DNA of 33,759 nucleotides, taken from assembly GCA_025358765.1 (NCBI GenBank), contig JANYIG010000212.1, positions 1 to 33,759 of the forward strand, in the 5' to 3' direction. Shown in pieces: positions 1 to 33,759 of the stretch. The translations under genes and the position numbers were made by a program. The DNA comes from Candidatus Kapaibacterium sp. GTDB taxonomy: Bacteria > Bacteroidota > Ignavibacteria > Kapaibacteriales > UBA4661. Below the pieces are notes generated by a model. The model saw only the letters and a list, made by a program, of their open reading frames with translations, ran no database searches and was not told the DNA's origin. The first letter of the stretch is position 1. Each line of letters starts with the position of its first letter.

Positions 1-1410
1 TTAGGTCTGTTTACAACGGTTGCGATTATCACCGGCTCTGTGATTGGTTCCGGCATCTTCCGCAAACCGGCGCTTATGGCTTCACAACTGCCTTCGCCGG
101 AATTACTGTTGCTCGTGTGGATTGGTGCAGGCGTGATGACGCTCTTCGGGGCGCTCACAAATGCTGAAGTTGCGGGTATGATGTCTGCTACAGGTGGTCA
201 GTACGTCTTTTTCCAGCGTATGTATGGCAATTTTGTGGCGTACCTTTATGGCTGGGCGGCGTTTGTAGTGATTCAAAGCGGTTCGATCGCAAGTGTGGCG
301 TATGTTTTTGCCGAATACTCACAATATTTTGTAACGCTACCACATTTCGCGCCTGCCGTAGAGCACACTTTTGTCCTTCATATCCCGTTTGTCGGCAATA
401 TTTTTCCGCTTCAAGACATTGGTGTAAAGCTCGTGGCGGTGGCTACCATCTGGCTTCTAACGACGGTGAATTACCTCGGTGTGCGTTTAGGCGGCATAGT
501 GCAGGGCGTGTTTACAACAATGAAATTGGCGGCAATGGCGTTTTTGGTCGGGGCGAGTTTTTTATATGCAGGCGGCTCTACGAGCCATTTTTTCACGAAT
601 CCTGCTACAACAACGCTCACAGCATCAGGATGGAATCTGGCGCTCTTAATGGTGGCGGTGCTGGCTGGCGCGTTTTGGACGTATGATGGCTGGAATAATA
701 TAACCTACGTCGCTGGAGAAGTAAAAGACCCGCACCGTACGATTCCCCGTGCGTTGTTCATCTCAATGGCGATTGTGATAAGCGTCTATGTGGCAATAAA
801 CTTGGCGTACCTTTACGTGTTGCCGGTTGAGATAATGGCAAAATCGAAACTCGTAGCGGCAGACGTAGCGACAATTGTGATGGGAAGCGGTGGCGGGGCG
901 TTTGTAGCAGCGGCAGTGATGATTTCCACGTTTGGAACGGTCAACGGAACGATTCTGGTTTGTGCACGTGTTTATTTTGCAATGGCGAAAGACAAACTTT
1001 TTTTTGCGCCTATCGGAGCAATTCATCCACGTTTTCACACACCCGGAAACTCACTCTTTATGCAAGCTACATGGGCAAGTGCGTTGGTGGTAAGCGGTAC
1101 ATTCGACATGATCACGAATATGCTCATTTTTATCATTTGGATTTTCTACGCATTGGGCGCTTACGGGGTATTCGTGCTACGAAAGAAAATGCCTGAGGCA
1201 CCGCGTCCGTACAAGGTTTGGGGATATCCGTACGTTCCGGCGCTGTTTGTTACGTTTGCGGCAATGTATGTCCTCATCACGCTTTATAACGACGTGACAG
1301 CATACATGAAAGGCGAATCACCGATTATCAATTCCGTATTTGGATTGCTGCTTGTGGCAGCCGGCATACCGCTCTATTACTACTTCCGGCGACGCGAGCG
1401 GTTGGGATAA
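1..1410 (+). CDS. APC-family amino acid permease, 5'-truncated
   Basis: This is an inner-membrane amino acid/polyamine transporter of the APC superfamily, probably driven by ion symport or antiport. The reading frame is open from base 1, so the true start lies upstream. A GTG at 40 falls inside the conserved first helix and is not the start. The opening residues contain TGSVIGSGIF, the unwound GSGIF motif of helix 1 that binds the substrate backbone in LAT/APC proteins. The rest is a run of about eleven further hydrophobic segments, including YDGWNNITYVAGEVKDP and the RTIPRAL loop, both typical of the LAT-like branch. The C-terminus ends in a basic tail. Its stop faces the stop of the kinase-fold gene 27 bases away, so the two genes converge. 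The substrate cannot be read from the sequence. Confidence 0.93.
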   Translation, partial: LGLFTTVAIITGSVIGSGIFRKPALMASQLPSPELLLLVWIGAGVMTLFGALTNAEVAGMMSATGGQYVFFQRMYGNFVAYLYGWAAFVVIQSGSIASVAYVFAEYSQYFVTLPHFAPAVEHTFVLHIPFVGNIFPLQDIGVKLVAVATIWLLTTVNYLGVRLGGIVQGVFTTMKLAAMAFLVGASFLYAGGSTSHFFTNPATTTLTASGWNLALLMVAVLAGAFWTYDGWNNITYVAGEVKDPHRTIPRALFISMAIVISVYVAINLAYLYVLPVEIMAKSKLVAADVATIVMGSGGGAFVAAAVMISTFGTVNGTILVCARVYFAMAKDKLFFAPIGAIHPRFHTPGNSLFMQATWASALVVSGTFDMITNMLIFIIWIFYALGAYGVFVLRKKMPEAPRPYKVWGYPYVPALFVTFAAMYVLITLYNDVTAYMKGESPIINSVFGLLLVAAGIPLYYYFRRRERLG

Positions 1411-1437
1411 CTTTTGGGGATTTCATGCAAATGGGCG

Positions 1438-4248
1438 TTAGTTCGTCTTCTGCTCAACTCTCGATAGCAAGATTTCTTTCTGCCGAATCGTTGCAAGCAT
1501 TTTCCCGTCAGGGCTGAATGCTGCAGGGCTTCCCACACACGAAACACCAGCCGTTGATTGCAGGCGTTCGCCCGTTTCCACATTCCACACTTGGACTGTT
1601 CGGTCGGGGCTGCCGCTCATCACGTATTTACCATCGGGGCTAAAAAACACGGACGTAACGCCTTTGCTGTGTCCGCGCAACGAGCGAACAATCTTGCCTG
1701 TTGCCGGATCCCAGAGTTTCACGGTTTTGTCGGAACCCCCGCTTGCAAGATACTTCCCGTCAGGGCTAAACGATACGGTTTGCACCATTCCCAAATGCCC
1801 GCGCAACATCATCACGGCATTTTTCGCAGCCTCTGTTTTGAGCAACTGCGTTACGTGTGGCGGTTGGGGAGTTGTAGAAAGTGGTGTGGCAAGAGGCATA
1901 GAAGTAGTTGCCACGCGAGTACTATCGGCAACCATTGCGTTCGAGCGGGAGGTTGAACGAGGTGTTACACGGGCAGCTGTGCTGTATTTTGAGCGGCGAT
2001 CGCTCGGTTTGAAACCAGCATCTTCGTTTTCAACCTTGTCAGGTCGCGGTCGTGGCGAACGACTCTGTTTACTGCTGGTCGTAGCCTGAGCGGAATTGGT
2101 TGCGGGAGCCTTTTTGCCGATAGAGCTTTTTGGCTCTTGCAGGGTAGAACCGTCTTTCTTTACAGGCTTAGGCGAAGACGAGGATTTTTTTGCAGCTTTG
2201 GCTGCACGAGCTTTTTCGCGGCGCTCAATCAAGTGCTGTTTTGCCGCCTCGCGTTCTTTGGCTTGACGTTGCTTGAGTTCTTCGCGGCGCTGACGTGCCT
2301 TTTCTTGCGCTGTTTGTTTTGAGGTTGGCTGTTTTGCGGCAGTAGCAGCAGGCATTGTGGTTCCTGTTGCAGTTGGAAGCTGCTTCGTGTCTGGCTTTGA
2401 CGCTTCTTGTTTTGCTGTAGCATTATTATTTGCGGGAGCCGCAGTCGTGCTGAGAGCTTGCCCCTTCTCACGCGGTAAATTAGCCAGCACAGACGGTAAT
2501 TTTTTCTTTGCGTCAGCGTTCACAGACCCACTATGGTCAGCAACAACCGATTGCGATGCTTTTTCGTTCGCAACAGGCTCGGTTTTCTGAGTCGTTGGCT
2601 GCTCTGCTGGCTTTTCCGTCGGCTTTTGTGCCATTTTCTGTTCTAATGCTAACTGGGCTGCTTTGATGGAATCGAGGCGTGGTCCAGGGTCAATGGTATC
2701 TTCAACGTCTGCATGAACTTCGGGAACGGCTGCAAGCGTGTCGAGGCGGCGCAGGCGTTGTTCCGTAGAATCCGGTGCAGTCAAAGCCACCGATGATTGT
2801 GGTTTTGCTTGCCAAGGCTTATCCTGCCACACTTTATACAACAGAAACACTGCGACACCACCCGCCAACAATCCGCCGATAATGAAATATCGTGCATTGC
2901 CCTTCTTTTCTGGTGTTGGAGGGATGGAAGTACTCGCTGCCGATTGCTCGCCAAAACTTTTTATGGGTGTATTCGGCATCGCAGGTCGCGGAGAGGCTAC
3001 TTGTGGAGAAGCGGTTTGTGGTGTGCGTTGCTGAAACGACAGTGCCGAAGCCTCATTTGGTGACGTGGAGGCTTCCGGTACAACCTGTGAGAAAGCGGTA
3101 TTTGGAGCAGCCATGCCCTGTGCGGCTTGGGCAGCCCTAGCCGCAGTCGCAATACGCTGGCGGTCTTGTTCTGTTCGTAATTCCTGCATTCGGCGTTCAG
3201 CCATGTTCGGCATCGCTGGCGGCGAACTTTGAAAGGGCGACACATAGCCCTGTTGTTCTGGTGTCTGACCGGTTGGGGTTTTTCCAGACCCCGATGCCGC
3301 TTCCGACGAGCCTTCTGAACTTCGGAAGGGCGACGGGAATGCTAAACGTGATTTTGTCGGCGGTACTACCGACGTTTCGTTGCTTTGCAACGGATTCACA
3401 AGTGGTAGCACTTGTGTTTGTTGGGTAGTTGATTGTTCTGGTTGATAACGCTGTAGCTGCTTCAAAAACTCTCGTGTGGTCGGTCGGTCGCCACGCTGTT
3501 TTGCCAATGCACTGCGAACGGTTTCCACAAGCGGAGCTGGGAGGTTTTCAAAAATTGGGGGCGACGGTAGATTTTTTTTAATAATGGCATTCCGAACGTA
3601 AATCTCCGGCGAACTGTCATCCGCATACGGAAGATACCCCGAAAGCATTTGGTACAGCATCATGCCAATGCTATAGACATCACTTCGGTCGTCAATCAGC
3701 TCATCTTTCACTTGTTCCGGCGACATGTAGGGCAGTTTGCCCGTTTTGCCCGCAATCTTCATCATTCCTTGCGAATTGAACACAGGCACAAGACCAAAGC
3801 CTTCCACCTTCACACGATTATCATTGCTAACAAGAACGTCCGAAGGCTTGAGATTGCCGTGCAGCATCCGTTTGGAATGTGCCGCAATCGTCCCGCGAAG
3901 CACTTGAGCGATAATCGGTACGGCAAGCTCTGGCGCAAGCGGGCGAGCTTTTTTGCCAATGATGGAGCCGAGCGGCTTGCCCGGAACATATTCCATCACC
4001 ATAAAGACGTTATCGCCACGCTCAATCACGTCCAACACCTGAGCAATATTCTCGTGTTTGAGCGACTGTAATGTCTTTGCCTCATGGATAAAGCGCTTTC
4101 GCACTTTTTGGTCACGCGAAAGGTCTGTGTTCAGGATTTTAATGGCAACATCCGTCTTTGCCTCTGTGTCTCGCCCACGATGCACCGTTCCCGTTGCACC
4201 GATTCCAATGCGGCTCAAAATTTCGTATTGCTGTATCTTCTCTGCCAT
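1438..4248 (-). CDS. Membrane-anchored pseudokinase with C-terminal WD40 repeats
   Basis: The 936-residue protein has four parts. Residues 8-265 are a bacterial Hanks-type Ser/Thr kinase fold. Residues 270-450 are a Pro/Ser/Gln-rich linker. A single membrane helix lies near 454-472. A long Ala/Lys/Ser/Thr-rich region, probably periplasmic, then leads to about three WD40 repeats (811-936). The glycine loop (GIGATGTVH), Lys37, Glu56, the SPE motif (176-178) and Asp190 are intact. However, the HRD motif reads HGN (130-132), replacing the catalytic Asp with Asn, and the DFG motif reads GFG (150-152), losing the metal-binding Asp. By family rules this is a probable pseudokinase that may bind nucleotide or a partner but not phosphorylate. 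Three WD40 units are too few to close a standard seven-blade propeller, so oligomerisation or divergent extra blades is possible. ATG start at 4248; no strong RBS. Confidence 0.9.
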   Translation of the reverse strand: MAEKIQQYEILSRIGIGATGTVHRGRDTEAKTDVAIKILNTDLSRDQKVRKRFIHEAKTLQSLKHENIAQVLDVIERGDNVFMVMEYVPGKPLGSIIGKKARPLAPELAVPIIAQVLRGTIAAHSKRMLHGNLKPSDVLVSNDNRVKVEGFGLVPVFNSQGMMKIAGKTGKLPYMSPEQVKDELIDDRSDVYSIGMMLYQMLSGYLPYADDSSPEIYVRNAIIKKNLPSPPIFENLPAPLVETVRSALAKQRGDRPTTREFLKQLQRYQPEQSTTQQTQVLPLVNPLQSNETSVVPPTKSRLAFPSPFRSSEGSSEAASGSGKTPTGQTPEQQGYVSPFQSSPPAMPNMAERRMQELRTEQDRQRIATAARAAQAAQGMAAPNTAFSQVVPEASTSPNEASALSFQQRTPQTASPQVASPRPAMPNTPIKSFGEQSAASTSIPPTPEKKGNARYFIIGGLLAGGVAVFLLYKVWQDKPWQAKPQSSVALTAPDSTEQRLRRLDTLAAVPEVHADVEDTIDPGPRLDSIKAAQLALEQKMAQKPTEKPAEQPTTQKTEPVANEKASQSVVADHSGSVNADAKKKLPSVLANLPREKGQALSTTAAPANNNATAKQEASKPDTKQLPTATGTTMPAATAAKQPTSKQTAQEKARQRREELKQRQAKEREAAKQHLIERREKARAAKAAKKSSSSPKPVKKDGSTLQEPKSSIGKKAPATNSAQATTSSKQSRSPRPRPDKVENEDAGFKPSDRRSKYSTAARVTPRSTSRSNAMVADSTRVATTSMPLATPLSTTPQPPHVTQLLKTEAAKNAVMMLRGHLGMVQTVSFSPDGKYLASGGSDKTVKLWDPATGKIVRSLRGHSKGVTSVFFSPDGKYVMSGSPDRTVQVWNVETGERLQSTAGVSCVGSPAAFSPDGKMLATIRQKEILLSRVEQKTN

Positions 4249-4307
4249 AGTGTTCTAAAATTCAAGGTTCAAAGGATTATTTCAAGGTTCAGATTTTAAG
4301 GGCTATG

Positions 4308-4335
4308 CAAATGACTGCTAACCAATGACTATTAA
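4308..4335. repeat. Heptad repeat cluster (short, degenerate)
   Basis: Four consecutive seven-base units, CAAATGA, CTGCTAA, CCAATGA and CTATTAA, run into the stop codon of the FAH-family gene (stop at 4332-4334). The unit CCAATGA is the same heptad seen at 5440, 17154 and 18567. Just upstream the 11-mer TTCAAGGTTCA occurs twice (4261-4271 and 4281-4291), exactly 20 bases apart. The function is unknown. This is the weakest member of the family. Confidence 0.5.
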
Positions 4336-5330
4336 GCACCGACCAACTTCACGCGATTTTCCAATATACCAATACCTTCAATCTCGCATTCGACGACATC
4401 GCCGTCGTGAAGCCACTTTGCGGGGGTAAAAACCTTACTGCCGTTGAGTTCAAGTAAACATCCCGTGCCGCAGGTTCCGCTTCCTATCACCTCGCCCGGG
4501 TACAGCGTCACACCATAACTTGCGCGTTCGATGATTTGCGCGAACGTCCAATGCATATCTTTTACATTGCCTCGCGAAACCTCTTCGCCATTGATGCGCG
4601 TGGTCATCGTAAGGTCATACTGTGCGCCGTTTGGTGTGTCTATGCGTTTATGCTTAAATTCATCCATCGTCACAAGGCACGGACCAAGCGACGTTGCAAA
4701 GTCTTTGCCTTTTGCCGGACCAAGATTCATCTGCATTTCCTGCATTTGCAGCGCACGGGCGCTCCAGTCGTTCATGACCGTGAAACCGAATATGTGTTCG
4801 TCTGCTTTGTTTGCGGGAATGTTTTTGCCTTCTTTGCCGATAACGATAGCGATTTCAAGCTCAAAATCAAGCTGATTCAGATGTTGCTCTTGCACGTTCA
4901 CATCACCTTCACCCGTAACGGTAAGATGATTCGTAAAGTAAAAAATTGGAATCTCGTCGAATACGGGAATCATTTCCAATCCACGATTGCGCCGTGCCGT
5001 CTCGACGTGCTGGCGGAACGCATAACCATCACGCATGGACACCGGACGTGGCACAGGCGAATACAACCGTGAATCGTAGGCACTCACTATCGCCGGAGAG
5101 TGTACCGGAGCGTGATGCGCGGCAGTAAACCACGCGCAAAGCTTATGCGCTTCGTGGAACGTTACCTCGCCAAGCCGTAAAAAATCAAGAATATTGTCCG
5201 GCATGGCAGCAAGTGTGCCGTGAATAGAGTGTTTGGCCGCATCGTAGCCACGTTGGGCATCCATTATTAGGCTGTCAAATGCAAATCCCAAGCGCTGGGA
5301 GCCGCTATGGTCATAGGTTACAAGGCGCAT
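4332..5330 (-). CDS. Fumarylacetoacetate hydrolase (FAH) family protein
   Basis: This 332-residue cytoplasmic enzyme has the FAH fold, which cleaves C-C bonds in acylpyruvates and fumarylacetoacetate-type diketo acids using Ca2+ or Mg2+. The metal ligands are recognisable: Asp101 in the RDGYAFRQH segment, Glu157 and Glu159 in FELEIA, and Asp188 in MNDWSAR. His108 sits seven residues after Asp101, the same spacing as the metal Asp and catalytic His of animal FAH (Asp126/His133). GSGTCGTGC near residue 290 matches the conserved substrate loop. No other tyrosine-degradation gene is nearby, so the exact substrate (fumarylacetoacetate or another acylpyruvate) is open. The ATG at 5330 gives a full-length protein. 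A TAnnTTTG-type box lies about 90 bases upstream. Confidence 0.9.
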   Translation of the reverse strand: MRLVTYDHSGSQRLGFAFDSLIMDAQRGYDAAKHSIHGTLAAMPDNILDFLRLGEVTFHEAHKLCAWFTAAHHAPVHSPAIVSAYDSRLYSPVPRPVSMRDGYAFRQHVETARRNRGLEMIPVFDEIPIFYFTNHLTVTGEGDVNVQEQHLNQLDFELEIAIVIGKEGKNIPANKADEHIFGFTVMNDWSARALQMQEMQMNLGPAKGKDFATSLGPCLVTMDEFKHKRIDTPNGAQYDLTMTTRINGEEVSRGNVKDMHWTFAQIIERASYGVTLYPGEVIGSGTCGTGCLLELNGSKVFTPAKWLHDGDVVECEIEGIGILENRVKLVGA

Positions 5331-5419
5331 AAAACAATAATTCTTTGTTCGTCGTACTTACGTTCGTACTCGAAACGTGGCACGAAAAACTTGTTTGTTG
5401 AGGTTGTGTTGAGACGGTG

Positions 5420-5427
5420 CAAAGATA
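5420..5427 (-). promoter_or_regulatory. Candidate Bacteroidota-type -7 box for the FAH gene
   Basis: On the minus strand this reads TATCTTTG, matching the TAnnTTTG consensus of Bacteroidota housekeeping promoters, about 90 bases before the FAH start codon. A clear -33 TTTG is not evident, so this is a motif match only. The heptad cluster at 5440 lies immediately upstream of it. Confidence 0.3.
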
Positions 5428-5439
5428 CGCAACAAAAAA

Positions 5440-5461
5440 CCAATGACCAATGACCAATGAC
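5440..5461. repeat. Heptad tandem repeat, three perfect CCAATGA units
   Basis: Three perfect tandem copies of CCAATGA, followed by one C, lie in the 144-base gap between the FAH gene start and the methyltransferase stop. Short inverted sequences AGACGG (5412-5417) and CCGTCT (5469-5474) flank the cluster. This is the least degenerate copy of the heptad family in the window and gives the clearest view of its unit. Confidence 0.85.
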
Positions 5462-5474
5462 AAATTTTCCGTCT

Positions 5475-6695
5475 TTAACCTTCCCGCTCCGCAAGAATCA
5501 CGAGATGCCCACGCTCTGTGCGGGTCAGAAAAATCACGCCAAATGCCTGCGTTTCCTTGAGTTTTAGCCAAGCCCGCACCTGTTCCGGTGTATCGGGGAA
5601 ACCACGTTTTTTGATTTCCGTACGCGTTCCCCAACCATGAGCCGTCACCCGCTGTTTGAGTGTTTTACGATTATACGGAAATGCCTCGACAATCCGAAAC
5701 GTTTGATAAAATGGGCTTTCGGGCAGTTTTTTCTGTGAAATCCCGTACGCAATATGGCTATCCAATAACGACACATCCCATTCGGCAAAAAACGCCGCCA
5801 GATGCCCGCTCCGAATTAGAGAGTTGTGGGGTTCCACCAAATAACCGTTAATGGCGCTTATGACGTTGACGGGCGATACGTTTTTAGGGGGAAACCACGC
5901 GCAAGCCTTGTCCACCAATGTTGCCGTGCCATCAACACCCGCAATCCCACTCCACAGAACCTGTTCGCGGCATTCGTCGCCAAAGCCAATCCATTCGCGC
6001 CAATAGGCAGAAGAGTGAGGCGGAAACGAAAGATTGGCAGCAGGCGAGATTTTTACTCCACGCACCCCCCGTATTGGTAAGGCTTGCAGCCACGCAAGCG
6101 ATGGTTTGTATTCATTTGGGTTTTCGATGCGCCGTCCGTGTTCGTTGCGGCGCGAAGGGTCGCACCAAAAGCCGTCAAAGCGAGCTACATCAAGCGTTGG
6201 TACGACATTTTCCGCGAGACCACAGACGACCTCAACGTTTGTTATACCCTGCGCCGCCAGATTGTGTCGCGCCATTGCCGCAAGTTCGGCGCTAGCTTCA
6301 ATGCTTGTTATTAAACCGCCATTCATTGCCAATACTCTTGCAAGCGCCGCAGTATCGAAACCCGCACCAGTACAAATCTCCAGAACGTGTTTGCAACTCG
6401 TGAAGCGTTTTGCATGGTGCGCGGCAATCGCAGGTGCGGTGGCTTGCTCAAGGCTTTGTTGTGTAAAAAAACCGTTCTGCGTCCAGCTTCCAAGCCCTTT
6501 AGTGTGCGCTTTTTTACGCAGAAGCATGATTTTAAGCGCTTCTCCGGCATAAACGGATGAGGCGTATTTCCGCACGTCCGTACCAGCGCGAAGCGTGTCG
6601 CCCCCGTGCCGCGCCAATGCGTCACTTGCGCGGGCAAGGAGTGCCAAGCCTTCGCCAGAAAGCCAGTATTCAAGCGATGTGTGCGCTGCTCTCAT
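5475..6695 (-). CDS. Class I SAM-dependent methyltransferase with THUMP-like C-terminal domain
   Basis: A cytoplasmic methyltransferase, probably acting on RNA, of the type common in Bacteroidota in which a Rossmann methyltransferase is followed by a THUMP-like domain. SAM motif I is VLEICTGAGFDT (about 104-115 from the chosen start). The acidic ribose-binding position is in SIEAS (131-135). The catalytic-region motif DPSRR (179-183) is followed by GRRI, and VKISPAANL follows further on. The C-terminus (KKRGFP...LKLKETQAFGVIFLTRTERGHLVIL) fits the THUMP-like family. The frame opens at 6773, but the ATG at 6695 begins the conserved region and leaves only a 26-base overlap with the upstream CPBP gene, suggesting translational coupling. 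The longer form would overlap by 104 bases. Length about 406 residues. The target base is unknown. Confidence 0.87.
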   Translation of the reverse strand: MRAAHTSLEYWLSGEGLALLARASDALARHGGDTLRAGTDVRKYASSVYAGEALKIMLLRKKAHTKGLGSWTQNGFFTQQSLEQATAPAIAAHHAKRFTSCKHVLEICTGAGFDTAALARVLAMNGGLITSIEASAELAAMARHNLAAQGITNVEVVCGLAENVVPTLDVARFDGFWCDPSRRNEHGRRIENPNEYKPSLAWLQALPIRGVRGVKISPAANLSFPPHSSAYWREWIGFGDECREQVLWSGIAGVDGTATLVDKACAWFPPKNVSPVNVISAINGYLVEPHNSLIRSGHLAAFFAEWDVSLLDSHIAYGISQKKLPESPFYQTFRIVEAFPYNRKTLKQRVTAHGWGTRTEIKKRGFPDTPEQVRAWLKLKETQAFGVIFLTRTERGHLVILAEREG

Positions 6696-7623
6696 GCTCT
6701 GCTGTTTCGAGGTTGGCAAAGTAGGGAAGCTGTATGTCAGGCGTGATGCGGTGTGCGCGGACGTACCAGGCAAGTGGTATTGCAGAAAGGAGCGTTAAGG
6801 CAACAAACACCCACACACCAGCATTATGAAACTCTTGCACGGTCTGCATTGCGGGCATTCCCGGAATAAACTCGACAACACCAGTCAAAGAATTATTCAG
6901 CACGTGAATCAGAATGGGTATCCAAAGCGTTCGGGTGTGGATGTACACGGTGCTTACCACATAAGCCATGACAAACGTGCCGATGATATTTTGAGGGTGA
7001 TGAGCAGCGAATAAGACGCTTGACCATACTACGGCTTTCAGGACATTCTGTTTGTAGGAATCAAAACGATAAATGAATACTCCTCGAAAAAGGGTTTCTT
7101 CGGCAAATGGAGCAAATAAACAACCACAAATGCTTGCGAATAGGGTGAATGCAATGCCGTGAGGGGCTGCGGAGAATGAAGCAAGGAATGAATCCAACCA
7201 CGTTGGCGCGATGGTAGAAAGTCCGTAAAAGACAATCCCAACCGTTCCGATTGAGAAAAACAACAACGGCACAACGAGCAATACCGATTGCCAATGACGT
7301 TTGAGGTCAGCAAATGTCCCGAAAAAATGTCGCAGACTAATTTCTTTTAGCCGAAAAACCCACAGAAGAAATAATACAATTATTGCGCTGGAGCACCCCG
7401 AAACAGCCATACTTTTCACATAATCTTTGCCCGGAATAAGAAAATAAAGAGGTATGGTTACCAATTGCACAGCAACAATAAGAGCTATCACCGAAAAATC
7501 ATGAAAGGGTGATGGCGCAAAGGACGATAGCGGCTTTTTTTGCAACGTTAGCTCTGTAAGCAGCTCAGGTACTGCATCAAGCGGCATCAAATTGGGTTCG
7601 GTTTGTTCTTCTCTATTTTCCAT
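6670..7623 (-). CDS. CPBP family intramembrane glutamic endopeptidase
   Basis: A 317-residue polytopic membrane protein of the CPBP/Rce1-like (Abi) family. The three signature motifs are present: EETLFR (175-180) with the catalytic Glu pair, FAAHH (205-209), and HVLNN (240-244). About eight hydrophobic segments surround them, and residues 1-40 are polar. Bacterial members act in prenyl-protein-like processing, bacteriocin self-immunity or regulated proteolysis. Nothing here identifies the substrate. The frame is open to 7779, but the upstream stretch lacks family similarity. The ATG at 7623 starts a charged N-terminus (MENREEQ) and is preferred, although no clear RBS precedes it. The gene overlaps the methyltransferase start, so the two are likely co-transcribed. 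Confidence 0.9.
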   Translation of the reverse strand: MENREEQTEPNLMPLDAVPELLTELTLQKKPLSSFAPSPFHDFSVIALIVAVQLVTIPLYFLIPGKDYVKSMAVSGCSSAIIVLFLLWVFRLKEISLRHFFGTFADLKRHWQSVLLVVPLLFFSIGTVGIVFYGLSTIAPTWLDSFLASFSAAPHGIAFTLFASICGCLFAPFAEETLFRGVFIYRFDSYKQNVLKAVVWSSVLFAAHHPQNIIGTFVMAYVVSTVYIHTRTLWIPILIHVLNNSLTGVVEFIPGMPAMQTVQEFHNAGVWVFVALTLLSAIPLAWYVRAHRITPDIQLPYFANLETAEHESSAHIA

Positions 7624-7950
7624 TTGAGCATCAAAACGATATAGTGAAACATTCGTGAATGTGAATGAAAGCGCAATATAGCTAAAAACATACCTATTCA
7701 GGGATTGTCTGACTTCGGCGGTGGCAGCCACACCCAAGCGACAATTGCCGCCAGAAGCAATAAACCGCCCGCTATCCAAAGTACTCGTTCAATAAAGCGA
7801 TGAATCTGGTTACGAGAGCCTCGATATACAAAAAAATGCGCTCTGGAAATGCTGCATTACCAGCTTCCAGAGCGCGTTGTTGTGTGGTTTCAAGGTGAGG
7901 AGCAGAGCCGAAAGGCTTCCGAGACTTCGGTACTCAAGCCTTATTTATTG
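7624..7950. other. Gap between RND pump gene and CPBP gene
   Basis: The 327 bases hold the RND operon terminator at 7830-7875. On the minus strand, 7698-7830 holds a stop-free stretch encoding a 20-residue hydrophobic segment (VLWIAGGLLLLAAIVAWVWL), but no ATG, GTG or TTG precedes that segment in frame. I see no supported gene here. The CPBP gene promoter must lie in this gap; no confident match was found. Confidence 0.6.
7830..7875 (-). terminator. Rho-independent terminator of the RND efflux operon
   Basis: A perfect 11-bp stem (GCGCTCTGGAA at 7838-7848 pairing with TTCCAGAGCGC at 7865-7875) encloses a 16-base loop. On the minus strand it is followed by one A and seven T residues. It lies 75 bases beyond the RND pump stop, in the right orientation to end the operon. 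Confidence 0.92.
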
Positions 7951-10900
7951 CTATTCATTATGTAAGCGTATCGTAGAGGATGCGCCGTCTGCCGTACCCA
8001 AACGTGCCGTCACGCCTTCGGGGAATGTTTCACTGATTGGCGCATCATTGGCTGGTTTTGTGGTCTTGACGGTTTTTTTGCTGCCGCGTTTGAAAAGACG
8101 GCGCAAGAACGCAGGAAAGCGATTTTTCCAATCGTCAAGTTTGATATAGACAACCGGAACCAGCACGAGCGTCAAGAACATCGAGCTTGTCAAACCGCCT
8201 ATAAGCGCCCACGCCAGCCCGGATTTCCACTCTGCGCCCGATGAAGATGATGTTGCAATGGGCAACATTCCCACCACCATCGCTACGGTCGTCATAATAA
8301 TAGGGCGTATGCGTGATTCTCCCGCTTCAATCAACGCATCGAACGTTGATAGATTATGTTCCGCACGAGTTTGATTCGTGCGATCTACAAGCAAAATAGC
8401 GTTTTTCGTTACCAAGCCCACAAGCATAATAATGCCAAGCGCCGGGAACAAGCCAATAGCCTTGTTTGCAAGCGCCATCGCCAACAGCGCACCCACAAGC
8501 GCTACCGGAATGGAGAATAACACTACAAACGGGTACAAATAGGAATCGTAGAGCGCCACCATCACGAGATACACGAAGATAATTGCTACAATAACCGCAA
8601 TACCCATGCTTTGAAAGGATTCCTGTTGATTTTTTGTGTCGCCACCGTAGGAAATAGAAATTCCCTGCGGAATTTTGCCTTCAAGCGCCTTCTGAATCTC
8701 TGCTACCACTGTTCCTGACGGACGACCCAGCACCTGCGAATACACCGTGACCGAACTGTTTCGGTTTTCCCGTTGCAATTTCGACGGACCGACCGATTTA
8801 TAGATATTCGCAAACTGCTGAAGCTGAATTTGCTGCCCTTTGCTATTCGTTACCGTCAACGAACCGAGATTATCCGTCTTAGAGCGGTCGAACTGGTCAA
8901 GCGCAATGAGCATAGTATATTCGGTGTTGCCATCACGGAATTTTGAATCATCATCACCAGCGATTGCCACTTTAAGCGTTTGCCCAACATCGTTAATCGT
9001 CAAACCAAATTGAGACATCTTCTGGCGGTCAATCTCCACGCGAGTTTCAGGCTTGCCGTCCTCCGAAGACAACCGCACGTCTGCTGTTCCGGGAACGCCA
9101 CGCATAATATCCGCAATCGCTCTTGAGGCTTTCGAGACTTCCTGATACGTTTTGCCGCTCACTACCATTTGAATCGGCGTTTGATTGCCTGTGCCAAAGA
9201 TACCGATAGGATTCACACGCACTTTTACACCCGGAATCTGTTTTGTTGCCTGTTTAATATCGCGGCTCACGTCGTCAGTCGAGCGTATGCGTTCCGTGAT
9301 TGGTACCAACGCTACGTTGATTTCCGATGAGTTATTAGCGTATTGCCCAAGCAAACCTTCGCTCGAAGCGCCCACGTTCACGAACATACGGCTTACTTCT
9401 GGAATTTTACGGATAACCTGTTCCAATTGAAGCGTCACCTGATTTGTTTGCTCAAACGTCGCACCAGTGGGCAATTCCAGTGTTACCGAAAATTCGCCTC
9501 TGTCCGACTGCGTCATAAACTCCGCGCCAATAAAACCAAGAGGGATGAGTGCTATAGAAGAAACAAACAACATTATCGTGATTAGAACTGTCTGCCAGCG
9601 ATGCGTCAAGCACCAGCGAAGTATTTGTTCATATTGTTTCGTTAATCCTTTGAACATTTTTTCAAACCACAAGGCAAAACGACCAAATAATGTGTCGCGC
9701 GTGAGGTTCTCAATCGTTGCAAAACGAGCTGCAAGCGTTGGTGTGACGGTGAACGACACGAGTAAACTCAAAAGCGTGGAAATAAGAACCACAAGTGAAA
9801 ACTCACGCAAAATATTTCCCACAATACCCGGCAATACCGAAAGCGGCAAGAAAACCACAACGTCCACCATCGTGATGGAGAGCGCCGCAAAGCCGATTTC
9901 GTTTCGCCCAATAAGTGCCGCTTCACGCCGTTCTTTGCCTTTTTCAAGGTGATGATAAATATTTTCCAACACCACAATCGAATCATCCACCAGAATACCA
10001 ATCACCAATGACATTCCCAACAACGTCATCAAGTTCAGCGTGAATCCAAGCGCCCACATACCCACAAGTGAACCCACAAGCGAGCAGGGAATCGCTACCA
10101 TGACGATAAGCGATGAACGGATGGAATGCAAGAATAACAACATTACGAGTGACACAAAAACAATAGCAAGCATCAGGTCGTGTTTAACAGCATCAGCAGC
10201 ATCAATCGTAAATTGCGAACCGTCTTGGGAGATGGTAAATTTTAGATTGATATTCGCGTAATCTTTTTCGATGCTTTTTAACTCTTCGCGTACTTTTTTA
10301 CTCACATCCACCGAATTTGCATCCGAGCCTTTGACAATTAGCATCCCGATAGACGTGACACCGTTCACACGGTTGACGCTGAAAATCTCTTTCGTACCGT
10401 TTTGGATTTCGGCAATGTCTGCAAGGCGAATGTCGCCGGATACGCCAGCAACGGGCTTAGAACGACCGATAATCACACTCTTTAACTCCTCGACCGACGA
10501 GATTTTCCCAGCCACACGGACAACAAACTGCCCGTCGGTATCTTTGATTTTGCCCGTCGGAAATTCTATGTTCGAGGCTTTGATTGCTTGTGTGACCTGC
10601 GTGATGGACAAACCATATGATTGCATTTTTTGAGCATCGAGATTAACTTTGATTTGACGCTCTTCGCCTCCAACAAGACTGATTTGTCCCACGCCATCAA
10701 TCTTTGCAATACGGGGCTGTATCTGGTCTTTCACCGCTTGGTAAAAGTCGCGTGTGGGCATCGTGCTTGTAATGCCCATACGGAGTACTGGAATCTCGTC
10801 CAATGCAAATTTATTAATAATCGGCTGGCGCACGTCTTTCGGAAACTGACCCGTGACGGCGTTTACCTTGCGTTGTGCCTCTTGAACGGCAATATCTACT

Positions 10901-11199
10901 TTCGCAGATTGCGTGAACTCAAGTGTAATAATTGAAACACCTTCTTGCGAGCTTGAGCGTACAGCTGAAATTTTATCCATACCCGATACGGCATCTTCGA
11001 TAACTTTTGTCACGTTCGTTTCAACTTCGCTGGGGCTTGCGCCCGGATAGACGGTTGAAATCGTGACAATTGGCGGACTAATCTTCGGTAGAAGGTCGTA
11101 TTTAAGCTGTCCGTAGCCAATCAAGCCCAAAATGGTCAAGACGGAAAAAAACACGACCACGAGCGAGGGGCGTTTAATAGCAAGTTCTGTCATTGTCAT
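7951..11199 (-). CDS. RND efflux pump, inner-membrane permease subunit (HAE1/AcrB type)
   Basis: This 1082-residue inner-membrane proton/drug antiporter forms the trimeric core of a tripartite efflux pump. The N-terminus (TELAIKRPSLVVVFF) begins the first helix. Two large periplasmic loops follow in the usual places, giving the 12-helix RND plan. Proton-relay residues are visible: Asp405-Asp406 in helix 4 (GILVDDSIVVLENI) correspond to AcrB Asp407/408, and Lys932 in VTKNAILLVDRTNQ corresponds to AcrB Lys940. The C-terminal cytoplasmic tail is longer than in AcrB and basic. It lies 26 bases after the adaptor gene, in the order TolC-adaptor-pump, and ends with a clear terminator. The substrate could be drugs, detergents or lipids and cannot be read from the sequence. 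Confidence 0.96.
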   Translation of the reverse strand: MTMTELAIKRPSLVVVFFSVLTILGLIGYGQLKYDLLPKISPPIVTISTVYPGASPSEVETNVTKVIEDAVSGMDKISAVRSSSQEGVSIITLEFTQSAKVDIAVQEAQRKVNAVTGQFPKDVRQPIINKFALDEIPVLRMGITSTMPTRDFYQAVKDQIQPRIAKIDGVGQISLVGGEERQIKVNLDAQKMQSYGLSITQVTQAIKASNIEFPTGKIKDTDGQFVVRVAGKISSVEELKSVIIGRSKPVAGVSGDIRLADIAEIQNGTKEIFSVNRVNGVTSIGMLIVKGSDANSVDVSKKVREELKSIEKDYANINLKFTISQDGSQFTIDAADAVKHDLMLAIVFVSLVMLLFLHSIRSSLIVMVAIPCSLVGSLVGMWALGFTLNLMTLLGMSLVIGILVDDSIVVLENIYHHLEKGKERREAALIGRNEIGFAALSITMVDVVVFLPLSVLPGIVGNILREFSLVVLISTLLSLLVSFTVTPTLAARFATIENLTRDTLFGRFALWFEKMFKGLTKQYEQILRWCLTHRWQTVLITIMLFVSSIALIPLGFIGAEFMTQSDRGEFSVTLELPTGATFEQTNQVTLQLEQVIRKIPEVSRMFVNVGASSEGLLGQYANNSSEINVALVPITERIRSTDDVSRDIKQATKQIPGVKVRVNPIGIFGTGNQTPIQMVVSGKTYQEVSKASRAIADIMRGVPGTADVRLSSEDGKPETRVEIDRQKMSQFGLTINDVGQTLKVAIAGDDDSKFRDGNTEYTMLIALDQFDRSKTDNLGSLTVTNSKGQQIQLQQFANIYKSVGPSKLQRENRNSSVTVYSQVLGRPSGTVVAEIQKALEGKIPQGISISYGGDTKNQQESFQSMGIAVIVAIIFVYLVMVALYDSYLYPFVVLFSIPVALVGALLAMALANKAIGLFPALGIIMLVGLVTKNAILLVDRTNQTRAEHNLSTFDALIEAGESRIRPIIMTTVAMVVGMLPIATSSSSGAEWKSGLAWALIGGLTSSMFLTLVLVPVVYIKLDDWKNRFPAFLRRLFKRGSKKTVKTTKPANDAPISETFPEGVTARLGTADGASSTIRLHNE

Positions 11200-11225
11200 T
11201 TGAGTAGTGCTCCTTCACGTTATGG

Positions 11226-12284
11226 TTATTTGATGACAGCAACAGCCGCACCATCTTTAAGATTATTTTGACCATTGATGACGATACTATCGCCTTCCTT
11301 CAAGCCTTGGAGGATAGACACCAGCCCGCCTGATTCCGTACCCGCAACAACATTCCGCAATTTTACGGTGTTGCCGCCTTCCACAACATAAACTTTTGCA
11401 TCTTTCACGCTGCCAACAATCGCTTCGCGCGGGATCGTCAACGATTTTTGATGTTGCACCGAAGTAAATATCACCCGAGCAAACATGCCAGCTTTGAGCG
11501 GACTCGTTTTGCTATTCGACAGCGCTATTTCTACCGGATAGGTGTGTGCTTCATCGCCTTTCGCTGCAATGTTCGTGATTTTCGCATCGAACTTTACGCC
11601 TTGATATACTTCCGTTGAAACTTGCACTTTTTCGCCTACTTTCAGCTTGAACACATCGGATTCACCAACATTGACCTTCACTTTCAGCGTTGAAATATCT
11701 ACCACCGTGCCGATAATCATGTTGTTTTGCACGTTTGCGCCCACATCCACGCTGCGAGCCGTCAGAAAACCAGAAATCGGTGTTGAAATGCGGCTGTCTT
11801 TCAGTTGGCGGCGTGCGGTAATAAGCTGCGCTTCGGCTGATTTATAGCCGAGTTTAGCAGCATCCATTTGTGCATCTGTGACTGCTTTTTCTTTCCAAAG
11901 CGCTTGTGTACGTTCAAAATCTGCCTTCGATTTCTCGAAATTTGCCTCAGCGCTAATAAGGTTTGCCTGTTTTAATTCGTCATCAAGGTGGATAATCGTT
12001 GAGCCTGCCGTTACGAAATCGCCTACTTTTGCGTTGACGGCTTTAACGCGCCCTTGCGTTTCCGATGCAATGTTTACGTCATTATTTGCTGCAATCGTGC
12101 CGACGAGCGACAACTCCTCGTCCAACTCACTTTTCGTCACCAATGCCACCGTTATCGGCAAAGCGCTTGTTATCTCGCTTTGCGCCGCAACTTTTGCGTT
12201 GCTTTTGGCTTTGTTGTTCATCAGCACCAGCACAATTACGCCAATCATACCAATAACTGCTAATGTTGTCCATACCTTTTTCAT
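11226..12284 (-). CDS. RND efflux periplasmic adaptor subunit (membrane fusion protein)
   Basis: This 352-residue adaptor links the inner-membrane RND pump to the TolC-like channel. An N-terminal membrane anchor (about residues 5-22, no lipobox Cys) is followed by a split lipoyl half-motif, a short coiled-coil hairpin rich in Ala/Lys/Glu (about 95-160), the second lipoyl half (RISTPISGFLTARSVDVGANVQ), a beta-barrel (KVKVNVGESDVFKLKVGEKV) and a membrane-proximal domain near the C-terminus (REAIVGSVKDAKVYVVEGG). The domain order and length are those of HlyD/AcrA-type adaptors. It is the middle gene of the efflux operon, 70 bases after the TolC-like gene. An ATG start at 12284 gives a full anchor. 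Confidence 0.94.
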   Translation of the reverse strand: MKKVWTTLAVIGMIGVIVLVLMNNKAKSNAKVAAQSEITSALPITVALVTKSELDEELSLVGTIAANNDVNIASETQGRVKAVNAKVGDFVTAGSTIIHLDDELKQANLISAEANFEKSKADFERTQALWKEKAVTDAQMDAAKLGYKSAEAQLITARRQLKDSRISTPISGFLTARSVDVGANVQNNMIIGTVVDISTLKVKVNVGESDVFKLKVGEKVQVSTEVYQGVKFDAKITNIAAKGDEAHTYPVEIALSNSKTSPLKAGMFARVIFTSVQHQKSLTIPREAIVGSVKDAKVYVVEGGNTVKLRNVVAGTESGGLVSILQGLKEGDSIVINGQNNLKDGAAVAVIK

Positions 12285-12354
12285 TGCGAAATTCCTTTGT
12301 TTGGTTGTAAATTTTTAGAGGGTAATTTTTCCTGTAGTGTTATTTCTGTAGTTA

Positions 12355-13797
12355 TTATTTGCCTGCCGCTACCGTCTGCTCGCCAATGGATTTTATGAGT
12401 TTTGCTTGCGCGACTTCGTGATCCACAACGGAGTTCACGTAACTGACTTTTGCTTGCAAACGGGCTGTTTCTGCATCCACAACATCGGTGGTAAGCGCGG
12501 AGCCTTTTTTGAATTTTTCGTTTGTCACGCGATAATTCTCTTCCGATTGTTCTACGCCTTGTTTTGCAACGCTAATTTTCTCTTTGGCTTGCAACAACGA
12601 AAGATAATTTTGCATTACTTCCACCTTGATGCCATCTTTTAATTGCTCCAAGTTATCTTGTACTTGCGCTACCTGCGCCTCTGCTTGTGCGGCTTGATAT
12701 CCGGTCACGCCCCAATTCCAAACCGTCCATGAAAGTTGTACGCCAAGATTCCACGTACCTTTCCAGACCGCACCAGCAAGTGTATATCGCTGGTTGGGGT
12801 TTGCCATTTCGTAGTTCACGCCGACATTAACTTGCGGTAGCGCAGAACCTTTTGTTGCGCGAACGTTTTCTTCTGCCGCTTTAATGCGGAGTTCTGTTGC
12901 CGCAAGTTCAGGGCGGCTTGCTAAGGCTTTTTGGAGCGATTGCTCAAACTCAGGAGTCGTTGTCGCTTGGTATTCCACCGATGTGGTGAGATTTAACTCT
13001 GTCGCAAGCGGTAATCCAAGCAGATTGTTGAGGCTTACCATCGAAAGGCGAACGGCATTGTTCGCATCAATTCTGGATAGCTGTGTGTTGGAAAGCTGCA
13101 CTTGCAGGCGCAGAACATCATTGGTGGTCATCATGCCATTTTTCAGCATGTTTTGTGCGTCTTTCAAACGAGCTTCCACTTGTGTTACGGACTCTTCTGC
13201 GACTTTTTTAAGCTGGAATGCTTTGTACAATGTCCAATAGGCATTTTTCACATTGAATGCTGTTTCAATCTTATCTTTTGTTAAGTCCTGGTTTGCAGCT
13301 TGGGCATTGTATTCTGCCGCACTTTTCGCCGCTTCCAAGCGAAAGCCTGTAAATACTGGGTACGCAACGGAGGCTTTCAGCGAAAAATTATCGAGAATGA
13401 CTGGAAACCCAACACCACCAGACGAACCACTTTCAGCGGGTTTGTTTAATTGCGCCAATAAGGGTAAAAATGCGTCTTGCGAGGCTTTGGGGAGCGCAGC
13501 AAAATCCACACCGGCAAACAAGTTAATGCGCTGTGGGTCAATATCACTCAAGCGTGTGTAGTTTCCACTCACGGAAAGCGAGGGTAGCATCGAAGCGCCG
13601 GATTCCTGTACTTTTGCATCGGCAGCGTTGACTTTCATTTGTGATGAATGCAACACTTTGCTGGATTCCAATCCAAGTTTAACGGCTTGCTCAAGCGAGA
13701 GCTGTTGCGAGAGCGCTTGTTTCTGTTGTGCATACGTGGCAGTTAGCGCCGAGAAGCTGAAATACAGCACAACAAGGGAATAAAAACGAATCTTCAT
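12355..13797 (-). CDS. TolC-family outer-membrane efflux channel
   Basis: This 480-residue protein begins with a signal peptide (about 1-23, ending TYAQQ) and then two TolC/OEP repeats. Each repeat has long amphipathic helices that form the periplasmic tunnel and short strand pairs that form the outer-membrane barrel (for example LPSLSVSGNYTRLS and LPQVNVGVNYEMANP). The LEQAVKLGLE opening and the equivalent second-half LQKALASRPELAATELRIKAAEENV are hallmarks of the family. It is the first structural gene of the operon, downstream of the TetR-family gene. No lipobox is present, so unlike some OprM-like channels it is not predicted to be a lipoprotein. Confidence 0.94.
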   Translation of the reverse strand: MKIRFYSLVVLYFSFSALTATYAQQKQALSQQLSLEQAVKLGLESSKVLHSSQMKVNAADAKVQESGASMLPSLSVSGNYTRLSDIDPQRINLFAGVDFAALPKASQDAFLPLLAQLNKPAESGSSGGVGFPVILDNFSLKASVAYPVFTGFRLEAAKSAAEYNAQAANQDLTKDKIETAFNVKNAYWTLYKAFQLKKVAEESVTQVEARLKDAQNMLKNGMMTTNDVLRLQVQLSNTQLSRIDANNAVRLSMVSLNNLLGLPLATELNLTTSVEYQATTTPEFEQSLQKALASRPELAATELRIKAAEENVRATKGSALPQVNVGVNYEMANPNQRYTLAGAVWKGTWNLGVQLSWTVWNWGVTGYQAAQAEAQVAQVQDNLEQLKDGIKVEVMQNYLSLLQAKEKISVAKQGVEQSEENYRVTNEKFKKGSALTTDVVDAETARLQAKVSYVNSVVDHEVAQAKLIKSIGEQTVAAGK

Positions 13798-14020
13798 AGT
13801 GAATTATCCTTTGAAAAAATAGAATTGGTTGTGTTACGTAATTTGAATGGTACAAATATCATTTTTGTGAGCCGAATGAACAATTCTTGTTCGGTAAAGC
13901 GTCGGATTTTGGTGCTGAACTGTCTGAATATGCAATTGAATGTTTTTTGTTGCGTTATACCAGACGAAATATTTGACGAAACCCATGCCGTTTTATTGGT
14001 TTCCTCATGACTACGAAATC
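13798..14020. promoter_or_regulatory. tolC upstream region with candidate TetR-type operator
   Basis: The 223-base gap between regulator and efflux genes contains an inverted repeat GAACAA-TTC-TTGTTC (13878-13892), a size compatible with a TetR-family operator. It also holds an 8-bp palindrome TTACGTAA (13834-13841) and a direct repeat GACGAAA (13963-13969 and 13975-13981). Location between tetR and tolC makes regulation plausible, but no element is proven. A short open frame across the gap looks accidental. Confidence 0.35.
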
Positions 14021-14770
14021 TTACATTACTTCGACTAAATATTCCCAAAACGGAGCATCATTTTTTTTCGCCTGACCATTGGTATGACTCTTAGCATGAT
14101 TATGTTGCGAGCCATTTATTGCACTGTTATGTCCGTTTTTTTGCACGTTAAACGTGTAGTGAGGGCTTACAGCGCGACCTGTTTCGGTCAGCACACCATC
14201 GAATAAAATGGAAATCAACATTTTATAGACATCGCCCGGCGTATGGGGCAGTTCTGCCATCATCATTGGATTCATCAGATATTCCACCGCATTGAGATAG
14301 ATAAGCATAAATACGTCGTAGTTCAAATCCGAACGGAATACTTTTTTTTCAACACCCTCAAGTAACACAGGTTTGAACGATGCCATAATCATTTCGCGGC
14401 GCTGCGCTTCAAATTGTTTCCAGACAAGCGGGTAGTTGCGTTGAAGGTCACGGAACATCTGGAGCGATTGCATATTGTTAATATTCGCAGAAACTTGATC
14501 GGCAACTTGGCTCATGGTGGTAGCAAAACGCTCGGCATCGGCTTGGAGTGCGGCGTTAATAAGCGGCATAATTGTATCGGACATTGTACATTGAAATTGC
14601 TCAATGACCGTACTCAAAAGCTCGTCTTTACTTGTAAAAAACTTATACAACGTCTTTTTGCTCATGCCTAACTTATCAGCGATCTCCTCCATCGTTACCC
14701 GCGATGGACCAAACTGGAAGAACAGGTCGCTCGCCTGATTGATAATTTTATTTTTCGCTCCGATATCCAT
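14021..14770 (-). CDS. TetR/AcrR-family transcriptional regulator
   Basis: A cytoplasmic repressor-type regulator that probably controls the adjacent efflux operon. Residues 5-52 form the TetR DNA-binding domain with its helix-turn-helix (VTMEEIADKLGMSKKTLYKFFTSKDEL is the family signature). The helical ligand-binding domain follows to about 200. The protein is 249 residues, longer than the usual 190-210. The extra residues 205-249 are a low-complexity Asn/His/Ser/Lys-rich tail ending in FWEYLVEVM. It is on the same strand as and upstream of tolC-adaptor-pump, the common layout for self-regulated RND systems. The inducing ligand is unknown. Confidence 0.93.
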   Translation of the reverse strand: MDIGAKNKIINQASDLFFQFGPSRVTMEEIADKLGMSKKTLYKFFTSKDELLSTVIEQFQCTMSDTIMPLINAALQADAERFATTMSQVADQVSANINNMQSLQMFRDLQRNYPLVWKQFEAQRREMIMASFKPVLLEGVEKKVFRSDLNYDVFMLIYLNAVEYLMNPMMMAELPHTPGDVYKMLISILFDGVLTETGRAVSPHYTFNVQKNGHNSAINGSQHNHAKSHTNGQAKKNDAPFWEYLVEVM

Positions 14771-15155
14771 TTTTTAGTAAATAATGTTTGCGGAAACTCT
14801 ATTCGTTTTTATGGTTTCCAATTTACCTGTGTTTTACGAGCCAACCAAGAAAAAAGTTTCGGAAATATTTTACTTTAATGTTTTACTTGATTCTTCGGGC
14901 TTGAAATACTGCGGTGAATGAGGCAAATTGCGGAAGGAATACATTCAATGACAAAAATTTAAGGTTAGATAACCTTGGCTACCCTCAAGCGCATCACCCC
15001 TCTGCAAGCCGCCACGAAGACGTGTTGCGTCTTGCTTCTCCCCTTACAAGGGGAGATTGAGTGGGGTTCTTGCGCGTAAGGTTTGATGCGGTTTTCAGGA
15101 ATTCATCTAAACTTCAAAAAAAAGAATAATAACTGTCGTATCGTAGGACTATAGG
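14771..15155. other. Divergent gap between TetR and cyclase genes
   Basis: The 385-base gap separates divergent genes and must hold both promoters. I see no gene. The TetR-proximal half is AT-rich with no convincing operator. The cyclase-proximal half is largely occupied by the structured element at 14961-15083, leaving about 70 bases before the cyclase ATG. Confidence 0.7.
14961..15083. repeat. Nested-hairpin dispersed-repeat-like element
   Basis: Several nested inverted pairs are visible. AAGGTTA/TAACCTT (14961-14976) has a 2-base centre. AACCTT (14971) pairs with AAGGTT (15078-15083), GCGCA (14989) with TGCGC (15071), and ACCCC (14996) with GGGGT (15062). Inside are AAGACG/CGTCTT (15017-15033) and an 8-bp stem CTCCCCTT/AAGGGGAG (15038-15055). 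Such CTCCCC...GGGGAG modules resemble non-coding palindromic repeats scattered in many environmental genomes. Only one copy is in this window, so dispersal is inferred. Confidence 0.55.
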
Positions 15156-18100
15156 ATGAAAGTAATGATGGCACAGCACATTTTTAAGGTATGTATTTTT
15201 CTTTTTGCTGCCTTTGCCACACCGCTTATAGCACAGCAACATATATGGCAAAAGGCAATGAGTTTTCGTCACGTTTCTGTTGAGCAAGGGCTTTCGCAGA
15301 GTACTGTGTATGCCTCACTCCAAGACAAACGCGGTTTTATGTGGTTTGGTACGGCAGATGGATTGAATAAATATGACGGCTACACGTTTACTATTTATCG
15401 TAACCACCAGTCGAACCCACATTCACTTTCGAATAATTTCGTGCAAGCACTTCACGAAGACAAAGCTGGTACGTTGTGGGTCGGCACACGCGACGGCGGT
15501 TTGAACCGCTTTGAGCGTGCAACGGGTACGTTTACCGCGTACAAATACGACCCCACGAATGCAGCCAGCCTCAGCAATAATTACGTTTCCTCTATTTGCG
15601 AGGATTCATCTGGAACGTTGTGGGTTGGAACTGAAGGCGGCGGTGTCAATAAATTTGATCAACAAACAGGCTTGTTTACTGCCTACAAACACGACGCAAC
15701 AAATCCGCAAAGCCTCAGTCACAATGTTGTTTTTGCCGTCCGTCAAACACGTGACGGAATGCTGTGGATAGGCACACAAGGCGGTCTTGACTGCTTTAAT
15801 CCTCGCACGAGAGCATTCCAGCATTTTCGTCGTAATAATAGCGCTACACGTGTTCCAAGTCTTGCCGGCGACACTGTTCGCGTTCTGTTCGAGGACAGCA
15901 AAGGTATTCTCTGGGCTGGAACCGAAGGAAGCGGTTTGTCCGCATTTAACCCCAAAACACAGACGTGGACGACGTACCGCAATGAGTTGAAAAACCCTAC
16001 GAGCCTTGGCAATAATTGGATTCGCGTTATTTACGAAGATGTTAATGGGGTACTCTGGGTAGGAACGCTTGGCGGCGGGCTGCATACCTTCAATCGTAGC
16101 GATGATGACCCAGCTCGTGGAGCGTTTACGCGCATCGTGAACAACCCCAATAATCCTCGCAGCATTGGTGGTGATGCCGTGTATTCGATTGTTCAAGACC
16201 GCTCCGGTGTGTTGTGGGTAGGAACATACGGCACGGGATTGAGTACGTTCCACCGCAACAGCAATGCGTTCACCACATACTCTCATGACCCATCGAATCC
16301 GCAAAGCCTGAATACAAACGGCATCTCAGCTCTTTGCGAGGACAGGCGGGGTGCGGTCTGGGTTGGAACATGGACGGGTGGCTTGAACAGGCTCGACCGT
16401 GTGGCAAACGATGGGCAGGGAGCATTCTCCAGACCAAAATTATCCTTGAGTGGAACGTTCATCCGTGCTATCCTCGAAGACCGTGCGGGCAAGCTCTGGA
16501 TAGGTTCGTTGGGCGGTGTGGATGTGATTGACCCTGTTCGCATGAAAATTCACCAATCCTTCAAACACGACCTGCAAAACCAGAACAGCCTTACAAGCAA
16601 TGACGTTTTTACGCTGTTCGAGGACAGCAAGGGGCGAATCTGGATTGGCACACTCGGCGGTGGATTGGATATGTATATTCCTGAAAGCGGTATATTCACT
16701 CACTTTCAGAATCACCTCGCCGACACGACCAGCATCGGGAACAATATTATTCGTTCTATTTGTGAAGACAAACGAGGCAATATTTGGATAGGAACACGTG
16801 GTGGCGGGTTGAATCGCTACAACGAGCGCACAGGAACGTTCACACGGTTTTTTCACGACGAAAAAAATCCTCGGAGCATCGGCAATAATGCGATGTTTGC
16901 GCTCTATGTTGCGCGAGACAGTGCCTTGTGGATAGGCACACAAGGTGGTGGTTTATGTAGGTTTGATGCGGCTACGGAGACGTTCACCACATTCCGCGAG
17001 GAGGATGGATTGCCTAATAATGTCGTCTATGGTATTACGGAAGATAACACGGGGAATCTTTGGTTGAGTACGAATAAAGGTTTGGCGAAGATGGGGGCTT
17101 ATAGTCATTTGCCATCGGTCAGTAATCAAGCGGTTACGGACGCACATTCTTCCCCAATGACCAATCCACCAATGACTAATGACCAATCCACCAATGACCA
17201 ACGTATTTTTCGCACCTACGACGTTCGGGATGGCTTGCAATCAAATGAATTTAATGGCGGTGCGTACCACAGTGGGCGCTCTGGACGCTTGTATTTTGGG
17301 GGTGTGCAAGGCTTTAATGAGTTTTTCCCCGACAGCATTCGTGATAATATGTACGTCCCACCTGTAGTGATAACGTCGTTCAAAAAATTTAACCGCAATG
17401 TGATATTTGACAAAGATATTTCAGAGCTGGGTACGATTGAGCTTACGTACAAAGACGATTATTTTTCGTTTGAGTTTGCGGCGTTGAATTATTTGTTGCC
17501 AGAGGAGAATGAGTATCAATACATGCTGGAAGGCTTCGATAAAGACTGGGTAAACGCCGGAACCAAGCGCGAAGCTGCGTACACAAGCATTGACGGCGGC
17601 ACGTACACGTTTCGTGTTCGCGCCAGCAACAACGACGACGTCTGGAACGAAACGGGTGTTTCCATGCGTGTAGTGATTAATCCGCCATTTTGGGAAACAA
17701 TGTGGTTCCGCGTGATAGCTGTTGCATTCATTGTGACGTTGATTGCTTTATTGTACCACCTCCGCACCAAAGCCATACGCGAAATTAACCGTCGGCTCGA
17801 ATTGCAAGTCACCGAGCGCACAACGGAGATTCGTGACCGCAACAATCAGCTTCAGGGCGCAAACGAGGAGATTCAGCGTCAGTTGGAGCTTTTGGACGAG
17901 CAAACGCGCATGATTGAGTTAAGCAATACCGAGCTTCAAGAGAAGAATTTGGAAGTCGAAATAGAGCGCCAGAAATCGGAGGAGCTTTTGCTGAATGTAT
18001 TGCCCGTAACGATTGCAAATCGCTTAAAAGCTGGCGAACAGACAATTGCGGATTGTTTCGAGGAAGTGACGGTGCTGTTTGCGGACATTGTGGGGTTCAC

Positions 18101-18674
18101 ACAGCTTTCGGCGCAGCAAGAGCCGGTGGAAGTGGTCAATCTCTTGAACCGTGTTTTTTCAGCATTTGACATATTTTCAGAGCAATATCACCTCGAAAAA
18201 ATCAAGACCATCGGCGACGCGTACATGATTGTCGGCGGCATCCCCGAAGCCCGCGAAGACCACTGCGAGGCGGTTGCGCTGATGGCGCTCGAAATGCTCG
18301 AAACAATTGACATTATTGGTAAAACGCTAAAACTGAGGTCTCCATTAGCAGTACGGATAGGTATTCACACTGGTAGAGTGATAGCGGGCGTTATTGGGCA
18401 AAAGAAGTTCAGCTATGACCTTTGGGGCGACACCGTGAACACCGCAAGCCGGATGGAATCGCACGGCGAGGCGGGAAAGATACACGTGTCGGAGGAGGTG
18501 TACCGAAGATTGTCATCGGTCAGTGGTCATTTGTCATTGGGCATTGGTGCTACCGATGAACATCCACCAATGACGACTGACCAATCAACCAATGGCTTCC
18601 ATTTCGAGGAACGCGGCGAAATTGAGATTAAGGGCAAAGGTTTGATGCGGACGTGGTTCTTGGTGGGAAGATGA
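15156..18674 (+). CDS. Propeller-sensor transmembrane adenylate cyclase (class III)
   Basis: This 1172-residue receptor cyclase predicts cAMP synthesis in the cytoplasm in response to an envelope signal. A signal peptide (1-26, LIA-QQ) is followed by about 13-14 two-component-regulator propeller repeats (36-640, recurring GTLWVGT.GGGLN). A Y_Y_Y domain follows (about 785-845, YQYMLEGFDKDWVNAG), then one membrane helix (about 850-868), a coiled-coil linker (870-965) and a class III cyclase domain (968-1170). Metal Asp977 and Asp1021, adenine-selecting Lys1017 and Asp1088, and transition-state Asn1095 and Arg1099 are all present. This indicates an active homodimeric adenylate rather than guanylate cyclase. 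Residues about 650-683 and 1120-1147 are in-frame inserts made of heptad repeats. Usually this sensor is joined to a histidine kinase. Stop lies 23 bases from a convergent thioesterase gene. Confidence 0.94.
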   Translation: MKVMMAQHIFKVCIFLFAAFATPLIAQQHIWQKAMSFRHVSVEQGLSQSTVYASLQDKRGFMWFGTADGLNKYDGYTFTIYRNHQSNPHSLSNNFVQALHEDKAGTLWVGTRDGGLNRFERATGTFTAYKYDPTNAASLSNNYVSSICEDSSGTLWVGTEGGGVNKFDQQTGLFTAYKHDATNPQSLSHNVVFAVRQTRDGMLWIGTQGGLDCFNPRTRAFQHFRRNNSATRVPSLAGDTVRVLFEDSKGILWAGTEGSGLSAFNPKTQTWTTYRNELKNPTSLGNNWIRVIYEDVNGVLWVGTLGGGLHTFNRSDDDPARGAFTRIVNNPNNPRSIGGDAVYSIVQDRSGVLWVGTYGTGLSTFHRNSNAFTTYSHDPSNPQSLNTNGISALCEDRRGAVWVGTWTGGLNRLDRVANDGQGAFSRPKLSLSGTFIRAILEDRAGKLWIGSLGGVDVIDPVRMKIHQSFKHDLQNQNSLTSNDVFTLFEDSKGRIWIGTLGGGLDMYIPESGIFTHFQNHLADTTSIGNNIIRSICEDKRGNIWIGTRGGGLNRYNERTGTFTRFFHDEKNPRSIGNNAMFALYVARDSALWIGTQGGGLCRFDAATETFTTFREEDGLPNNVVYGITEDNTGNLWLSTNKGLAKMGAYSHLPSVSNQAVTDAHSSPMTNPPMTNDQSTNDQRIFRTYDVRDGLQSNEFNGGAYHSGRSGRLYFGGVQGFNEFFPDSIRDNMYVPPVVITSFKKFNRNVIFDKDISELGTIELTYKDDYFSFEFAALNYLLPEENEYQYMLEGFDKDWVNAGTKREAAYTSIDGGTYTFRVRASNNDDVWNETGVSMRVVINPPFWETMWFRVIAVAFIVTLIALLYHLRTKAIREINRRLELQVTERTTEIRDRNNQLQGANEEIQRQLELLDEQTRMIELSNTELQEKNLEVEIERQKSEELLLNVLPVTIANRLKAGEQTIADCFEEVTVLFADIVGFTQLSAQQEPVEVVNLLNRVFSAFDIFSEQYHLEKIKTIGDAYMIVGGIPEAREDHCEAVALMALEMLETIDIIGKTLKLRSPLAVRIGIHTGRVIAGVIGQKKFSYDLWGDTVNTASRMESHGEAGKIHVSEEVYRRLSSVSGHLSLGIGATDEHPPMTTDQSTNGFHFEERGEIEIKGKGLMRTWFLVGR
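17105..17203. repeat. Heptad inverted-repeat insert A inside the cyclase gene
   Basis: The left arm has TCATTTG, CCATCGG, TCAGTAA and TCA (17105-17128). After a 25-base spacer comes the right arm of CCAATGA-type units: CCAATGA, CCAATCC, A, CCAATGA, CTAATGA, CCAATCC, A, CCAATGA (17154-17197) and a partial unit. It encodes Pro/Met/Thr/Asn-rich sequence (PMTNPPMTNDQSTNDQ) between the last propeller blades, where related proteins have a short linker. The frame is preserved. Confidence 0.85.
18513..18595. repeat. Heptad inverted-repeat insert B inside the cyclase gene
   Basis: Five consecutive heptads TCATCGG, TCAGTGG, TCATTTG, TCATTGG and GCATTGG (18513-18547) face CCAATGA, CGACTGA, CCAATCA and CCAATGG (18567-18595) across a 19-base spacer. 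The segment encodes a loop between YRRLS and the final FHFEERGEIEIKGKG strand pair of the cyclase domain, which are usually separated by only a few residues. The frame is kept. Confidence 0.87.
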
Positions 18675-18697
18675 TAGAGCTTGACAATGTCTGTCGT

Positions 18698-19123
18698 TCA
18701 AGTATGGCGCTTGCTCTGAATAAATTGTGCCACGGCATCAAAAAAAATCGCCGGTGGACGCACAGGGCGCATAGTATCTGCCTTGACAAAGCTGTGCGTG
18801 GTGTAGCCGATGGCAATGTCTGTTGTATTGCGCTGTATCGCGTAATCGAGCCGCACTATTGCCTTTCGTTCAAGGGTGTAGCTTGTGTGGATGTCCAGAA
18901 GGTCGTCGTAGTAGGCGGGAGATTTGTATGCGATGTGCGCTTCCAACACGGGAAGCATAAAACCTTGCTCTTCGATTGTGCTGTAGGGCAGATTGCAGGC
19001 GCGAAGTAGCTCTGTTCTACCAACCTCGAAATACACAAAATAATTGCCATTGTACACGATTTTCATTTTGTCGGTATCGGCGTAGCGAACGCGGACAGTA
19101 GCAGTGTGGCGGGCGGTGTGCAT
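18698..19123 (-). CDS. Acyl-CoA thioesterase, 4HBT/YbgC-type hotdog protein
   Basis: A small cytoplasmic hotdog-fold thioesterase hydrolysing acyl-CoA or acyl-ACP esters. VRVRYADTDKMKIVYNGNYFVYFEVGR is the 4HBT signature, with the catalytic Asp in YADTD. HIAYKSPAYYDDLLDIHT and the later core strands match the family. The frame opens with TTG at 19150, but the ATG at 19123 places the first strand where the family starts it and gives about 141 residues. It follows parB on the same strand by 69 bases, so it may be the last gene of a parA-parB transcript. Its substrate is not evident; many Bacteroidota carry such single-domain thioesterases in unrelated contexts. Confidence 0.9.
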   Translation of the reverse strand: MHTARHTATVRVRYADTDKMKIVYNGNYFVYFEVGRTELLRACNLPYSTIEEQGFMLPVLEAHIAYKSPAYYDDLLDIHTSYTLERKAIVRLDYAIQRNTTDIAIGYTTHSFVKADTMRPVRPPAIFFDAVAQFIQSKRHT

Positions 19124-19191
19124 AGACAGAATGATTTTTCGCTCGAACAATGTTGGAATAACATCGGGTGCAACCCATTAAATGGAATGCT

Positions 19192-20319
19192 TCAAGAATA
19201 TTGCTCGCGTTCGATAATAGAAAAAAGCTCTCGAAGGCGCTCTAATTCATCGGTTGAGTAAAAATCAATTTCAATTGCGCCGCTTCCGTTCGATCTCAGG
19301 CGGAGTCGCACTTGGGTGGCAAGGATATGGCGCAGTTGCGATTCTATCTTAGCGATTTCTGCCAGCTCTTCTGTATTTTCCGGCGTTGCGGGCTGGTCGG
19401 GCTTTGCCGACGGCTTAAATTCATCTTTCAAATCTTCGGGAATCGTGAACCCGTCGGTGCTTATTGTCGCAGTGTTTTTTGTATGAGAAGGAGTAATTTG
19501 TGGCAGAGAAGCCGTTGCCGATGGTGCAGCAGCGCGGTCTTCTGCTGGTGCCGGAGTGCCATTTTTTTTCTCAATGGCTTCTAACAATGCCTCACTAACC
19601 GAAGCGCCTGCTTCCACTTTCTTCACGATTTCCTCGGTTTTCCGCACGGAAAGCTCGCTGTCACGTACTTGATGGAAAACTTCGCGTTGTTTATCCTCGT
19701 CGGAAAGTGCCAAAATAGCGCGAGCATGACCCATAGAAAGCGTTTTGGTTCGCAGCGATATTTGAATCTCCTTTGGCAGCCGCAGCAAGCGCATGAAGTT
19801 TGTGACGGTTGTGCGGTCTTTACCCACTTTTTTCGAGACTTCCTCTTGCGTTAGGTCGCATTCTTCCATCAATCGTCGGTAACCAAGCGCCACTTCAATC
19901 GGGTTTAAGTTATCGCGTTGAACGTTCTCGATGAGCGCAAGTTCGAGCATTTCTGCGTCGGTCTCGATGTCGAGGATATAGGCGGGAACCTTTTCCATGC
20001 CGATTTCAACCGAAGCGCGGACGCGGCGTTCCCCAGCAATAATCTCGTAACCGCCTTCAATGCGCCGCACCGTAATTGGCTGAATAACGCCTTTTTCCTT
20101 GATGGATTTTTTCAAATCCTCCATCGCAACGGGGTCGAAATCTTCACGAGGCTGCATCCTGTTCGGACGGACTCTGTTTAACTCAATCATTGCCGTCACG
20201 CCCACGGAATCACCGTCGTCCACCGAAAGCGGTCGTTTGGGTGGTTCTATACTAAACTCGCTGGGAAGTAGTGCTTCCAAGCCTTTGCCGAGAGATGCGA
20301 TTCTTTTTGCCATTGCCAT
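19192..20319 (-). CDS. parB: ParB/Spo0J chromosome-partitioning protein
   Basis: A CTP-dependent DNA-sliding clamp that loads at parS and works with ParA in segregating the origin region. The N-terminal ParA-contacting segment (KRIASLGKGLEALLPS) carries the usual LGKGL motif. The ParB nuclease-like/CTP-binding domain has AGERRVRAS (95-103) and ENVQRDNLNPIE (131-142), the conserved CTP motifs. A helix-turn-helix follows (LTQEEVSKKVGKDRTTVTNFMRLLRL), then a low-complexity linker and a C-terminal dimerisation domain. Length 375, slightly longer than typical because of the linker (about 245-315). Two possible ATG starts lie 6 bases apart (20319 and 20313). The gene lies 53 bases after parA. Confidence 0.97.
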   Translation of the reverse strand: MAMAKRIASLGKGLEALLPSEFSIEPPKRPLSVDDGDSVGVTAMIELNRVRPNRMQPREDFDPVAMEDLKKSIKEKGVIQPITVRRIEGGYEIIAGERRVRASVEIGMEKVPAYILDIETDAEMLELALIENVQRDNLNPIEVALGYRRLMEECDLTQEEVSKKVGKDRTTVTNFMRLLRLPKEIQISLRTKTLSMGHARAILALSDEDKQREVFHQVRDSELSVRKTEEIVKKVEAGASVSEALLEAIEKKNGTPAPAEDRAAAPSATASLPQITPSHTKNTATISTDGFTIPEDLKDEFKPSAKPDQPATPENTEELAEIAKIESQLRHILATQVRLRLRSNGSGAIEIDFYSTDELERLRELFSIIEREQYS

Positions 20320-20372
20320 GAATTTGTAATGTCTGTGTCCGTCGTCTATGTTCGTTCTCCACGTGAGTGGGT

Positions 20373-21281
20373 TTATGCACCCGCTACGACCGCATTAGTC
20401 GCATTATTCGTGCCATTATTTACATTCGGCGGCGGTGCCACGCCTGCAGCAACAGCAGCAGTGGCGTTCGTAACCGCAGAAATGGCGGGTTCGATGCTCG
20501 CGTGAGTGCTGGTGCGGTTTTGGTCGCGTTGCAAGATTTCCTGTGCCAAGTCAAGATAATGCTTCGCTCCCATCGAAATTGCGTCGTAAAGCAACACCGG
20601 TTTGCCGTGGCTGGGCGCTTCCGCCAAACGCACGTTCCGCCCGATGATGGTTTTGCAGACTTTTTCACCCAAATGTCGCGTGACTTCTTGCACGACTTGA
20701 TTGGAAAGCCGCAAACGATTATCGTACATTGTCAGCAAAATACCTTCGATTTCGAGCTTCGGGTTGAGGTGTTTGCGAACAATCGAAATTGTGTTCAAAA
20801 GCTGTCCCAAACCCTCCAACGCATAATATTCGCACTGCACCGGAACGAGAATGGAATCCGCTGCGGTGAGCGCGTTCAGCGTGAGCAAACCAAGGGACGG
20901 TGGGCAATCAATGATGATATACTTATATTTATGACGGACAGTATTGATGCGCTCTGCGAGCAATCGTTCGCGGTTTTTTACGTCCACAATTTCAATTTCC
21001 GCGCCCACAAGGTTGATGTGCGACGGCAATACGTCCAAAAACGGCATTTCTGACGTGAGAACGGCATCTTCAACCGCCAAATTCCCGACGAGTACCTCGT
21101 AAATCGTTTTATCAAGTTCGCGGGTTTTAATGCCTAACCCGTTGGAGGCGTTTGCTTGCGGGTCAATGTCAATCAGCAGCGTCGGCTGCTCGGCGGCGGC
21201 AAGCGATGCCGAAAGATTGACGGACGTTGTGGTTTTGCCAACGCCACCTTTTTGGTTGGCAACTGCAATGACTTTTCCCAT
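20373..21281 (-). CDS. parA: ParA/Soj chromosome-partitioning ATPase
   Basis: A Walker-type ATPase that binds the nucleoid and moves ParB-parS complexes. The deviant Walker A motif KGGVGKTTT (residues 11-19) has the signature lysine. Switch I/A' is [10 protein letters not shown], and Walker B is [11 protein letters not shown]. The core fits Soj-like proteins of about 255 residues, but this protein has 302. The last 45 residues form an Ala/Asn/Val-rich low-complexity tail unlike the core. The start ATG at 21281 is unambiguous because [13 protein letters not shown] begins the first strand. It is the first gene of a likely parA-parB operon, and four direct TGTTYCAC repeats precede it. Confidence 0.96.
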
Positions 21282-21352
21282 GATGCTGTTGAACCGTTCT
21301 TGAAAATTTGATTTGCAGGGTAGTTTTCGCGTACAACACTTGTAATAAAGCG

Positions 21353-21414
21353 TGTTTCACGGAATAGTGGGCAATTCAGAGAAATGTTTCACAGAATGTT
21401 CCACGATGTTCCAC
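21353..21414. promoter_or_regulatory. Four parS-half-site-like direct repeats upstream of parA
   Basis: TGTTTCAC occurs at 21353 and 21385, and TGTTCCAC at 21397 and 21407, all in the same orientation (GTGRAACA on the parA strand). Each equals the left half of the canonical parS palindrome (TGTTNCAC-GTGNAACA), but no unit is a complete palindrome. They lie 72-133 bases before the parA start. A TATGTTTG box on the parA strand (21414-21421) abuts the last copy, so they could serve as autoregulatory operator sites for ParA or ParB. Confidence 0.5.
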
Positions 21415-21421
21415 AAACATA
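21414..21421 (-). promoter_or_regulatory. Candidate Bacteroidota-type -7 box for parA
   Basis: On the minus strand this reads TATGTTTG, a match to TAnnTTTG. It sits immediately upstream (in the parA direction) of the half-parS-like repeats. A matching -33 TTTG is not clear. This is a motif match only. Confidence 0.35.
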
Positions 21422-21446
21422 CAAAAAAAAGGATTCAGGCGAGAAA

Positions 21447-22016
21447 TTACTTTTCCACTATGCCCTGCTGCGTGTGTAAAACATGAAACAAGAACGCCAC
21501 CAAGACCAGAGAATGCTGAATCACGCCTGTCTGAATGAGTCGGAAGGCTTCTTCCATTGATACTTCCACCACTTCGATGTCTTCGTGTTCATCTAAACCC
21601 TGTGCGCCGCGTAGAGTGCAGTTACGCCAAAGGTAGCAGTGGCACACATTGTCGAGAAATGCCGGATTGGGCTGGTTCACGCCGAGCAATTCCGCGTCAG
21701 CATCGGCGCTGTAGCCTGTTTCTTCTATGCACTCGCGCATTGCCGCTTTGCACGGGTCTTCGCCCTCGTCAACTAAACCGCCCGGTACTTCGAGCGTAAA
21801 ATCGTCCACACCGTGCCGATACTGCTTTATCATCACAACGTGTCCCGCCGGCGTAAGTGGAATGATATTCACCCAGTTAGGCGAGTTCAGAACGAAAAAA
21901 TCACCCGCGATATTATTGCCTTCCTGATTGATGACCGTGCGGCGAACCTTATCTACTGTGAAGATACGACAGTCGTTGATGGTTGTGCGTTCAAGTGTTT
22001 TCCAGCGTGAGAGCAT
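21447..22016 (-). CDS. Nudix hydrolase, ADP-ribose pyrophosphatase-like
   Basis: A cytoplasmic Nudix enzyme, probably hydrolysing ADP-ribose or another nucleoside diphosphate derivative. The full Nudix box fits GX5EX7REUXEEXGU: G-LVDEG-E-DPCKAAM-RE-C-I-EE-T-G-Y. The preceding VVMIKQYRHGVDDFTLEVPGG is the NudF/ADPRase-type substrate and dimer segment. The frame is open from a TTG at 22064. The ATG at 22016 (MLSRWKTLE) gives a typical 189-residue length and leaves room for promoters before the divergent PLP-enzyme gene. It precedes parA on the same strand across a 165-base gap with its own candidate promoter, so co-transcription is uncertain. Confidence 0.92.
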   Translation of the reverse strand: MLSRWKTLERTTINDCRIFTVDKVRRTVINQEGNNIAGDFFVLNSPNWVNIIPLTPAGHVVMIKQYRHGVDDFTLEVPGGLVDEGEDPCKAAMRECIEETGYSADADAELLGVNQPNPAFLDNVCHCYLWRNCTLRGAQGLDEHEDIEVVEVSMEEAFRLIQTGVIQHSLVLVAFLFHVLHTQQGIVEK

Positions 22017-22082
22017 TTTTCGTATAGCATTGAATATTGATAGGTTTACAATTATCGTGAGCAAAATTTACGCAATAATTCT

Positions 22083-22090
22083 TACATTTG
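22083..22090 (+). promoter_or_regulatory. Candidate Bacteroidota-type -7 box for the PLP enzyme gene
   Basis: TACATTTG matches TAnnTTTG and lies 41 bases before the ATG at 22132. A -33 element is not obvious. The same octamer occurs upstream of recN. Confidence 0.35.
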
Positions 22091-22131
22091 TAGCTACGAA
22101 GCCACACATTTATTCATCACGTTCATCCCTC

Positions 22132-23385
22132 ATGCAAACGTCCACGCACCTCAACGGGTCAGAAAATAATTCGCACAGTGATATTCCCCAAACGCAGATG
22201 TTATGCGGCTCGGAGGAACTACGTTTGCTATTTCCGCATTGTGCAACGGGGCTTGTATATTTGGATCATGCTGCCGTAAGCCCGCTTTCCACGCGCGTTG
22301 TGGCTGCTATGGAAGAACATTTGCGGCATCGCTCCGAGGGCGAGGTGAACACGTACGGGCGAGATTTGAAAGAGGTGATGGAATGCCGCGTTCTGGTCAA
22401 AAGGCTTATCAATGCTGAATCGGCGGAGAGAATTGCGTTTTGTATGAACACATCAGATGCGCTCAATGTTATTGCGGCAGGCTTGAATCTGAAAGCTGGA
22501 GACCGTATTATTCTGAATGATTGGGAATTTCCCTCGAATGTGTATCCATTCCTCAACCTGCGCTCAAAGGGTGTTGAAATTGACATTTTGAAAACGGAAC
22601 ACGGTATCGTGACCGCCGAAATGGTGGAAAACGCTATTACGGCTCATGGTGATAACGTAAAAGCAGTATCCATCAGTGCCGTGCAGTTTTTGAGCGGTTA
22701 CAAAGCAGATTTGGCGGCAATTGGCGCGGTGTGCAAACGTCAAGGTGTGGTGTTTATTGTAGATGGTATTCAAGCGCTTGGCGCTTCGCCAGTGGATGTG
22801 CAAGCGATGGGCATTGATGCACTTGCGGCGAGCGCCCACAAGTGGCTTATGGCTCCGCACGGTATTGCCATGCTGTACGTCAGTGAGGCATTGCAGGCAC
22901 GGCTTCAGCAGGCACACGTAGGGTGGTTATCGGTGCAAACGCCGTGGGATTTTTTTCAATATGACCAGCCACTTGCGGCATCGGCGAGGCGATATGAAAA
23001 CGGCACGATGAATTTCATCGGCGCAAGTGGCTTCAAAGCGTCACTTGAATTACTTTTGGCAATGGGTGTTGAAAATATTCACCGTCATCTGTTGAAACTC
23101 ACGGAGCGCTTGACGACAGGCTTGCGCGGTATGGATGGTGTGGTGTCCGTGATTGCGCTGTCGGATGCTGACCGTGCGGGCATAACAAGTGCCAAGCTAC
23201 ACGACACAACCACAACAGTGAGCGATGCTGTTCACAAACACTTGATGGAAGCAAACGTGACGATTTCGCTGCGGGAAGGGTATTTGCGCTACGCGCCGCA
23301 TCTGTACAACACAGCAGCAGAGGTAGATGCTGCATTAGAAGCCACGCGAGAAGCGTTTACAAACGTTGCAGCAGAAACTCTGTAG
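22132..23385 (+). CDS. Aminotransferase class V-fold PLP-dependent enzyme
   Basis: A 417-residue cytoplasmic fold-type I PLP enzyme. LVYLDHAAVSPLSTRVVAAM (41-60) is the N-terminal signature of class V aminotransferases. Asp211 in FIVDGIQALGA pairs with the PLP nitrogen. Lys237 in SAHKWLMAPHG is the Schiff-base lysine. The C-terminal region lacks the cysteine loop (RxGHHC-like) of SufS/CsdA, reading SLREGYLRYAPHLYNT instead, so it is not a typical cysteine desulfurase. It is closer to isopenicillin-N-epimerase-like or uncharacterised class V members. The open frame extends upstream to 21928, across the Nudix gene start, but the ATG at 22132 is preferred. An alternative ATG is at 22198. Confidence 0.9.
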   Translation: MQTSTHLNGSENNSHSDIPQTQMLCGSEELRLLFPHCATGLVYLDHAAVSPLSTRVVAAMEEHLRHRSEGEVNTYGRDLKEVMECRVLVKRLINAESAERIAFCMNTSDALNVIAAGLNLKAGDRIILNDWEFPSNVYPFLNLRSKGVEIDILKTEHGIVTAEMVENAITAHGDNVKAVSISAVQFLSGYKADLAAIGAVCKRQGVVFIVDGIQALGASPVDVQAMGIDALAASAHKWLMAPHGIAMLYVSEALQARLQQAHVGWLSVQTPWDFFQYDQPLAASARRYENGTMNFIGASGFKASLELLLAMGVENIHRHLLKLTERLTTGLRGMDGVVSVIALSDADRAGITSAKLHDTTTTVSDAVHKHLMEANVTISLREGYLRYAPHLYNTAAEVDAALEATREAFTNVAAETL

Positions 23386-23499
23386 CCATCCCTTCCACGA
23401 GCTTGCAGACCATAGACCATTTGCAAAAAAATGTTCCGTGAATATTATTCATCCTTTCGTATATTCAAAATCATATATTGAAGTTGTTTAAGATTTTTT

Positions 23500-23592
23500 A
23501 CCGCAGAGGCGCAGAGGGCGCAGAGAATCAAGATTGTGGAATAAGTTTCAAAAGCTGTTTTTACCGCCTCTCTACCTCTGCGCCTCTGCGGT
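23500..23592. repeat. Long inverted repeat (GCAGAGGCGCAGAG type) upstream of the WD40-metacaspase
   Basis: Two perfect 18-bp arms, ACCGCAGAGGCGCAGAGG (23500-23517) and its complement (23575-23592), flank a 57-base spacer. Partial extra copies of the CGCAGAG / CCTCT unit lie beside each arm. The motif belongs to a class of dispersed non-coding repeats known from many environmental bacterial genomes, often mis-annotated as protein starting RRGAEGAE. It lies 84 bases before the real start codon and could form a hairpin in the leader transcript. Confidence 0.85.
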
Positions 23593-23675
23593 CAATCTCG
23601 AAGAAATATCAAACAAGTTCATTTAAATCAATTTTGCATTTACGTTTTTCTCTCGTTTTTTATTTGGAGTATAAC

Positions 23676-26600
23676 ATGAAACGAGCATTTAACCGTGCTT
23701 TGAGGATTATGGTAGCACTGAACGTTGTTATGTTGGCAACGTTCGTACAATCACTCGCGCAGACAGCATCAAAGCCTGAACTCATCGTCCAGACGGGGCA
23801 TTTCGGAGATATTGTTAGAGTCCAGTATAGCCCGAACGGGCAACTCGTGGTGAGCGGCAGCGAGGATAATACCGTCAAAATCTGGGATGCCGCCACTGGT
23901 ATGGTCGTCCGCACGTTGGTTGGGCATAAAGGTTATATCACCTCGCTTGACATGAACGCGGCGGGTGATATGCTTGTGAGTGCGAGCAAGGACAATTCGA
24001 TTCGCTTATGGGATTTGAAAACGGGTAAGGAAATTCGCCAACTGCCCGCACACTCGTTTTATGCGTCATCGGTGATGTTTAGCCCATCAAACAATATTAT
24101 CGCCAGTTGCAGTATTGATAAAACCGTCAAACTTTGGGACATCCGCATCGGCAAGGAAATTCCCATTCCCATTAAACACGATAAAGCCGTGAACTCGCTC
24201 GCCTTCAGCCCTGATGGGCTAACGCTTATCACCGGCAGCGACGACAAAACCGTAAAAGTGCTGAATATACCTACGAATACGCTAAAAGTTCTTACCGATG
24301 CTCAAGCGGAGGTGTTGTCGGTTGCCTACGCTGCTGATGGCTCTGTGTTTGCAGCGCAATGTGCGGACAATACTGTCATCATCTGGGATGCAGCCAAAGG
24401 CACGGTTCTTCGCAAGGTGCAAGGCTGGGGCAAACAGATTGCTATCAGCCCGAATGGGCGTTTTTTGGCATCCATAGGTGATGACGAACAAGCAATCATC
24501 CTCTGGAATGTACTTAACGGTAAGCGCCAACGCATGATGCAGGGCAACAACCCTCGTACGCTGTCACTTGGGTTTTCGCCCGACGGGAACAAGCTCTTGA
24601 GCGGTGGCGGTGACCGTTTGGTGCGGATGTGGGATGTTTCGACGGGTCGGGAAACCAAAAATTTATCTGGCTATACGAAGGTGATTAAATCTGTTGCGTT
24701 TAATAAGCAAGGAAGTGTGTTGGCAAGCGCTTTGTCGGACAAAGAGGGCAATAATATTCGCGTGTGGGATATTGCAGGTGGTAAAGACCCTGGAACGTTG
24801 ATTGCTCCTCTTATTCAAGTCGAGAGCATTGCCTATACGCAAGACGGCGCAACAATAGCCGCTGGTGGAACAGCGCTCGACAACAAGAGTATTGCGCTTT
24901 GGAGTACCCAAACTGGCAAACTCATCAAACTTCTGCAAGCCGATGAAAACAGTATTCGTGCCATAGCATTTTCGCCAGACGGTAAGTTGCTTGCATCTGC
25001 AACGACTGATTCGGCGTTGCAAATCTGGGATGTGGCAAAAGGCGAAGTTGTAAAGAAATTTAGCGGACATAAAAAGACGATTAACGGCGTTCGTTTTTCG
25101 CCAGATGGTGCAAAGGTTGCAACAGCATCAAGCGACAAAACAGCTCGAATCTGGGATGTGGCAAGCGGCAAAGAATTAAAAACTCTCGGCGGGCATAGTG
25201 AATGGGTAAATACAGTTTCGTTTAGCCCAGACGGTAAGACGCTTCTGACGGGTAGTGCTGACCGAACGGTAAAGCTCTGGAACTCCGAATCCGGCGCACT
25301 GGTGAGAACGTTGGAAGGACATAAAGGCGAGGTGCTGTGCGCTTCGTTTTCGCCGGACGGCACCAAGATTGCTTCGGGTGCAACGGACGACAACGTGAAA
25401 CTTTGGAATACTGCTGATGGCAAGGAAGTACGGACGTTTAAGGGACACGCAAACTGGGTGACAACGCTTTCATTCCACCCCGATGGCAAGACGCTTGCCA
25501 GTGCGAGTGCGGATGCGAAGGTGATTTTGTGGGATTTAGGTAAAGGTGCAGAAGTGGCGACACTTGTGGGCATTGGCAATGACGATTGGGCAGTGGTCAC
25601 GCCGGACGGTCAATTTGACGGCTCCGAGGACGGTACGAAACTGCTGCACTGGGTTGTGGATGCACAGCCCGTTCAGTTAGATGCGTTTTTTGAGCGGTAT
25701 TATTCGCCGAAATTGATTACGCGCATTTTCCCGACTTCCGCAGGAGCATTAGCGTTGAAGGCAAAAGCTGATGCTGAGGACAAAGCCCGCAAAGTCCGCG
25801 AAGACAATGCAAAACGCGAAGCGGTTGAACGCGAGAAAAAAGAACAAGAATTGATTGCCCTGCAAATCAAGCAGGAAGCCGAAGCGAAGATGAAAGCCGA
25901 AGCGGATGCGAAGGCAAGATTGGCGCTTGAGGCGAAGATGAAAGCCGAGGCAGATGCGAAGGCAAAACAAGCGTTACAAGAGCAATTGGCAAAAGCGGAA
26001 GCCGAAACCAAAGCTCGGAAAGAAGCCGAAGCGAAGGCGAAAGCTGATCTTGCAAAGAAGGAAGCAGAACTTGCCGCACAAGCTGTCGCCGCAGCGAAAG
26101 AAGCTGAAGTCGTGCCGGGTATAGCCGCAATTCGTCCCCCAGACATTGCTAAAGACCTGAAATTGCCGCCAGTTGTCGAAGTTCTTTCGCCTCGAAGTGG
26201 CGATACGGCAACGGCATCAAACGGTCGCCTGAATTTTACGTTTGGTGTGAAGGACAGAGGTGGTGCGATTAACGAAATCCGCATCTACCAAAACGGTAAA
26301 CTGCTATTTCCCGAAGAGTTCAAAAATATTCCGTCCGCACCTGGCTACACGATGCTGAGGGATTACAGTTTGCAGCTATTACCGGGCAAAAACGAGTTTA
26401 AAGTCATCGCGTTCAACAACGATCGCACAGAATCGAATCCGGCGGAGGTTTCGGTATTCTATAATGCTCCACCACTGCCGACTACGATGTATATTTTGGC
26501 AATCGGTGTGAACAAATATGTCAACAAAGAATACACGCTGCGCTTTGCCCGTCCTGATGCGGAAGCCTTAGTAAAAAAATTGGAAGAAGGCAGTAAAAAA

Positions 26601-27230
26601 GCCTACGACAAAGTGGTGAAATATGAACTTTACGACGAAAACGCCACGATTGAAAAAGTGAATGCTGTATTCAAAAAGATTGCTGACTCGTCGCAACGGC
26701 AGGACGTACTGGCGTTCTTCTATGCGGGTCACGGAAAAGTTTCTACCGATGGCGATGGTGCATCGGGATTTTATCTCGTGCTGCACGATGTAAAAAACGA
26801 AAAAGAGCTTCCAATGCGTGGTTTGTCAGCAAAACAACTTAGCACGAATTTGCAGAATATTCCGGCGGGAAAACAGCTCGTGATGTTCGATGCGTGCCAG
26901 TCGGCGGCGGCGGTGGATGATTTTGTGCAAGCAAAGTCCGTAAAAGCGGTTTCCCGCAAAACGGGCAATAGCATCATCGCTTCGGCGGGCAGCGACCAAG
27001 CGGCGCTTGAAAACAACGAACTCAATCAGGGTATTTTCACCTATGCACTTTTGAAGGCGCTTGGCGGGGAGGCGAAAAACAGCAAAGGTAGAATCACCGC
27101 CGACGGTTTGAAACGCTATGTGGAAGAGCAAGTGCCGGAATTTGCGCGGTTGTACATGAAAGGGCGCGAGCAAACGCCATACGGTCAGCTTTCGGGAAAA
27201 GATTTTGATATTACCGTTATTCAGAAATAA
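23676..27230 (+). CDS. Secreted WD40-repeat metacaspase (peptidase C14 family)
   Basis: This 1184-residue protein has a signal peptide (1-29, SLAQT), so it is predicted in the periplasm or outside. Residues 40-630 hold about 14 WD40 repeats (recurring FSPDG...LWD), enough for two seven-blade propellers. A WAVVTPDGQFDGS segment (639-651), typical of WD40-caspase proteins, comes next. An Ala/Lys/Glu-rich coiled coil (692-812) and an immunoglobulin-like region (about 830-930) lead to a caspase fold (935-1184). The catalytic dyad is intact: His1019 in FYAGHG and Cys1074 in FDACQS. The family cleaves after basic or acidic residues; specificity cannot be read here. The ATG at 23676 is chosen because GGAG lies 6 bases before it and a signal peptide follows. 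An upstream frame to 23478 only translates the repeat. First gene of a run with CHASE2 and FecR-like genes. Confidence 0.95.
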   Translation: MKRAFNRALRIMVALNVVMLATFVQSLAQTASKPELIVQTGHFGDIVRVQYSPNGQLVVSGSEDNTVKIWDAATGMVVRTLVGHKGYITSLDMNAAGDMLVSASKDNSIRLWDLKTGKEIRQLPAHSFYASSVMFSPSNNIIASCSIDKTVKLWDIRIGKEIPIPIKHDKAVNSLAFSPDGLTLITGSDDKTVKVLNIPTNTLKVLTDAQAEVLSVAYAADGSVFAAQCADNTVIIWDAAKGTVLRKVQGWGKQIAISPNGRFLASIGDDEQAIILWNVLNGKRQRMMQGNNPRTLSLGFSPDGNKLLSGGGDRLVRMWDVSTGRETKNLSGYTKVIKSVAFNKQGSVLASALSDKEGNNIRVWDIAGGKDPGTLIAPLIQVESIAYTQDGATIAAGGTALDNKSIALWSTQTGKLIKLLQADENSIRAIAFSPDGKLLASATTDSALQIWDVAKGEVVKKFSGHKKTINGVRFSPDGAKVATASSDKTARIWDVASGKELKTLGGHSEWVNTVSFSPDGKTLLTGSADRTVKLWNSESGALVRTLEGHKGEVLCASFSPDGTKIASGATDDNVKLWNTADGKEVRTFKGHANWVTTLSFHPDGKTLASASADAKVILWDLGKGAEVATLVGIGNDDWAVVTPDGQFDGSEDGTKLLHWVVDAQPVQLDAFFERYYSPKLITRIFPTSAGALALKAKADAEDKARKVREDNAKREAVEREKKEQELIALQIKQEAEAKMKAEADAKARLALEAKMKAEADAKAKQALQEQLAKAEAETKARKEAEAKAKADLAKKEAELAAQAVAAAKEAEVVPGIAAIRPPDIAKDLKLPPVVEVLSPRSGDTATASNGRLNFTFGVKDRGGAINEIRIYQNGKLLFPEEFKNIPSAPGYTMLRDYSLQLLPGKNEFKVIAFNNDRTESNPAEVSVFYNAPPLPTTMYILAIGVNKYVNKEYTLRFARPDAEALVKKLEEGSKKAYDKVVKYELYDENATIEKVNAVFKKIADSSQRQDVLAFFYAGHGKVSTDGDGASGFYLVLHDVKNEKELPMRGLSAKQLSTNLQNIPAGKQLVMFDACQSAAAVDDFVQAKSVKAVSRKTGNSIIASAGSDQAALENNELNQGIFTYALLKALGGEAKNSKGRITADGLKRYVEEQVPEFARLYMKGREQTPYGQLSGKDFDITVIQK
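25881..25976. repeat. 48-bp tandem duplication in the coiled-coil coding region
   Basis: Two adjacent 48-base units (25881-25928, 25929-25976) encode EAKMKAEADAKARLAL and EAKMKAEADAKAKQAL, residues 736-751 and 752-767 of the WD40-metacaspase. The unit keeps frame and lengthens the helical spacer by 16 residues. Confidence 0.85.
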
Positions 27231-27257
27231 TTTTTTTATTGTTAATTCCTTGAATGT

Positions 27258-28511
27258 ATGTGGAAATATCTTCGCAGCAAGCGTACTGTGTATTCAACGC
27301 TAACAATCTTGGCATTATTCGCTGCCGTATATTATTCGCCCGGTAATATCGAGATATTTGACCCGATTAAAAATGCTATTAGTGATTTTGATTTTACAGA
27401 TGTCGTATTCTATTCTTTCCGTAATGGTGACACGGCAATTGATACGAACATTGTGATTATCAATATTGGTAATTTGAGGCGTGCAGAACTTGCGGAGAAA
27501 ATTCGCCTGATAAATGCTTTTGAGCCAAAGGTTATCGGGTTGGATGCAAATTTCAAAAGTGAACGAACGCCGGAACAAGATACACCACTTGTTAATGCCC
27601 TGCGGGAAGCAAAAAGTATTGTGTTAGCAGCACAGGCAAAAGGTCAAAGCGATGAGGATAATCCCTATCTTCGTGATACGCTTATCAACTCACATCCAAA
27701 ATTCTTTTCGCCCAATGTCACCTATGGGCATGATGATTTACTTCTCGACGATCAAAATAGCAAAGCCACAACTGTACGAAAAATAGCACCGCAGCTTTCT
27801 ATCCGGGGTTCGGAGTCGAAGCCAGTGCCTGCGTTTGCCGTCAAAATCGCTGAAAAATTCAATCCAGCACTTGTCGAACGGATTCTCAAACGCGGCAACG
27901 AGGCAGAGCGTATCAATTATCGAGGCTATGCCAGCAAAAACTTCATTACCTTGGATGTTGATCAAATCACGCCAGAGAATTTAGCGATCGTTCGCGGGAA
28001 AGCGGTGTTGATGGGTTTTATGGGAGCGACTTTTGAGGATGTCAACAATAATGAAGATAAGAAATGGTCGCCGATGAGTAGAGACCTCAGTAAGTCGCTG
28101 CCGGACATGCACGGCGTTGTTGTTCATGCCAATTTCCTCTCGACCATTATCCGAGGTGATTTTATTGATGAAATGAGTGATTGGGTCGCCACGGTTCTCG
28201 GCATCGTCGTTTGTTTTTTGAACGTCGCCTTGTTTTTTTATGTCGAGGAAAAAGCACCAGAGTTTTTTGGTGGCATTATCAAACTTTTACAGTTTATCGA
28301 AGCGGTCACTCTGATGTTTGCCTCCATTTTACTCATGTATAATTTTGATTATATTTTTGGCTTTGGGTTGATGTTGGGGGTTATCATCTTGGCACCAGAC
28401 CTGTATGAATTATACGAAAGTTCGTATCGTTTTTTGAAGACAAAACTACGGAATGCACCGCGTATCCCTTTGGACAAGCTGCAACAGCCACACGGGGCGC
28501 ATCAGCGCTGA
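27258..28511 (+). CDS. CHASE2-domain membrane sensor without an output domain
   Basis: A 417-residue inner-membrane protein. One N-terminal helix (11-27) leads to a periplasmic CHASE2 domain (about 30-300, with DVVFYSFRNG, IVIINIG, VIGLDANF and MHGVVVHANFLSTII), then three C-terminal helices (about 309-329, 345-363, 366-384) and a short basic cytoplasmic tail. CHASE2 is an extracytoplasmic ligand-sensing domain normally fused to adenylate cyclases, kinases or GGDEF proteins. Here no catalytic domain follows, so it may signal through partner contacts. It starts 27 bases after the metacaspase stop, on the same strand, so the two are very likely co-transcribed. Its ligand is unknown. Confidence 0.9.
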   Translation: MWKYLRSKRTVYSTLTILALFAAVYYSPGNIEIFDPIKNAISDFDFTDVVFYSFRNGDTAIDTNIVIINIGNLRRAELAEKIRLINAFEPKVIGLDANFKSERTPEQDTPLVNALREAKSIVLAAQAKGQSDEDNPYLRDTLINSHPKFFSPNVTYGHDDLLLDDQNSKATTVRKIAPQLSIRGSESKPVPAFAVKIAEKFNPALVERILKRGNEAERINYRGYASKNFITLDVDQITPENLAIVRGKAVLMGFMGATFEDVNNNEDKKWSPMSRDLSKSLPDMHGVVVHANFLSTIIRGDFIDEMSDWVATVLGIVVCFLNVALFFYVEEKAPEFFGGIIKLLQFIEAVTLMFASILLMYNFDYIFGFGLMLGVIILAPDLYELYESSYRFLKTKLRNAPRIPLDKLQQPHGAHQR

Positions 28512-28800
28512 TAGGAAGTGCAATAATGAATTTTAGACTATCCAAGTTCGGCATGTAGTGTTTTGATGCGAGCCATGACTTTAGGTCATAGAAGATAGTT
28601 ACTTTTGTGGCTATAGTATTTTTGTTGAAAAATAATATATTTGCAGGAGCAATACATCACCGAATTGTAACGATGTGCCAAAACGTTTGTTCTTAATCTA
28701 CATATTCATACAATAAACGCCTTTGCACTACAACCTAACGAAACATCCGTATTATAAACCTTTTCTCTCATTTTTCTCATTCCAATTCAGGAGTCCTCTC
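28512..28800. other. Gap before the FecR-like gene
   Basis: The 289 bases carry no gene that I can support. A small inverted repeat ATGAC/GTCAT (28574-28588) and a TATATTTG box (28636-28643, TAnnTTTG type) are the only signals noticed. The latter could start a transcript for the FecR-like gene separately from the metacaspase-CHASE2 pair. Confidence 0.4.
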
Positions 28801-29727
28801 ATGTCTGCTTCCTTCAAACGCCTATCGGCACTCGCCATTGCTTGCTTGATGTGTCCGCTTATCCTTGCGGCACAAGGCGACGAAATCTTCAAGGTTATTG
28901 CTTGCAAAGGCAAAATCACCTTGCAACGCACAAAAAAGACCCTTGCTATCGGCACACCGTTGAACACCACCGACCAACTTCGTTTGGAAGGTCCAGTCTA
29001 TCTTGGTTTGGTTCACAAAACTGGCAAAGCTATCGAAGTAAAATCCGAAGGCTCGTTGGCTGTCGGCGATTTGCTCAAGCAAGTTTCCAGCAAACAAAGC
29101 GGCATGGATAAACTCGTTGGTTTTGTTGTGCAATCCGTTGTTGGTGCTAACGAGAAAAAAGAAATTTCTGGCAGCGTCGAGCGCTCCATTGCTGTGAACA
29201 AAATCCGTATGCTTGCTCCGCGCACTACCAAAGTGGTTGATGCCGATGTGAACTTCCAATGGGCTGGTTCAGACGGTTCTACAAAAGATGTGAACTACAT
29301 CTTCACCCTGAGCGATGACCATCAGAACGTTCGTTTCAAAAAAGAAACCAAAGAAACCGCACTTTCGCTCAACGTACAACAACTTGGCTTGGAAAAAGAC
29401 AAATGCTACTACTGGAGCGTAACGCAAGCTGGTTCGACCACGCCGTCGTTTGAAAGCTATTGCATCTATCCGGTCAACGACGCGGACGCTGCTGCTATCA
29501 ACAGCCAATTGACGAATATCAAGCAAGACCAAGGCGCAACACCAAATGCTCTTGAAAACCTCATGCTTGCATCGTTCTACGAGCAAAACGGTTTGACCTA
29601 CAAAGCAATGGGTGCGTACAAAGAAGCTGTGAAAAAAGGCGGCGATGTGGAAATCTTTGGCTCTGCATATTCGCAATTCCTCACCCGTATTGGCGTTGAC
29701 TACGAGTCACAAAAATTGATGAAATAA
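28801..29727 (+). CDS. Secreted FecR-like protein of unknown function
   Basis: A 308-residue protein with a signal peptide (1-24, ILAAQ). Residues 26-90 (KVIACKGKITLQRTKKTLAIGTPLNTTDQLRLEG, then IEVKSEGSLAVGDL) resemble the beta-rich FecR fold found in envelope sensor proteins. The middle part (RMLAPRTTKVVDADVNFQWAGS, then YYWSV) looks like an Ig/fibronectin-type strand set. The C-terminal 70 residues (NALENLMLASFYEQNGLTYKAMGAYKEAVKKGG) look like a single TPR-like helical pair. No catalytic motif is visible. The ATG at 28801 is chosen because AGGAG stands 7 bases before it and a signal peptide follows. The longer frame from 28723 lacks both. A strong terminator lies 54 bases after the stop. 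Confidence 0.78.
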   Translation: MSASFKRLSALAIACLMCPLILAAQGDEIFKVIACKGKITLQRTKKTLAIGTPLNTTDQLRLEGPVYLGLVHKTGKAIEVKSEGSLAVGDLLKQVSSKQSGMDKLVGFVVQSVVGANEKKEISGSVERSIAVNKIRMLAPRTTKVVDADVNFQWAGSDGSTKDVNYIFTLSDDHQNVRFKKETKETALSLNVQQLGLEKDKCYYWSVTQAGSTTPSFESYCIYPVNDADAAAINSQLTNIKQDQGATPNALENLMLASFYEQNGLTYKAMGAYKEAVKKGGDVEIFGSAYSQFLTRIGVDYESQKLMK

Positions 29728-29780
29728 GCATTGTAGTGCCGGACACGGCAAGACTTTAGTTCTAAGTCATTGAAATTAGA

Positions 29781-29820
29781 AACGCCCTGCGGTTGGATAC
29801 TCTCCCGCAGGGCGTTTTTT
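29781..29820 (+). terminator. Rho-independent terminator after the FecR-like gene
   Basis: A perfect 12-bp stem (AACGCCCTGCGG at 29781-29792 with CCGCAGGGCGTT at 29805-29816) encloses a 12-base loop and runs into six T residues. It ends the transcript of the FecR-like gene, and of the upstream genes if read through, before recN. Confidence 0.93.
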
Positions 29821-29894
29821 ATGATTTTCTTCCGTTTTTTCCTCGTGACGATTTTTTACTCATAAAAAGGTAGCAATAAAACGTAGAGATTTCA

Positions 29895-29902
29895 TACATT
29901 TG
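29895..29902 (+). promoter_or_regulatory. Candidate Bacteroidota-type -7 box for recN
   Basis: TACATTTG matches TAnnTTTG, 51 bases before the recN ATG and 75 bases after the preceding terminator. The -33 element is not clear. No LexA-like palindrome was noticed nearby. Confidence 0.35.
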
Positions 29903-29953
29903 CGGACGCAAATAGTATGCTTTGTTCCAGAGTTTGTGAGGTCGTCAGACATT

Positions 29954-31666
29954 ATGCTTCAACAGTTAAGTATTCGCAATTTCACACTTATTGAATCGGT
30001 TGATATTTCCTTTTCGCGCGGGTTGAACATCATCACGGGCGAGACTGGTGCCGGCAAGTCCATCATTGTTGATGCGTTGCTGCTGCTGTTTGGCGAGCGT
30101 GGTTCGGCGGAATACGTCCGCAAAGGTTCGCCCAAAGCCGTAATTGAAGGCGTATTTGGTATTGCCAATAACCGCACATTGATTGAATTTTTGCAGGAAC
30201 ACGAGTTCGACGTTCACGAAAACGAATTGATGTTGCGCCGTGAAATCTCGGAAAAAGGCGTTTCGCGTTCGTTCATTAACGACACACCCTCAACGCTGAA
30301 TCTTACTCGTGAAATGGGTAATTTGCTCGTGGATTTTCATGGACAGCACGAGCATCAATCGTTGTTAAAAGCAGAGTTTCACGTTAATTTCCTCGACACG
30401 TTTGACGATTTGCCGAAAACACTTTCGTCGTACAAATCCGCTTTTCTTGCGCTCAAAACCTCCGTACAGCACGTGGCGGAGCTTTCGGCAAAGGAAATTT
30501 CGCTTAAAGAGCAAGCAGAATTTCGCAATTTTCAGTTGCAAGAACTTGAACAAGCAAATCCGCAGCCTGACGAAGAACAAACGCTCGAAGAAGAGCTTGC
30601 CATTCGTGAAAACTCGGAGCAGCTTGTGGAACTTACGCACCAACTTTCATCCGTGTTGTACGACGAGGAAGGTTCCGTGCGTGACCGCCTTGCAAGTGCT
30701 CGTGCGCTTCTCACTGAACTTGCCGATATTGACAAATCATTCGCGGAGTTTCGCGGTGAATGCCAGTCTGCTATTGTGATTGTAGAAGAAATCGCTAAAT
30801 TCACGCAAGGCTACCGTGACGGCATCGAATTTGAGCCGGAGCGTTTGGAAGAAATCCGCCATCGTTTGCAACAGCTTTCGCGGTTGCGGCGCAAATATGG
30901 TTCTATGGACGACCTCTTCCGCAAGTGGGAGGAATTTAAGCGCGAACAAGCGTTGACGGAAAATTTTGAAGAAGAAATTCGTCGTTTGTATGCCGAAATC
31001 GAGCAGCAGCGCACCGTGCTTGGCATACTCGGCGCAGCACTTACCGAAAAACGAATGAAAGTGGCTTCACAGATTGAAAAAACGATTATTGCGTCGCTGC
31101 AAAATCTTGGAATGCCGCATATTCGCTTTGCGGTGAAGTTCGACCGTTACCGTATTCCTGTTCCATCGCCAAACGATCTGTATGCAATGGCGGACGGTGA
31201 GGCATTTTCCGCGTTTGCCAATGGATTGGACGAGGTAGAATTTTTGATTGGTGCAAATCCGGGCGAAGAGTTGAAGCCACTTGCGCGGATAGCCTCCGGC
31301 GGCGAGATTTCGCGCGTGATGCTGGCGCTCAAACAGGCGCTTGCTGAAAGCGACCGTTTACCGATGATGGTGTTCGACGAGATTGATACGGGGATTAGCG
31401 GGCGCATTGCCCAGAAAGTCGGAAAAACCATGCGCGAATTGGCAAAAATTCCGCAAATTATTGCCATCACACACCAACCGCAGATTGCCGCTTTTGCGGA
31501 TGCACACGTTTTGGTCGAGAAAAATCAAACGAAGACGGAAACGCGCATATCGGCGCGGGTTTTGAGCGAAGAAGAACATATTCACGAAGTAGCACGGCTT
31601 TTGAGCGGCGAGGAAATTACCGATGCGGCATTGCAAAGCGCACGGGAACTCATTGCGACCAAATAA
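29954..31666 (+). CDS. recN: DNA repair protein RecN (SMC-like ATPase)
   Basis: A cytoplasmic SMC-family ATPase acting in recombinational double-strand-break repair. Walker A is GETGAGKS (29-36). A central coiled coil (about 150-370) is rich in Glu/Leu/Gln. The ABC signature ASGGEISRVMLALK and Walker B MMVFDEIDTGISG are followed by the H-loop ITHQPQIAAFAD, giving a complete ATPase. The protein has 570 residues, typical for RecN. The ATG at 29954 begins MLQQLSIRNFTLIE, the family start; a TTG at 29900 in the same frame is not needed. A terminator and a candidate promoter precede it, so it starts a new transcript that runs with the HD gene, the unrecognised gene and possibly rsmE. Confidence 0.97.
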   Translation: MLQQLSIRNFTLIESVDISFSRGLNIITGETGAGKSIIVDALLLLFGERGSAEYVRKGSPKAVIEGVFGIANNRTLIEFLQEHEFDVHENELMLRREISEKGVSRSFINDTPSTLNLTREMGNLLVDFHGQHEHQSLLKAEFHVNFLDTFDDLPKTLSSYKSAFLALKTSVQHVAELSAKEISLKEQAEFRNFQLQELEQANPQPDEEQTLEEELAIRENSEQLVELTHQLSSVLYDEEGSVRDRLASARALLTELADIDKSFAEFRGECQSAIVIVEEIAKFTQGYRDGIEFEPERLEEIRHRLQQLSRLRRKYGSMDDLFRKWEEFKREQALTENFEEEIRRLYAEIEQQRTVLGILGAALTEKRMKVASQIEKTIIASLQNLGMPHIRFAVKFDRYRIPVPSPNDLYAMADGEAFSAFANGLDEVEFLIGANPGEELKPLARIASGGEISRVMLALKQALAESDRLPMMVFDEIDTGISGRIAQKVGKTMRELAKIPQIIAITHQPQIAAFADAHVLVEKNQTKTETRISARVLSEEEHIHEVARLLSGEEITDAALQSARELIATK

Positions 31667-31690
31667 ACTCACCCATTGAAGGTAATCATT

Positions 31691-32125
31691 ATGGCTACAC
31701 TTGGACATGCTATTGCTATTGCCGCCGAAGCGCATAAACGCCAGTACGACCGTGCAGGCAAACCGTACATCTTGCATCCGCTTCGGATTATGATGCGGAT
31801 GACGAGCGAGCAAGACATGATTGCCGCCATTTTACACGATGTGGTGGAAGATACGGACTGGACGATAGACTTGCTCCGTGCGGAAGGCTTTGCCGAAGAA
31901 ATTTTGTTTGCGGTGGATTGTCTAACCAAACGTGACGGGGAGCCGTACCAAGCGTTGATTGACCGTGCAAAACACAGTCCCATTGCCCGCCGCGTCAAAA
32001 TTGGTGACCTCGAAGATAATATGGACATCAAGCGGGTGGGGGTACTCTCTACGCATGATATGGAACGCCTTGCACGGTATCATGCGGCATGGGTAGAATT
32101 GCAAAGTGATTCCTCGAAAATGTAA
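31691..32125 (+). CDS. Stand-alone HD-domain protein, RelA/SpoT-type hydrolase-like
   Basis: This 144-residue protein consists of only the HD hydrolase domain of RelA/SpoT-type proteins. Metal ligands are visible: His29 (YILHP), His49-Asp50 (ILHDVVEDT, with Glu53-Asp54) and Asp106 (VKIGDLEDNMD, the counterpart of VKLADRLHN). There is no synthetase, TGS or ACT domain. By analogy with small alarmone hydrolases (Mesh1-like) it may hydrolyse (p)ppGpp or another nucleotide pyrophosphate. That is inference, since such short HD proteins include enzymes of other specificity. The ATG at 31691 has AGG a few bases upstream. It starts 24 bases after recN, so co-transcription is likely. Confidence 0.82.
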   Translation: MATLGHAIAIAAEAHKRQYDRAGKPYILHPLRIMMRMTSEQDMIAAILHDVVEDTDWTIDLLRAEGFAEEILFAVDCLTKRDGEPYQALIDRAKHSPIARRVKIGDLEDNMDIKRVGVLSTHDMERLARYHAAWVELQSDSSKM

Positions 32126-32141
32126 ATACTCCACTATCACA

Positions 32142-33056
32142 ATGACGCAACAGCATCTTCTTGACATCATCGCTCCACCGCTAAAAAGCTCTGCGACTGC
32201 TTTACGTACCATCTCGCCATTCACTCAATCGTTGTTCGATGAAATCCATCTGTTACCGCTTCAACCGATACGAACGCCGTCAATGCTTGCGAGTGTGGCT
32301 CGCGCTTTGAATCCACGTCCGACGGAGCGCGTACTTCAGCAGATTTCCCACCATATCGAACATTCCATACAAAACACCCACACCTTTGCGGAAGCCATCG
32401 CCGGACTTCAAGCGTTGTATGCAATTGCATCGGCTGAAATCCCTGTGCTGACGGCGTTTGCAAGTGTTCCACTTTATGCTTTGGAGCAGCGTGACATCAC
32501 AAACCCTGAAGGCAGCATAGAAACACAATTCTCGCAATTTTCGCATGATTGGAATAAACTTTGGGGGTTAGTGCAGTATTTCCCGCAGATCAATAATGAC
32601 TTTGAACATGGTGGTATTCCTGATAACATCTACTTCCGTTCGGCATGGTACTGGTTTCGGCATCGGCACAAGCATCGCGGCTTTTTGGTTGCGGGTGAAT
32701 ACGAAGCAGATGTCGCTATTGCTCGTTTCCATGAGTATTTCGGTGAACGCCGCTCGGAGGTATTTACACAATTTGTGACGGCAGAGCAGCCATATCCTGA
32801 ACTGCAAGAGTACGAACCCTCGTCATCAATATTCGCAACATTCCAGAAAGCGCATTGGAACTGTGCTGTGAGTCTTGTGGAACAACGTGATGCGTTGCGT
32901 TCTGCCGTGCTTGTGGGCATTGATGCTGCGCGTGGTGTAATGCTTCGTCGTGCGGCGCTGCTCGCCGAACGTGGCGTAATCGAAAGCATGGGTAAAAGTA
33001 TGGACGTACTTTGGCGAATGTCTGTTGATGAGGTTCGCAGGCTTGATAATCAATAA
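32142..33056 (+). CDS. Uncharacterised protein
   Basis: I do not recognise this 304-residue soluble protein. It has no signal peptide, membrane helix or obvious nucleotide-binding motif. The middle is rich in aromatic and His residues (WNKLWGLVQYFPQINNDFEHGG, then YFRSAWYWFRHRHKHRG). The C-terminal stretch (residues about 255-304, MLRRAALLAERGVIE...DVLWRMSVDEVRRL) weakly resembles the helical segment of PEP-utilising/rifampin-phosphotransferase-like enzymes, but the swivelling His domain of that family is absent. The ATG at 32142 comes 16 bases after the HD gene stop; a GTG at 32106 would overlap that gene. Codon use and strand match its neighbours, so it is very likely a real gene in the recN-HD run. 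Confidence 0.8.
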   Translation: MTQQHLLDIIAPPLKSSATALRTISPFTQSLFDEIHLLPLQPIRTPSMLASVARALNPRPTERVLQQISHHIEHSIQNTHTFAEAIAGLQALYAIASAEIPVLTAFASVPLYALEQRDITNPEGSIETQFSQFSHDWNKLWGLVQYFPQINNDFEHGGIPDNIYFRSAWYWFRHRHKHRGFLVAGEYEADVAIARFHEYFGERRSEVFTQFVTAEQPYPELQEYEPSSSIFATFQKAHWNCAVSLVEQRDALRSAVLVGIDAARGVMLRRAALLAERGVIESMGKSMDVLWRMSVDEVRRLDNQ

Positions 33057-33102
33057 ACTCTATTGATGCCATAACAAAAACAAAAACTACCGGAGTCGCC
33101 TT

Positions 33103-33759
33103 GTGGAATGTTTGTTTGCACCTGAACTCACAGAGATCTCATATGAAATAACGCTTGTAGGCGACGAATTTACCCATGCGCGGGCGCTACGGTTGCGCGA
33201 AGGTGAACGGGTGATGCTCTCGAATGGCGCGGGTCTTTGCGCTGAAGTGCGTGTGCAAACGATGATGCCCAAACAGGGCGTATTCGCTGTTGTGCGGCTT
33301 TTATCGGAGCATCATGAGTTACAGACGAGTATCCATCTGGCATTGGGGATATTGGATAACCGCGAGCGGATGGAATGGGCGATTGAAAAGTGTACCGAGC
33401 TTGGTGTGCAAGCATTCACACCACTGATAACGCGCCACAGCCAACGCAACCGCATCAACGTTGAACGCCTAGAAGCAAAAGCATTGGCGGCAATGAAACA
33501 GTGCCAACGCGCCCGCCTCCCCGTATTGCACCCCGCTACATCTCTTGAAACCCTGTTGTCACACCATTTGCCAGAAACCACCCTTTTGCTTGCTGATGCC
33601 GAAGGAAGTCGCCCGCATCCGCTTCCAAGCCGTGATGAAATGACTAAAGTGTTGATATTGGTTGGTCCCGAAGGTGGGTTTTCGCAGCAGGAATTGGTGT
33701 TGATTGCTTCGCATTCGCCGCTTCGATGGAATCTGTCACCCAGCCGCCTTCGGGCTGAA
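33103..33759 (+). CDS. rsmE: 16S rRNA m3U1498 methyltransferase RsmE, 3'-truncated by window end
   Basis: A SPOUT-class enzyme that methylates N3 of U1498 in 16S rRNA using SAM. The 219 codons present contain the N-terminal PUA-like domain (FTHARALRLREGERVMLSNGAG), the trefoil-knot core (LGILDNRERMEWAIEKCTELGV and the conserved RHSQRNRI), and the SAM-binding loop LVGPEGGFSQQEL (about 186-198). The window ends in the diagnostic LSPSRLRAE, so only about 15-30 residues are missing. There is no ATG in the frame at the 5' end. The GTG at 33103 is chosen because GGAG lies 7 bases before it and the product then begins MECLFAPEL, close to the family start. It is 46 bases after the preceding gene. Confidence 0.95.
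   Translation, partial: MECLFAPELTEISYEITLVGDEFTHARALRLREGERVMLSNGAGLCAEVRVQTMMPKQGVFAVVRLLSEHHELQTSIHLALGILDNRERMEWAIEKCTELGVQAFTPLITRHSQRNRINVERLEAKALAAMKQCQRARLPVLHPATSLETLLSHHLPETTLLLADAEGSRPHPLPSRDEMTKVLILVGPEGGFSQQELVLIASHSPLRWNLSPSRLRAE

Follow-up and report, generated by a model that had tools for sequence, protein, structure and literature searches.

Coding palindromes have been described mainly in obligate intracellular bacteria. Rickettsia palindromic elements (RPEs; Ogata et al. 2000, 2002) are units of ~150 bp that lie in frame in unrelated genes, as outlined in one source (PMC10969869); another (PMC2996958) mentions coding palindromes of a similar kind in Wolbachia and Methanocaldococcus. 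The latter also deals with PARCEL, a palindromic DNA in coding sequence that is spread among distant bacteria and gives rise to tandem domains of 25 aa that show a conserved amphipathic pattern and have their own genes. A different kind of repeat is represented by the TAACTGA heptamers of Beggiatoaceae, Cyanobacteria and Bacteroidetes (MacGregor 2015, PMC4679880). Of 169 sets of these heptamers, 24 touch reading frames, mostly at gene ends (PMC4679880). REPs and REPINs (PMC3116915, PMC3733652) are short palindromes in many copies, defined as extragenic and associated with a Y1 (RAYT) transposase.

The element described here, in which TCATTGG heptads face CCAATGA heptads, shares some features with each of these systems. 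A literature search for the exact heptad returned a single match, an unrelated human genetics paper.

The Cyclase Gene and Its Two Elements

The window, i.e., the whole stretch of DNA that was analyzed, comprises 33,759 nucleotides of Candidatus Kapaibacterium sp. Its genome (G000) is a 4.86-Mb draft in 362 contigs that is 98% complete. The features relevant to this report are as follows.

5439 to 5465, forward strand: a lone right-type arm of three perfect CCAATGA units, located between two genes that converge end to end
15156 to 18674, forward strand: host gene, an open reading frame of 1172 aa with a Reg_prop beta-propeller (Pfam PF07494, seven stretches), a Y_Y_Y domain (PF07495) and a class III adenylate/guanylate cyclase (PF00211; cyclase domain at 18057–18671)
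17104 to 17121, forward strand: element 1, left arm (TCATTGG-type), degenerate, with a wraparound repeat score of 21; homologous to the clear left arm of the C18 paralogue
17122 to 17153, forward strand: element 1, loop between the arms, the 3′ part of which (GACGCACATTCTTCC) is shared with the C18 paralogue (GATGCACATTCTTCC)
17154 to 17201, forward strand: element 1, right arm (CCAATGA-type), encoding MTNPPMTNDQSTNDQ, with a score of 65 against a shuffled maximum of 26
18512 to 18548, forward strand: element 2, left arm, within the cyclase domain, with a score of 54; RNA fold of the whole element z −4.14
18552 to 18594, forward strand: element 2, right arm, with a score of 38; the site is empty in other cyclases, solved mammalian adenylate cyclases included

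The original prediction placed a heptad inverted-repeat element in this gene, and the right arm of element 1 bears it out. Chance levels were set with a wraparound repeat aligner run on 60 first-order Markov shuffles of the window (~2 Mb), and the score of this arm lies far beyond the highest of them. The arm reads CCAATGA, CCAATCCA, CCAATGA, CTAATGA, CCAATCCA, CCAATGA and CCAA, i.e., five 7-base steps (the partial last unit counted) and two 8-base units at 17161–17168 and 17183–17190. Extra bases had been predicted at 17168 and 17190 and are found at exactly those positions, and the 1172-aa frame is open through the element, as had also been predicted. The proposal that two clusters face each other holds for the right arm, but the left arm is weak and the hairpin has decayed. 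Taken alone, the left-arm score is near chance, with about one such match per shuffled window, and the RNA fold of element 1 is no better than that of shuffles (z −0.88). The left arm is believable mainly because the C18 paralogue has a clear left arm, with a score of 52, at the matching place. Element 1 is probably an old copy, by now decayed in part, of a palindromic repeat that is dispersed and made of TCATTGG heptads facing CCAATGA heptads.

Element 2, which did not figure in the original prediction, is a better-preserved palindrome than element 1. It forms an insert of ~26 aa between EEVYRRL and FHFEERGEIEIKGKG in the cyclase domain. Mammalian adenylate cyclase 8 has four residues at this position in the solved structures compared, and most other cyclases of G000 and of a sister-genus genome (G003, below) have about two. 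Elsewhere in the window, at 25875–25961, there is a 24-base tandem repeat in a 1250-aa reading frame, the translation of which resembles WD40 repeats and, at its C-terminus, a caspase.

The Linker at Site 1

The linker that carries element 1 is 38 aa long in the window gene and 43 aa in a paralogue that ends C-terminally in a histidine kinase (on contig C18). Four other paralogues and the solved homologue 4a2l have only 6 aa at this place, and two homologues have 9 aa. The insert is missing from distant homologues, in agreement with what the original prediction anticipated. In the four nearest orthologues the linker is 23 aa long and heptad-free; part of the site 1 linker is therefore older than, or unrelated to, the repeat. 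The ~34 added codons that had been proposed are too high a figure: the linker is much longer than in the homologues with 6–9 aa, but the net gain over the nearest orthologues is only ~15 aa.

The loop GAYGCACATTCTTCC has just two exact matches in the genome, in the window gene and in C18, and the idea that it might be a family-wide mobile signature was dropped. Since these two genes share both arms and the loop, the element there is of common origin, by descent or by exchange. The tree places them beside the orthologue clade, and their sisterhood gives a p-AU of 0.051.

Copies in the Genome and in a Sister Genus

Many other heptad clusters, both within and between genes, were found by the genome-wide search that the prediction had proposed as a check. 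In G000 there are 128 matches to a 21-mer of three CCAATGA units with up to three mismatches, and none to the reversed control. Among the matches listed, the first 54 sites were each read as a stretch, and the same was done for 33 sites of a sister-genus genome (G003, which is Candidatus Kapaibacterium sp. Prado071, all 3300 bases compared being identical). Wherever two arms are adjacent, TCATTGG precedes CCAATGA (22 of 22 pairs among the matches listed in G000, 14 of 14 in G003), an order that was not selected for, because the sites were found by a single-arm query. Elements in G000 are ~50–190 bp long and consist of variable tandem heptads with a spacing of mostly 7 bases and unit numbers that differ between copies; long 15-base arrays are present in G003. 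Several copies fold better than shuffles, e.g., the one in DnaE (RNA fold z −8.2).

A frame of at least 200 aa spans 29 of the 54 sites in G000 (among the matches listed) and 20 of the 33 in G003, and at least 40 codons lie on both sides of the element at 14 sites in G000 (among the matches listed) and 11 in G003. Coding status was assigned from the open frame, plus homology for the named hosts. In G000 these include DnaE (aa 822–847), Mfd, RecG, CysS, PurH, IspE, IcmF, an AddA-like helicase (twice), a DsbD-like protein, eight class III cyclases, a penicillin amidase, a histidine kinase and several proteins that end in a secretion-sorting tail. Hosts in G003 include MutS (L260, identical to L132) and, as judged by eye, proteins resembling LeuRS and KdpB as well as six histidine kinases that have the element at one site. 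In tandem gene copies with a secretion-sorting tail (L105 and L100 of G000, L261 of G003), a heptad-like WSLVVRHWSLV occurs at one conserved place near the gene end.

Reading Frame and Stop Codons

All three frames are open through TCATTGG units, and TGA is met in all three through CCAATGA units, three perfect units in a row being enough to close every frame on the latter strand. In coding copies, a stop-free frame is preserved by units that are substituted or 8 bases long (CCAATCCA, CCAATCA, CCAATGC). Single-arm coding sites lie on the stop-free strand in a ratio of 16:2 in G000 (among the matches listed) and 8:2 in G003, both ratios being inflated by paralogues that share inserts. The frames that coding elements leave unused are open in 8 of 70 cases in G000 (among the matches listed) and in 2 of 60 in G003. 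These biases of strand and frame fit a filtering by stop codons.

A role of the 8-base units as a coding-only adaptation was considered and rejected, for the non-coding copies of G000 and G003 contain them just as often; in other phyla they amount to 2%. Being common in coding and non-coding copies alike and rare elsewhere, they are a trait of the lineage that happens to permit stop-free frames. The single extra bases that were thought to balance the frame of the cyclase gene are present, but non-coding copies in the genome have such 8-base units at about the same frequency.

Repeated Gain in Cyclase Paralogues

An insert at one shared codon position, that of element 2, is found in 8 of the 18 cyclases of G000 and in one cyclase of G003 (L308), and the nearest G003 orthologues of the insert-bearing cyclases mostly lack it. 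Trees were built without the insert, from 29 and from 39 sequences, and the insert trait requires eight changes. A single ancestral insertion, which would unite the carriers in one clade, was rejected (p-AU 6.9e-5 with 29 sequences, 7.7e-43 with 39). For instance, the nearest relative of the window cyclase domain (L288 of G003; support 88/75) has no insert, nor do the sisters of L113 and L126 (both 100/99) or that of L297 (99/99). The insert has, in other words, been gained repeatedly at one position.

The inserts of L111 and L113 are 90% identical, with 45 bases matching exactly, including the non-heptad loop. The two genes themselves are 51% identical further upstream and 69% nearer the insert. 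As the simplest reading of this comparison, the insert may have been copied between paralogues by short-tract recombination. Some of the nine cyclase inserts have unrelated loops. An alternative is independent entry at a single tolerant turn, and both routes may occur.

Empty Sites and Other Lineages

The insert in DnaE falls exactly between two blocks aligned with Thermus DnaE. In distant members of the order both the DnaE and the Mfd site are empty, and same-family relatives have other sequences of varied length there. For example, DnaE (L203) and Mfd (L215) of genome G002 carry an in-frame CCCTCTCCC...GGGAGAGGG palindrome at the loops where G000 has heptad elements. Tolerant sites accept other repeats as well.

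The exact two-armed pattern was found in 37 stretches across bacterial genomes. They belong to Cyanobacteria, Bacteroidota, Planctomycetota, Gemmatimonadota, Chloroflexota, Verrucomicrobiota, Campylobacterota and others, and include isolates such as Fibrella aquatilis and Desmonostoc muscorum. In other phyla (Prado071 left out), a frame of at least 200 aa spans none of 41 elements. Among 294 genomes sampled across the class, G000 alone had the exact pattern with a short loop; the two-armed form is thus uncommon even in near relatives. Two genomes of the same order (G043 and G048) have many matches to the reversed control pattern, and in G043 tandem heptads of CCAGTGA and CCGATGA are abundant.

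Short sequences such as TACTCG/CGAGTA, which flank heptad elements in Gemmatimonadota (L145, L161, L164, L165), resemble an outer inverted repeat. Carriage by viruses was considered and rejected, the viral contigs being without a facing element and two contigs of one sample having the outward-facing order. At L304–L306 (IMG/VR, sample 3300017987), CCAATGA is followed by TCATTGG, an order opposite to that of all other elements examined.

Origin and Spread of the Element

Most probably, a dispersed palindromic repeat colonizes tolerant protein loops in the manner of RPEs and is copied between paralogues by local recombination. Copies lie both between and inside genes, and an intragenic copy would persist only with an open frame and a tolerated loop. 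Within gene families, other paralogues would take up copies at the same codon position; the likeliest route is short-tract recombination through flanking homology, with gene conversion as the putative process of paralogue-to-paralogue copying. The number of units would then be altered by slippage. A mobile or expandable palindromic repeat in coding DNA, tolerated in a loop, had been proposed from element 1, and the family, its coding copies and the empty sites support it; mobility in the sense of transposition is presumed.

It is unlikely, though worth weighing, that the copies arose by REP- or MITE-like transposition through a transposase supplied in trans, with selection keeping those at tolerant coding sites. 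REPs and MITEs are known in bacteria (PMC3733652, PMC10969869), and such a process would account for many dispersed palindromic copies and for the sharp GTCATTGG...CCAATGAC ends that elements show in several phyla. Nevertheless, no Y1 transposase (PF01797) was matched in G000 despite >100 heptad matches, an absence that is not absolute in a genome 98% complete. Likewise, no reverse transcriptase (PF00078) was found in G000, and no transposase or target-site duplication was identified. Untargeted transposition is also not expected to give repeated gain at one codon of paralogues.

Independent slippage, by which arrays arise anew at each site from short seeds and nothing moves, is somewhat less likely again. 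Heptanucleotide repeats are reported (PMC4679880) to outnumber other long simple repeats in many genomes, polymerase slippage being the proposed cause, and both the differing unit numbers and the 15-base arrays of G003 are in keeping with it. Slippage alone, however, does not produce facing arms, and the same unit and facing order recur at unrelated sites (36 of 36 pairs among the matches listed) and in many phyla. Paralogues, moreover, share a non-heptad loop along with the arms, as in the 45 identical bases noted above.

That the palindrome is kept as an RNA or DNA hairpin, for translation pausing, regulation or protein binding, seems distinctly improbable. A translational role was proposed for another heptad in Beggiatoaceae (MacGregor 2015, PMC4679880), and several copies, the one in DnaE and element 2 among them, do beat their shuffles. 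Element 1, however, does not, the hosts are functionally unrelated, and the two arms of an element show no particular match. A maintained hairpin was rejected on this last count: complementarity between the arms of one element does not exceed that with the arms of other elements (p = 0.999 in G000, p = 0.84 in G003), and the hairpin is therefore probably not maintained in coding copies.

Finally, the suggestion that the site 1 linker is merely a variable receptor hinge with an incidental heptad look, for which the heptad-free 23-aa linker of the nearest orthologues speaks through its ...TDA..SP residues resembling the loop between the arms, can hardly be entertained against the score of the right arm, the arms and loop shared with C18, the presence of element 2 further on in this gene, the recurrence of these heptads in unrelated genes and the genome-wide family.

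Relationship to Described Repeats and Significance

The dispersed palindromic repeat favored here shares with RPEs, as described in PMC10969869, its dispersal in one genome (128 matches to the 21-mer; 22 of 22 facing pairs among the matches listed) and its in-frame presence in unrelated housekeeping genes (here DnaE, Mfd, RecG, CysS, PurH, IspE and others), where it is tolerated in non-structured parts of proteins. In contrast to the ~150-bp units of that account, it is made of variable tandem heptads spanning ~50–190 bp, with a unit not divisible by three, the two being compared by their descriptions. It also differs from RPEs in being intergenic in many other phyla, in recurring at one codon position across paralogues, and in having a host of the Kapaibacteria family, which as far as is known is not an obligate intracellular lineage. 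The parallel with Rickettsia that had been suggested therefore fits by effect, but not by sequence family.

Heptamer repeats and the cyanobacterial STRRs are likewise 7-base direct repeats beyond chance, scattered across phyla, with stops in all forward frames. Here, however, the unit is CCAATGA and not TAACTGA, and facing arms form a palindrome. Such repeats are mainly intergenic, unlike the present one in this family, which is coding at 29 of 54 sites (among the matches listed) and 20 of 33, internal positions of essential genes included, against 0 of 41 elsewhere. PARCEL differs in its domains and its own genes from the short inserts in unrelated host proteins seen here. REPs and REPINs differ in that no Y1 transposase was found here and about half of the examined copies (among the matches listed) are intragenic. 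The element is RPE-like in effect, a likeness that stops short of membership in the RPEs given the differences in sequence, size and unit structure, and in structure it belongs with heptamer repeats such as TAACTGA.

One may tentatively go further and suggest, as a possibility of less than even standing, that the heptad palindrome repeatedly enters the same codon position of paralogues via homology-guided copying, and that a non-coding repeat has been a source of in-frame inserts across the proteome of one family, its replication and repair proteins included. The findings bear on the question whether new protein segments generally derive from small repeats. A single simple repeat can be traced here, non-coding in many phyla and in frame within dozens of genes of one family, and its 7-base unit makes the constraints of frame and stop codons readable directly from the sequence. 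The repeated gain at one cyclase codon, in turn, makes the spread of such inserts testable across strains.
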